Part shown: piece by piece, positions 1-64,000 of the stretch
Layout of the letters: the number at the start of each line of letters is the position of its first letter
How positions within the stretch are numbered: position 1 is the first letter of the stretch
NCBI GenBank assembly: GCA_001600635.1
Contig: BCKL01000013.1
Coordinates: 1-64,000, forward strand
Source of the DNA: Leucosporidium creatinivorum
Lineage: Eukaryota; Basidiomycota; Microbotryomycetes; Leucosporidiales; Leucosporidiaceae
Length of the DNA stretch: 64,000 nt
Direction of reading: 5' to 3'
Position numbers and translations under genes: made by a program
Notes under the pieces: generated by a model
What the model saw: only the letters and a program-made list of their open reading frames with translations
The model's database searches: none
Told to the model about the DNA's origin: nothing

Positions 1-650
1 CTCTCCCCATCCTTTCTTCTCCTCATCACCACACCTGTTCTAGGTAGACTTGCATAGCCTCTTTTACTCGTAATGAACCTGATTAGATCCAAAAAGGCGC
101 CGAAACCTGAAAGCGAGCCAGTGCCGAATCGGCTCCCGCCTTGGCAGCGATAGAGGGTGAAGTGGGCACAGCTGAGGGGCTGGAAAGGTGTCTCGAGTAC
201 ATCAGCTTGCTACAGTGCTTGCCTCTGCCCCCCTCCTCGTCACTTCCGACAAGAAGACAGCGGCGGGCCTTGCTCCTTCCCCTCCCGCTCGGCAAAGGCG
301 ATTCCAGGCTCGAGTGTTGCCAGGCAACGCTGATGCGTGGAGGTGCTCGATGCATCGTGCATTGTGTAGTTACGCATGTCTGGTGTTGCCTGCTGTCTTC
401 TGGGAGCCTTCTGCAGTCGAGACAGCCTCTCTCTGTGCAGACCGAGCTCGGCGCCGACTTCGCCGAGAGGGTTTCTCAGATATCCTTCAACTTGTCTGCC
501 GTTCATCCTTCGCACGTCCAACCGTTATCGTACGATGCTACTGAGTACATGCGAGCAGGTACCTCCTGTGCAGTTTCTCCACCTTGAGGTCGGGCGTACG
601 CTGGCCCGAGCTCATCGGCCGTCTCTGTCGCTTGTCCTTCCGCCACAACA
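1..650. other. Upstream non-coding stretch
   Basis: No convincing gene is visible on either strand. The open frames here are short, overlap one another and show no recognisable protein. The last part presumably holds the promoter and leader of the membrane-protein gene starting at 651. A short upstream coding exon of that gene (for example one with a signal peptide) cannot be excluded. Confidence 0.4.
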
Positions 651-2028
651 TGACCTCGCTCCTCGACGATGCCAACGCTCTCATCGTCTACTCGGAAGGA
701 TGGAAGACGTTCTCCAATACCACAGGTGAGCTGTCTCGGCCTTGTTGCTCGACCGACAGCTGACCGAGTTCGAAGGGGCGGCTGATGCGACGGCCTGGCG
801 TAATGGAACCTACCATCAGGCGAGTCGGATCGAGCTAGAATTGAGGAGCGCTAGTTGACGCTCTCTATCGCAGTGCACTGCATCCGCTGTTGCAACAGGC
901 CCGACTTGCCTGGCCACCCTCGCCTTTACCGGTGAGCTCGTTGTTCTCCCGCCGACCAGGACGCACACGCTGACTCTATCGGGCCACAGGGACGGGAGCA
1001 TCCATCTACGCCGACTCGTCGCCTGCTCATGGACGCTACTTCTGCGGGTTAGTAGGAGGGAACGGCACGGTGGAAAGGAATTGGTATGATGGAGGATCCG
1101 TCGACCAGTGGGCAGTGGGTCGGAGGCTTTGCAGGTGAGTCTTGGACCTTTTGTGGGGCCTGTACAGCGCTGACCATGTCTTCCTACAGCGTCAACGGGC
1201 TTCCCAGCGGCAGCTACTCGTTCATGCTCGGCCAAGTTGCCGACGATTGCGGTAAATCCGGCATCAGTCTCGACTACATCACCTTCACGGATGCTACCGA
1301 CGTGGCAGATTCAAAGACTTGGGCGTAAGTCGACGTGCTGTCAAGGCGCACACGCGAGCTTGACGCTGATGCTCCCACGCCTCGCAGCTCGGACTTCGAC
1401 GGAGCGGCTCCCAATCCCGCCTACGCTACCACTTCCACCTCTCGCACAACCTCTATGGCATCCACGTTAGCTACAAGTAGCCCCACTGCACCGGCCACGG
1501 CCGCGCCGGCTGCTTCTCACGGCTCGGTCAACTCGACCGCCATCGGCGCAGGCGTTGGAGTGAGTTGCCTCTTCTCATCTCAGCTCTGAGCTCTACTTCT
1601 TGCGCCGGCACTGACCAACCTCTCACTTCCAAAAGGTCGGAGGCGCAGCCCTCCTCGGTCTCGTCGTCGGTGGGGTCCTCTGGAGTCGCCACAGGAAGCA
1701 GCAAAGCAGCAGCGGCACCTCGGCGTCCCGCTCGCTCTACAGCGGAGTCGAACGGGATATGACGACCCTCGGCTCGCCATCCGAGTATGCTGCGCCTTCT
1801 CTCGGCGCCTCAAAGAGCCATTGTGAGTCGTTGCTCGTCTTTGCCGAACGAGAGTAGGAGCTAACCTCAACTTCGCCGCGCGCAGTGCCCATTGACCGAG
1901 GCTGCGCTGTCACTCCTTACTCTACGTACTCGGTGCCCGAGGTCCAGCTCGAGATGGGCCACCATTCGGAGGCCGGCGGAGGCCACTCGAGCGTGCTGGC
2001 GGATCCGCGTGGCTTTGCGCCGAGGTAG
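651..2028 (+). CDS. Single-pass membrane protein with extracellular galactose-binding-like domain (paralogue 1)
   Basis: Eight exons (651-726, 776-819, 874-931, 990-1134, 1190-1324, 1388-1559, 1636-1822, 1886-2028) give 319 residues. The first ~150 residues follow the pattern of the fungal jelly-roll domains found in basidiomycete membrane proteins: YSEGW, NGTYHQ, FTGTGASIYADSS, YDGGS, a GLPSGSY turn and DYITFTD. A Ser/Thr/Ala-rich stalk follows, then one membrane helix (AIGAGVGVGGAALLGLVVGG) and a basic stop-transfer SRHRK. The cytosolic tail ends in DPRGFAPR. No N-terminal signal peptide is seen, so the helix may act as signal-anchor or a leader exon was missed. The intron after codon CAG at 819 starts with GC rather than GT. 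The next gene is a paralogue with the same tail. Function is unknown; a cell-surface sensor or adhesion role is only inference. Confidence 0.72.
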
Positions 2029-2510
2029 AGATGCAGGCGCGGCGGAGGTACAAGGGATGTAGATAGCTGAGAGGACAGGTCATCAACGTGTAGAGGCACA
2101 CTTATTCATCCTGAGCTGGCCGAGGATGGTTCGAAATGCGAGCTCGGCGTTTGCTGCTTCGGCTTAGCTGCGCTTTCCCCCTCCTCTACAATCTCGTACA
2201 ACTCGCTGCTCGTCACACCTGTTGAAAGGGGCTGCAAAGATGATGGCGACGAGCGACGCGTGCACCCTTTCCCCCTGAAACGACGTGGGGATCATTGGGA
2301 ACGACTCCACGGCGGGCGAGGCCTGAGCGGAAGACTTGCACTGCTCGCCGCTGTTCGCGCCCGCTTAACTCCCCGCCGCTCTTCTACAGCACTCTGTCGA
2401 CGACCCGCCGCAGGGCCGGATCACCAGCAGCCCCTCGATCGCTCGCCCATCCCCGACCGGGCTCAAGCTCGGCGCTCCCTCTTCTCTCCTCCTTCGCAGA
2501 TTCGCTCGCG
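2029..2510. other. Intergenic region between the tandem paralogues
   Basis: About 480 bp between the stop of the first membrane-protein gene and the ATG of the second. No coding or RNA feature is recognised. It should contain the terminator of the first gene and the promoter of the second. Confidence 0.4.
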
Positions 2511-4056
2511 ATGAACAGCTCCCAGACGCCAACTGGAAGCTACGACGATACTTCGACAACCATCACCTACTCTGAGGGCTGGGCACCTTTCTCCAACAAT
2601 ACAGGTGAGCTGCCCTTCAAGTTCCGCCGGGCCCTCCCTGCGCCGAGCCTGCTAACCAACGCTCATTCACCTGTCGCGCTTTCTCCAGGCTCCTCGTCTC
2701 CCTCAATCAATCAATACTACAACTCAACCTTCCACCAATGCGCCTCCGCCGCCATCTCCACCGGTCCAACCTGCCTCGCCACAATTCCCTTCTCGGGCAC
2801 CGGGTTGACCATGTATGGCGATAGTTCGACGGCACATGGACGGTTCTTTTGCGCTGTAGATGGGGGCAAGAAGATGTGGTATAATGGGGGGAGTATTGCG
2901 GAGTATGGGGTGGGGAGGACGATGTGTAGGTGAGTGATGGGTCGGCGCCGAGCGGGAGAAGCGGCGAGCCGAGGGGCAGGGCGGAGAGCTGACGGGTTCG
3001 ACGCACAGTGTCGACGGGCTGACTAACGGTAACCACACAATGGTGCACGGTCAAGCGGCAGACGATGCTGGCGACAGCGGAGTGACCGTAAGCCTTGACT
3101 TTCCTTCGCCTCCAAGGCCGAGGCAGCCCGTTTCTCACTCGGATCCTCTAGAGCTGACCGCCTCACATTTACAGATTGACAGCTACAAGACCACTTCCGG
3201 ATCCACCTCTACAACACCTACCTGGAGCTCAGACTTCGCTGCCACGACCGCCAATCCCGCCTTTCCCGCCTCGGCGGAGACGACTTCAATGACCTCGGCC
3301 GGTTCAAGCGCATCCCCCGCGCTACCGGCAGCATCCACCAGCAACACAGCAAAGACGCAGACACCAAGTACCTCCGTGAGTCCATCTCTTGCACCTGAAG
3401 TCCTCGTCGACACCTCGCCATCCTCCGCCGAGATGTTTCGGTCGCTCTACATCCCACGCTGACCCTGTTCGCAATCTTCGCCGCGGCTCCGATCCACGTA
3501 AAACATCCCAAACATGCTCTCTACAGTCCGCTGCTGCTTCCAGCTCCTCCACGTCCTCCTCGCCCAAGACCCTCGGCCTAGCCATCGGCATCGGCGGCGC
3601 CGCTGCTCTAGCTCTCGTCGCCGTCGTGATCCTTCTCTGGCGTAGGAGGTTACTGAAAGCCAAGGGAAGCGACAAGAGACGCCAGAGTCAGAGGATGCAG
3701 CTCGGTAGGCTCGATACGAGCAACCTCGGTGCTGAGGGGTTTAGTCCGATCAGCGCGGTTGGAGGGAGTGGTGGAGCCGGAGGCAGTGCGTATGGGAGGA
3801 GCACAGGTAAGGTTCTATCTTGACGCAGAGGCGTGGCGCAGGCAAGACGTGGCAGATGGCTGGAGCTGACCCTCTCGGCTTCCCCTTTTTCGCCGCAGGT
3901 GGATCTCAATCCTTCGTAGTCCCTTACTCGAGCTACTCGGCTGTGGGGGAGGTGCAGCAGGAGGAAAACAGGTCGGTCAGAGCGGGCTCTTCGGTCCGTA
4001 CTAGTCGGATGTTGGAGCAGAAATTGGATGATCCGAGGGGGTTCGCTCCTCGGTGA
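2511..4056 (+). CDS. Single-pass membrane protein with galactose-binding-like domain (paralogue 2)
   Basis: Six exons (2511-2604, 2689-2929, 3009-3087, 3175-3375, 3527-3806, 3899-4056) give 350 residues. It aligns by eye along its whole length with the preceding gene: YSEGWAPFSNNTG, YNSTFHQCASAA, TGPTCLATIPFSGTG, AHGRFFC, YNGGS, SVDGLTNGNH. The stalk is rich in Ser/Thr. One membrane helix (LAIGIGGAAALALVAVVI) is followed by the basic WRRRLLKAKGSDKRR, and the tail ends in DPRGFAPR, identical to paralogue 1. Cysteines around the domain are shared, which suggests a disulfide-stabilised outside domain. The first intron sits at the same codon and phase in both genes, so the pair arose by tandem duplication. 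Function is unknown. Confidence 0.75.
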
Positions 4057-4283
4057 TGCGTTGTAGGGGGTTAGATCGGCGCTGGAGGGGCTGTTGAGGA
4101 ACCTTAAGCATTTTCAGATGGATCCAGCTGCACTCGCGCTGCGAACAAACCCTACATCAGCCTGCGAAGCCCTCCTCTTTCGCCTTGGAATCTCGACTTC
4201 AAAAGTTCAAAGTCCGCTTCAAAAGCTCCGGCCCTACTCGCCTTCCCCCACCACCTCAACTCACTTCAGTCACTACTCACAAC

Positions 4284-4751
4284 ATGTCATTCTTCGGTAC
4301 CGGATCCCGTGGCCCCGCCCCCTCTGGCCAGCCCGACCAAGCCCGCCTGGCCGAAGCAGCGATGGAGCTGGAAGCCGTTTCCGACCTGTTCAACCGCATC
4401 GTCTCGAGCTGCCACGCCAAGTGCATTAGCCCGAGGTACGCCGAGCCGGAGCTGAATAAGGGAGAGGGTGTTTGCGTCGATAGGTGAGTTTCTGGTACAG
4501 AGCTGCTGAAGAGCAGAAGAGCAGAGGGACGCAAGCTGACCAGGCGAGGCGTGTTGCAGGTGTGTGGCCAAGTACTTTGCCGTCAACGAGAAGGTCCAAG
4601 AGAGGCTACAGAAGTGAGTCGCTTGTTCCTGCTTGGCAGCTGCAGGGCGGCAGAGGAAGCTGGCGAGGGAAATGACGGAGGCGTGCGGGCAGCTGACCCT
4701 TCTCCTTCGCACTACAGCGCCCAGAAGGCCGGTCAGGGAATCGGCATGTAA
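4284..4751 (+). CDS. TIM10: Mitochondrial intermembrane-space chaperone Tim10
   Basis: Three exons (4284-4483, 4560-4613, 4718-4751) encode 95 residues, the usual small-Tim length. The twin CX3C signature is present: CHAKC at about residues 43-47 and CVDRC at about 64-68, with the second motif split by the first intron. In the family these cysteines form two disulfides after import through Mia40/Erv1. Tim10 with Tim9 forms a hexamer that escorts carrier proteins and Tim23-type precursors through the intermembrane space to the TIM22 complex. The N-terminus is Gly/Pro-rich and carries no presequence, as expected. Tim9 or another small Tim is the only realistic alternative; the helix AMELEAVSDLFNRIVSSC fits Tim10 best. 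Confidence 0.88.
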
Positions 4752-5420
4752 ATCCACCCACCATCCGACTACACATCAAAACCGGCGTTCAGAGCTGGAG
4801 CGGAGGGAGAGGAAAGGAGGGCAGGCGACCAAGAGCTGGACTCGTCTTGTACAGGGAAGGAGGGAGCTTATACAGCAGAGCACGAGGGGACACCCGACGA
4901 TACAGCAATTGCTATTCCACCAATCAGCCAGCAACCACCGCCGATTCCGTCGCCCGAACCGACGCGCCGAAGCAATCCTTCGTTGGCTTCCAGCTCGCAC
5001 CGGACTGGCTTGACGGCGCTGAAGGGGTTACAGGGAGCTCTCGTTATATCACACTTCGATTCGCCGGCTCCTGCAGCCGCTGGCGAAGGACTGAGGCAGC
5101 TCGGCGATGTTCTGCGAAGCGACGCACTTGCCCCTTGCGAAGCCAGCGAAACGGGGTGTAGAAATACAGCGAGATCGCGAAGAGCTCTGGGAGCAGTTTC
5201 GGCGCTCATTGAAGCCCTACGGCGAGTGGCTCCGCGTTCTTGAGCTCTTTGCCCTTGTCCTTCGCCGACTTGAGCGCTTCACGGCTCTCACTCCCTCCGC
5301 TCACCTCGTCTCGCTCGTCACCTTCGTTCTCTCGCTCCGAATCGACTGCAGAGCGCTCAGTAGCACTTCTACACACCTGAAGACCCCTCTACCGCTCCCG
5401 ACTAGCCTACACTTGCCATC
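4752..5420. other. Intergenic region before PSMA3
   Basis: About 670 bp. Overlapping open frames on both strands give no recognisable protein. The last 100 bp are pyrimidine-rich, as in many leaders of this window. Presumed terminator of TIM10 and promoter of the proteasome gene. Confidence 0.4.
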
Positions 5421-6863
5421 ATGGTGAGCCTCGTCATCCATCTCTCCTCGTTCTCGTTCTCGCTCTTGTAGCTGAATCTCGTCACTGCTGCTCTCGTACA
5501 GTCTTCCATCGGAACCGGATACGATCTCTCTGCCTCTACGTACTCACCAGACGGCCGCATCTTCCAGGTGAGCTTCCTTACAGTTAGCTCAGCTCTCAGC
5601 TCGACGCGCAAGCTCACCTTCTCGTTCCCCTCTTCTCCTCATTTGTACCACTCTACAACAGGTCGAGTACGCCAACAAAGCCGTCGATAACTCGGGGACC
5701 GCCATCGGCCTGCGCTGCAAGGATGGGATCGTCCTCGCCGTCGAGAAGCTCGTAACGAGCAAGCTGCTGGTCCCGGGGGCCAATAAGAGGATCGCGAGCG
5801 TGGATCTGCATGCTGGTGTCGTAAGCTTGGAGCTCTCTTGTAGTTGCTGAGCGGAGGCGGCAAGGTGCTCGCTGTACGGAGACAGAGCGTAGCAAGGACG
5901 CGCGGCCTCTGCTGGCTCGGGGAGGGGGAGCTGCAGTACAGCGGCTCGAAGGGCTACAGGAGGCACAAGAGCTATTATTGACATACTCTCTCACACTCCT
6001 ATAGGCAACAGCAGGTCTCCTCGCCGATGGACGTCACCTTGCCAACCGCGCTCGCGACGAGTGCGAGAGCTACCGCGACAACTACCACACTCAGATCCCT
6101 ACCAAGGTGCGTCGCGGGAGCTCTCGTACTATCTCTGTGCCCTCGTTGACCTAGGTCCGCTTCGTCTCCCTCCCCTTCCCTCCGCACCTGCTGCCCTTCC
6201 CACCCTTCGCACTCGCCTTCCTCCCTCCCTCCCGCTCCACTCCCCTCTCAACAACATCAGATGCTCGCCGAGCGCCTCTCCCTCTACTTTCAAGCCTACA
6301 CCCTCTACTCCTCGGTCCGCCCGTTCGGCCTCTCGGCCATCATCGCCGGGTGGGATTCCGCCTCCAACGCCAACACCAAGGAGAAGAAGGCGCTCGGGGA
6401 GCCCAAACTCTTCTGCGTGGAGCCTAGTGGAGTGTATTGGGGATACCGGGGGTGCGCGATTGGAAAGGGAAGGCAGTTGGCGAGGACCGAGATTGAGAAG
6501 CTGAAGTTGGAGGAGTTGACCGTGGAGGAGGCGTTGGTGGATGCGGCTAGGATGTGGGGTGTTCTCTGTTTTCTCGCTTCTGTCCGTCTCACTGACACTG
6601 CCTTTCTCTCACTCCCTCGCTCTCACTCCCTTGCCCCACGCTCCCTTCTCGCCGAACCTTCCCTCCTTCCTCATCCTCTCCTCATTGCCAACAGCATCCA
6701 CTCGGTCCACGACGAAGCCAAGGACAAGGCGTTCGAGCTCGAGCTCTCGTGGATCTCGCCCGCGAGCGGATGGAAGCACGCCCCCGTGCCCAAGGATGTG
6801 GCCGACGAGGCAGAAGCAAAGGCCAAGAAGATCATCGAGGACGCGAATGAGATGGAGGAGTAG
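5421..6863 (+). CDS. PRE10: 20S proteasome alpha subunit 7 (PSMA3/Pre10 type)
   Basis: Six exons (5421-5423, 5502-5567, 5662-5820, 6005-6106, 6261-6553, 6695-6863) give 263 residues. The start codon alone forms the first coding exon: ATG is followed at once by a GTGAGC donor. The N-terminus [20 protein letters not shown] and [10 protein letters not shown] is the proteasome alpha signature, and GTGYDLSAS is typical of alpha-7. Later family landmarks are [26 protein letters not shown] and AFELELSWI, with an acidic C-terminal tail ([10 protein letters not shown]). The subunit sits in the outer ring of the 20S core and helps gate the entry channel; it has no catalytic threonine. The last intron uses GTGGGG as donor, which restores RIIHSVHDE across the joint. 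Confidence 0.93.
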
Positions 6864-7084
6864 GAGTAGATGCTGTGTTGATTGAAATGGCTGGGTGCTT
6901 TTGCTGTGTATTGTACGAGGGCAAGGAGAGGGGCAGGAGGGGAGAGAGCGAGAGCCGAGCGAGAGAGGCGAGAGCTGGTTCGTGGTTCGGCTTCGCCTCG
7001 AGAGCTTGGGCGAAAGACGAAGAACGATAAGGATGAAATCCACGACGAGCTATGCCAGCTAGCGACGACCAACTCGACCGAGCC

Positions 7085-8134
7085 TTAAGCGATCCAACAG
7101 CTATCCTGCACCGAGGGCGCTCCAGACTGGCTCCCAGCACCACTACCAGCGCTCTTCCCAGCCCTCTGACTCGCCATCATCGTCGACCGTTGCCCAGCAC
7201 CCTCTCCATCCTCCTGCTCGCCGCGTCCTGTCTCGTACTGCCCCTCCAACCAGACTCCCCTTTCCAAAGGCTCCAACTCCATATGCACCAAATGCAACGT
7301 CTTGCGAAAATAGAACCCCATCGTCCTCCTTGCTCTAGCATGCAAGATACCCGTCCTCGAAGTATACCCATACCCATCTGGACGCAAGTTCGGCGTTCCG
7401 CCTCCGCCGAGCTTCTTCTCCAGATCCCAAGGGTAGCCAGTCATGAGTTCCCGTAGATAGGATTGGAGGTAGTATTCAGATGAAGCGGAGGGTTTGCGGA
7501 GGACAAAGGAGAAGGTGCCGAGTTCGAGGGTGTCGAAAGTGCAGGCGATGGGAATGGGCGCGTAGGCGGAGAGACCGACGTGGTGTAACTTGAGGATCTC
7601 GGAGAGGCGGGTCGCGTGGGCGGTGATGGTCAGAGGGGAGGAGAAGGGAAATTCCTTGTCGGAGGTGATCCTGCAGAAGTGGAAGGACCAAAGGTCGGCG
7701 CCGAGATCCGGCCCTGACCCGGAGGAGAGGCGAGTAACTCACGTGATGTGCAGGTCGTTTAGGTGGATCATCTTGAATGTAGGGATAGGGGAAGAGTCTT
7801 TGGCATGGAGAAACACTGCCTCCCATGCCTCGAAGCTGTCCTTCGCGGTGAGGTTTCCCTCGAAGAAAGCGAGGCCTCCGCCGAGCATGGGGAAGCCGAA
7901 GCGAGGGGTGTCATCATCGATAGGGATGGTCGGATGGACGTCACATTGTGAGTTATGCACGGCATCCTCAGCGACTGGCGAGTCTACATCAGCGTTCTCC
8001 TGCTTCTCCATCGGGCTCGAGAGTGAGGCCTCATCATCGTCGGCCTTGCAGGGGAGGGGCGCAGGCTGCTCATTGGAAGCAGGGCAAAGCAGCCATTCAG
8101 TAGAGCTCCTGGACGAGGTCGACGAAGAGGACAT
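7085..8134 (-). CDS. Conserved-looking protein of unknown function
   Basis: Two exons on the minus strand (8134-7743 and 7670-7085) give 325 residues; a GT donor and CTGCAG acceptor join them in frame. I do not recognise a family. The N-terminal 80 residues are Ser/Pro/Glu-rich and look disordered. The middle looks folded: FGFPMLGGGLAFFEGNLTAK, FKMIHLNDLHITI, LKLHHVGLSAYAPIPIACTF. The last 60 residues are Gly/Ser/Gln-rich. It converges on the proteasome gene, 221 bp away, and shares a 727-bp upstream region with the divergent Y14 gene. Low-complexity ends and a modest core leave function open; the 3' end could contain a further intron. Confidence 0.6.
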
Positions 8135-8861
8135 AGCGACGAGCGAAGTGTTGGGAGGAAGAAAAAGAGGTGTGAAAGCTCTCGGAGCTGTGATGCAAGC
8201 GACGATCTTGAGCGCGGACCACAGTCGACCAGAGTTTGCAGCCAGTGAGCTGACGCTCCAACAGCCTTTCTGCTGCCAGAGCCATACGTTCTGGAGTGGG
8301 CATTCCCGGAGAAGGGGAGGCCGCGAGCGATAAGACTTCGAGGGAGTGCCGAGCAGAGCTGGAGAAGGCGTCCGCAGCGTCTCGCAGGGTGTGCAGGATA
8401 TCGAAAAGTAGGCTCAGGCCTGGACTTTGATAGAAGTGTGAGCTCTGCTCGCCTTCGACTTCCTAGTGGCATCTCGGTCGAAGCTTAGGCGCTCGGGGAG
8501 GGCGGACTCACTGGCAGAAGCGATTCCGAAGCAAGGCCGACCGCTCTGCAACGCGCATCGGGACATGTAGTATCGTAACATCTCACTCTCACCCCGCAAG
8601 CGACAGTAGAGCGCGATTCGAAGGCGTGAAGCGAGAGGCGAGAGCGAAGTCGAGCGAAGCAGGGGGCGCCGAGCCGGTTCGAAGGTGCAGGACGGTGTAG
8701 AAGCTACTGCTAGACGACTCAGACGATATCATGCCCCAAGGCGGCCGTCAAGTGCAGACCTGTGCAGACTTGAGAGCAGGTCATGGTCAAAGGGAGAGAA
8801 GCGACGGGCAGCTCTCTCGCTCCTTCTCCTCACCTCGACTCCTACTCGACTCTCGTACAAG
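8135..8861. promoter_or_regulatory. Shared upstream region of two divergent genes
   Basis: 727 bp between the ATG of the unknown minus-strand gene and the ATG of the Y14 gene. It must hold both promoters. Open frames here are short and unconvincing. TTCGAAG-type and GCGAAGC-type words are repeated, but no known operator was recognised. Confidence 0.4.
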
Positions 8862-10054
8862 ATGCAAGCCGACGCTCAGATGGATCTTGATACCAACGGT
8901 GAGCCCTCTGATGCCTTGCAGCCCCTGCTAAAGCTCCCGCTAACTCGCCTTGCTCGCTCGCTCCAGAGGACGTCCGCCGCAAGGGTCGCGGATTCAACTC
9001 GAAGAGCGGTAAGTGCAGCTGGCCTACACTATGATGCGTCTACTGCTGCTGCTTCGTCCGCGCTGCCCTCCTGCACCGGTCGCTGCAGAGCACAGCTGGC
9101 GACGAGCAACTGGGCGGTTGAGTTGCTTGAAGGCTAGGAGCTGCAGCTGACCTGCTTCGCTACATCTCCACAGCTCAGGAGGAGGACAACAAGCCTTACG
9201 AGAGCATCGCCGTCGATGGAGCCGACTCTTCTACCGCTTCTCGCGCTGCGCGCTGTCAGTGCTCTCGCTCTGTGGCTTGCTGTAGCTCTCCAGCAGCTCG
9301 CTGACATTCTGTGTACCTCATTTATAACATTTACACCACCTCCACCCGACTCTCCCGCTTTCACGACCCCTCATCTCGCACTCGAACGGCTCACAACAGC
9401 GGTGGAAGGATGGATCCTCATCATCACGGGCGTGCACGAGGAGGCATCCGAGGAGGACCTTCAGGACAAGTTTGGAGATTATGGAGAGATCAAGAACTTG
9501 CACCTCAACCTCGACCGAAGGACAGGTTACGTCAAGGTGAGCTTGAGGGCTCAGCGAGGATGGGAAGGGGAGGCAGGAAGTTCAGGGGTGTGGGCTGCTG
9601 GGAGCGGGCTGAGGTGGTACCGGATGCTATATGCTACAGAGGGAGCGGCGCGCTGTCAGGGTGGCTGAGGCGAGGCGGAAGGTCGGCTCGGCGATGCGCC
9701 ACGGGCTTCCCATAGGCTGCGAGGGCTGGACTGGAGACGAGTGCAGTGCTAACCACTCTTCCAACGGACTCCAGGGATACGCCCTTGTCGAGTACGAGAC
9801 CGAGGACGAGGCCAAGGCCGCCATCGCCGGCGCTTCGGGTTCGCAGCTGCTCGAGCAGACCCTCACCGTCGACTTTGCTTTCGTTCGTCCCCCAGTCGGG
9901 TGAGTTCTCGCTTTGAGATTCCAAACACGAGCCTGCGAATGCTGACCGAGCTATCACCATCAGACAAACTGCCGTCAAGGGCTCCGGAGCGAGGAAAGGA
10001 CGTGGACGGAGTGCCAGCCCTGCTCGCAAGAGCCTCATCACTCGTATCGATTAA
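8862..10054 (+). CDS. RBM8A: RNA-binding protein 8A / Y14, exon junction complex core
   Basis: Six exons (8862-8898, 8967-9008, 9174-9254, 9400-9536, 9775-9899, 9964-10054) encode 170 residues, the Y14 size. A single RRM spans roughly residues 55-140. Its RNP2 is WILIITGV and its RNP1 is GYALVEYE; the following helix is [30 protein letters not shown] and [15 protein letters not shown] match the Y14 family closely. The N-terminus ([14 protein letters not shown]) and the Arg/Ser-rich tail ([15 protein letters not shown]) also fit. Y14 pairs with Mago, sits on spliced mRNA with eIF4A3 and influences export, localisation and decay. Its presence suits a genome this rich in introns. Start chosen because [10 protein letters not shown] directly precedes the conserved acidic stretch. 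Confidence 0.93.
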
Positions 10055-10383
10055 GCTGGTGCGAGAGTGAGGGAAGGAAGAGGATATTAGGGGAGAAGTA
10101 CATCCCCCGAGTTTGTACTAAAATTGGGCCTACGCTCGCTGTTCTTGATCCGTTCGGTTCGGTCGTTGCGAACGAGAGGGAGAGTGTGGCCGAGTAACAT
10201 GCAGGAAGGTGGCTGAGCTTTCTTGATGCCATGTATCGGCCGTGAGAAACGCCGAAGACTCCAAGCGTGATTACGGTTGGCCTTAGCGAGCCAGCCGTCG
10301 GCGATTCTCCTCGTGATCTGCGAAGCGCCGACTTGGCTGCGAACATCTCGCTCACAGCTTGCCTTCCTACTCCTCACTTCAAA
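10055..10383. other. Intergenic region before the arginase gene
   Basis: About 330 bp between the Y14 stop and the arginase ATG. No gene or RNA is recognised. The final part (ACTCCTCACTTCAAA just before ATG) looks like a leader. Confidence 0.4.
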
Positions 10384-12121
10384 ATGTCTGCACCTCACAA
10401 CTACCTCTCATCGCCTCTCACTGCTGGTATCGTCGGTTGCCCCTTCTCGTAAGTCTATCCCACTTCACCAGCTCTAATCCATCTCGCCTTTCGTCGTCTC
10501 GGCTCGATGCGAAGTTCGCCGCTGACAGCTAATGTGGGGGATTACGCAGGGGAGGGCAGCCCAAGGCTGGGGTAGATGTGAGTAGAATCACTTGCTCTAC
10601 AAGATAGGCTATCCGCTGACTCTGTACCTCTCCAGGCCGGACCTCTAGAGCTCATCGAGAGCGGACTGCTCGACGACATCAAGGTGCGTCCGTTTCGCGG
10701 CTATCCGAACGCGCAGAGCAGCAGCTGACCGTGGTGGGATGGCATGCAGGCTCTGGGCTACGAGGTCGACTTCCAAGGAGCCGACAAGCTCGCTGAGGCA
10801 CTCGTTTCTGATGGCACCGAGGATCCTGATATTGGCAAGCTCAAGAAGCCTCGTCTCGTATCCAAGGTGAGCTGAGATCGCCCGAGAGCTGTCTAGGGAG
10901 CAACAGCTGACTCTCAACATTGCTACAGGTCACCAAGGAGCTCGCTGAGCGCGTCTACGCTCACTCGAGCAAGGGCCAGCTCACCGTCACTCTTGGAGGC
11001 GACCACTCTCTCGTGAGTCTTGAATGCAGCACATGCTGGAAGTTCGCAGCTAACGACATACATCGTAGGCCATGGGAACCGTCTCTGGAACCTTCAAGCA
11101 GTACCCCGAGGCGGCCCTCATCTGGATCGACGCTCATGCCGTACGCGTCTTTTCCCATCTCCTGTGCACGTGCATGTAGCAGGATACAGCGCTAACATCA
11201 TCGCTATTCAACAGGACATTAACACGCCCCTGACGACCCCCAGCGGCAACCTGCACGGCTGCCCCGTCTCCTTCCTCCTCGGCCTTCCTGGAACGAGCAA
11301 GGAGGAGATCCCCGAGTTTGGTTGGATCGAGCCTGTCCTCAAGGCTGAGCGTCTAGTGTACATTGGTCTCCGTGATATCGATGCTGGAGAGCGCAAGATC
11401 CTCAAGGAGCACAGTACGTTGCTCTCCCTCTGTCGTATCGGCGGGCTCGGTTCGGCGCTGATTCGGCTACTCTACGATAGACATCAAGTGCTTCTCCATG
11501 TTCCATGTCGACAAGTGGGGTATCGGCAAGGTCATGGAGATGGCCCTGGACCACGTTGGACGCGAGAGGCCGATCCACCTGTCCTTCGACGTCGATGCCT
11601 TGGACCCCGAGGTCGCTCCTTCGACTGGAACTGCCGTAAGCTACTCGAGTCTAATAGTCCGTTGCTGGTGTCGCGCTCCTCAACCCATCACATCCACTTC
11701 CCTTGCTATACACTCAAACTTGAGCAGCTCGGATCGACTCTGCCTTCTACGAGCTCTACTAACCTCTTTCTTTTGCGGCTCGCAGGTCCGAGGCGGTCTC
11801 ACCTACAGGGAGGGTAGCTACGTGTGCGAGGGTACGTCGCCGACTCCCTATCTCTCCCCCACGGCCGATTCTGACCCTCCTTCGCCTTCCTCAGTCATCG
11901 CCGAGACTGGCAACCTCGTCTCGCTCGATATCATGGTGCGTTTAGCCTTTTCTCTGATCACCAGCATCAACATACAGCTTGTCTGAAATCATTTGCTAAT
12001 CACTGTCACCCCAATCCTGCAGGAGATCAACCCTTCGCTTGGCCACGAGCTCTCGGTCCAGCAGACCGTCAGCATCGGACGCGGCCTCGTTCGCTGCGCC
12101 CTCGGCGAGACTCTTCTGTAG
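10384..12121 (+). CDS. CAR1: Arginase
   Basis: About eleven exons encode some 318 residues, the normal arginase length. The enzyme hydrolyses arginine to ornithine and urea in the cytosol. All manganese-ligand motifs are visible: GGDHSL near residue 110, DAHAD near 140 and SFDVDALDP near 240. The substrate-side [10 protein letters not shown] and the trimer-type C-terminus (VSLDIMEINPSL) are also present. An intron falls inside the DAHAD motif, between the alanine and last aspartate codons (DAHA|DINT), and the joint is clean. This supports arginase rather than agmatinase or formiminoglutamase. It lies 426 bp upstream of threonine aldolase in the same direction; both break down amino acids, but co-regulation is not shown. 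Confidence 0.95.
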
Positions 12122-12546
12122 ATGTCGAGTCCGAAGCTAAAAAGAACTATCGGTTTTGTGTCCTATCCTGAGGCGTCCTCGATTCATGAGCCGAGCAAAG
12201 GTTCGGCGCCACTCGGCTTGGGCTCGAGTCTGAAGCGAATCGGCTCAGGAGAGTTCAAGGAGCGAGAGAGACGGTCTAGAGCGATGTACCACAGTATCCG
12301 CTCCTTCTCTGATTGCTTGCAAAAAACCTCGGTCTTCCCCCCGGGCGATCCTCAGGCTCAGAACGCGACTCGCACGTCTGCTTCCTTCTTCACCCTCGTC
12401 GTTTCGCCTCGCTCGCCTTCTTCTCGCGCCCGGTTTCCTGTAGCAGCTTCCTGTAGCGCTCTCCTTCGTTTCCACTCCCTCAGCAGCTTTCGCTCTCCCT
12501 TCGCGGTTTCAACAACCCTTCCACCAAACTCTCCCTTCCCTTCAAC
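12122..12546. other. Intergenic region between arginase and threonine aldolase
   Basis: About 425 bp. The second half is pyrimidine-rich, like a long leader, and open frames read through it without family resemblance. Presumed arginase terminator and threonine aldolase promoter. Confidence 0.4.
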
Positions 12547-14261
12547 ATGACTCAAGCTGTTTCTGGCGCCGCCGCCAACGAGATCAAGGCCAAGCAGATT
12601 GCTCGTGACTTCAGGACGTGAGTCTTGCTGCTTTCGCTCTACCGCCCTTCGCGGGTCTGCAGGTTGCCAGTTGCCTCAAAAGGCACTCTGTCGACTTTGA
12701 AAGATGCGGCGGCGAGCGGGCGAGCGAGACGTTGGCTGACTTCCGTTTGACCCTACAGCGACACCATCACCACCCCTGTGGATGACATCTTCAAGGTCAT
12801 GGCTGAGGCCAGTCGCGGAGACGATGTCTACGGCGTGAGTTTGCTCCTCGCCGAAGCGGGCGCGACGCAACAAAGTTCGGCCTCGCTGACAAACTGCGCT
12901 TTCTGCTGTAGGAGGACCAAGCTACCAACGACCTGCAGGAGCGTATCGCCAAGCTTGCTGGCAAGGAGGCTGCCATGTTCGCTGTCAGCGGTACCATGGT
13001 GAGCCCTCGCCGAAAGCTGCCATTCGCGCGCCGAAGCACGCCAGGCTGACATTCTCTCGATGTACCACAGACCAACCAGCTTGCCATTCGCGCTCACCTT
13101 ACCCAACCTCCTCACTCCATCATCCTCGACGCTCGCTCCCACGTCCACCTCTACGAAGCCGGAGGAGTCGCCTTCCACTCGCAGGCCACTTCCCACGCCG
13201 TGCCCCCAAAGAACGGCCACCACCTCACTCTCGAGGAGGTCATCGACAACGCCGTTTTCGGAGAGGACATCCACAGTGCTCCCACCAAGCTCGTCGCCCT
13301 CGAGAACACCCTCTCGGGCATGGTCTTCCCTCAGGAGGAGGTCGTCAGGATCTCGGATGCTATGCGCTCGGAGGGCATCATCATGCACTGCGATGGTGCT
13401 AGGATGTGGGAGGTCGTCGCCAAGACTGGTACCTCTCTCGAGGAGCTCTGCGCGCCATTCGATACCGTCTCGCTGTGCATGAGCAAGGGTCTCGGCGCTC
13501 CCATCGGATCGTGAGTCCGAGTACGGCGCATCTCAGGAGCTCGCTAACCTCTTGCACCTCTCCCAGGGTTCTCGTCGGCCCCAAGAAGTTCATCGAGCGC
13601 TGCAAGGTTCGTTCTCCGCTACTTCTCATCGCGAAGAAGCTCAGTCTGACCCTCCCTTCCTCGCAGTGGTTCCGCAAGTGCTTCGGTGGAGGAATCCGTC
13701 AGTCTGGTGGACTCGCCGCCGCCGCCAACTACTGCCTCGACCACCACCTTCCCCTCCTCCCCGGCACTCACGAGCTCGCTTCCTACCTCGCCCGCAACCT
13801 CGCCGACCTCGGCGTTCACCTCATGCTTCCCGTCGAGACCAGTGAGTTTCTTCGACCTCTCCTGTCATCTACGACCACTTGCTGACTCTAGACATCTACA
13901 GACATGCTGTGGATCGACCCCAAGTCCATCGGTTTCCCCATCCACGAGCTCGCCGCTCGCGCAAAGACCCGCGGCGTCACTCTCGGCTCTCACCGCGTCG
14001 TCGTGCACTTCCAGGTCACCAGGCAGGCCGTGGATGACCTGCTTGACGTCGTGAGGGAGATGAAGGAGGAGTTCAAGGACGCGCCAAAGATGGAGATTGA
14101 CGAGGAGCAGAACCAGCGCTTCGCTCGCGGCACCTACGCTGGCAACATCCAGCCTCCTATCGCTCGCCTCGGTACCGCTTACGGCAAGAAGTGAGTTTGG
14201 CTCGCCTCCCTAGAGCTGAGGAGCAGTCGCTGACCCGAATCTGCCCCTTCGCAGCCAGTAG
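12547..14261 (+). CDS. GLY1: L-threonine aldolase (PLP-dependent)
   Basis: About eight exons encode roughly 400 residues. The enzyme cleaves threonine or allo-threonine to glycine and acetaldehyde in the cytosol. The N-terminal core reads TDTITTPVDDIFKVMAEA and GDDVYGEDQATNDL. The KEAAMFAVSGTMTNQLAI block and the HCDGARMWE aspartate region follow. The lysine that binds pyridoxal phosphate lies in SLCMSKGLGAPIGS. FRKCFGGGIRQSGGLAAA and the C-terminal GVTLGSHRVVVHFQ are family-typical. The last intron leaves only the codons N-Q-stop in the terminal exon. It is in line after arginase and converges with the OPT transporter gene. Confidence 0.94.
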
Positions 14262-14494
14262 ACAGTTGCGGTCGAGATGGAAGAGGGCTTGGAGTAATGT
14301 AGACGGGGGTTAGACGCTTAGTACGCTTTGATCGGTGGTTACAGTATAGACGCCAATGGCATACACCTTTCTCGTCCCTCGCTACCTTGCCTTGAGTGAG
14401 CCTCGGCTGCTCGGCTCTCGCTTCGCCCGTCTTGACCGCTTCTGAAGGTACCCAGGGCTCTATGAACACACAGCAATAGATCTAAGCTAGCATC

Positions 14495-17331
14495 TCAGCA
14501 TCCACCACAGTATCCACCACCCCCAAGATCACATCCCCAGCAGCTCAACGGTCCTCCTCCCGCGCTCTTCACCACTAATCCAACAATACTAGCCAGTCCC
14601 TCGCCGAGGACAAAGCCCGAAGCGACGATGATGAGCCCAATGTTCTCGAGATGTGAAGAGGACGCTCCAGCGTGGTTGGAGCGGTGTCGCTTCATCGCGA
14701 AGTAGGAGATCAGGCCGCCGATGAGTCGGGCGATGGAGAAGGAGGGGGTGTTGATGAAGCCGATGGCGAAGGCGATACTGGAGATGTGGGGCGAGGTCAG
14801 CGAGCGGAGCTTGTAGGCGAGGCGAAGGGCAGCTCACCCCGATGGGACGAATCGAGTCCAGCCTAGCGTTTGGCGACCCTTCGAAACCATCTTCAGGCCG
14901 GCGAGCACGACAAACGACATTCCAAAGATGAGCATTGCCTCCTTGCTGCGAGGAGGTAGCTCGCCGTTGTTGACAAGGCGGGCGAGGTTGAGCCTGAGAT
15001 GGTGAGGCCGAGGTTAGCGCCGAGCCGAGGAAAATGGGCGGCAGAGCGAGAGAACTCACCAGATGGCGGCTGTTGGTACGGGGAAGTTGGTCGAGGGAAG
15101 GTCGTAGAGGTTGCGGTAGAGAACATAGATTCCGGAGGAGACGAAGACCGAGGCAAGCGAGCCGATCATCTGCGAAGGGAGGTTTCGAGTCAGCTGCTGC
15201 ACATACTAGCAGCTCTATGAAGCTCACCTGTCCCTGAAATTGAGCCTTGGGACTTGCGCCGTGCAAATGACCCGTCTTGAGATCCTGCATGAGGTCGCCG
15301 GCTTGCTGAGCGCCGGCCTCACTGATGCCTCCAGCAATGAGGTTGGCGACGATGTTGTGGGGCTGTAGGGAGTCAACTTGTCAGCTCGTAGTCTAAGAAA
15401 GACGATCAAGATTATCGACTGACCTGCACGACGGCAAAGAGAAGCTGGCTGATTTTGCCGATGGCGGAAACGGGGTTGAGGTCGGTTTCGCCCAAAGCGC
15501 GAACTCTGCGAAGAGAGGAGGATGTCAGTTCGGTGTGACCGAGGAAGGAGAAGATGAAGGAAGGGACACACCCAAGCACACTGAAGATGGAGGCCAAGAC
15601 CAGCGCGATCAATGTCGCCCACCACTTGATCCCCTCCTCGCCGAACACAATCGCAACGAGCACAACACAGGCCACACAGCTGAGGACTACTCCACCCAGC
15701 ACGACGTTCCTATCCGCCTCTTCCTCGCTCCTCCCGCCAACGACGGGAGATTCCTCCTCCCGCTCATCAAGGGACCGAGTCTCGTCGTCGTCGATGGCGA
15801 CTGTTCGTTCTTTCAGGCCGAGAGGGCCAGCGAGGGCGGAGAAGGTGACCATCGAGATGGAGAGGAGACTTTCGGCCATCATGATGGCGAGAGCGGGCCA
15901 GAGGATCCATCCTGGAGGCGAGAAGGGGTGAGCCGAGAGCGGGAGAGAGCGCAGAGGAAGACGACCGACCTCGAGAGCCATCGTATGAGCTAGAGACGGG
16001 TCCGGGAGCCCAGCCCATATGCTTGGCGAGAGGGCTGAGGACAGCCCACCCACAGAGCATTCCCTGAGAGGAAGAAGGTATGAGCAAAGGTCGCGAGGGA
16101 GCAAGCGAAGGGGACTCACGAGGTTCATGCTGGCGGTGATGGGAAGTCCCATGATAATACCTGTACAGCTCAGAGTCAGTAGAGATAGGGCTTCTCGAAG
16201 CATCGGAGCCCACCTTGACCCATGTAGCTGAAGGAAGGCGAGAACCTGAGGTGAAGGCGAGGTCAGATCTGCGCCAAGCTTCCGAGAGCAAACGAAAGGC
16301 TCACCACCACAGCCAGTCGTGCGCGAGGTTACCAAAGATGTTGAAAATGGGGATGGCGTAAACGACGGGGAACGCCAAGCTCAGCAGCTGCGAGAGGGGA
16401 AGCGTCAGCGAACGCCGAGTACGGAAGCGGCTCCCCAGCTCACAGTGAAGCCAGCTGAAAGGGCGAAGCTGTGCAGGAGCGCGTTCCATCCACTTTTGTC
16501 GATCTTTGTCGGTTCAGCCTCCCCCTGCCCCTCCTCTCCATCGCTCGTCGCAAGAGGGCGATAGCCTCCGACCGGCTTCGCTCCAGGCGCCGGAACCTCG
16601 TGCAGCACGCTGATGATCTGCGCGGTGGCTGTTCCGCTCGGGAAGACGAGCTTCTCCTTGACGATGACCTGTCGTCGTAGAGGTACAGCGAGGAAGACTC
16701 CAAAGAAGGCGACGGCGAAACACCATGCGCAGAGGGCGAGAGGGGAGAGTATGATGGGAGAGGCGCCGTCGAGCTTCTCGGTGAGCTGTGCGAGGGCGGG
16801 GATGACTCCGACGAGACCGGCGGCGAGGGGAAGAGTGCCGGTTGCGACTGCTGTGGTCTGCAGTACGATCTGAGGGAGGAGGGGTTCAGCATGATGTCGA
16901 CCGAGCTGCTTCGGTGCAGGTAACTTACGTTCTCGTGTACCGTCAATGGACGATTGCTGAAGAAAGGAGATTGCGGCAGGACCTTGAAGACGGCGAATCC
17001 AAGCAGCGAAGCCTGTGCAGGAAGTAGTGATTAGCAAGCAGCTAGGCAGCTATGCGGGCTGATAGCTGCTGGAGCTGCAGAGCAAGAGCACACACCTGAA
17101 GAGACATCATGGAGATCCATCCCGACTGTAGACCGAAGTACATGTTGGTGAAGGCAAGCAAGATTCCTATCAGCAAGCCGACGATGACCGCTCGCGCCTG
17201 AAGAGCGAAGGGAGAGTAGAGTGAGCAGGGGTGCATTCGTCTGACAGATACATACTACTCACAGTGAACTCTGCATCGTCCTGCTCTGCTACAGGCCTCG
17301 TCGCCGAAGTGGAGCCGACCGCTGCCGCCAT
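14495..17331 (-). CDS. OPT-superfamily transporter (YGL114W-like)
   Basis: A multi-exon minus-strand gene (about eleven exons). It starts MAAAVGSTSATRPVAEQDD and ends near 14495. Many hydrophobic segments are visible: VIVGLLIGILLAFTNMYFGL, IVLQTTAVATGTLPLAAGLV, CFAVAFFGVFLAVPLRR, FPVVYAIPIFNIFGNLAHDW, IIMGLPITASMNLGMLCGWA and others, about fourteen in all. LRRQVIVKEKLVFPSGTATA is a hallmark of the OPT/YSL branch. LNPVSAIGKISQLLFAVVQ and a region around IVANLIAGGISEAGAQQAGD match the second half of the family. OPT members import oligopeptides or metal chelates; the substrate here is unknown. A charged loop (about 30 residues, DDDETRSLDEREEES) interrupts the middle. It shares a 305-bp upstream region with the divergent lipase gene. 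Confidence 0.88.
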
Positions 17332-17636
17332 GTCGCTTCGAGGGCGAACGGCGCGAGTAGGGCGCTGAATGGTACGTGTAGGCGAGTCGCAATCCTCCTT
17401 TACGATCCTATATCGAGCTACAGCGAATCGAGCGAGGCAAGAGATATGATCGAATGTAAAAGCGTCGGAGGCAAGTCTCGTGCTGGACGCGCGAAGGGTT
17501 GAAAGTAGTCGGCGAGGGGGCGGCCAAATCTCTGCCTTCTCCGTTTCGCTCTCGCTGGGGCACTTGGTTTGCTACATCTCGCCTACTCCAGCTCCGACTC
17601 GCTTGGCTCAGCTCTCAAGAGTATACCTCGGCCAGC
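17332..17636. promoter_or_regulatory. Divergent promoter region, OPT transporter / lipase
   Basis: 305 bp between two divergent ATGs. It must serve both genes. No TATA-like box or known operator is evident. Confidence 0.45.
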
Positions 17637-20600
17637 ATGATGTCGCCTCCTCAGCCAGCAGCCTACCGCCCGCTCGCCTCGCCGCTGCCTTCGCATCCAG
17701 GGCTCTCTTCCACCAAATCGACCCATAATGTACCGATAGCTCAACCCGCCCAGCCCGTCTCAGCTGGAGCTCTTTCGGCCATCTCAGCTCTGCTGGGAGC
17801 AAGTCGCGCGCGAGAATCGGCATCAAGACCGAGGTCAACCAGTCCCAGCGCTGGGCTCTTGCGACGGTCCTCCTTGCTCGCTCGAAGGAAAGGAGATGCT
17901 GGTGCAGCCCAGTTCTCCCTAGGACCAGAGCTCGGATTCACCCTAGCTCGCGCACGTTCGCATGAGGATACGCAGCTGGACGACGACGAGATCCCTCCAC
18001 TCCAACAAGGGTTTCGCCGGTCGAGGGAGCAGACACGGGATGATACGTTGTCAGAGGACCTCCCACCGAGCCCGATAGGCTTGCCAGGAGGATGGAAGGA
18101 CGGCCCTACCGATACCTCCGGCGCTCTCCTCCTTCCCCCTCCTTTCCTCGACGACCGTTCAACGGCGCAATCCTTCGAAGGTGAGATTCCGCTCTTCATA
18201 GCAGAGCTATAGCGAAACTAAATGACACCCTATTAACCTCGACAGGCCTCCTCGGCACTCGCTTCGCCCGAGAAACGAGCGCTCGAGCTCGTCGTGAAGC
18301 TCGCGCCTACGCTCGTGACCGCCCTCCTCCTCCAGCCTTCCCCGCCTCTCTCCTCGCTACCGCTTCCAAACTCGTCACGGCTCTCGGTCCACCAGGAGGA
18401 GTCGACAGTGGGCCCTACTACCGTCGATGGAAGGACGACCCTTCGGACACTACGCCCGGGACGATCAAGAAGGAGCGGCGGCGAGTGGAGCGTGCAGAGC
18501 AGGGCATGAAGGGCTTCGAGTACGGTCAGCGGATAGGGAGGAGACTCGCCAACCGCCTGCGGCAGGAGAGAAGGGAATATCCGGACGAGTCGCCAGGCAG
18601 CACCGAGGAAAGGGAGGAGGCCATCATCGCCGAGGTGCAGCACAAGCTCGTCGCCGCTACGCCCATGTCCCTCTTCGGCGCTTCCCCCTCACCTCTCAGT
18701 CCTCCGCTCTTCTCCTTCGAGACTCCCGCCCTGACCGGCCCCCTCTCGACCGCTTCTCCCGACGCCATCCCTCCCACACCTCTCGACTTTGCCCCTCCCA
18801 AACCCTCACTGCGACCCATGTTCGACGACGCCGAGCCTTCACCACTACCGCTCGTCCCTGAAGAACCTCCCGTCAAGCCCGGCCTCGACGAGGGCTACTT
18901 CTCCATCCGCCAGCGCCGAAGACCAAACCCGAGGGTCATCACTAACAACTTCGACGCTCAGCACCCAACAACCAAGCCCCTTACACCACCCCCTCTCACC
19001 CCTACCGACCGCGTCATCGCCGCCACCGTCACCACGATGCAGAGCCAGCTTCGCGCCCACGCCGACCTGCTCATCTGGATCCTCGTCGGCGCACCCGAGA
19101 CCGGCGGCAGCTTAGACCAAGGGCTCGCCAGCGTTGGAGGACTCTTCGGCGCCATCCTTCATCTATTCGGATTCGCCGTTTTCGTCCTCGTCCATACGTG
19201 GGCTCTCGTCGTCTCCCTCACCCTCACGCTTCGGTCCGTCGTGCTCTTCCTCCATTGGGTTGGGCTCAACCTGAGGGGCAAGACCGATTTATCGATTGTC
19301 GTGAAGGAGTACATCGCGCTGTGCAGGAAGGAATGGGACAAGGTGTGCGCCGAAGATGGAGTGCGGTTGGGAGTGTGGAGCGTGGGATTGGGCCTGTTCG
19401 AGTTGATGGCTATTCAGGCTAGTGAGCGCTCTCTCTTGAGCGTCTTGCACTCCATTCTTCCCCAGACTGACCCTTTCTACTCACGCAGTGTCGAAGGAGC
19501 GCTGGCTCGCCGAGGGGCCCGGCAATCTCATCCTCCTCAACGGCGACAACCCTCCCGTCGACGCTTCAGCCGACTCGCCTGGAACACCCTACATTGCACC
19601 ACTCCTTCGCCGTCGCTCCACGAAGCGTCGCATTAGTCTCGAGCAGCGACCAGGTCTCAACCGAGGTCACTCGAAGCGATGGACGCTCAACGATGAGGAA
19701 GGCGAGAGCCTACTCGTCACGGGAGGAGGAGACTCGATCATGGAAGGTCGTATCCTCAACGACCCATTCGACAGCCTCTCCTTCACTCCTTCCTTCTCCC
19801 CTCGAGGCGCACCTATGGAGGACGACCTCGAAGAACTCCCTCCTCTCGACCTCAACGGCACACTCCCCGGCTTCTCCTTCCCTCCTTCGCCCCGGTCCCT
19901 CGTCGGAGAGCCCAGCTCCCCTCCGCTCAGACCTATCGCCGAATCTCCCACAGAGCTCGCCTCCGACTTCACTACCCTCCTTCGCCGACATGTCCGCCTC
20001 GCTACCGCTTCTTACGGTCTCCACTCCTACATCCTCGCTCCTCCTTCCCCTCTCTTCACTCCTGGAGTCAATCATCAAACTCTTCCTCATCGGGTCTTCA
20101 CCCATCTCGGCGGCGTCGACCACAAGACTTCGCAGGTGCTTCACGTCGCCAGTGAGTTGCCTCACCCTCGTTGAGATGGGGATGTTCGCTGACTCGCTAC
20201 ATCTCGCAGTCCAAAAGCACTATACGGGAGTGCCCTCCAAGCCGGACGCAGATGCACTCGAGGACATATACGAGCCTCAGTTCTACCTGCTTCGAGACGA
20301 CTTGCACGGCGAGGTCGTCTGCGTCGTGAGGGGCACTCAGTCACTCGCCGACATGTACGTGATTAATCTTGTGGCTTCAACTTTCATCTGACATCTAGCT
20401 TCGCCCTACAGCCGCACCGATCTCGAAGCGGGCATGGAGACCGTCTCGCTTCCCTCCCTCCGCCACGACGGCGGCCGAGAGGACTTCCTCGCCCATGCTG
20501 GCATCCTCGCCGCCGCTCAACGACTACTCGACCCGGAGAACTCACCCCTCTTCGCCAAGCTCAAGGCCTCACTCGAGGAAACGGGCTACTCGCTGGTCTT

Positions 20601-21420
20601 CAACGGCCATTCGCTCGGCGCCGCCATCGCCTCGACTCTTGCCTTCCTCCTCGGAGAATACACGCCCGCCGACCCTTCCATCTCCTCCTCCTCTTCCAAC
20701 GCTCCCATCTGCGATAAAGGCAGCTGGACCATCAACCCCTCTTGCGGTCTCCCAGCCGGTCGACCCGTCCGCGCCATCTGCTTCGCCCATCCCGCCTCCG
20801 TCGGCCTCACCCTCGCCCATCGCTGTTCGTTCGGCAAGGTCCCTCTTGTCGTATCAGTATCGCTTGGACCCGACGCCGTTTGCCGCATGGGCATCCCTCA
20901 AGTTCGGGAGCTGAGGAGGGCGCTCGGCCGACTCGCCAAGAATCGAAGGAGATGGTTGGGGGAGCGGAAGAAGGGCGAGCATGGGAAGAGTGAGATTTTG
21001 GGAGCGTGGTGGAAATGGAAGGGCCTTGGTGGAGCCGAGGGCGCGGTGGTCGAGGGAGGGGAGGAGGGTCAGTCGGAGAAGGAGCGCGAGAGGAAGGAGA
21101 TCGAGGATAAGGCGTGGGGGTGGAGGTGCGAGATGGATGGCGATGGAGAGGTCTCCTCCCTCATGGCCATCCCAGCGGGCAAGTGCTTCCATGTCGACCG
21201 CCTTCCGCCCGACCTCGAGGCGGCTCGGCGCAAGGACCTGGAAGAGGAGCTGGCTGCGAGGCAGGCCAACGGCGAGGACGACGACGAGGAGGAGACGCCC
21301 GTGTTTGGTATCTACGCAGTCGAGCGACCCCCTCCCTTCTACTCCATCCCATTCTTAGAAGCCGATCTCGTTAAATCGCACCTCCCGCGCGAGTACTTGG
21401 ATGCAATCAACGCGCTGTAG
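17637..21420 (+). CDS. Class 3 lipase, diacylglycerol-lipase-like, membrane-associated
   Basis: About five exons (17637-18180, 18246-19420, then three more) give a protein of over 1,000 residues. The first ~430 residues are low-complexity, Ser/Pro/Arg-rich and probably disordered. A hydrophobic hairpin follows (LFGAILHLFGFAVFVLVHTW, then VVSLTLTLRSVVLFLHWVGL). The lipase core comes later: VVCVVRGTQSLADIRTDLEA gives the class-3 oxyanion-side strand, and GHSLGAAIAS holds the catalytic serine. AHAGIL between them is typical of sn-1-specific diacylglycerol lipases. A charged insert (about 70 residues, rich in Lys/Glu/Gly) lies near the C-terminus. The family hydrolyses di- or triacylglycerols. 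Membrane placement is inferred from the hairpin. It converges on ERG26 with 131 bp between stops. Confidence 0.85.
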
Positions 21421-21551
21421 GCGTTGCCCTCGCGACAAGGGTCTTTCGGAGCGCGACCAGATGTACCGTAATAAGCTGTGCATTGCGAACCTCTGACGAC
21501 TAGGGGTATATGGAGTGGGAAAACAGATGGGGAGAAGGGTGCGCCGAGGCC

Positions 21552-23057
21552 TTACGCCTTGGGCTTTTGTGCCTCAGTCTCGTTGGCCTTGTACCATGCC
21601 ACAGCCCTCTTGACACCCTCTTGCAGGCCTACGATGGGCTCGTATCCCAGTACACGCCGAGCCTGCGAAAGGAGAGCGAGTGAGCGAAGCGACCAGCGCC
21701 GAGATGAGACAGAGAGCTCACCTTCTCAATGTTGTAGTAACGGTGCACAGTCGAGTAGACGACCTTACCACGGGTGAGATTGGGAGTCTTGCCGGTGAGG
21801 TAGCCGATTCCCTCTCCGATTCCAGCAGCAGCGAGTCCGACGCCGACGGGAAGGGGGATGACCCAGCTCGGTACATGTCCATTGTACTCGGCCCAAACGG
21901 CGCGAGGGAAGTCCCAGAAGGGGATAGGCTCTCCGTTGGTGATGAAGAAGGCCTCTCCCGCGACGGTCATGTCGCCTCCCTCGACAAACTCCTGGTCGGG
22001 GTAGAACTGGTCGAAGCGGTTGCGACCGGCGAAGAGGGGGGCGTCGGGCTCGGAGGTGTTCTCGAAGGAGGGGTCGATCTTCTGCTCGAGCTCGAGGAGG
22101 GAGGGAGGGCGGTAGGTGGAAGTAGGGAGGAGACGGCGAGGGATGTCCTTGTCGACGGGGGCCATTCGGGTGTCGAGCTCCCTGCGGTGCACCTTCTTGT
22201 CGAGGCGCTCGGCGGCGACGAGGTGGGCGTGGACGACGTTGTCGACGTAGGTCCAGTCGAAGAGGTTGGTGTTGTTGCCGATTTGGAAGTTGGTCTTGCC
22301 GGACTTGAGGACGTCGAGGACTCCAGGGAGCGCCTGACGGTCACCGGGTCTATAGCAGTGGTCAGCGGAGCTCGGCCGCGGTATGAAGCTGCATACTCAC
22401 CCGAAGATTCCAGCAGGGCGAAGAGCGACGGTCAAGAGGCCGCCCTTGCCGTTCGAGGAGAGGACGATGGTCTCTGCCTTGGCCTGCGAGATGAGAGCGA
22501 GCGAGCAGCTCGTTAGCTAATTCGCTGCAGCGTCGCCGACAAGCTCTACCTGCTCACCTTGGTGACGTTGTAGGGGTCCAGCCCAACTTCGGGGAACGGC
22601 ATGCGCTCGTCGACGTTGATCAAGTCCTCGCCGTTGTAGACGGTGCCGGCGCTGCTGGTGAAGACGAGCTTCTTGACGCCCTCCTGCACGCAAGCATCGA
22701 CGATAGTCTGAGTGCCCTGCACGTTGACCTTCTCACACAGCTCGGCACCCGAGCCAGTCCAAGGCGACGCGGTGTGGAAGACGGTCGTGGCCCCGCAGGC
22801 TTTGATGGCGGTAGCGAGCGATTCAAGCGATGTGAGGTCGGCCGAGTAGAAGGTCCATACAGGCTTGTCGGGGAACTGGCGCTGTACGATGTCGAGCGAC
22901 GAGACGCTGGCCTCGGGGTAGCGCGCGACGAGCGCTTTGACCAGAGTCGACCCCAAGAATCCCTCTCCTGCTCGTTGAAAGGTGCTTAGTAGCGCTCTAG
23001 AGCCTTCTGTAGCATACTAGACTCACCTCCGATGACCAAGTAAGATTCTGAGCCCAT
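21552..23057 (-). CDS. ERG26: Sterol-4-alpha-carboxylate 3-dehydrogenase (ERG26-like, short-chain dehydrogenase)
   Basis: Minus-strand gene of about five exons. The start is MGSESYLVIGG; the first intron splits the Rossmann motif, giving GGEGFLGSTLVKAL (GxxGxxG) after splicing. Other landmarks are VFHTASPWTGSG, VNVQGTQTIVDACVQEGVKK, VFTSSAGTVYNG and the catalytic pair in DPYNVTKAKAE (YxxxK). LRPAGIFGPGDRQALPG and NLFDWTYVDNVVHAHL are typical of 3-beta-hydroxysteroid dehydrogenase/ERG26 proteins. In ergosterol synthesis the enzyme oxidises and decarboxylates C4-carboxylated sterols with Erg25 and Erg27. A hydrophobic stretch (WVIPLPVGVGLAAAGIGEGI) may be membrane-peripheral. An insert of about 50 charged residues after LVAAERLDKKVH is longer than in the yeast protein. 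It diverges from the GH32 gene. Confidence 0.87.
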
Positions 23058-23771
23058 GTTGCGAGGTGAGCGTAAAGCGAGAGGGTGAGAAGCAGGGCGG
23101 ACCTCGACTTCCCTCTTGTCCTTCGCCACATCTTTGCTGTACTTCAATCCGGCCTCGCACTGCACTTGGATGGTCCAAGATGCTCTTTACACCTCTGCCA
23201 GCCCACTCTCGGCGTTCGATACCCGACTGAGATTCGTCGGCGGAGTAGACGCGTCTCGACTCGCTTCATCTCTACTCGCTGCAGGGCTTTGGGAGCAGCA
23301 GCCTCAGCGGGGGACACGTCAGCTCGCGTGAGAAGTCGCTCGACAGCCGTGGTTCGGGTGATTGGAAGAGGAAGCTTCGGCTTGGCTGCTCGGCGCCGGT
23401 GAGTGAGTAGAGCTAAGCCGCTTTCCCTTCTCGTGTTGATCGATGTACTTTAGATTGGTAGGAAGACTGTTTTTTACTTCTTGGAGCCCTCTCGAGCCGT
23501 AAGTACAACCCCTTGACCGACCTCTCGGCGCTTCGACGCTCTCGGTGCTCTGCGCCGCTCGAGTTCCGGTCGCTTATTACCAGCTTCCTGTACCGTACAG
23601 ACTTCTCGCATCGACAACACTGTCCTACAGCAGCTCTTAGCGCCACGCCCACGCCGAGCGAGTCGTCATTTCCCAAGCCGAAGAAGCGCCGAGACTCTGG
23701 CGATGGAGAGATTGGTGGGGCCAGCAACTCTTTCCTTTCCTCCACCACCTCCCCAGACCAACACGAGCGGG
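23058..23771. promoter_or_regulatory. Divergent upstream region, ERG26 / GH32
   Basis: 714 bp separating two divergent ATGs. Overlapping short open frames show no family resemblance. An ATG at 23703 lies in frame with the GH32 gene but would precede the signal peptide by 23 residues, so it was not chosen. Confidence 0.4.
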
Positions 23772-26700
23772 ATGAACGCTTTACATCTCGCTGTAGGAGC
23801 TCTACTACTCAGCGCCAACTCGGCAGCATGTGCACCGTCTCTCGCCCTTCGCGACGGCTTCGATCCAGCAGGCCTCGCCGCCAACTCGACTTCCACCGCA
23901 ACAGCTCTGAACAGTACCGCTACGGCTACCATGTCTCCCAAGAACTCGACCTCGTCTACCGAATGCTCCCTCGACCAGACCATCGGGCCCGGAAACCTTA
24001 CCCTCTGCGGCAACTCGACACTCTTCAACGTCTGGCGACCCAAGGCTCGTATCCTGGGCCCGAACAGTTTCATGAACGACCCAATGGGAGCGTGGCAAAG
24101 GGAAGACGGCTCCCTGCACATCGGCTGGCAGTGTCATCCTCAGGTGAGCTCGGCGCCTTCACCGAGAGACCGCCGCTGACCGCTTCCTTCCTCTAGCATA
24201 TCCAATGGGGAAACATCAGCATGTGCGCTGCTACTTCGACTGATCTGGTCACCTACAGCGACCTCAACAAGACTATTGTTGGTCACCCACAGCTTCGTCG
24301 CGCCTGCTTTCGCTGACCTTGGCCTCTCCTCATTCGCCTTGCTCCCTCATGTCCAACTTGCCTTCTTTCGCATTGTCACTCACTGACAGTGGCCATCCGA
24401 GATCTACGACATTCGTGGCGTGTTCGACGGCACGATTATCAAGGACGGCTACGAGGGAAAGCCCACGATCCTCTACACCTCGACCTACCCCGGCGGTCCT
24501 CTTGGCGCGACAGTCAAGGAGGTAGAGGGCGTTGAGACGCAAAGTATTGGTGGGTGTTGCCATTCTCTTGATCTCGCCCCGCCCCGCCGAGCTAACCCTC
24601 CGCCACCGTGTAGCCTACACCGAAAATGAGGGAAAATCTTGGATCAAGCTACCGTACTCGGCTGGCGGCAACCCCGTCATCTACGAGTGGCCCATGCAGA
24701 ACCTCAGTACGCTTCTCTCGTTTGATCTCAAGCTCAGTTCGCTGACCCTTCTTGCTCGGCAGCTGGCTTCCGCGATCCCTACGTCTTCAGTTCGCCTCGC
24801 CTGGCCGCTCTCCTCGCCAATTCCAACACGTCCACCAGCTCTGCGACCCCCAACTCGACCACCAACTCCACGAGCACCAACTCAAGCACCAACAGCACCG
24901 AGTCGAAGCTCTTTGCCACCATCTCGGGCGGCGTGCACGATGAAGGAGCGAAGCTCTTCCTCTACCGCCAGAACGAGACCGGCAACGTGCTCAACTGGGA
25001 CTACATCTCGCCGCTTCTGGAGATCAAAGTCAACTCGAGCTGGAGCGAATGGTCAGGAAGTGAGTCTCGTCGTCTCGCCTCTCCCGGCTCGGACTGCTCT
25101 TCGCCGAAGTCGCTGACCTGGTCACTCTCTCTCAACAGACGGCGGAAACAACTTGTGAGTCGTGATTGGCTGCTTGAAAGCCTACTACGTAGCGCGCAAG
25201 GCTGACCTACTCCCCTCCTCGCAGCGAGACGGCTTCGGTCAATCGGCTCAACGCTTCGGGGGATGCCTTCGACGCTGGAGAAGATGCAACTGCGGTCGAC
25301 TTCCTCTCATTCGGTACCGAGAATGGTGAGCTCGCGTTACACCTGGTGTCTACCTCTAGCCGAACGAAATGACTGACCGCCTTGCTCTTCTTTCGCAGGT
25401 CGCGACGAGATCCACCAGAAGCATTGGGCGCTGTGGGCTGCCGTCAACTACAATTCGACTGGCAACGGTACTGTTACCTCTGACATCCTCTACGCGTAAG
25501 CTGTGCGACCCTCACGCGAAGACGCCGCATCGCCGAACTCTCTCGCTAATGTCCCTCACGCACTACAGCGGCGTGACCGACTGGGGCCAGAGCTACGCCT
25601 TCGTCAACTTCCCCTACAACGGCAGTCGCCAGATCGGCATCGGATGGACCTACGAAGGCGACACGACGGGCGCCCTCGCCAAGCAGCAAGGCTACCAGGG
25701 AGCCCTCACCGCGATGCGAGACGTCTTCGTCAAGTACACGCCCAACGTCGACCCCACCGACCCGGACCTCGGCGTCAAGGCTTCGTGGGGCGTCAAGAAC
25801 GAGTCTGATGGTAGCGTCACCGTCTCCACTCTCGGCCAGCGCATCATTCCCGAGCTGCTCTCGGCTTGGAAGACGGCTGCCAACGTCTCGACGCACAACG
25901 CTACGAGCCTATCGAGCGACGGTTACCAGCCCTTCAAGCAACAGCCTACTGATCGCTACTATGTGCTGTGAGTCCTCTCGAGCTGCCACCTTGACCGGAG
26001 AGTGCGAGCTACTCGGCTGACGTCCGGGCTTTCTCCTCCTCAGCAAGGGCCAGTTCAACTTTGAGCGCAACTCGACCGGATCAGTCGGCTTCAGGGTACT
26101 CGCTTCTGATGCCGAGTACACCGACATCTTGTAAGCTCAAGTCGTCACTTCGTCCTCTCGGCGCTTCGCTGACCCTCGTTCGCTTGCAGCTATGACCCTG
26201 TCGCTCAGAACCTGACCGTCAAGCGCGAGATGAGCAGTCTCGTCAAGTCTTGTAAGTATCTTGCATCTGGTATGCCGAGCTAGAGATGCCTCGAGGTGGA
26301 TAGACGCTCTCGAACGAACGCCGAGCTGACCTCGGCTCCTCTTGCTCGCAGACGACAACACTACCGAGCTCGGCAAGCTCAAGCTTTGGCGGACGCTCGA
26401 CTCGAACATGACGACTCTCAACCTCACGGTCATCGTCGACAACTCGGTCCTCGAGGTGCACGCCAACGACGAGTTCGCTTTGACTACTCGGGTCTACCCC
26501 TGGCTCTCGAACTCGACCGGCGCTGGGCTGCTCGCTTCCAACGTCTCGGGAGTGGCTGTCAAGGTGTCCGACCTCGAGCTGTGGGATGGCTTGGGTGAGT
26601 TATCATCACCAGCAGCCAGCTCTGGACTCGACTGATTCAGCTGCCCTTCCCTCAGTCAACGCCTGGCCCGAGCGGCCCGCCAACTCCAGTACTGGCCTTG

Positions 26701-26806
26701 TCTGGTGAGTAGCAAGTCTCGTCGTCGCTAAAGAGATGCTAACTTGCCTTTCGCTTGCAGGGATGGGCCCGCTGCTGCCATTCATGGACTCTGGTCGGGC
26801 ATCTGA
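23772..26806 (+). CDS. Secreted glycoside hydrolase family 32 (invertase/inulinase-type beta-fructofuranosidase)
   Basis: About thirteen exons encode roughly 700 residues. The start gives a signal peptide, NALHLAVGALLLSANSAACA. The catalytic nucleophile lies in FMNDPMGAW (the NDPxG motif). The transition-state aspartate is in GFRDPYVF. The likely acid/base glutamate is in NNFETASVN, where other members have an E-C-P type motif. SYAFVNFPYNGSRQIGIGW and a C-terminal beta-sandwich (LTVIVDNSVLEVHANDEFAL) complete the fold. Many N-x-S/T sites, including a run rich in Asn/Ser/Thr after the RDP region, point to heavy glycosylation outside the cell. The enzyme should release fructose from sucrose or fructans; which one cannot be told. 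Some fungal relatives lack the E-C-P cysteine, so activity is still expected. Confidence 0.9.
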
Positions 26807-27667
26807 GTGAAGAGCCTCTCGCCTGCCCTTCGGCGTTGCGCACGGGCCTCGATTACCCTAGCTCAAAAGCTGCTATGCTGCTGTACATACCTCAGAATTC
26901 TGAGCATAACCTGCTACCTATGGCCCTGTACCGTGTGGTCGAGAGAGCGCTGCGAAGGCTGAAGCAAAAGGATCGCCGAAGCGCCGGGCCAGCCTTGCCG
27001 GAGAGGCCCGAGCGGCGGCTGAGGCTCAAACTCGGAGGAGAGTACAGTCCGTTGTCTGTAGCTCTTCCAGGAGGTAACGTAGCATCTTGTAACAAGCTAC
27101 AAAAACGAAGCCTCGATTTGGGGTGGCCTTCTCAGAAGTCCTTCGCTAGGGGCTACCTACCCCACTTCTTTCGTGAGTGTCTCCTCTTCTTATTCGGAGG
27201 ATTTGGCCTTTTCCGTATTTGCGATGAGGCGATGAGGCGATGAGCAGCTCGCAGGTCGCTCGGCGGTGGGTTCGGCGCTGGTCTCGAGGCCTCCCGGGCC
27301 AGCAAGAGGAGGCTCTCACTCTTACTGGGACCTCCATTCTGTTGGTAGACACTCGAAGTGTGTGTGTGTGCACTTGATCGGCTGCAGCGTCTAACGAAAG
27401 CAAACGCTGCCACCTCTCGGGGCTTGAGCGAGTCGACTCCTGAGTACCGAGTGAGCGAGGCGCTGAGCGCTGAGCTGAGCTGGGTTGCGACCGCGCGCTC
27501 GCAAGTTTGACCTCCTCCCATCCACTGGTGAGACGAACGGCACACTCGTCTACATCTCTCGTCTCTCGAACTCGACCCTTCCTCCCCCTCTTCCCTCGAA
27601 CGCCGACTTCTCGCTCCTTCCCCTCCTCCTCGCCACTTTTCGCTCAGCGCTGGACGACTACGCAACA
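26807..27667. other. Intergenic region with a short GT repeat
   Basis: About 860 bp. A small (GT)n tract lies at about 27358-27370. The first half has no recognisable gene. The last 200 bp are open in frame with the following gene (from 27485), but the ATG at 27668 is taken as its start. Confidence 0.4.
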
Positions 27668-30139
27668 ATGGCCGAAGCAGGGCAGGACCCAGCTACCATG
27701 CCACAGCAGGCCTACTATGCTGCACTCAGCCCTCAAGATCAAGCTCGGGCTCAGGCGCAGGCGTCGAGCGGTCTCCCAGCCGAGGGAGGCCAAGAGAACC
27801 CGGTGGACGCATCTGCCTACGCTTTACCTCACCAACAGGAAACAGCAGCCGGACCTTCGCCCTTCAAGCAGTACTCGCAATTCTATCCTCGCTCCTCTTC
27901 TCGCTCTCGCACTTCCTCCGTCGCCAGCCTTTCTTCCGCCCACGACTCGCTGGCGAGCACCGACCCCAGCGATGCGTTTGGATCCCCTCATGCCGGTATG
28001 ACTATGGTCGACAAGCATCCGATTCGCCTACACTCTTCCGGAGGTCAGTCCGGCTTCCTCGTCGAGGTCAGCGGAGGTGAGGACCCTGGGTTGTGGCCTG
28101 TAGCTTGGGATGAGCTCGTCGGGCTGCTATCCAACCGTGAGTGGATCGCGGTGGGAGCAGCTGCACGAGTCCTGTAGCTGACATTCGGCCTCTCGTAGCC
28201 TCAACGAGCGCACCGCTGCCGCCCGACCATCTCGTCTCTCGGCTGTGCGGCTTCACAAGAGGTGAGCGAGTGCCGGAATATATCTTCCGGGCGCCGGAGC
28301 TTACTCAATTCTACCTGCAGATCAACTGCCTCCCATGGGAGCTCGCGGCGGTCTACCGATGCGCGGCTACGGCGACTACTACGGAGCGCCGACGCCAACC
28401 TCGACGTCGAGGGAGGGCTACCCCGGCGTTACGACCAGCTTCGAAGGTCTCGCCATGAGCAACTCTCCACCCATGTGGACCGACGACGCTCGCTCTGTCT
28501 CGTCTTTCCCCACCTTCCCGAGCACGGCCCACCACCTCGACGACAACGCTTCGCTGGCCAGCTTCCCTCCCCCGAGCCACCGTCAACGTCCCAGCCTCGG
28601 CGGTGGAGGAAGGGTGTACTCGGATAGCTACATCACTCCCATGCAGCGCGCTTTCGGTCACACCCCTCCCAACTACGGCGGCCCTATGCCCCCTCAAGCT
28701 TCCTACCCTCCCTCGGCGATCCTGCCTCCACTCCCTCCTCTCCCGTACCTCTCCGACATCCCTCGTCGCCGAGAAGGACCTCGCGATGATCACCACATGT
28801 CTGGTCGTCGTGGCTACGCTCGGGAGGCAGGTCGTCCCTACCCTAGCCACTCCTCGGCGCGGTCGGTCTCGTCGATGAGCTCGGCGGCGATGGAGATGGG
28901 CGCCGGCGATTTCGCCGAGGCTGAGCCGGGCAAGCCTCTTCGCGCGTTGAATCGAGATCTCGAGACGTATGTTTGGAAGGAGGAGCAAGGCCAGCTGTAC
29001 CGAGTGAGCCCTGGAGCGGGACCCGTCAACGGCGAGCTCCTCATCTTCCCACCAGGATCCTGTAAGCTCATCTCGGCCTCGCCAGCGATACTCGAGCTGA
29101 TCGCTAGTCATGTACACCATTCAACAGACCATAAAGTGTACAAGGACGACCTCGAGATCATCCCTTCGGACGCTGCGCCTAGGTCGAACGACTGGATTCG
29201 CGGTCAGTCGTGCGTCACCGAGTGCAAGGGCTTCAGGATCGAGAACAAGGTACGTTGGCATACATTTCACGCTGCGACTTCAGCTCCTTTGCAGGCGAAT
29301 CATGCTGACCCACTCCACCTCTCAGCGCCCGGCGACGATTCGGCATCACTTTGCCAGCTGCAAGCTGCGCGAGACGCTCACCAGCGACCCCATCGGACGC
29401 CTCTGCAAGCTTCAGATCGACGCTGGAAAGTGAGCGGTCTCTCGCAGGAAAGCTGGACAATCGCCGAGCCGATAGCTCACCGTTCCCTTCGCCGCAGACG
29501 CCAGAAAGCCTACGTTAAGACTCGCGAGCACTCGGCCGACCGTGGAGGACAAAGCTATAGACCATCTTCGAGTCGCTCGTCGGTCAGATCCTCTAGGAGC
29601 GGCGACAGCTTCTCGTCGTCTGAGCACCTCGGCTTCAGCGTGAGCTTGCTTCTCAACTCGGTCGTGGCCAGAGCTGACTCACTTGCTTCCACAGCACGAT
29701 GCCGAGGATGCCGACTACCAAGAAGGCGACAACTGGGGCCACGAGTCTGCATCCTTCGAGGAGAGGAGCGGCGCCGAAGGACGGGTGAGTTCGCTGCTCG
29801 CCGAGGCGCTTTTGACGCGTATAGAGCTGACCGACCTTGCGACAGTCAGCCTACCAGGAGAACGAGGCGCCCACCGAGCAAGCCGTACTCGCCATGATGG
29901 GTGGAGGAGCAAATGGCGCTGACTTCGGCGGAGAAGGACACCCCGAGCTGGCCTCGGGAGACTGGGGGGTGAGCTTTCACGTGCTCAAAAGTCAACGTTT
30001 CGAATACTGTTACTTTTCACTACAGGGATGGCTCTCTACACACGGACTGGAGCCCCCCACTGGCGATTCTCGTCGACTTTCGACCCTCCTCCCGGACGAA
30101 CCTCAGACCTCTGGCTCCTTCCTCTCCATGGACGAGTAA
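27668..30139 (+). CDS. Unknown large low-complexity protein with possible C-C-H-C cluster
   Basis: About seven exons encode some 600 residues. The intron at about 28260-28330 (donor GTGAGC, acceptor CTGCAG) is needed to pass from CGFTRD to QLPPMGARGG. I do not recognise the family. A folded patch near residue 120 reads HPIRLHSSGGQSGFLVEVSG and DPGLWPVAWDELVGLLSN. A second patch near residues 370-460 reads VYKDDLEIIPSDAAPRSNDW, then GQSCVTECKGFRIENKRPAT and IRHHFASCKLRETLT. The spacing C-x3-C-x17-H-H-x3-C could bind zinc. Between them lie Pro/Ser/Tyr/Gly-rich stretches, and the C-terminus is acidic. A nuclear or RNA-binding regulator is possible, but this is inference. Confidence 0.65.
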
Positions 30140-30467
30140 TATTACCTCGGTCCTTTATCCAGCATCTGTTATCACCTGTCGCTTCCCCCTCCCCCCTACA
30201 TCTAATCCTCCCCCTCCCTCGGTCTCCCTTTACCGACGCTCCGAGCCCGGTACGAAGGCCTTTGGATGGTCGCTTCTCGCTCGCTTCTGGACACTCTTTT
30301 ATCGGTGCCAATATATCTAGAACTCGGATGACCCTTCTCGTATCGCGAACACGATCGTCTGCAATCTCCGAAAGTGGCCTCTTGACTCCTGCCTTGCGTG
30401 CGAGGAAAAGTTCCAAGCCGGGGTCTCAAGGTCTCCCTCCTCTTCCTCACACCACTTCATCACGAAT
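30140..30467. other. Intergenic region before ILV5
   Basis: About 330 bp, with a CCCTCCCCC-type pyrimidine-rich stretch near 30185-30225. No gene is recognised; the last part should be the ILV5 promoter and leader. Confidence 0.4.
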
Positions 30468-32604
30468 ATGTCGTTCGCTCGCTCCGCTACCGCTCTTAAG
30501 GCCGTCGCCCGCCAGGCTTCGCCTGCCGCTCGTTCGTACTCGGCTCTCGCTCGCCGTGCTGCTTCGGCCAGCGTCGCCCGCTCCGCTCCTGGCTTCATCG
30601 TGAGTTGCTGCTCGCTCACCTTTGTTACGCGTCTCGGGGCGCTGTGTTAGAGCAGTAGCTCACCTCTTGCACCTCTCGCCACAGGCTTCCCGCGGAATCA
30701 AGACCCTCAAGTTTGCTGGTGAGCAGCAGGCAGCTTCGAGCGATTGAACACGAAGGCGGAGAGCTGATCATCTGTCGCTGCAGATGACTCCGAGGTTGTC
30801 TACGAGCGCTCCGACTGGCCCCTTCCCAAGCTCCAGGAGTGAGTTCAGCTTGTCATGTAGCTTTGCAGCTTGGCCTGGAAGCTTGGACGACCGCGGTTGC
30901 TTGACTCGGGCTCGGGCGGGCGATAAGCAGTTGATTGACACATTATGCACCTCACTAGGTACCTCAAGGACGAGACCCTTGCCATGAGTAAGCTATACAA
31001 CGCTTCATTCACCTCCAATCGCCAGTCGCTAATCTCTCGGCGCTTCTCGCAGTCGGTTACGGCTCGCAGGGTCACGGACAGGGACTCAACGCCCGCGACC
31101 AGGGAATCAACATCATCGTTGGTGTCCGTGAGGGTGGACAGTCCTGGAAGGAGGCCATTGAGGATGGATGGGTGAGTTTCGCAGAGTTTAGCCCTCCGGC
31201 GCGATCGACGGGCGGAGATAGCAGGGACGTCGGCACCAAGTCGTGAAAGTTTCCTGGGGGTAGACCTGCAGGCGGCAGGGCTTCAGGCAGTTATTGCAGG
31301 GGCCGAAGATGACGAGATTATGGTGCAGGGAGCTGCAGGAGGACCGACGAGCCGAGAGCTACGAGCTAACCACTGTTTTGCTGTCTCGCGTTTGTGCAGG
31401 TTCCCGGAAAGACCCTCTTCCCCATTGAGGAGGCCATTGACCGTGGAACGATCATCATGAACCTTCTCTCGGATGCCGCTCAGTCGCAGACCTGGGAGCA
31501 GATCAAGCCCCTCATCGTGAGCTTCGGCGCTTTCGAGCCTTTCGGATCCCTCGCTGACCTCGGCGCTCCACCTTCTCAGACCAAGGGCAAGACCCTCTAC
31601 TTCGCTCACGGATTCTCGGTCGTCTTCGCCAAGGACACCGGAGTTGTCTGCCCTCCCGACGTCGATGTCATCCTCGTCGCCCCCAAGGGATCTGGCCGCA
31701 CCGTCCGCACTCTCTTCAAGGAGGGACGTGGAATCAACGCCTCGATCGCCGTCCACCAGGACGTTACCGGCAAGGTGCGTACCCCGAGTTCGTATACGAC
31801 GGAAGAGCTCTCGGCTGACTTTCGGTTCGCGCTGCTCGTAGGCCAAGGAGAAGGCTCGCGCTCTCGCCGTCGCCGTCGGATCCGGATACGCTTACGAGAC
31901 CACCTTCGAGAAGGAGGTCTACTCCGACCTCTACGGAGAGCGTGGTGTCCTCATGGGAGGTATCCGTACGTTGATCGAACTTCGGCTGGGAAACCGAGCT
32001 CGGCGCTGAACTTTTGGCTTGCAGAGGGAATGTTCAAGGCTCAGTACGAGGTCCTCCGCGCCAACGGCCACTCCCCCTCCGAGGCTTTCAACGAGACCGT
32101 TGAGGAGGCCACCCAGTCCCTCTTCCCCCTCATCGGAGCTTACGGTTCGTCTTTGACTCGGCGCTAGCTTGATCCGAGCTGCAGCTGACCTTCACCCTTC
32201 CTTCTCACTATAGGCATGGACTACATGTTCGCCGCCTGCTCCAGTGAGTCCCTGCCCATCTTCTCCAGCTCGGCCGAGCGCTGACCTCTCTCTCTCGCAG
32301 CCACCGCCCGCCGTGGTGCCCTCGACTGGGCTCCCAAGTTCGAGGCCGCCAACCGCCCCGTGTTCGAGGCCCTTTACGCTTCGGTCAAGGATGGTTCCGA
32401 GACCCGCCGCTCGCTCGAGTTTAACGGACGCAAGACCTACCGCGAGGACTTCCAGAAGGAGCTCGACGAGATTGATGCCCAGGAGATCTGGCGCGCCGGA
32501 AAGACCGTCCGCGCTCTCCGCGTGAGTTGATGTCATTCGGAGTGCAGTGTGCACCGAGACTGACGAGCTTCCTTCCCTTTGCACAGCCCGACGTCAAGGC
32601 CTAA
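30468..32604 (+). CDS. ILV5: Ketol-acid reductoisomerase, mitochondrial
   Basis: About ten exons encode roughly 405 residues. The N-terminus is Arg/Ala/Ser-rich without acidic residues (SFARSATALKAVARQAS), a mitochondrial presequence. The NADPH-binding Rossmann motif is GYGSQGHGQGLNARDQG. LYFAHGFSVVF, DVILVAPKGSGRTVR and the C-terminal knotted domain (YGERGVLMGGIQGMFKAQYE, ACSTTARRGALDW) fit class I-like fungal enzymes. It converts acetolactate and acetohydroxybutyrate to the dihydroxy acids in isoleucine/valine synthesis, using Mg2+ and NADPH. In budding yeast Ilv5 also packages mitochondrial DNA; nothing here shows that role. One intron (about 31172-31400) is much longer than the rest, near 230 nt. 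Confidence 0.95.
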
Positions 32605-32945
32605 AGCCTCTTCCCTTCTTCTTCTCTCTCGATATGACATGGCTAGCCGCTGCGCTGTTCAGCAGTGTATGTAAGGAATCACCAAAAGGTTCTTATACGA
32701 TAGCCCAGTCGCACTCTGCAGCGAAATTGAGGTTGAGTGGTTCGGAGAGTCAGCGCCGAGCGAAGCCAGCTCGGCGAGCTTTTAAACTCCTGGCAAGCGT
32801 ACAGAGCGCGAGAGCGAACCTCGTACTCTCTGGATCACCGAATCGCTGGCTCTGAGCCTCTATGGAGGTGCAGCTTATCGAGCCAAGTCGACGAGTTCCG
32901 CCTCGGAGCGGCTCTCCCTTCACCACAACCTCGCATCTCCTCGTC
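32605..32945. other. Intergenic region before the molybdopterin gene
   Basis: About 340 bp between the ILV5 stop and the next ATG. No gene or RNA is recognised. Confidence 0.4.
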
Positions 32946-35310
32946 ATGAGCTGTAGGCCGTTCAGTCGCCCGAGCAGCTCTTCTATACTCACACTATCAC
33001 TCTATCAGACTCCGTGGGCATTCTCACGGTCAGCGATACCTCGTTTCGAGACGGCCCATCGAGCGACAGGTCGGGACCCGTCCTGCGCGAGCTGCTCGAG
33101 TCGCTCCCTACATCGCCTTACAAGGTCATCAGCTCAGCTATCGCGCCCGATGAGCAAACTGAGATCCGCCGTATCGTCGAGCAGTGGTGCAAGGAGGGCG
33201 TGGATTTGGTGTTGACGAGTGGGGGGACGGGCTTTGGAGTGCGGGACTGCACACCAGAGGTGAGCAGGAGCAGCGAGGACGTTATGTACCTTCTCTGACC
33301 CTTCTCCCGCTGCAGGCAGTCGCCTCGCTCATCGACAAGCCGGCGCCGGGACTCGTTACCCTCATGCTCACCCATTCCCTCGCCATCACGCCGTTCGCCG
33401 CCCTCTCTCGACCAGTCGTAGGAGTTCACCTCAGAGAAGGAGCAGAAGGATCCGGCACCATCATCGTCACCCTCCCCGGCAGCCCCAAGGGAGCCAAGGA
33501 GAACCTCGAGAGCTTGCTTCGGCTGCTGCCTCATACCCTGGACTTGGTCGGAGGAGGAAGCGGCAGAGCGGTACACAAGGCAATGGGCGCTCCCGACCGA
33601 GGAGCTTCGACGCCTGCTGCAGCTCCAGTCGCTGCAGCCCCCGCGCCTACGCTCGGCGGCCACGGCGGAGCAGGCTGCGGTCACCACCACCACTCGCATG
33701 GCCATGCTGCACCCCGGCCTCGCACACTCCTCTCTCAGGATCCCTCAGCTTCAGTCGCAGCTCGCCAGCGTCAATCCCCTTACCCTCTCGTTCCCCTTCG
33801 CGACGCCGTCGACCTCGTCTTCAAGCACACCTACGTTTCGCCGGTGCAGACGCTCGCCGTGGAGGATTCGCTGGTCGGTCATGTACTCGCAGAGGATGTC
33901 GAGTCGGCACAGAACATCCCTGGCCGTCCCTCGACCAATGTCGATGGCTACGCCGTGCGCTGTGAGCTCGGCTCGTTTCCCCTTCCACCTCGGCGCAGCA
34001 CTGATTCCCCTCTTTCAACAGCCACCGATGCTTCTGGCGTCTACAAGGTCATCACCGAGTACCCTACTGCTCCTCTTCCCGCTGGCACCATCTACCGCAT
34101 CAACACCGGCGCTCCTCTGCCGCCAGGGATGGACGCCGTGATTATGGTCGAGGACACGGAGGTCGTGGCCAAGGACGGCGAGGAGGAGAAAGAGGTCAAG
34201 CTGCTCGCTCAGGTGGATAAGGGTGAGAATGTGAGGAGGGAGGGAAGCGATGTCAAGGTCGGAGAGAAGGTGCTGGAGAAGGGAGATGTCGTCTCGGCGG
34301 TGGGAGGAGAGCTCGGTACACTGGCTTTCATCGCCAAGCGTTCGGTGAGTGGTAGCTCTGACTGAGGTCGACGAGTCTCTGCTGATGGCTTGCTCCTGCA
34401 GGCCAAGGTCTATCGTCGGCCTACGGTCGCCGTCCTCTCGACGGGCAACGAGCTCGTCTCGATCCAAGACACCTCTTCGCCGAAGCACTCCTCCGCCTCC
34501 TTCTCTTCCATCGTCGACTCGAACCGTCCTTCGCTCCTCTCCATCCTCAAGCACTTGCATTACGACACGCTCGACCTGGGCATCATCGGAGACACGATGG
34601 CCGAGACAACCGCAGCGCTCAAGAAGGGCAAGGAGCAGGCCGACATCATCATTAGTACTGGAGGAACGAGTATGGGTGTTGGAGATCTCTTGAAGCCGTG
34701 CATCGAACGCGAGCTGAACGGCACGGTGCACTTTGGTCGAGTCGCGATGAAGCCTGGGTGAGCTCGCTGCCTCCTCCCCCCCTCTCGTATCGCGGAACTG
34801 ACTCGAATCTATCTACAGCAAACCCACCACCTTTGCTACCCTCCCCGCTCACCCCATGGCGCCGGACCAGAACCCCAAGCTCGTCTTCGCTCTCCCTGGC
34901 AACCCAGCTTCAGCGCTATGCACCTTCTTCCTCTTCGTGTTGCCCGCGCTCCGCAAGATGGAAGGAAGGCGCGAGTCTGAATGGGAGCTGCCTCGTGTCC
35001 CTGTCACTGTGAGTCGTGCCCGAGCTTATCGCCCGAGCATTCGGCGCTGACTCGCCCTCCCCTTTCGCAGCTCACGAGCGATGTACCCCTCGACCCTCGT
35101 CCCGAGTACCATCGGGTGTGGATCAGGCCTTCTGCTTCGGGTCTCAAAGCCTTCTCGACTGGAGGACAACGCTCGAGCCGAACCGTCAGCCTGGCCGGAT
35201 CGAATGGTCTGCTCGAGCTGCCCTCGTCGTCGGAGAGCGAGAAGGAGAAGAAGAAAGGGGATACCGTCCATTGCGTAGTGATTGGCGAGATTGGCTCGTT
35301 GCTGGCTTGA
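32946..35310 (+). CDS. cnxE: Two-domain molybdenum cofactor synthase (gephyrin-type, MogA-MoeA fusion)
   Basis: Seven exons (32946-32952, 33009-33259, 33316-33961, 34022-34344, 34402-34757, 34819-35008, 35071-35310) give 670 residues. The first exon is only ATGAGCT. The N-terminal G domain, about residues 1-185, reads [34 protein letters not shown] and [11 protein letters not shown]. It adenylylates molybdopterin. A linker of about 80 residues holds a His-rich run (HHHHSHGH). The E domain follows: [68 protein letters not shown]. It inserts molybdate. The order G-then-E matches animal gephyrin and fungal CnxE, not plant Cnx1. The product serves nitrate reductase, sulfite oxidase and xanthine dehydrogenase-type enzymes. 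Confidence 0.92.
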
Positions 35311-35605
35311 GCTGCAAGATCGCTCTACTTGACATCTCGGCGGGGCTGGCGAGCGGGCGGAAGGCAAAAGCTCGGTCTTGACTGGCGAGAGTCAAGTGCG
35401 GTACAGCTTTGTAACTCGAAAGTCATGTGTTGTCTGCGATCCTGTAGCTCAACGAATGACCCACCCGCGAAGACTAGTGAAGTCGAGTGTAGCGAGGCTT
35501 GGTCCCTGCAAAACCCGCCCGCCTCAGGCTGGCTAAGTCGCCTTTGACCCACGTCTGCCGCCTGCCCGCCTCACCTCGCTTCGCTACAGCTACTTCTTAC
35601 CAGCC

Positions 35606-36555
35606 ATGTTCCGTCTCGCCGTTCGCTCCTCGCTCGCTCGCGCTGCCCCCCGCGCCGCCCCTCAGGTGGCCGCCCGCTCCTTCCTTACTTCGATCCCTCG
35701 TCTCTCCGACCACGCCGAGCCCATGATCCAGGTGAGCTCTCCCAGCGCTCGCTGCAGGTGTACAGGGAGCTAACTCTGGTTTTCATTCGCGCTGCAGGGT
35801 CCCGGAGGAAAGACTGGAGAGGTCCCTACCGACTTCGAGCAGGCGACTGGACTCGAGCGCTTCGAGCTGCTCTACAAGCTCAAGGGCGAGGAGGCCTTCT
35901 CCCTCGAGCCCCTTGAGGTCAACCGCGCTGCTGGTGTCGACAACCCCATCAAGGTCTTCTCCATCGTAAGTAGTGAGGGTAGCTTGAGCGGCGGAGCTTT
36001 GTTGTTGGCGCGGGAGACGGAAGGCAGAGGATTGGGCGCGAAGGTCAGAGAGGGTCTGTAGGAGAGTGAGGCAGGGTGTTCATAGGATCATTGCGGATGT
36101 TTTGAGGTGGTAGGGAGCTGTTCGAGCGGGCACAGACAACTCTCGGCGATGGTAGATTTCGGCGATGCTAACCCTCGTCTTGCCTCTTTACAGGACCACG
36201 AGCGTATCGTTGGATGCACCGGATACCCCGTCGACGTGAGCTTCTGTTGCTGTTGCCGTGACTGGCCCCCGTGCTCTTGCCGAGGCTGACCTTTGCCCCT
36301 CCCCCCTCGCTGTCCCCCCCCCCCCCCCCCCCCCCCTTTGCGACTTACGCTATCCAGTCCCACGACACCATCCTCTTCCCCGTTGGAGATGCCAAGCCTG
36401 TACGATGCCCTGAGTGTGGAACCGGTACGTTATTAGACGCGGAAGCTCAACTTGGCGAAACGGAGCTGGTTCGGCGCCGAGCTGACCCTTCGCCGAACTT
36501 CACAGCCTACCAGGTCGACTACCAGGGAGCTGAGCACGGAGACCACCACCACTAA
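35606..36555 (+). CDS. COX4: Cytochrome c oxidase subunit 4 (mammalian 5b type), mitochondrial
   Basis: Five exons (35606-35731, 35798-35965, 36194-36235, 36358-36424, 36506-36555) give 150 residues. An Arg/Ala-rich presequence (FRLAVRSSLARAAPRAAPQ) leads to PMIQGPGGKTGEVPTDFEQA, LERFELLYKLKGEEAF and DHERIVGCTGYPVDSHDTI. Zinc-binding cysteines are seen in GCTGYP and CPECGTAYQ, as in the family. The protein is a matrix-side subunit of complex IV. The C-terminus ends in HGDHHH. Introns are unusually long for such a small gene (228 and 122 nt for the second and third). The third holds a run of 23 C's just before its branch site. Confidence 0.93.
36314..36336 (+). repeat. Homopolymer tract of 23 C inside a COX4 intron
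   Basis: Twenty-three consecutive C bases, preceded by further C-rich sequence from about 36295. The tract lies in the third intron of COX4, between donor 36236 and acceptor 36357. It stands where a polypyrimidine tract is expected, and ends 21 nt before the acceptor. On the other strand it is a G-run. Exact length may be a sequencing estimate. Confidence 0.9.
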
Positions 36556-36773
36556 ATATGGAGAGATAGGGGAGTAGTGCAGAGCAGGGGTTAGAGTGCA
36601 AGCCAGGAGTGTCGTTTCGTCAGTTCCAACCTCGACCTGCCCTAGGGCGTCGTGTAGTCGCTTGGATCGTCGGCGAAGCGGGAGACAAGAAAGCAAAGTC
36701 TGTGCGCATGATGAGAGTGGGCTCGTGAGTGCTAAGACGATCAGCTTGACATCCTGCAGCGAAGCCAGCCGAG

Positions 36774-38696
36774 ATGGAGGGTGCCGCGAAGCTCCAATTA
36801 TCCCTTGCTCTCCTGCCACGTCCTCGTCTCATGTCTGCTCGACTTCGACCGCTACAGAGGGCTGCCTCTGCTCTGCTGCACACCTCTAGACCAGCACTAC
36901 ACCCTCGACCACCCCGCCGTCATGGCCCCGCCTTCAGCTTCTCCAGCGCGGCTCCTCGGTCGGCTTACAACTCAGCGAGTTTGGCAGATGCAACGCCCAA
37001 GATTGTACACGGCGAGACTGGTGCTCGCATACTTACAGTAGAGCTGCCCAATGGCCAACAGACGAGCTTGTGCGTCGCGTCTTCCGGTCCCTTCTCTTGC
37101 TCGTGGCTCACAGCGCTCTTCTCGCCTACAGCCACTACCTTTGGCTTCGGGATCACTGCCGAGAAGCTCGGTCTTATCATCCTGCTACCAAGCAGCGCCT
37201 AGTCGATACCTTCTTGGTGAGTGAAGCGGCTGTCAAGCGCTTAGAGCAGTCGAGCTGAGCTCTTCGCGCTACAGATCCCTACCGACCTGGAACCTACTGC
37301 GGTCGTCTCTAATCCAGATGGACTCACCATCACCTGTAGGTTGTTCCTCAATCACCAGCCGCTCGGCGCCTGCTGACCCCCGCTCTCGGCTGCCGCAGGG
37401 CCGGAAAGGGAGGGATCTGGCGACAGCTACGACTCGTTCTTCCCTTGGTCGTTCTTGCTGGAGCACTCTTATGCTCCTGCGCTCCGCAAAGGTCTCGAGG
37501 AGGCCGACAAGTGAGTGCTCGGCGCTCACCTCGGTCGGGGACAGAGCTGATTTCCTTCCGCTGCGCAGGAGGGTGCTGTGGACCAGCGAGATCAACCAGA
37601 ATCTTCCGACGGTCAGCTATGAGGAGGTCATGGAGTCGGAGAAGGGCGTGTACGAGTGGGTCAAGCGGATTGTGAGCTCTCCCGTCTCTCTCGGCTCCTC
37701 TCGGTGCTGTCGTGGAGAGTGATTGGACGTGCTACTCACATGTGACTCTTGTTCAGGGAACCTACGGCTTCTCCCTCGTCTCTGGCATCCCACCAACCCC
37801 CGAAGCCACGGAGCAGCTGATTCGGCGGATCGCCTTCATTCGCGAGACTCATTACGGAGGCTTTTGGGACTTCACGGCCGACTTGAAGCACGGAGACCTC
37901 GCCTACTCGGACGTGCTACTCCAAGGACACACTGATACTACCTACTTTACCGATGTGAGCGACCAAGAAGTCCGCCGGGTTGATTTCGGCTGACCCTCGC
38001 CTCCACAGCCCTGCGGCCTGCAACTCTTCCATCTCCTCTCACCCGACTCCTCACACCAAGGCGGCCATAATCTGCTTATCGACGGCTTCCGCGCCGCCTC
38101 CGTCTTCAAGAAGACTCACCCCATCCTCTACGAGCTGTTCAGCGCTTTGCCCGTCCCTTCACATGCTTCGGGCACTGGCAGCGATTCCTCGCCTTCGGGT
38201 GTGCACATGGCGCCTCTTGTACCGAAGCCAGTCTTCAACCATGATCAGACTGGAGAGCTAGTGCAGGTGCGCTGGAACGGGGACGACCGAGGGGTGGTCG
38301 GCGGGCCAGCGTGGGAGGGGAAGATGGACGAGTGGTTTGAGGGTGTGAGGGCGTGGGAAGGGATTCTGAGGAGTGAGGAGGCTACTCTGTGGTCTAAGAT
38401 GGAGATGGGAACGGCCGTCAGTGAGTTGGAGCTGTTTCCCTTTCGCTGCCCTCTTGCGCCGAGGCCAATCGCTCTTCTTGGCAGTCTTCGACAACCACCG
38501 TGTTCTGCATGGCCGCTCATCCTTCACTGGAGAGCGACGGCTATGCGGCGCGTACATCAACCACGACGACTTCCGTTCGAGGCTGAAGGGGTTGGAGAAG
38601 CAGTTCGGCGAGAAGGGCGATGAGAGGGAACACTTGCTGAGCAAGTACGGCCTCAAGGGCTCGAAGGCCGGTGGGGTCTGGGCAGATTATGCTTAG
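36774..38696 (+). CDS. Trimethyllysine dioxygenase (carnitine biosynthesis)
   Basis: About eight exons encode roughly 480 residues. The basic, Arg/Ala/Ser-rich N-terminus suggests mitochondrial import; a second ATG at 36831 would shorten it. An N-terminal zinc-type domain contains FHYLWLRDHCREARS. The 2-oxoglutarate/Fe(II) core shows GTYGFSLVSGIPPTPEATEQ, LLQGHTDTTYFTD with the HxD iron ligands, PCGLQLFHLLSPD, LLIDGFRAA and the distal histidine in FDNHRVLHGRSSF. HTDTTYF followed by CGLQLFH resembles trimethyllysine dioxygenase more than gamma-butyrobetaine dioxygenase, the main alternative. It hydroxylates N6-trimethyllysine, the first step to carnitine. The next gene is an acyl-CoA dehydrogenase in the same direction. 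Confidence 0.87.
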
Positions 38697-39022
38697 CATG
38701 TAGCTCAGCTATTGCAAAGCCCGACCAATGGCGAACGAATTCGGCGCGAAGGGAGTGAGCCGAAGACGACAAGTTCGGCGAAGCTTGTGTGAGACACCCT
38801 TGCCGAAGAAAGTAAGCGCCGCACTCTCCATACGAACAGAGACAGTCTGAGACGCTGCAGAGCGTGGAGCTGCTCCCTTACATCTTGCCCCGCGTACACT
38901 CAGCCAACGGGCTGGAAGACGCCGGCGGAGCTCCAACTCTCTCGGCCTTTGACTATACCGTCTGCTAGTCGCAGCTCTCTCGGACACTCGTTTGCTCGCT
39001 CAACTAGGTCCTCTGCTTCGCC
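38697..39022. other. Intergenic region between the dioxygenase and dehydrogenase genes
   Basis: About 325 bp. Several copies of a TTCGGCG-type word occur (near 38740 and 38774). No gene is recognised. Confidence 0.4.
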
Positions 39023-41299
39023 ATGCTTATCAGCGACGGACACCAGCAAGCTCCGTACGAGCTGCCGGCAGCTTGGGACGGCAACCTCGCCCTCAAATCG
39101 CTTCTGAAGCGTTGTCTACCAAGCGAGACGTTCGCAACGGTTGCTAAGGATTGCAAAGGCTTCCAGGAGCGTCTTGCAGGACGTGAGTAGTCCTGTCTGG
39201 CTCGGTGGATCTTCCCCGCTGAATCCAGCTCCACATGCAGCCATCCACGACCTTCGCATGAAGGTGGAGGAGCCTTCGGTCGTTCAATATAATCAGTGGG
39301 GTCAGCGAGTCGACACGCTCAAGACGTCGGAAGGCTGGAGAGGACTCAAGAAAGTCGCCGCCGAGGAGGGTCTCGTCGGGATTCCCTTTGAGCGCAAGGA
39401 GGGTTCCTTCTCTCGGACCTACTCGTTTGTCAAGACGTATCTATGGCTACCCGAGTGTGGATGTGAGTCGACGGGAGGTGCACGATGCTCGATTCGAGCT
39501 TCGGCGGCGGCGAGCTGACACGCTCGCTTCGAGCATCGGCGCTGACGCTCTCCGTTCTCGCAGATGTAGGATGCCCAATGGCAATGACAGATGGATGTGC
39601 ACGAGTCATTGAGCTCGCTGGGACGACCGAGATGAAGCAGGAGATTCTTCCCCGTCTTATCAGTCACGACCCATCGACGGCGTGGACGGCCGGTCAATGG
39701 ATGACTGAGAAGCCAGGCGGAAGCGACGTGAGCTTGACGGAGACTGTGGCGAGACCTGTGGCATAGTAGGTGCTTCCGGCTTGCTCCGCCGCGCCCTGCT
39801 GACACGGTCGCGGTCCACAGCTCGTCGGCGCCGAAGCCAGGAGATTCGTTCGCGCTCGACGGTTTCAAGTGGTGAGTTGCTGCCCAGGAGAGCTTCGCGT
39901 ACTCAGCTGACATTCTTCTGTCAATTCAGGTTTTCCTCAGCTACCGACGGCGACGTCGCTCTCGCCCTCGCTCGGACTGGAGGAGAAGGCTCGCGAGGGC
40001 TTAGCCTTTTCGCCGTCAAGATGCGCAAGGAGGACGGCAAGACCAACGGCATCTTCATCCACCGTCTGAAGCGCAAATTCGGGACCAAGGTGAGTTGCTG
40101 GGCTCTCTTCACTGTGGCTCGAGGCTCACGTCTCGGCACTTTTCGCAGGCCGTCCCCACCGCCGAGCTCTCCCTCGAAGGATGCATCGGTCAGCTTATAG
40201 GACAGCCCGGCGACGGCGTCAAGATCATCTCCTCGGTGCTTAACATCACCCGAATGCACTCGGCCGTCACCTCGGTCGCCTCCCTACGACGCGCTCTCGA
40301 CATCGCCTCTGGATTCGCTCGAGTTCGTCACATCGGCGGCAAGGATGGCTCGCTCCTCTCTAGCGACGGAATGCACACTTCGGTGCTCGCCTCGAGCGAG
40401 CTGGTGCATCGCGCGCTGCTGCAGATTGTTTTCGGGACCATCGACCTTCTGGGCAAGTCCGAAACCGAGCCGCTCAAGTTCACCGAGGCAGAAGGACATC
40501 GTCTGCGGCTGCTTACGCCCGTTGTCAAGTCGTTCGCTGCGGATCTTGCTTCGAAGGAGATCATGAACTGTATGGAGGCGCTAGGTGGGCAAGGCTACAT
40601 GGAGGAGAACGAGCTTGGTCGGCAAGTCGACTCTTCTCTGGTTCTCAGCCGCCAACCGCTGCTGACTTGCCTCTCTGTCGACAGACTCATCGCCGATCAG
40701 AGCGTCGAGCGGATCTGGGAAGGGTGAGTTTCCTCTCCGTTTATCAGAACTCTCGCTGACTCTCGGCTCGGCGCAGAACGACCAACGTCCTCGCTCTCGA
40801 CGTGGTCCGAGTCATCCTCAAGTCCAAGGGCGCCTCGGTCAAGGCTTTCGTGGATGTAAGCTACTCTACACTCAAAGATCGTCGAGATCAGAGCTGACTA
40901 CCTCTGTCGCAGTGGGCGACCGCCATTCTCGCCTCCCTGCCCGCCGAATTGAAGCTCGCAAGCCCTCAGCAGATCATCACTGACGACCTCGCCCTGATCG
41001 AAAAGGCAACACAAGCCTACTTCCGACCGTCTCCCGCCGACCCTCGCCTGGCTCGACCTCTCCTCTATCTCGTCGGCTTCCTCGCCTCTTCGGTCCATCT
41101 CGTCGAGCAAGCCATCTGGTCGCATGGGAAGCGGGGAGAGCACGGGGAGATCGACCGAGCGGCTGTCGAGAGATGGTCGGATAACGGCGGCGTACGAGAA
41201 GCGAGGAGGACGATCGAGGAGCTGCTGAGGAGGGGCGACGAGGTTCGCAGGCGAGAAGGCGAGTTCGACACGGCGCTCGTGTACGGTAGCAAACTGTGA
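39023..41299 (+). CDS. Acyl-CoA dehydrogenase, AidB-like branch
   Basis: About nine to ten exons encode some 600 residues. FAD and substrate motifs are WTAGQWMTEKPGGSDVSLTE (middle domain), FKWFSSATDGDVALALAR and LGRLIADQSVERIWEGTTNV with NVLALDVVR (C-terminal domain). ITRMHSAVTSVASLRRAL and EALGGQGYMEEN are typical of the AidB-like group. The N-terminal region (NQWGQRVDTLKTSEGW) matches the extended N-terminus of that group. The extra C-terminal helices (LLYLVGFLASSVHLVEQAIW) also fit. Substrate is unknown; members act on branched or short acyl chains, and AidB itself guards DNA from alkylation. No clear peroxisomal signal is seen at the end (YGSKL is a weak SKL-type PTS1 match: the last three residues are S-K-L, so peroxisomal import is plausible). 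Confidence 0.85.
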
Positions 41300-41327
41300 A
41301 TACTAGTACTGGTTGCAACACGCCCAG

Positions 41328-44300
41328 CTAATCCCTCTGGTAGTTGACCAGCTTCTTAGCCTCGGCCCTAATCTTCTCATCGGGATGCTGACGGTACAGC
41401 CCGGCCTCCCACCAACAAGTGCCCTCGGGCTCGGCCCTCTCTGGCTCATCGACGTTACCTCGCCACTTGCCGTCGATCCTCCTATCACCCGTCTCGAGCA
41501 TGGCCTCGAGCTTGGGCTCGCGAATGAGGAGCGAGCGAAGGAAGACGAGGGTGCGGAGTTGGGAAGCCGGGGGCCATTGAAGGGAGGAGGTCATGAGACG
41601 CTTGGAGAAGGCGAGGGTGCGGATGGGGGAGGGAAGAGTGCGAGGAGTGAGGAAGATGGCGGCGAGGGCGCGAAAGAGGAGGTCGGCCTCGGTTTGAGCG
41701 AGCTTGGCGAGGAGCTTGTTGCTCGAGGTGATGGCGTTGCGGCCGAGGTAGGGGGTTTCCTCGAAGGTGGGGCTCAAGGCCAGCGGGAGGATGAGGGCGT
41801 AGAGCGCCGAGATGAACTCGCCGAGGTCGATGTTGAGAGCCTCGCCTGCAAGAAAGAGATAGGTCAGCGACCGAGCGGACGACCGAGGCGACGAGACACA
41901 GCGACTCACCTTGACCTTGGAGCAGCTCGAAGGCAGTGACAATGCACAGCAGCTTCTCGCGCGTATCATTCCTTGTGACCAATGCTCCCTCCTCGAGGTC
42001 GTTGTCGATCGACTCGGCCTCGACGGCCTCACCGCGCTTGATGATGCCCTTGAGGACCTCGAGCAAATCGCGGAAGAAGTCGATGTTGACGAGGTGGGCG
42101 AAGCGAGCCAATCCCTCGAGGGCGGCGGGAAGGAGGGGGGAGCGATAGTCGAGCTTGACAATGCGGAAGTAGAGGGCGAACAAGAGCTTGAGCGTCTCGG
42201 TCATGTTGCGCTCCCTCTCCTCCTGGTTGACCTCGCCCTCGGCGTCGCGCATCTCCTTGTCGATAGCAGCGCGCTCCTTGCGCACCTCACGCGCCTTCTT
42301 GGAGCCCGTCTTGGACATGGCCTCCTTGGCCTTTCCTCCCTTGCGACCCTTGCGATCCTTCTCCTGGTTCCAGCGAACGATGCCCTTGCGTCCCTCCTTC
42401 TCGCGGAAGATAGCGGCGGTAGAGGCGCGCAGACGACCGCCTCCGAGCTCGTCCTTGAGGCGAAGGTTGAGGAGGGCGGAGAGGACTTCGGGGCGAATGG
42501 CGAAGGAGCGGGCGCGGACGAGACGGGAGATGAGGCGGACGAGGTGGAGCGAGTTGGAGGCGGTGGTGGTGGTGTCGTTGATGAAGAGGTGGTTGACCGT
42601 CTCGAGGCAGGCTTGGTGGCCCTGTAGAAGCGAAGTAGGTCAGCTCGGACGTCGAGGGCGAGACGAAGCTGGGGAACGCACATCATCCCAGCCCTTGCGA
42701 CCGAGACGCTTTACGACAACATCCATGATGTTGACGGCAAAGTTGAAGTCGGGCTTCTCCTTGACGAGCGTGCACAGGCAGTGGAGAGCGGCGGGGCCGA
42801 GAACGGTGTCCTCTGCGAACGGGCGAGAGGGTCAGCTCAAGCCCAAGAGACAGCGAAGGTCGTAACGCACCATTGACCTCGGTCTCGCACATCTCGAGGA
42901 AGCGCTTGTAGACACCAACGAGTCCGTCCTCCCACTCGCGCTGACGAGCGACGAGCTGACTGACCTTGACCTCCTTCTCGGTCTCGGTGAGAGGACGGAT
43001 GCGGTAGCCACTGCGGGAGGGGCGAAGAGTCAGCACGACTATCGAAAGGTATGCGAAGCACCTAGAACTCACGGAACGACATCAACAAAGACGGCGAGGA
43101 GCGAGACCATGGCCATGATGCGAATCTCGCGGTCGACGAGGATGGGGCGCTCTCCTGCGCTCTTGGCCGACGACGACGAGGAGAACTTGGGAGAGGTGAG
43201 CGACAACAGACGCTTGAGGAGGTTGAGCTGTCGAGTCGAAAAAGGTCAGCACCCGAGCCCGTTTGGCGAAAGCAAGACGACCACTCACTCCTCCTTCTCC
43301 CTCTCCCGTCCCACTAGCCTCCCTTCCGAGATCCGCAATCTCCTCCCTCGCCCTCCCAACCCTCTCCTTCTTATCCTTGATCTCCAACAACTGCCTCACG
43401 GCGGGCCTTCCGAACCTCTGACCGAGCGGATCACTCCTGTACTCGGGCTGCTTCCTCTCCTCAGGCTCGGGGCTGGGAGAGTACTCGGGGGTGGCGGAAC
43501 GGAAGAGGGGAGTGTCGCCCCGGATGACTCGGCCGGAGGCGTCGATGGTAGGGAGCTTCGTAGGGCGGGCTTTGGGGACCTTGGGAGCGGCGGGGCGGGC
43601 GGCGTAGGCGGCTTCCAGGTCGTCGTTGTCGAGTGTGGGCTTCGACTTCTTGCGAGGAACAATCTCCTCGTCCTCCGAAGCCGAGTCGTCCTCGTCCTCG
43701 TCTTCCTCCTCCTCCTCTGATTCCTCGGCGCTGTCGTCCTCGGATCCCTCAACACCGTTCTCCCCCTCGACGCCCGCACCCGAGACCACCGACCCTTCCT
43801 CATCCTCCCACTCCAGCTCCTCATTACTATCGAACGCCGAGTTGTCGTCCATGTCCTCATCGTCCTCATCGAAATCGCTCGGCATATCGCTCATGTCGCT
43901 CATATCACTCATATCACTCATGCTCTCCATCTCACTCATGACACTGAGGTCATCATCCGATCCACTTCCAAAAGCGAAATCGTCCTCCTCCAAATCGTCC
44001 AGCAGCTCGCCTTGAGGGTGAGCCTTGCTCGGTCCAGCAGCTTGCTCCTCCTCCGAATCGACGGGATCCTCGTCCGAATCGGCTCCAGCGGCGGCGCCAC
44101 TCTTCTTGGCCTTCTTGGCTGCTGCTTCCTTCTTCTTGATGGCCTTGAGCTCGGATTTGAGCGGGTTGGCGGGGGCGAGAGGGATGCCCGAGAGGAGGGA
44201 TTTGGAGCGAGGGGCGGGGGCGGGCTTGTCCTTGCGGTGAGCTTTGAGGAGGGCGGGGCGGGAGCTGTAGTGGTGTAGAATAAGGAGAATGTCAGCCCGG

Positions 44301-44792
44301 GTGCTAGAGAAGTGGTGCGGTGCAGCAGAGCGCCGAGAAGGAGCGGTTGCGAAGAAAACAAGCCCCAGCTGCTTCTGCGCCGGCCTGATCAGCTACAAGG
44401 ACTCACGTGGACATGCCCTTCTCATCAAGCCTAGTCAAGAAGCCAGCCTGTTCATCCCCGAGCTCCTCCAAGTCCTCGTCGACGTCCATTCCCTGATCGT
44501 CGCCTTCGCTGTCGTCCTCCTCGTCGCTGCTCTCATTGCTAGGCTTGACAATAGCGATGGAAGCGGGTCCTTTGCCCTTGCGGTCCTTCTTCTTACTCTC
44601 CTGCAGCGGCTTGTCCGCTGGGAAGGCCGAAGCTCGAGGCTTCTCGGCTGGGACGTCGAGAGCTGGCGCAGAGGCGGAGGAGGGGTCGGCGCCGCCGCGT
44701 TTTTTGGTCTTGTTGCCCGTGTTGGCCGACGTCTTGTGCCGCTTCGAGTGAGCGGATTGCTTGGCGTTGGTCGTCTTACGCTTGGGCGCCAT
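41328..44792 (-). CDS. NOC3: Nucleolar complex protein 3
   Basis: Minus-strand gene of about eight exons and some 900 residues. The first ~380 residues are Lys-rich and then very acidic, with a Met-Ser-Asp repeat (MSDMSDMSDMSDM) and long Glu/Asp/Ser runs. The folded part begins around LPTIDASGRVIRGDTPL. It continues with NLLKRLLSLTSPKF, REIRIMAMVSLLAVFVDVVP and GYRIRPLTETEKEVKVSQLV, all landmarks of NOC3. HCLCTLVKEKPDFNFAVNIM and LFALYFRIVKLDYRSPLLPA lead into the CBF/Mak21 domain (ALILPLALSPTFEE, ITSSNKLLAKLAQ). Noc3 works with Noc2 in maturation and export of 60S precursors. Its stop is 29 bp from the stop of the acyl-CoA dehydrogenase gene. Confidence 0.9.
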
Positions 44793-44966
44793 CGTCGTCG
44801 AGTGAGGGCGAGGAAGAGCTGAAGAGGAAGGAGAGACGCTTTCGCGACTTTTTGAAGAGCGAAGTTGAAGCAGCGAAGGTCCAAGTTGCGGGTCGTTCGC
44901 TGAGCCAATGTAGCAGAACAGTTCGGGATGTGTGAAGGTACATTCTATTGCGCCTCCCACGCCGAA

Positions 44967-46789
44967 TCAAGCTACAGGAATCTCGACCTCCCTTTCGCTC
45001 GTCGCGAGCACCACCGTTTCGCTGTTCCCGTGCAACCAGGTCAGCAACTCTCCTACAGCACGAACCGAGAACGTCGACAACTCACCGACCACTGGTGTAC
45101 ATGGCGCTCACCACCTCTCTCTCCATCCACTTGGTCGTCTCGCCCGAGCCGAACGCCGAGCCTTCCTCCTCCTCGACGGGCGTGAGGGTGTAGAGCATCT
45201 CGAGGGCAGAGTGGGCTCCTCCGTAAGCTCGGGAGATGCCTGTTAATGATGGGAGGACAGAGAAGGAGCATGGCGTGGTAGGAAAGGGAGAGCGAAAGGA
45301 GAGGAAGGAAAAGGGAGTGGAAGTCAGCGAGAGCTCGGTGAACGAGTGCTGGAGCTAGTCAAAGCAGAGGGTCAGATACGTACCAGTATCGATGAGTAGA
45401 ATTTTGCCGCCACAGCGAGAGACCTGCGGAAACAGAGAAGGCGTCAGTTCACTTGCTTCGGCGCTCGCCGCTCAATCCTCGACGCTCTGCGCGCTCTCCC
45501 GCGTCCATACTTCCTACGTCTTCTGCCTCCCCGCCACTCAGTGTAGTGATATAGACTCACGATCCCCTCGAAATGCGGCGTATGCCCCATCAACAGATGC
45601 CTAACCCCCAGAATCTCACAAGCCTTCTCGGCCCTCTCACAAATGGCCGCCTCATCATCATCCAACGCATACTCCCTATTCCACATCGGTCCTCTCTCGC
45701 TCCAGAACTCCCTCTCCTCCTCCGTCGCTCCACGAGGAAGGGACAGCGGCGCAGGGTTGTCGAGGAGGGAGTAGAGGATCGAAGAGCCGAGGGCGTTGAT
45801 CTTGCTGATGGGGGAGGTGGTTTTGAGGGAAGCGAGGTACTCGGGAGTGATGCCGCCGTGGACGAAGGAGGCGGCCGCGTGGGAGAAGGGGTCCGCCTTG
45901 CTTCCGCTGGGGGGAGTGGGATCGCCGAGGAAGATTTGGGAGGAGCTGCCTCGAGGGGTTTTGGGCATGGTGTGCGCCAGGGAGGAGGGGAGCCCACTGA
46001 AAGAGTGTGTGAAGGGTACGCGAGCGGTGATGCTGTAGTTGTGGCGCCAGGTTTGGCCGATGAAGCCCGTGGAGAGGGCTGCTCGACGTTGGCGCTCGCC
46101 ACCAAACGATGCAATGTCCTCTTTTGTCACGTATCTCCAATCGCCGAGTGCGTTCACTGTCCGGGGAGACGACCCAGGAAGTTAGCGCAGTGTCCTAAGG
46201 GCCGAACTGAGCTCGGCGCAGAGCACGGGCAACTCACTGATCTCGTGATTGCCCAAGAGGTTGACCACCCCTCCTCCTGCCTTCTCTGCTTGAGGACGGA
46301 GCGTATCCCAGAACTTGGTGATGGCAATGAGCGCTGGGCCTCGGTCGACGAGGTCTGTTCGCGCCGGCGCCGAGAAAGGGGAACGAGCGGTCAGGTAAGC
46401 TCGGTCGTAGTACAGCTGCAGAGGAGTAGATAGAAGGAAGAGATAAGAAGGATCGCCGAGTCCTCACCACCGGTCTGTACAATCACAGCGTTGCCTCCAA
46501 TCCAATTGCCCCTCATGTCGGTGAGCTCCATCCTTCGGAGGATGCTAGTCATAGCAGGAAGATCGCCGTGGACGTCGCCCAGTCCGATGATACGCTGTGT
46601 GTACACTCCATCAGACTCCTCTTGGGCCACGGGAGCCGGTACGAGCGGCTGCTTCTTGAGCGGCGGAGCTGGTGTTGGTGCGGCGGCTGGAGCGCGAACG
46701 AGGTACAAGAGAGCGACGAGGATCAAGATACAGAAGAGGATAGGCCGCCCTATTCCTAATGATTGATTCGTCTGAGCGGTTGGCGGCAT
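44967..46789 (-). CDS. Membrane-anchored Shewanella-like Ser/Thr protein phosphatase
   Basis: Minus-strand gene of about six exons and roughly 430 residues. An N-terminal membrane helix (RPILFCILILVALLYLVRA) is followed by a Pro/Ala linker. Metallophosphatase motifs are IIGLGDVHGD, VQTGDLVDRGP, NLLGNHEIMN and LLMGHTPHFEG. HAAASFVHGGITPEY supplies the further histidine. The order and the short catalytic domain fit the Shewanella-like phosphatase branch, found in bacteria, plants and fungi. The C-terminal exons read GGKILLIDTGISRAYGGAHS and TKWMEREVVSAMY. I extend the gene past an apparent stop at 45082 by an intron with GTGAGT donor and GCTGAC branch site, ending ...REVEIPVA. Substrates are unknown. 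It ends 174 bp upstream of the NOC3 start, same strand. Confidence 0.85.
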
Positions 46790-46889
46790 TTCTGTATTCG
46801 AGCTCCGCGACGGCGAAAGCAGAGAAGTGCGCTCCACGCCTCTCTCTTTCTCCCCCTTCACCTCGTCTTCTAATCAGCTACAGGCCAAC
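46790..46889. promoter_or_regulatory. Very short bidirectional promoter
   Basis: Only 100 bp lie between the divergent ATGs of the phosphatase and SVF1-like genes. Both leaders and both core promoters must overlap here unless transcription starts inside the opposite gene. The stretch is pyrimidine-rich toward SVF1 (CTCTCTTTCTCCCCC-like). No TATA box seen. Confidence 0.5.
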
Positions 46890-48324
46890 ATGTCGTGGTT
46901 CTCCTCATCGTCCGCCGATGCCAACGCTCCCAACCTGCACCCTGTTCAACTCGCCTATGACCAGGAAGCCCTGTTTGGTCCTCTCGTCGCTCAGGATACC
47001 GAGTGGCTGCAGGCGGGAGGCTTTGTCACCGAGACTCAGTGCTTTTACGCTACTACCAGCGATGGAGGGCTCATCATGTGCCAGGTCATTCACTCGTCTG
47101 TAGGGTCAGTCCTGTTTCCTTACAGCTTGCAGAAGCTCGGCCTTTGCGCTAGGGCCAGACGCGTCAGATTGTCTCGTCGCGGAGGAGTGTCGAGATTTAA
47201 AACTAACGCGCCGTGCTGCACCACTACAGAGTCTGGTACCCTTCTATTCAATTCACCTTCCGCTACGTCAACCCCTCCAAAGGTCAGCACGTCTGGAAGT
47301 CGACGGCCGTGACCAACTTTGTCACCGCTCCCTCGGCCAACCTGGACAAGCGCTCCATCAAGTCGGACCAATTCACCATCACCGTCGACCCCGCCTCTCC
47401 CAACAAGTACACCATCATCGGCAAGTACGACGACGAGGTCCAAATCTCGCTCGTTTACGAGGCCCTCACCCCCGGATGGAAGGTCGGCGCTGGCCCTCGA
47501 GGTGGAATGACCTACTTTGGACATGCTAAGGAGAGCAAGAGTACGGGACCCACGCCCGATCATGGAGGAGGAGCCGATGGCTACGCCGTCCACCGCTTCT
47601 GGCCTCGTTGCGCCGTCTCGGGAATCGTTCGTATCGGCCAGGAGGTCCTCGATGTCGATGGAGCGCGCGGAACTTTCGTCCACGCGATCCAAGGGATGCG
47701 CCCCAACGTCCTCGCCGCCAAGTGGAACTTTGCCAACTTCCACTCGTCGTCCGAGGGAGGCGAAGGAGTCGCCCTCACCATGATGGAGTTCACCACTACT
47801 CCTCACTACGGCAGCAAGAAGATCAACGTTGGATCCGTCGTCGTCGGTGACAAGCTCGTCGCCATCACCGCAGGAGGAGAGGGCGTCGTCGGCAAGTCCG
47901 TCGCCGAGCACATCGGCCCCGTCAAGGATGTCGAGACCGGCTACGACGCCCCTTCGTCCATCAAGTACCAGTGGGAGGGCGTCACCCTCGAGGATTCGAG
48001 CAAGGCGCTCACGACCGCCGTCCTCGACTTCGACCTCCTCACCTCCAAGCCCGGAGAGGCTTACGCTACTCGCGGCCTCATCGAGAAGGTCGACGTCCTG
48101 GGCCAGATCCCTTACCTCGTCAAGAAGTTCGTCAACTACGCCGCTGGCACCAAGCCTTACATCTACACTGTGCGTACAATTATCCTCCAGCTCAGAGCTT
48201 CGCTGACCCGCTCCTCGCTCCAAAGTGGCTCAACCCCGCCAAGGCGACCATCTCGACCCCTTCCAAGGAGACTTCCATCACCGTCGAGGGTCACTGCTTC
48301 TCCGAGGCGACGTACATTAGTTAG
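46890..48324 (+). CDS. SVF1: SVF1-like protein (survival factor, lipocalin-type fold)
   Basis: Three exons encode about 385 residues. The N-terminus MSWFSSSSADANAPNLHPV and LFGPLVAQDTEWLQAGGFVT, then ETQCFYATTSDGGLIMCQVI, are typical of Svf1-like proteins. WYPSIQFTFRYVN, YFGHAKE, HRFWPRCAVSG, GTFVHAIQGMRPNVLAAKWN and NFHSSS follow in family order. Svf1 in budding yeast protects against oxidative stress and has been linked to ceramide transport between ER and Golgi; it has a double lipocalin-like domain. The last exon is short and ends GHCFSEATYIS, slightly shorter than I would expect, but the domain is complete. It is divergent from the phosphatase gene. Confidence 0.9.
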
Positions 48325-48689
48325 AGCGTTTCCTCAGGTGGTTCAGAGCGGACGATTGGGGGAGCTGGGAGGTGGTTCTCGCGTTTCTACGACTTTAGCG
48401 GCTAATAGCTTGGGAGGGGGGAGGGCGTCTACCGCTGTATTACTATTAGCTACATCATTAGACCTGATTGCCGTGACGTCGAGCGTCTGCGAGCTATGTT
48501 CGGTGGGGAAGGAGCTTCGCGAACGAGCGCCGAGGGCCAGGCGAGGGCTGACGTTTCAAGAGAGGGTCAAGCTCACTTCTCGAAGCTCGACTCGACAGTC
48601 AGATGATACGAAACGATACTTCACACTGCACCACTATACGACAAGATCACTGCTGTTCATCCCCTCGCTCTCCTCCCGCTCAACTCGAC
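48325..48689. other. Convergent intergenic region SVF1 / VPS37
   Basis: 365 bp between two stops. No gene is recognised; both terminators should lie here. Confidence 0.45.
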
Positions 48690-49621
48690 CTACGTCCTCC
48701 AAACCACCTTCCCCCTCTCCCACTTATCCACCGCCAACGCCCTCCTATGATACACCTTCCTAACCTCCCTAAACTGCCGCGCGAAGGACTCATCATCCCC
48801 TTCTCCATCGTGGAAGGCGTTGGCCAGTTGCTCCGAGAGGGATTCTTGCAGTGTTGTGGCGCGGTGCAGTCGGGAGAGTTGGGTTGGAGGGGTGAAGCGC
48901 TGTTTGTTCAAATTGTGACAACAACAGGAAGAGTGTTAGAGGGAGAAGGAGATGAGAGGGGCAGGGAGAGAGCGCACCTTGAACCCCTCGGCTTGAGCCT
49001 CTTCGAGCAGAACCCATCGAGTCTTGAGCTCGTTGGCCTCGTTGAAGAGCCTGGCGGTCTCTGAACGAAGCGCTTCGAGGGCGGGGCGCATCGACTCGTT
49101 CTTCTCTGTTCAGTCGTTGGAGAGGGAAGAAGGAGTCAGCGAGGCCGAGGGAGGACGCCGAACTCTCGCTTTCCGCTGCGTCTGAGCGGAGCGGGGGGCG
49201 AGAGGAAGGTGGCGAGGTGCAAAGGAAACAAGGACCTACCCGCTAGAGCGATGTTGGACTTCAACCTTTGTTCATAAGCCTGCTGCAGCTCGAGCGCTTG
49301 GGGCATGGTATGAAAGTAGGCATCAAACGTCGCTTCGTCCTCCAGCAGCATCGTCAGGTCTTCCTGTCTATTCGCGGCATCCAGCCTGGTCAGCTTGGAC
49401 TTCACCCCTACACCCCTGCAGCCCGAGACGAGCGAGACGACGTACGACAGCCCTGCCAACTGGGGGAAATCGCGTGCTAATGCATCGTTGATGGGCGGTT
49501 GTTGAGCGGTCGAGGATGACGGTAATGTGCTGGAGGAGGTGGGGGCGGTGAAGGGGAAGATGGGAGCCGAGAGAGCTGAGGTGGACGACTGCTCGTCAAC
49601 TGGAGAGGGGGGCTCTGACAT
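48690..49621 (-). CDS. VPS37: ESCRT-I subunit Vps37 (Mod_r domain)
   Basis: Minus-strand gene of about four exons and roughly 245 residues. The first 50 residues are Ser/Pro/Thr-rich. The Mod_r-type helical domain begins around DALARDFPQLAGLSY and LTMLLEDEATFDAYFHTMPQ. It continues ALELQQAYEQRLKSNIALA, ALEALRSETARLFNEANELK and TRWVLLEEAQAEGFKRFTP. The tail, LQESLSEQLANAFHDGEGDD and ESFARQFREVRKVYHRRALA, is the conserved C-terminal helix with W and R residues. Vps37 joins Vps23, Vps28 and Mvb12 in ESCRT-I for sorting ubiquitinated cargo into multivesicular bodies. The ATG at 49621 is preferred to an upstream one because MSEPPSP opens the low-complexity region. 179 bp separate it from the divergent next gene. 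Confidence 0.84.
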
Positions 49622-49800
49622 CGCGCTGTAGGGGAGCAAAGCAGAGGCGAGCTGATGAGGCGCAGACTAAGCGCTGTAGCTATTCCTCCGAAGTCGAGAG
49701 CTGCAGAAAGCGGCGATACGGTCAAAAGGAGAGCTTCGAGCGGTCGGCGGCCGCTCCTTGTCCTCTGCCAAATCGCTTCGACTTCAGCTACAGCAACAGG

Positions 49801-51948
49801 ATGAACAACGTAGGCCCTCTGTTAGCTCGGCTAGAAGCTGCTAAGCTACCAGGACACCTACAACACCTCACCATCCGCCTCTCTCGTCAATTCGCCCTCG
49901 TCCTCACTTCCTCCGCAGCTTCCCCTCACGATCAGCATGAACACTGGACTCGACTACGCGGTCGTCTGCAGGAGATTGAGGAGGAGCTCAGGGAGTCTGC
50001 TGCTGCTACACAGCTCGCTGCAGGAGGAGCGGGAGCGCCGCCGCTGACTGAGCAAGCCAAGGGATACCTCGACCTCGCTGAACGGGCCAGAACGACAAGA
50101 GAACAGCTCGCAAGGGAGCTACAAGAATATACGATACAGCCACGCACTACGCCCGGTCGCTCCACCCCTTCACGCGACGCCAGCTCCTCGCCCGAACCTC
50201 GTCCTCGGAAAGCTCGACCGGCACCTTCACCCGCCACCTCAGCGGAAGCTACAGCAGCGCACTCGGCACTCGAAGCTCTCATCCAATCCTCTTCCGCCTC
50301 AGCACCCCCATCACCGAGCTCAGCCCAATCCAAACCCTCCGCCCTCTCCTCGGCCTTCACACTCCACCTTCTCGCTACCTCTCCATCATCCATCCTCCCT
50401 CCAAATCAATCCCTCTCTTCCCTCCTACGCTCCCAACTCTCTCAAGACCCTACCGCTTCCCCCGCCGTCGCCTCAAACCCCATCCCTCCAACCCTTGAAT
50501 CCCGAGTCGCTACCTCCCTCCGAACCGCCTATTTCGCACAAGCTATCGAAGACCTCAATACTGGTCTCGAGGGACTCGATCCAGCCGCTTCTCTCCGCGT
50601 ATGGAAGCAGCTGCGCAGCGACTTGTGGGAGATAGCGGGGCCGTTGATACCGGCAAGGTTGGGAGGAGGGAGCGTGAAGAGGGAGGTGGAGCTGGCTCTT
50701 ACGAGCTCTTCGGAGGAGGCTTTTGAGCTGGCAAGGGCGGCGGAAGTGGTGAAGAGCGTAGTGGAGCTCTTGGGCAAGCTCTGCGCCCCAGCACGAGACG
50801 GTCAAGTCCGGGACATACGCTCGGCGCTCGCCTCTTCGGCCTCTCCCTCCGCTGCAGCACTGGTGGAGGGCGTCAAACGAACGCTAGAGTTGGCCGAAGG
50901 CATGCAGGATGATTTATCGGGCTTCAGGAAGAACCTCGCTGGCGCTGCGATGAGCGATGAGCAGCTGGAGGGGATTGTCAGAGCGGAGGCGGGGGCGAGG
51001 GAGAGGAGGACTGTTAGGGAGGTACTTGAAGAGGAGGAGAATGTAGAGGGGAGGACGAAGGAATGGGTGGAAGGAAAGCTGGGATTGGAGGGAGTGGTGT
51101 GGGATGAGGGAGATGGGACGAGCAGGAAAGAGCTGCTGAGGAGGTCGATGTGGGAAGCGCTGTTCGAGGATCAAGCGGTCGCGGTTCCTTCTTTCGACTC
51201 TCCAGCTCCCTCTGCCTCCCTCTCCGATTCTTTCACCTCACCAGCAGCCTCCGTCCCGACTCCACCAACGAGCAACCCTCTCCCACCGCCCTTCTACGTC
51301 CCCTCTCCCCGTCTCTTCGCCCTTCAAAACGCTCTCCAAGCACTCGTCATCCTCGCTTGTCTGTCGCACCTCTCCCCACCGCCAGCAGTACCACTCCCCT
51401 CCTCCACCTCCTCCGCCGAGCAAGCGCCTCCCCTTCAATCCCGCCTCTGGACCCTCCTCTCCTCCACCTCCTCACCCACGACCCAACCATCCGAATACAC
51501 CCACCTCTCTCATATCTCAGACGATGTCCATTCCGCCTGGCAGCTCGACCGCTCCTCCTCCTCCGGCGCCCTCTCTGAAACAGAAGACGAGGCAGAGAAG
51601 ACGAGGATCAGGAGTGGTGTGGACCGGATATTGCGGTACGAGGACCCGGTTTTCAAGTTGATGAGAGGGAGGTTGAGGGAGGGGATGTTGGGTGCTAGTT
51701 GGGCGAAGGAGGAGGCGGCTACGGTGCCCGAGATGATGGTCAGCGGGAGGTCGGCGGGCGTCAATGCGGTGCAGGAGCAGAGGAAGGGGAGAGATAAGAA
51801 AAGGAAGGTCGTAGTCCCGCAGGTGAAGGGGTTTGAGGGAGCGTTCGTAAGGGAGAGGTTGGAGGAGACGGCCAGGGAGGGGTTGAGCGTTTGGGAGTGG
51901 GCCGGGGAGGTTTGGGGTGCAGAGTTGAAGCTAGGAGAGGTGGAATAG
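49801..51948 (+). CDS. Intronless gene, probable Tcp11/SOK1-family protein
   Basis: One uninterrupted frame of 715 codons, the only large intronless gene here. It starts MNNVGPLLARLEAAKLPGHL; HWTRLRGRLQEIEEELRES looks like a coiled coil. Residues ~85-210 are low-complexity (Ser/Pro/Ala). The clue is in the middle: VWKQLRSDLWEIAGPLIPAR, then LGKLCAPARDGQVRDIRSAL, ELAEGMQDDLSGFRKNLAG and IVRAEAGARERRTVREVLEE. These resemble the Tcp11 pattern (C-A-P-x-R-D, a D-x-x-x-F helix, then E-R-x-x-x). Tcp11/Sok1 proteins affect cAMP-PKA signalling in yeast. This assignment is by pattern only and could be wrong. It is divergent from VPS37. Confidence 0.6.
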   Translation: MNNVGPLLARLEAAKLPGHLQHLTIRLSRQFALVLTSSAASPHDQHEHWTRLRGRLQEIEEELRESAAATQLAAGGAGAPPLTEQAKGYLDLAERARTTREQLARELQEYTIQPRTTPGRSTPSRDASSSPEPRPRKARPAPSPATSAEATAAHSALEALIQSSSASAPPSPSSAQSKPSALSSAFTLHLLATSPSSILPPNQSLSSLLRSQLSQDPTASPAVASNPIPPTLESRVATSLRTAYFAQAIEDLNTGLEGLDPAASLRVWKQLRSDLWEIAGPLIPARLGGGSVKREVELALTSSSEEAFELARAAEVVKSVVELLGKLCAPARDGQVRDIRSALASSASPSAAALVEGVKRTLELAEGMQDDLSGFRKNLAGAAMSDEQLEGIVRAEAGARERRTVREVLEEEENVEGRTKEWVEGKLGLEGVVWDEGDGTSRKELLRRSMWEALFEDQAVAVPSFDSPAPSASLSDSFTSPAASVPTPPTSNPLPPPFYVPSPRLFALQNALQALVILACLSHLSPPPAVPLPSSTSSAEQAPPLQSRLWTLLSSTSSPTTQPSEYTHLSHISDDVHSAWQLDRSSSSGALSETEDEAEKTRIRSGVDRILRYEDPVFKLMRGRLREGMLGASWAKEEAATVPEMMVSGRSAGVNAVQEQRKGRDKKRKVVVPQVKGFEGAFVRERLEETAREGLSVWEWAGEVWGAELKLGEVE

Positions 51949-52570
51949 CTACTGAGCGGTAGACCGAGCTCAGCTTCGACGCCAATCGCAGAGTAGGACA
52001 TGCGAGAGAACCGAGACCGAAGTGAGCGCCGAAGCCAGCTGTAGGGTGACCGCGAGACTTCCAATGAGCGGGAGTAGCTTCTGTAGCTCAGTGTGTGTCT
52101 TTCGAATCACTGTGCCGATTTTCGGAGCAGCAGACGCAGGTCGACTGGTCGAGTCGAAACGAGCTGCTCAGCCGCTCGAGGTGGTCAAATCGCAAGTCCG
52201 CCCACCAGGGTTGTCTTGCTCGTCTTCAGTCACTTCCAGATCATCGCGTAAGGTGACATTCTACTTACACCAAACACCTCCTACACCCTACCCGACTACA
52301 CTACAACAACTCCCACCTCGTCAGCACCCCTCAATCGACGGCTGGGAGCAGAGTTTGCGCAGAGGGCGCTAGGCTGGGCGCTGTACGGGAGCAATGGGAG
52401 CACGAGCAGGGGAGCAGGGGAGATTGAGGTGCAGAGGGGGAAATGCTGCTGGATTTTCTGCAGGGGAACCTCTGCTCGAATTGCGATTCAATCCTCTGCC
52501 GGCGAGCGAGCAGGGCGCTGACCTTCTCTCCTCTCTCCTTCCCCTTTCAACCTTCCCCTACAACAGAGCT
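51949..52570. other. Intergenic region running into the left inverted arm
   Basis: About 620 bp upstream of RPL33. From 52173 onward it is repeated, inverted, at the right end of the window. TCAACCTTCCCCTACAACAG just before the RPL33 ATG looks like a leader. No gene is recognised. Confidence 0.4.
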
Positions 52571-53560
52571 ATGCCTTCCACCCGTCAGTAATTGCACCCG
52601 ATTATCCTGCTGTAGGACGTCTTGCTGACCCTCTGCTCACTCCGCTCATCCGCCCTCACGCCAATCCTACGATCCTCTCCTGCACCCCTCACGACTCCCC
52701 TACACATCTCCTACGCCTCTCAATCGACTCTCTGCACCAATCTGCACTCAATACCACACCGCTCCGCATCCTACACCCTCCTAATCGCCGTCATCTCGCC
52801 CCTCCCATCCCTCACGTCCGCCGAACCCCTCTCAACTCTCGACTCTCTGCACCTCGCACGCTCTTACGCATCAAACAGGCCTTTATGCCAAGGGACGCGT
52901 GACCGGAAACCAGCGTGGAAAGCGCAACGTCCGCGTCAACACCTCGCTTGTCCAGGTCGAGGGTGTCGCCACCAAGGAGGAGGCTCAGTTCTACCTCGGA
53001 AAGGTGAGGCCTCGCTCTACAAATGATGCGTGGAGAATTGAGGGATGCACTGGAGTGGATGCGAGTCGAGGGGAATGAGTTGCGGGGTTAGGAGATCGCT
53101 CGGCGTTCAGCAAGCGGATGGTGAGGGGTAGCAGAGCAGCTCTCGCCAGTAACACCGAGGGCTACGAGCTGGCGCTCGAGCCTGCTTGTGGAGTTGAAGC
53201 TGTGCTTGGAGGGCTATTGGACGTCGAGGGACGATGATCAGTCCACGCTTGGCTCGGTCGACCAGGTCGCTGACGTCGCTCTCTCCCCTCACTTTACAGC
53301 GCGTCGCCTACGTGTACACCGCCCAGCGCCCCATCAACGGCTCCAAGATCCGCATCATCTGGGGAAAGGTCACCCGCTCGCACGGCAACGGAGGAATGGT
53401 TCGCGCTCAGTTCAGGCAGAACCTCCCCGCGAAGTCCTTCGGTCACTCGGTTCGCGTCATGCTTTACCCTTCCAACAGTGAGTTCGCTTTCTCTCTCCTG
53501 GATATCGAGTTCTTACGAATCGCCGAACCGAGCTGACTTCCCCTTTCGCTCCCAGTCTAA
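52571..53560 (+). CDS. RPL33: 60S ribosomal protein eL33 (L35Ae), left-arm copy
   Basis: Four exons (52571-52583, 52879-53003, 53300-53477, 53556-53560) give 106 residues. After splicing it reads [40 protein letters not shown] and [20 protein letters not shown]. It continues [20 protein letters not shown], then [20 protein letters not shown] and LYPSNI. This is a full eL33, a protein of the large ribosomal subunit near the E site. The first exon is 13 nt and the last holds only part of the final codon and stop. The first two introns are about 295 nt each, far longer than most in this window, as is common for ribosomal protein genes. An identical copy lies in the right arm. Confidence 0.93.
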
Positions 53561-53852
53561 GCATGTCTAGTTCCCGACCGTCCTTCCGCATTACTCGACG
53601 AAGCCCCTCCGTTTCGTGGCTTTTTGTACAAGATTGCAATCTGGCGCGAGATTGAGGATGATACCACGTAGTTCGTTGGCGGCGAGCTGCGCTCGGCCGA
53701 GAGATAGGCGAGAGGCGAGAACGGGTCGACAACGGAGCGTACAGCCTGCAGAGCGCTTGCCGTGGGTGTGGAAGGGGGAAACTGAATTGCTGCTCGTCAT
53801 GGAGCGCTCGCTTCGCTTGGAGATGGGAACATGCAACGAACTCGGCGCAGTT

Positions 53853-56339
53853 TCAAGGAGGCGGCGATCCTACTCTACGCTGCCCATCTGCACCCTCATT
53901 CTCTTCCTCCTCACTCACCCTCGGCTCCACCTCCTCACTCGCCACGCTCTGATATTGCGCACTCGGTCTCTCCCCGCCTTGTCCCTCCTCATCCCAGCGT
54001 TCTCGCTCGAACAACGCCCGAGTCGCTTCGAGCGAGAGTCCCTTCGTCTCTGCGGGGGCGGAAGAGGCGTCAGTGTTGTTGGCTCTGCAGTAGCGGAGTT
54101 AGGCATACCTGGCAGGTTGCGATAGGTGAAGACCCAAGCGGCGACGGTGACGGCGGCGAAGATCAAGAAGGCGCCGCCGACGCTGAGGGCTGCGAACGAC
54201 CATGTCAGCTTTGACCTGAACTGGCGGACCTGATAACGCACCTTGAGCGAGATGCAGATATGTAGAGGCGACGATGAGATTGGCGGTCCACTGCGAGGAG
54301 GGAAGACGGGTCAGCAGGAGCGAGACGGCTCGCTCATCGGCGTGGCTCACATTGATCGCTGCAGAAGGAGGAGAGTTAGCTCTGCAGCGGGCAGAGGACG
54401 AGCGGGTCTCACCAGTCGCCAGTGATGTTCCTGTAGCGCGAAGCTCGTGGGTGAAGATCTGCAAAGCGATGAGCGTCAGCTCGCTTCTCGGCGTCTGATC
54501 GGTCAGTTCACCTCGCTCTGAACGACCCACGGAACGTTTCCGAGTCCGAGAGCGCTAAGGGAGAACGAAGGTCAATGATGAGCGTTATCAGAAAGGAGAT
54601 ATACCTCACTAAGATGAGCAAAAGACGGTCATGCCGAGCAGCGCGAGGTAAGCCCAGGCCGAAGGTCCCGGAGGAGTAGGATCACCCGTCTCGCCGCGAT
54701 CAAGCGCAGGGATGAAGAAGAATGAGAAGCTGAGCAGTAGCATGCCGACGATCATGCCGACGAGGGTGCGAAGAAGGAGAGGGCGTCGCCCGAGATGGTC
54801 GATCAGGCGTAGGGCGATGATAGTGCAGATGCTGCGGGAGGGCGAAAGGTCAGCGATGTTGAAGTCGAAGAGACACGCAAGCTCACAAGTTGGAGATAGC
54901 CACCACGAGAGCGAAAGCGGCTGGTCGACCGAAGTGAGCTGCTTGCAAGATCTTGCCCGAGCTGTTTCTCGGCGCAGAGGTCAGAGGTCAGCGGAGAGCT
55001 TGGACAACGCTCGAGTACTCACAAGTACATGAGCAGGTTAAACCCCGTTGCCTGCTGAAAGAACTGCAGCCCGCAGGCCAGGATGACCGCTCGGCGATTC
55101 GCTCGGTCGTTCCAGAGCTTAGCGACCAGCCCCTCCTTCGCCTTCCCCAAGCTCAATCCCTCGCCCAATCCCAAGACCCCTTCTCTCTCCTCGCTCTGCA
55201 CCTCCATCTCTATCCGGTCGATGCGCCGTTGGATCGCCGCCGAGTCGGAGAGGGGATAGACGGCCTTCAGAGTTGCTCGGGCGGGGGCGATTCGACCCTT
55301 CTGAATGAGCCATCGAGGGCTCTCGGGGAGGGAGAAGCTCAAGCATAGCTGGAGGATAGCGGGAATGGCGCCACTGCCGAACATCCATCTCCAGCCGGAC
55401 GGGACTGAGTAGAACACGGCGTCGACGAGGTACGAGAGGACTTGGCCGCCGGTGATGAGGACGACGAGGCTGGCGACAATGCGGCCACGGAACTTGGCGG
55501 GAGAGACCTCGGCCAGGAAGATGGGAAGGACGGAGGAAGCCAGACCGACCCCCAGGCCAACAAGAACGCGGCCTGCGAACGCCGAAGTGTCAATACTCGG
55601 CGCGGGTGGGTTGTGGAGCAGCATCCACATACCGAAGATGACCTCTTTGTACACCTGTGCTGCTGCTTGCTCCAGAGCTGTACGAGAGAAGCGAGGTCAG
55701 CTCATGAGGCCCCACACTCGTCGACAACGAGAGCTCACCTCCCAGCGTGAAGAGGACAGCCGCCATGAGGATGACGGGTTTCCGACCGAAGCGGTCTGCA
55801 CACCTTCCAGCCAGCAGTGACCCACCCAGAGCGCCGAAGAGCGCGCTCGAGACGAGCATCTCCTCCTGGAACGTCGTGAGCGGCGAGCCTCCCAGGTCGG
55901 CGTGGATGACGAGAAGAGCACCAGATACGACGCCTGTATCGTATCCACTGTGCTGGAGGTCGTCAGCGGCTGTACCCCTCTTGTATGAGGAGCGAGCAGC
56001 GCTTACAACAAGAGCCCTGTTGAGCGGGGTGTCAGCGGAGGCAACGAGGGCTATCAAGCTAGCATACGCACCTCCCAGACCAGCTACTACTGCTATCCGC
56101 ATCAATGCCGGAGTAACGACCGTGCTCTCCTCGAGATCAGCGTCCTCGGCCTCGAAGCGTTCGCGCTGCTCGTCGGGCGACCACGAAAGGGCGGATGCGA
56201 CGGACTCGGCGCTGAGCCTGGGAGATACAGCTGGTGAGGTGAGCATGCTGCGCGGGTCGAGGTGAAGAGAAGACGAAGATGAGGAGGAGGGAGAGAGCTC
56301 GGCGCTATCGAGCAGCCACCTGGCTTTGGCGGCTCTCAT
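53853..56339 (-). CDS. MFS sugar/polyol transporter, left-arm copy
   Basis: Identical in all visible frames to the right-arm copy (59834-62320), described there in detail. Thirteen exons and 600 residues; the two tiny exons lie at 56007-56016 (10 nt) and 54351-54358 (8 nt). It converges with RPL33, 292 bp between stops. Its start faces the core gene, so its upstream region (56340-57160) is shared with the divergent mannose-6-phosphate isomerase gene. Confidence 0.9.
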
Positions 56340-56553
56340 CGCTGTTGCCCACTTCTTCAATCAAAGGGGTTGTAGTACTTTCTGGAAGAAGCCGTTTCAC
56401 CTGCCTTCTACCCTCGGCTGATCCTCGGTCCAGGCCATCGCCGAAGCTCCAGCGAAACCTCCGAGCTTGTCGAGGCTGAAGCCACGACGGCCTCCACGTG
56501 TTAGGCCGGTTTTGGTACTGGGATATCACAGTAATAGCTTCAGTGCCCTATAG

Positions 56554-56646
56554 CCCGGGTTCGCGAAGGTCGACGAGAAGATTGAACTTGAGGAGGAGGC
56601 TTTGATCGCCAAGATGGATGCTAAGAAGGAGGCGCAGAAGCACTGA
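56554..56646 (+). pseudogene. Orphan terminal-exon-like coding tail, left arm
   Basis: A TAG acceptor-like site is followed by an open frame that reads PGFAKVDEKIELEEEALIAK then MDAKKEAQKH and a TGA. The charged, helical composition looks like the C-terminal end of a real protein, but no plausible upstream exons are seen. It sits between two divergent genes, 215 bp upstream of the transporter ATG, and is repeated in the right arm (59527-59619). It may be a remnant carried in by the rearrangement. I cannot name the parent gene. A chance open frame is possible. Confidence 0.4.
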
Positions 56647-57160
56647 AGGGTCGTAGTGCAGAACATATACGAATGAATGTACAAAGATCGCAGTAACCCA
56701 GCCGCCCCGCGCCCATCTGGAAGCGTAAGAGCAGCAAACGATTCGCCTTTGACATCGCCGAGCCTCTGGTTTCCTCGGCCAGCGTACCCTACAAGATCGT
56801 CAGCAAGCTCTTCGATTGCTCTAGTCGCACCAATATAGCTCCTCCTACCCTTGAGTGAGCAATTTGTACCAGTTTTTGACCTAGTGGACAGGGCCTCGGA
56901 GGTGACTGGACCCAGGAGCGCCGAGCNCCGAGCGCCGAAATGTTGGGCCTTTGTGCGAGCGAGGAGGCCTCGGAATCAACAGCGATTGTGTTTTGATCTA
57001 TTGGTGCTCGCTGGTCGCCTCAGAATCAGGCCTGCAAGAAAGTAGGCAGATGGCTGGACTAGGCTGGACTTGGCTGCGAAAGGCGCGTCGAGCTCCTGAC
57101 AAGGCTTGCCCTCTTCCACATCTCTCCTCGTCAGCGATCTTCACCAACAACACGTCGAAG
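56647..57160. promoter_or_regulatory. Upstream region of the isomerase gene, mostly inside the left arm
   Basis: 514 bp. All but the last 110 bp (57051-57160) belong to the repeat arm. A tandem of a 7-bp unit (GAGCGCC, about three copies) lies at about 56917-56937 and contains the only N of the window. The promoter of the isomerase gene therefore lies largely in repeated DNA. No known operator was recognised. Confidence 0.5.
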
Positions 57161-58866
57161 ATGTCTCCTAGTGTCTTTGAGATTGTGCGCCAATGCTCTG
57201 CACCCTCTGCTCTGCTCTCTAGACCCGCCAACTCATCGATTTCTCGCGTTTCCTACAGGTTTGCGGCGCCCAGAGCTACGACTGGGGCAAGCTCGGCAAG
57301 GTGAGCATCTACAGACAGCTAGAAATGCGTGGAATGCGCTGGCACAGTTACAGAAGCTGACCTTGCCCTCGACACGTGCAGGACGGCTCCAAGGTCTCGC
57401 ACTTCGCCAACGGCTCGCCAGGCTTCACCTACGATGCGGAGAAGCCCTACGCCGAGGTGTGTAGCTCGCTAACAGATGTCTGAAGCACTGCTGAACCGTG
57501 TCGTTACGCAACAGCTCTGGATGGGCACACATCCTTCCTGCCCCTCGACCCTCCTCGCGACCAAGGAGAATCTCAAGGAGTACCTCAAGGCTCACCCCGA
57601 GCTGCTCGGCGACAAGGTGGTGAAGCACTTTGGCGACGACCTGCCCTTCCTCTTCAAGGTGAGCCTGCGCGCGTGCTCGGCGCTCACGGGACGCGTTGCT
57701 GATGCACGGCTCGTCGCAGGTTCTTGCCATCCGCAAGGCGCTCAGCATCCAGGCTCATCCCGACAAGAAGCTCGCTCAGAGTCTCTTCGCTGAGCACCCC
57801 GAGATCTACAAGGGTGAGCTCGCCTGCTAAATTTCGGCGCCAATCTCACGCTGACCTTCCCTTTCGCAGATCCCAACCACAAGGTTCGCTTTGCTCGCTC
57901 AGAGATTGCAAGACATGCAGCTGACTCTTGAATTTATGCAGCCCGAGATGGCCGTCGCCCTCACCCCCTTCTCCGGCTTCTGTGGCTTCCGTCCCCCTTC
58001 GCAGATCGCCTCCTTCATCAAGACCGTCCCCGAGTTCGCTGCCGTCCTCGGCGCCGCTGCTTCTTCCTTCGCCTCCAAGTTCACCGAGGGCTCATCTGCC
58101 ACCGAGGAGGACAAGAAGGCCGGCCTCAAGGAGATGTTCACGGCTCTCATGACTGCCTACGATGGCCCCGTCGCCGAGCAAGTCGAGAGGCTCGTTGCTC
58201 GCCTGGCCAAGGAGTCTGGCGAGGAGGCCAAAGAGGAGCGCGAGCTCGTTGCCACCCTCAACAAGGATTTCCCCGGAGACGTCGGAATTTTCTGCACCTA
58301 CGTTCTCAACATCGTCCACCTCCAGCCCGGAGAGGCCGTCTTCCTCGAGGCCAACGAGCCCCACGCCTACCTTGATGGAGGTGAGCGGCGCTCTATGAGC
58401 TATCCCGATTCCCGTCGCTGACTCTCTCGCGCTCTCAGACATCATGGAGTGCATGGCTACCTCCGACAATGTCGTTCGCGCCGGCCTCACCCCCAAGCTT
58501 CGCGACGTCCCCACGCTCACCAGCATGCTCACCTACACCTCCTCCCCTCCATCCGAGCAAATTCTCCCTCCCGTCGGCTTCCGTGCCACCAAGCACACCA
58601 CCCTCTACGACCCACCCATCGAGGAGTTTGCCGTTCTCCTTACCGGCCTCGCCGAGGGCGAGGAGGAGAAGTTCGAGGGTATCGACGGCCCCAGTATCCT
58701 CATCTTCACCGAGATTGGAGGTGAGGTCACTCTCTCGAGTGAAGGGGAGACTGTCAGCATCAAGAGGGAGGGACAGGTCTTCTTTGTTGGAGCTGGAGTC
58801 GAGGTCAGTCTCGCGGCCAAGGGAGGCAAGGCGACCGCCTACAGGGCTTTTGTCGAGGCGCCATGA
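57161..58866 (+). CDS. PMI40: Mannose-6-phosphate isomerase (type I, zinc-dependent)
   Basis: Eight exons (57161-57184, 57259-57300, 57382-57456, 57515-57658, 57720-57813, 57870-57883, 57942-58380, 58439-58866) give 419 residues. The sixth exon is 14 nt. The enzyme interconverts fructose-6-phosphate and mannose-6-phosphate in the cytosol and feeds GDP-mannose for glycosylation and wall mannan. Motifs: VCGAQSYDWGKLGKDGSKVS, ELWMGTHPSCPS (zinc site), KVLAIRKALSIQAHPDKKLA (second zinc ligands), [20 protein letters not shown] and VFLEANEPHAYLDGDIMECM, the type I signature, with NVVRAGLTPKLRD after it. It fills the unique core between the two inverted arms and appears intact. Confidence 0.95.
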
Positions 58867-59122
58867 GCTGATGCGGCGTAGAGGATAGACACTGGTAGAT
58901 ACACGTATAGCTTTTGGGACAATCAGCATCTCGCTTTGTAGCACAAACCGAGGCCGACGCCAGGCGAGCTTCGGCGACGGCGGGCGAAGGCTTCCACGTC
59001 CCAGGCGGTCCAGCGCTGGTTGAAGACGTAGGGCAGTCGAATGACTACCTCCTCGGAGCTGTTTGCGGTCTCGGTACGGACGCAGGGGCAGCAAGCGAGG
59101 AGGTCGTGGTTCGCGCCGCTCC
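58867..59122. other. Core sequence between the isomerase stop and the right arm
   Basis: 256 bp of unique DNA. It is open in one forward frame (AGEGFHVPGGPALVEDVGQS region), but I see no family. It must hold the isomerase terminator. Confidence 0.4.
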
Positions 59123-59526
59123 TCTGCCTACTTTCTTGCAGGCCTGATTCTGAGGCGACCAGCGAGCTCCAATAGATCAAAATACAATCGCTGTTGATTC
59201 CGAGGCCTCCTCGCTCGCACAAAGGCCCAACATTTCGGCGCTCGGTGCTCGGCGCTCCTGGGTCCAGTCACCTCCGAGGCCCTGTCCACTAGGTCAAAAA
59301 CTGGTACAAATTGCTCACTCAAGGGTAGGAGGAGCTATATTGGTGCGACTAGAGCAATCGAAGAGCTTGCTGACGATCTTGTAGGGTACGCTGGCCGAGG
59401 AAACCAGAGGCTCGGCGATGTCAAAGGCGAATCGTTTGCTGCTCTTACGCTTCCAGATGGGCGCGGGGCGGCTGGGTTACTGCGATCTTTGTACATTCAT
59501 TCGTATATGTTCTGCACTACGACCCT

Positions 59527-59619
59527 TCAGTGCTTCTGCGCCTCCTTCTTAGCATCCATCTTGGCGATCAAAGCCTCCTCCTCAAGTTCAATCTTCTCGT
59601 CGACCTTCGCGAACCCGGG
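59527..59619 (-). pseudogene. Orphan terminal-exon-like coding tail, right arm
   Basis: Inverted copy of 56554-56646 with the same sequence. The frame ends AKMDAKKEAQKH then stop. The parent gene is not recognised, and no upstream exons are visible in either arm. Confidence 0.4.
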
Positions 59620-59833
59620 CTATAGGGCACTGAAGCTATTACTGTGATATCCCAGTACCAAAACCGGCCTAACACGTGGAGGCCGTCGTGGCTTCAGCCT
59701 CGACAAGCTCGGAGGTTTCGCTGGAGCTTCGGCGATGGCCTGGACCGAGGATCAGCCGAGGGTAGAAGGCAGGTGAAACGGCTTCTTCCAGAAAGTACTA
59801 CAACCCCTTTGATTGAAGAAGTGGGCAACAGCG

Positions 59834-62320
59834 ATGAGAGCCGCCAAAGCCAGGTGGCTGCTCGATAGCGCCGAGCTCTCTCCCTCCTCCTCATCTTCGT
59901 CTTCTCTTCACCTCGACCCGCGCAGCATGCTCACCTCACCAGCTGTATCTCCCAGGCTCAGCGCCGAGTCCGTCGCATCCGCCCTTTCGTGGTCGCCCGA
60001 CGAGCAGCGCGAACGCTTCGAGGCCGAGGACGCTGATCTCGAGGAGAGCACGGTCGTTACTCCGGCATTGATGCGGATAGCAGTAGTAGCTGGTCTGGGA
60101 GGTGCGTATGCTAGCTTGATAGCCCTCGTTGCCTCCGCTGACACCCCGCTCAACAGGGCTCTTGTTGTAAGCGCTGCTCGCTCCTCATACAAGAGGGGTA
60201 CAGCCGCTGACGACCTCCAGCACAGTGGATACGATACAGGCGTCGTATCTGGTGCTCTTCTCGTCATCCACGCCGACCTGGGAGGCTCGCCGCTCACGAC
60301 GTTCCAGGAGGAGATGCTCGTCTCGAGCGCGCTCTTCGGCGCTCTGGGTGGGTCACTGCTGGCTGGAAGGTGTGCAGACCGCTTCGGTCGGAAACCCGTC
60401 ATCCTCATGGCGGCTGTCCTCTTCACGCTGGGAGGTGAGCTCTCGTTGTCGACGAGTGTGGGGCCTCATGAGCTGACCTCGCTTCTCTCGTACAGCTCTG
60501 GAGCAAGCAGCAGCACAGGTGTACAAAGAGGTCATCTTCGGTATGTGGATGCTGCTCCACAACCCACCCGCGCCGAGTATTGACACTTCGGCGTTCGCAG
60601 GCCGCGTTCTTGTTGGCCTGGGGGTCGGTCTGGCTTCCTCCGTCCTTCCCATCTTCCTGGCCGAGGTCTCTCCCGCCAAGTTCCGTGGCCGCATTGTCGC
60701 CAGCCTCGTCGTCCTCATCACCGGCGGCCAAGTCCTCTCGTACCTCGTCGACGCCGTGTTCTACTCAGTCCCGTCCGGCTGGAGATGGATGTTCGGCAGT
60801 GGCGCCATTCCCGCTATCCTCCAGCTATGCTTGAGCTTCTCCCTCCCCGAGAGCCCTCGATGGCTCATTCAGAAGGGTCGAATCGCCCCCGCCCGAGCAA
60901 CTCTGAAGGCCGTCTATCCCCTCTCCGACTCGGCGGCGATCCAACGGCGCATCGACCGGATAGAGATGGAGGTGCAGAGCGAGGAGAGAGAAGGGGTCTT
61001 GGGATTGGGCGAGGGATTGAGCTTGGGGAAGGCGAAGGAGGGGCTGGTCGCTAAGCTCTGGAACGACCGAGCGAATCGCCGAGCGGTCATCCTGGCCTGC
61101 GGGCTGCAGTTCTTTCAGCAGGCAACGGGGTTTAACCTGCTCATGTACTTGTGAGTACTCGAGCGTTGTCCAAGCTCTCCGCTGACCTCTGACCTCTGCG
61201 CCGAGAAACAGCTCGGGCAAGATCTTGCAAGCAGCTCACTTCGGTCGACCAGCCGCTTTCGCTCTCGTGGTGGCTATCTCCAACTTGTGAGCTTGCGTGT
61301 CTCTTCGACTTCAACATCGCTGACCTTTCGCCCTCCCGCAGCATCTGCACTATCATCGCCCTACGCCTGATCGACCATCTCGGGCGACGCCCTCTCCTTC
61401 TTCGCACCCTCGTCGGCATGATCGTCGGCATGCTACTGCTCAGCTTCTCATTCTTCTTCATCCCTGCGCTTGATCGCGGCGAGACGGGTGATCCTACTCC
61501 TCCGGGACCTTCGGCCTGGGCTTACCTCGCGCTGCTCGGCATGACCGTCTTTTGCTCATCTTAGTGAGGTATATCTCCTTTCTGATAACGCTCATCATTG
61601 ACCTTCGTTCTCCCTTAGCGCTCTCGGACTCGGAAACGTTCCGTGGGTCGTTCAGAGCGAGGTGAACTGACCGATCAGACGCCGAGAAGCGAGCTGACGC
61701 TCATCGCTTTGCAGATCTTCACCCACGAGCTTCGCGCTACAGGAACATCACTGGCGACTGGTGAGACCCGCTCGTCCTCTGCCCGCTGCAGAGCTAACTC
61801 TCCTCCTTCTGCAGCGATCAATGTGAGCCACGCCGATGAGCGAGCCGTCTCGCTCCTGCTGACCCGTCTTCCCTCCTCGCAGTGGACCGCCAATCTCATC
61901 GTCGCCTCTACATATCTGCATCTCGCTCAAGGTGCGTTATCAGGTCCGCCAGTTCAGGTCAAAGCTGACATGGTCGTTCGCAGCCCTCAGCGTCGGCGGC
62001 GCCTTCTTGATCTTCGCCGCCGTCACCGTCGCCGCTTGGGTCTTCACCTATCGCAACCTGCCAGGTATGCCTAACTCCGCTACTGCAGAGCCAACAACAC
62101 TGACGCCTCTTCCGCCCCCGCAGAGACGAAGGGACTCTCGCTCGAAGCGACTCGGGCGTTGTTCGAGCGAGAACGCTGGGATGAGGAGGGACAAGGCGGG
62201 GAGAGACCGAGTGCGCAATATCAGAGCGTGGCGAGTGAGGAGGTGGAGCCGAGGGTGAGTGAGGAGGAAGAGAATGAGGGTGCAGATGGGCAGCGTAGAG
62301 TAGGATCGCCGCCTCCTTGA
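59834..62320 (+). CDS. MFS sugar/polyol (myo-inositol-type) transporter, right-arm copy
   Basis: Thirteen exons sum to 1,803 nt and 600 residues: 59834-60101, 60157-60166, 60226-60434, 60496-60540, 60601-61150, 61212-61286, 61342-61563, 61619-61661, 61715-61760, 61815-61822, 61883-61931, 61984-62064, 62124-62320. Family motifs emerge only after splicing: GLGGLLFGYDTGVVSGALLV, GRCADRFGRKPVI, VGLGVGLASSVLPIFLAEVS, PAKFRGRIVA, PESPRWLI, QQATGFNLLMYFSGKI, VPWVVQSEIFTHELRATGTS, LATAINWTANLIVASTYL and PETKGLSLE. Twelve membrane helices are expected, and the N-terminus is Ser-rich and cytosolic. QSEIF...GTSLATAINW resembles proton/myo-inositol symporters, but substrate is not certain. The tail is Glu-rich. 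Confidence 0.92.
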
Positions 62321-62612
62321 AACTGCGCCGAGTTCGTTGCATGTTCCCATCTCCAAGCGAAGCGAGCGCTCCATGACGAGCAGCAATTCAGTTTCCCCCT
62401 TCCACACCCACGGCAAGCGCTCTGCAGGCTGTACGCTCCGTTGTCGACCCGTTCTCGCCTCTCGCCTATCTCTCGGCCGAGCGCAGCTCGCCGCCAACGA
62501 ACTACGTGGTATCATCCTCAATCTCGCGCCAGATTGCAATCTTGTACAAAAAGCCACGAAACGGAGGGGCTTCGTCGAGTAATGCGGAAGGACGGTCGGG
62601 AACTAGACATGC

Positions 62613-63602
62613 TTAGACTGGGAGCGAAAGGGGAAGTCAGCTCGGTTCGGCGATTCGTAAGAACTCGATATCCAGGAGAGAGAAAGCGAACTCACTGTTG
62701 GAAGGGTAAAGCATGACGCGAACCGAGTGACCGAAGGACTTCGCGGGGAGGTTCTGCCTGAACTGAGCGCGAACCATTCCTCCGTTGCCGTGCGAGCGGG
62801 TGACCTTTCCCCAGATGATGCGGATCTTGGAGCCGTTGATGGGGCGCTGGGCGGTGTACACGTAGGCGACGCGCTGTAAAGTGAGGGGAGAGAGCGACGT
62901 CAGCGACCTGGTCGACCGAGCCAAGCGTGGACTGATCATCGTCCCTCGACGTCCAATAGCCCTCCAAGCACAGCTTCAACTCCACAAGCAGGCTCGAGCG
63001 CCAGCTCGTAGCCCTCGGTGTTACTGGCGAGAGCTGCTCTGCTACCCCTCACCATCCGCTTGCTGAACGCCGAGCGATCTCCTAACCCCGCAACTCATTC
63101 CCCTCGACTCGCATCCACTCCAGTGCATCCCTCAATTCTCCACGCATCATTTGTAGAGCGAGGCCTCACCTTTCCGAGGTAGAACTGAGCCTCCTCCTTG
63201 GTGGCGACACCCTCGACCTGGACAAGCGAGGTGTTGACGCGGACGTTGCGCTTTCCACGCTGGTTTCCGGTCACGCGTCCCTTGGCATAAAGGCCTGTTT
63301 GATGCGTAAGAGCGTGCGAGGTGCAGAGAGTCGAGAGTTGAGAGGGGTTCGGCGGACGTGAGGGATGGGAGGGGCGAGATGACGGCGATTAGGAGGGTGT
63401 AGGATGCGGAGCGGTGTGGTATTGAGTGCAGATTGGTGCAGAGAGTCGATTGAGAGGCGTAGGAGATGTGTAGGGGAGTCGTGAGGGGTGCAGGAGAGGA
63501 TCGTAGGATTGGCGTGAGGGCGGATGAGCGGAGTGAGCAGAGGGTCAGCAAGACGTCCTACAGCAGGATAATCGGGTGCAATTACTGACGGGTGGAAGGC
63601 AT
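62613..63602 (-). CDS. RPL33: 60S ribosomal protein eL33 (L35Ae), right-arm copy
   Basis: Exact inverted copy of the left-arm gene, with the same four exons and 106 residues (exons 63602-63590, 63294-63170, 62873-62696, 62617-62613). Both copies have complete reading frames and splice sites, so both should be functional if the duplication is real. Its upstream region reaches the window edge with at least 398 bp identical to the other copy. Confidence 0.92.
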
Positions 63603-64000
63603 AGCTCTGTTGTAGGGGAAGGTTGAAAGGGGAAGGAGAGAGGAGAGAAGGTCAGCGCCCTGCTCGCTCGCCGGCAGAGGATTGAATCGCAATTCGAGCA
63701 GAGGTTCCCCTGCAGAAAATCCAGCAGCATTTCCCCCTCTGCACCTCAATCTCCCCTGCTCCCCTGCTCGTGCTCCCATTGCTCCCGTACAGCGCCCAGC
63801 CTAGCGCCCTCTGCGCAAACTCTGCTCCCAGCCGTCGATTGAGGGGTGCTGACGAGGTGGGAGTTGTTGTAGTGTAGTCGGGTAGGGTGTAGGAGGTGTT
63901 TGGTGTAAGTAGAATGTCACCTTACGCGATGATCTGGAAGTGACTGAAGACGAGCAAGACAACCCTGGTGGGCGGACTTGCGATTTGACCACCTCGAGCG

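Follow-up and report, generated by a model that had tools for sequence, protein, structure and literature searches.

An inverted repeat around a mannose-6-phosphate isomerase gene in a Leucosporidium creatinivorum assembly: likely genuine next to the gene, and perhaps lengthened by the assembler

Two near-identical arms of opposite orientation, together with a unique core carrying a gene for type I mannose-6-phosphate isomerase (PMI), make up the right-hand part of the 64,000-nt stretch of DNA analysed here (the window). The reading preferred, to which a probability of about 0.5 is attached, is that a real short inverted repeat flanks PMI and that the perfectly mirrored kilobases farther out may be one segment, with genes for ribosomal protein eL33 and a transporter, that the assembler wrote twice. 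The short inverted repeat flanking PMI is likely to be genuine, and an inverted repeat at this place is the part likely to be real under both leading readings, the other being a genuine long inverted duplication in the chromosome. Between an assembly mirror artefact and a real long repeat, the artefact is slightly more likely. The kind of structure looks like one already known, either an inverted duplication comparable to those of Saccharomyces cerevisiae and Candida albicans or a reported assembler artefact.

The geometry is unambiguous at the inner edges. The left arm, 52173 to 57050 (plus strand), and the right arm, 59123 to 64000 (minus strand, the reverse complement of the left), are 4,878 bp each and pair at a constant coordinate sum of 116173 in a base-by-base comparison; self-BLAST and a repeat finder agree on the same limits, and the proposal of the first-pass annotation, namely opposed arms of at least 4,878 bp with that coordinate sum around a 2,072-bp core, is thereby confirmed. 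The core, 57051 to 59122, is unique. As the inverted repeat is the sole self-match of at least 40 bp listed for the window (self-BLAST, E 1e-3), it is far beyond chance; the G+C content of the window is 59.7%. The inner arm edges are sharp, the 200 bp beyond them on each side being no more alike than shuffled sequence (the two adjoining core ends give a local score of 15, a score equalled or exceeded in 166 of 200 shuffles). The outer limits are of a different nature. The right arm has no end inside the window and extends to its last base, 64000, so that 52173 is simply the mirror partner of that base and not an observed boundary, and 4,878 bp is the length of the visible part of each arm, with both outer ends outside the window. 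Comparison of the inner edges (200 bp each) with the part of the window outside the arms yielded just stretches of 13–20 bp (E 0.32). The idea that the inner edge is a transposon end or belongs to a dispersed repeat is accordingly unsupported, the window containing no further copy of the edge, and no known RNA family or tRNA is reported in the window, the repeat edges included.

No gene other than PMI, at 57161 to 58866 on the plus strand, was recognised in the core. The expectation that the core would carry it whole is borne out by a splice model with eight exons, one of them of just 14 nt (57870–57883), and 419 codons for a complete protein; the introns, of 56–81 nt, run from GT to AG and the reading frame is clean. 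Three Pfam domains match (PMI_typeI_cat at E 2.8e-47), and the best solved relatives, PDB 1pmi and 5nw7, align over residues 3–418 with E of about 1e-105. The start codon, at 57161, lies 110 bp inside the core. PMI and the left-arm transporter gene (start codon at 56246) are divergent, with the intergenic region in common. At the other end of the core an open frame on the minus strand, 58932 to 59123, closed by a stop codon, abuts the right inner edge and by eye is protein-like, resembling a truncated gene tail. It has no Pfam match, a 42-aa piece of it gave three chance-level matches against PDB (E 0.6–1.4), and its codon score of −0.04 compares with a median of −0.016 for stop-free windows and with 0.038 for one plus-strand frame of the same interval (the score having been trained on exons, one of which is partly intronic). 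Given the lack of a family match and the neutral codon score, a broken gene at the right junction is not claimed.

Each arm carries a transporter of the major facilitator superfamily, Sugar_tr family. The splice model (13 exons, 569 aa, with the start codon chosen by us) matches the Pfam profile at positions 2–452 of 452 with E 1.3e-107; the left copy is at 53853 to 56246 on the minus strand, and mirror coordinates and arm identity place an identical right copy at 59927 to 62320 on the plus strand. Two micro-exons, of 10 nt (56007–56016) and 8 nt (54351–54358) on the minus strand and mirrored in the right arm, keep the frame in the model. As to substrate, an inositol transporter would be a tentative candidate. 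The second gene of each arm encodes eL33 (L35Ae), with approximate ends at 52879 to 53477 on the plus strand and, as an identical mirror copy, at 62696 to 63294 on the minus strand. Its two main exons (52879–53002 and 53300–53477 in the left copy) are approximate, an upstream exon was read by eye, and the match to Ribosomal_L35Ae (E 1.8e-22) covers profile positions 41–95 of 95; the list of PDB matches is headed by eL33/L33-A chains. L33-A and PDB 1pmi are fungal chains, and these leading matches, with the abundance of short introns, suggest fungal DNA; the G+C content is a tentative pointer to a basidiomycete yeast. Of the earlier proposal that each arm holds a whole transporter gene and a whole ribosomal protein gene, the first half is upheld by the full-length profile match, and the second is supported in part, by the partial profile match and the exon read by eye. 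For the transporter, eL33 and PMI stretches no related locus was found among viral contigs, nor for the Tcp11 protein of the window among prokaryote genomes, and in such long-shot collections for fungal DNA absence says little. No title on this locus emerged from literature listings for it or for red yeasts, which is not evidence that the locus is undescribed.

What distinguishes the arms from one another is confined to a very small zone. They are identical at 4,875 of 4,878 positions, so that the base-for-base pairing previously described holds save for two definite mismatches, at 56990/59183 (G-A) and 57005/59168 (T-A), and one N at 56927 in the left arm, opposite an A at 59246. That N, the sole one in the 64 kb, is the outermost arm difference, and all three differences are within 124 bp of the core, i.e. 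in 56927 to 57050 and its partner 59123 to 59246. With random placement, the chance that both definite mismatches would be within the inner 61 of the 4,877 comparable bases is 1.5e-4; that of the only N in the window lying so near an inner edge (124 bp or less) is about 0.004, for a zone picked post hoc. The outer 4,754 bp of the arms have no difference at all (95% upper bound 0.063%), and by the coding models used here about 2,742 of these identical positions are non-coding, from which it follows that purifying selection at the protein level fails to explain arm identity and is rejected as its source. There are thus two distinct inner-edge versions in the assembly, one attached to each end of the core. 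Missing sequencing adaptors give mirrors that lack a core; neither they nor whole-genome-amplification chimeras account for the two base differences at the edge.

On the preferred reading, the genuine short repeat around PMI would be at least 61 bp, probably 124 bp or somewhat more, with copies about 98% alike. An assembler unable to see past it, fed with reads that were presumably too short to span the repeat, could have output the eL33–transporter segment twice, and the outer, perfectly identical parts of the two arms would then be a single genomic locus. The crowding of both mismatches and the only N at the inner edge, with no difference in the remaining 4,754 bp, argues for this, as does a right arm that never ends within the window. 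There are published parallels: in three yeast assemblies made with DISCOVAR, a unique core is flanked by mirror arms that are identical or one nucleotide apart and reach the contig ends, and the authors of the report, with varying certainty (a conclusion or a suspicion), put this down to an assembler that had extended true repeats whose real length is shorter but unknown (PMC6692504). In favour, too, is the statement in a study of the Saccharomyces flip/flop region that short-read assemblies usually collapse both of its 4.2-kb arms into one contig and so hide their differences (PMC9731477). The present sequence has the corresponding make-up, two mismatches and an N per 4,878 bp of mirror arm around a unique core. 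However, the artefact is said in that report not to occur with SPAdes, and short-read assemblies break at such repeats more often than they mirror them (PMC9731477). A hallmark ascribed to false duplications is the presence of gaps between the copies (PMC9516828); here there is no run of gaps, only the single N at the outermost difference, and one N is no proof of short reads. Lengthening by the assembler also presupposes that PMI already lay between the copies of a short inverted repeat, and the window contains the inner edge nowhere else. Furthermore, we infer it from a pattern that would also be expected from a recent real duplication seeded at a short repeat, or from gene conversion that left a diverged inner edge.

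The latter possibilities are the substance of the main rival, to which we would give somewhat less than an even chance: a real segmental duplication in inverted orientation, 4.9 kb or more in length, in the fungal chromosome, with two identical copies of eL33 and transporter genes around PMI. A short inverted repeat near PMI could have given rise to it through fold-back or template switching, or it could be older and kept uniform by gene conversion; mismatches confined to the inner edge are compatible with either origin. If seeded, the outer arms would be identical because the duplication is young. Arm recombination would occasionally invert the 2-kb core, leaving the immediate neighbours of PMI unchanged. 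Intact splice models for PMI and the transporter favour a real duplication, and precedents are not lacking, with gene-bearing inverted repeats of similar size in yeasts (PMC9731477, PMC6591007) and an inverted gene repeat in Caenorhabditis elegans whose arms are 100% identical in coding and intergenic sequence alike (PMC1803023). As to seeding, in a yeast mutant with long single-stranded DNA, fold-back rearrangement was reported to be similarly high whether 12 bp or 30 kb separated the inverted Alus, and to be suppressed only by heterology above 25%; dicentric chromosomes can result when inverted repeats that are far from one another and partly diverged fold back in single-stranded DNA (PMC10164571). 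A short repeat with copies 2 kb from each other on either side of PMI could in the same way seed a true duplication. Against this, zero differences in 4,754 bp exceeds the uniformity of both yeast cases, the only N is located at the repeat edge, neither the outer ends nor a distinct flank on the right comes into view, and the mismatches persist here while those of the seeds were corrected in nearly all clones described in a fold-back study (PMC10622511).

Readings in which the core has two orientations are less probable. That the PMI segment truly flips, via a short or a long inverted repeat, and that both orientations coexist in the culture is an improbable though not negligible prospect. Should it do so, the locus would be a flip/flop around a sugar-metabolism gene and not around mating-type or sporulation genes, and the mirror in the assembly would be explained in the way of the published yeast artefacts at inferred flip/flop loci (PMC6692504). 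Distinct from this, and quite unlikely, is the proposition that two haplotypes or a mixed culture have opposite PMI core orientations and that the assembly entered on one and left on the other, generating a mirror that is in neither chromosome. It would explain the two inner-edge versions, one per core end, and some diploid Saccharomyces isolates are mentioned as heterozygous, with reads of both arrangements, in the flip/flop study (PMC9731477), but between two haplotypes one would expect differences over the full length of the arm, and there are 4,754 bp with none. The suggestion in the first-pass annotation of a switching locus, in the form of a regulated switch where PMI is turned on or off, or receives another promoter, when the core inverts, we consider extremely doubtful. 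The position of the PMI start codon so close to the edge, beside the divergent region that it has in common with the transporter, is the attraction of that idea. However, the core has no other recognised gene, and with arms that differ at just three positions close to the core and otherwise match over at least 4.75 kb, inverted PMI would face almost the same upstream DNA; a promoter swap is not expected from this and the idea of switching is unsupported. The more general statement of that annotation, that long near-perfect inverted repeats elsewhere can invert their core and be kept alike by gene conversion, has documented examples in yeasts (PMC9731477, PMC6591007). Recombination between the arms would do likewise with the 2-kb core here, if the repeat is real.

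In the assembly as given, near-identical multi-kilobase arms of opposite orientation, non-coding DNA included, enclose a unique core, as in the homogenised flip/flop type. Its exemplar, on S. cerevisiae chromosome XIV, has inverted arms of 4.2 kb with 97.6% identity, 24 kb apart, for which homogenisation by gene conversion has been proposed (PMC9731477). The likeness extends to arms of about 4 kb with two protein genes each and identity through intergenic DNA; the difference is that the core is 24 kb there and 2 kb here, with one recognised gene, and that the divergence of the 97.6% identical arms compares with two mismatches and an N. Moreover, the existence and both orientations of the Saccharomyces region are shown in the study cited by long-read assemblies and across species, whereas the present repeat is known from one assembly sequence (PMC9731477). 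Similarly, long inverted repeats in C. albicans are several kilobases long and contain ORFs, one being of about 3.2 kb, 99.5% identical, with copies about 11.3 kb apart and four ORFs; read depth linked it to a copy-number breakpoint, and PCR verified inversions at two further repeats, in contrast to the reliance on sequence here (PMC6591007). The artefacts of Cyberlindnera saturnus, Starmera quercuum and Kregervanrija fluxuum resemble the present case in having a unique core and near-identical mirror arms that reach the end of the visible sequence, but their cores, of 12–61 kb, have mating-type genes and their arms, of 15–195 kb, run to contig ends, as against a PMI core and a visible arm of 4.9 kb (PMC6692504). 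The mating-type flip/flop (FF1) has mating-type genes in its core; here only PMI is recognised, and there was no mating-type family among the 40 window stretches run against Pfam (part of the ORFs).

Caenorhabditis provides inverted gene pairs, said to be actively maintained, with arms that are alike in intergenic sequence too (95.7% and 100% in two C. elegans examples); maintenance there was deduced from cross-species comparison, in contrast to the single sequence available here, and in one example the repeat has decayed in C. briggsae and has arms 83.4% alike in C. remanei (PMC1803023). The fold-back and origin-dependent inverted amplification events of S. cerevisiae are similar in that the inverted duplication is centred on a pre-existing short inverted repeat (PMC10622511, PMC4689423). 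Their seeds are of a few bp and close together, e.g. 11-bp repeats 6 bp apart or, in a density count, 7-bp repeats with a spacing below 70 bp, unlike the candidate seed here, which would be over 60 bp with 2 kb between its copies (PMC10622511, PMC4689423). Origin-dependent inverted amplification is an interstitial inverted triplication with a replication origin, and just two copies of the segment, with no outer junction, are in view here.

The consequences differ with the reading. If both arms are real, fungi would have a further example of a large, almost uniform inverted repeat with genes in its arms, which could serve studies of gene conversion and the question of whether an extra sugar-family transporter and ribosomal-protein gene are retained for dosage; judging by the two copies in the assembly, duplication of the transporter and eL33 genes could raise dosage. 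If instead the arms are an assembly product, the case is a warning that entire gene duplicates may be generated in a draft assembly and resemble adaptive gene gain. The surroundings, 1 to 51945, have the appearance of an ordinary gene neighbourhood, with Pfam matches (for part of the ORFs) to a proteasome subunit, an RRM protein, the arginase family, an OPT transporter, a class 3 lipase, ketol-acid reductoisomerase, MoeA, a TauD-type dioxygenase, acyl-CoA dehydrogenase, Svf1 and Tcp11, as well as a weak match to GH32 that is below the cut-off of that family. Short tandem arrays are also present, of 27-nt units at 24823–24893 and of 9/27-nt units at 43883–43939.
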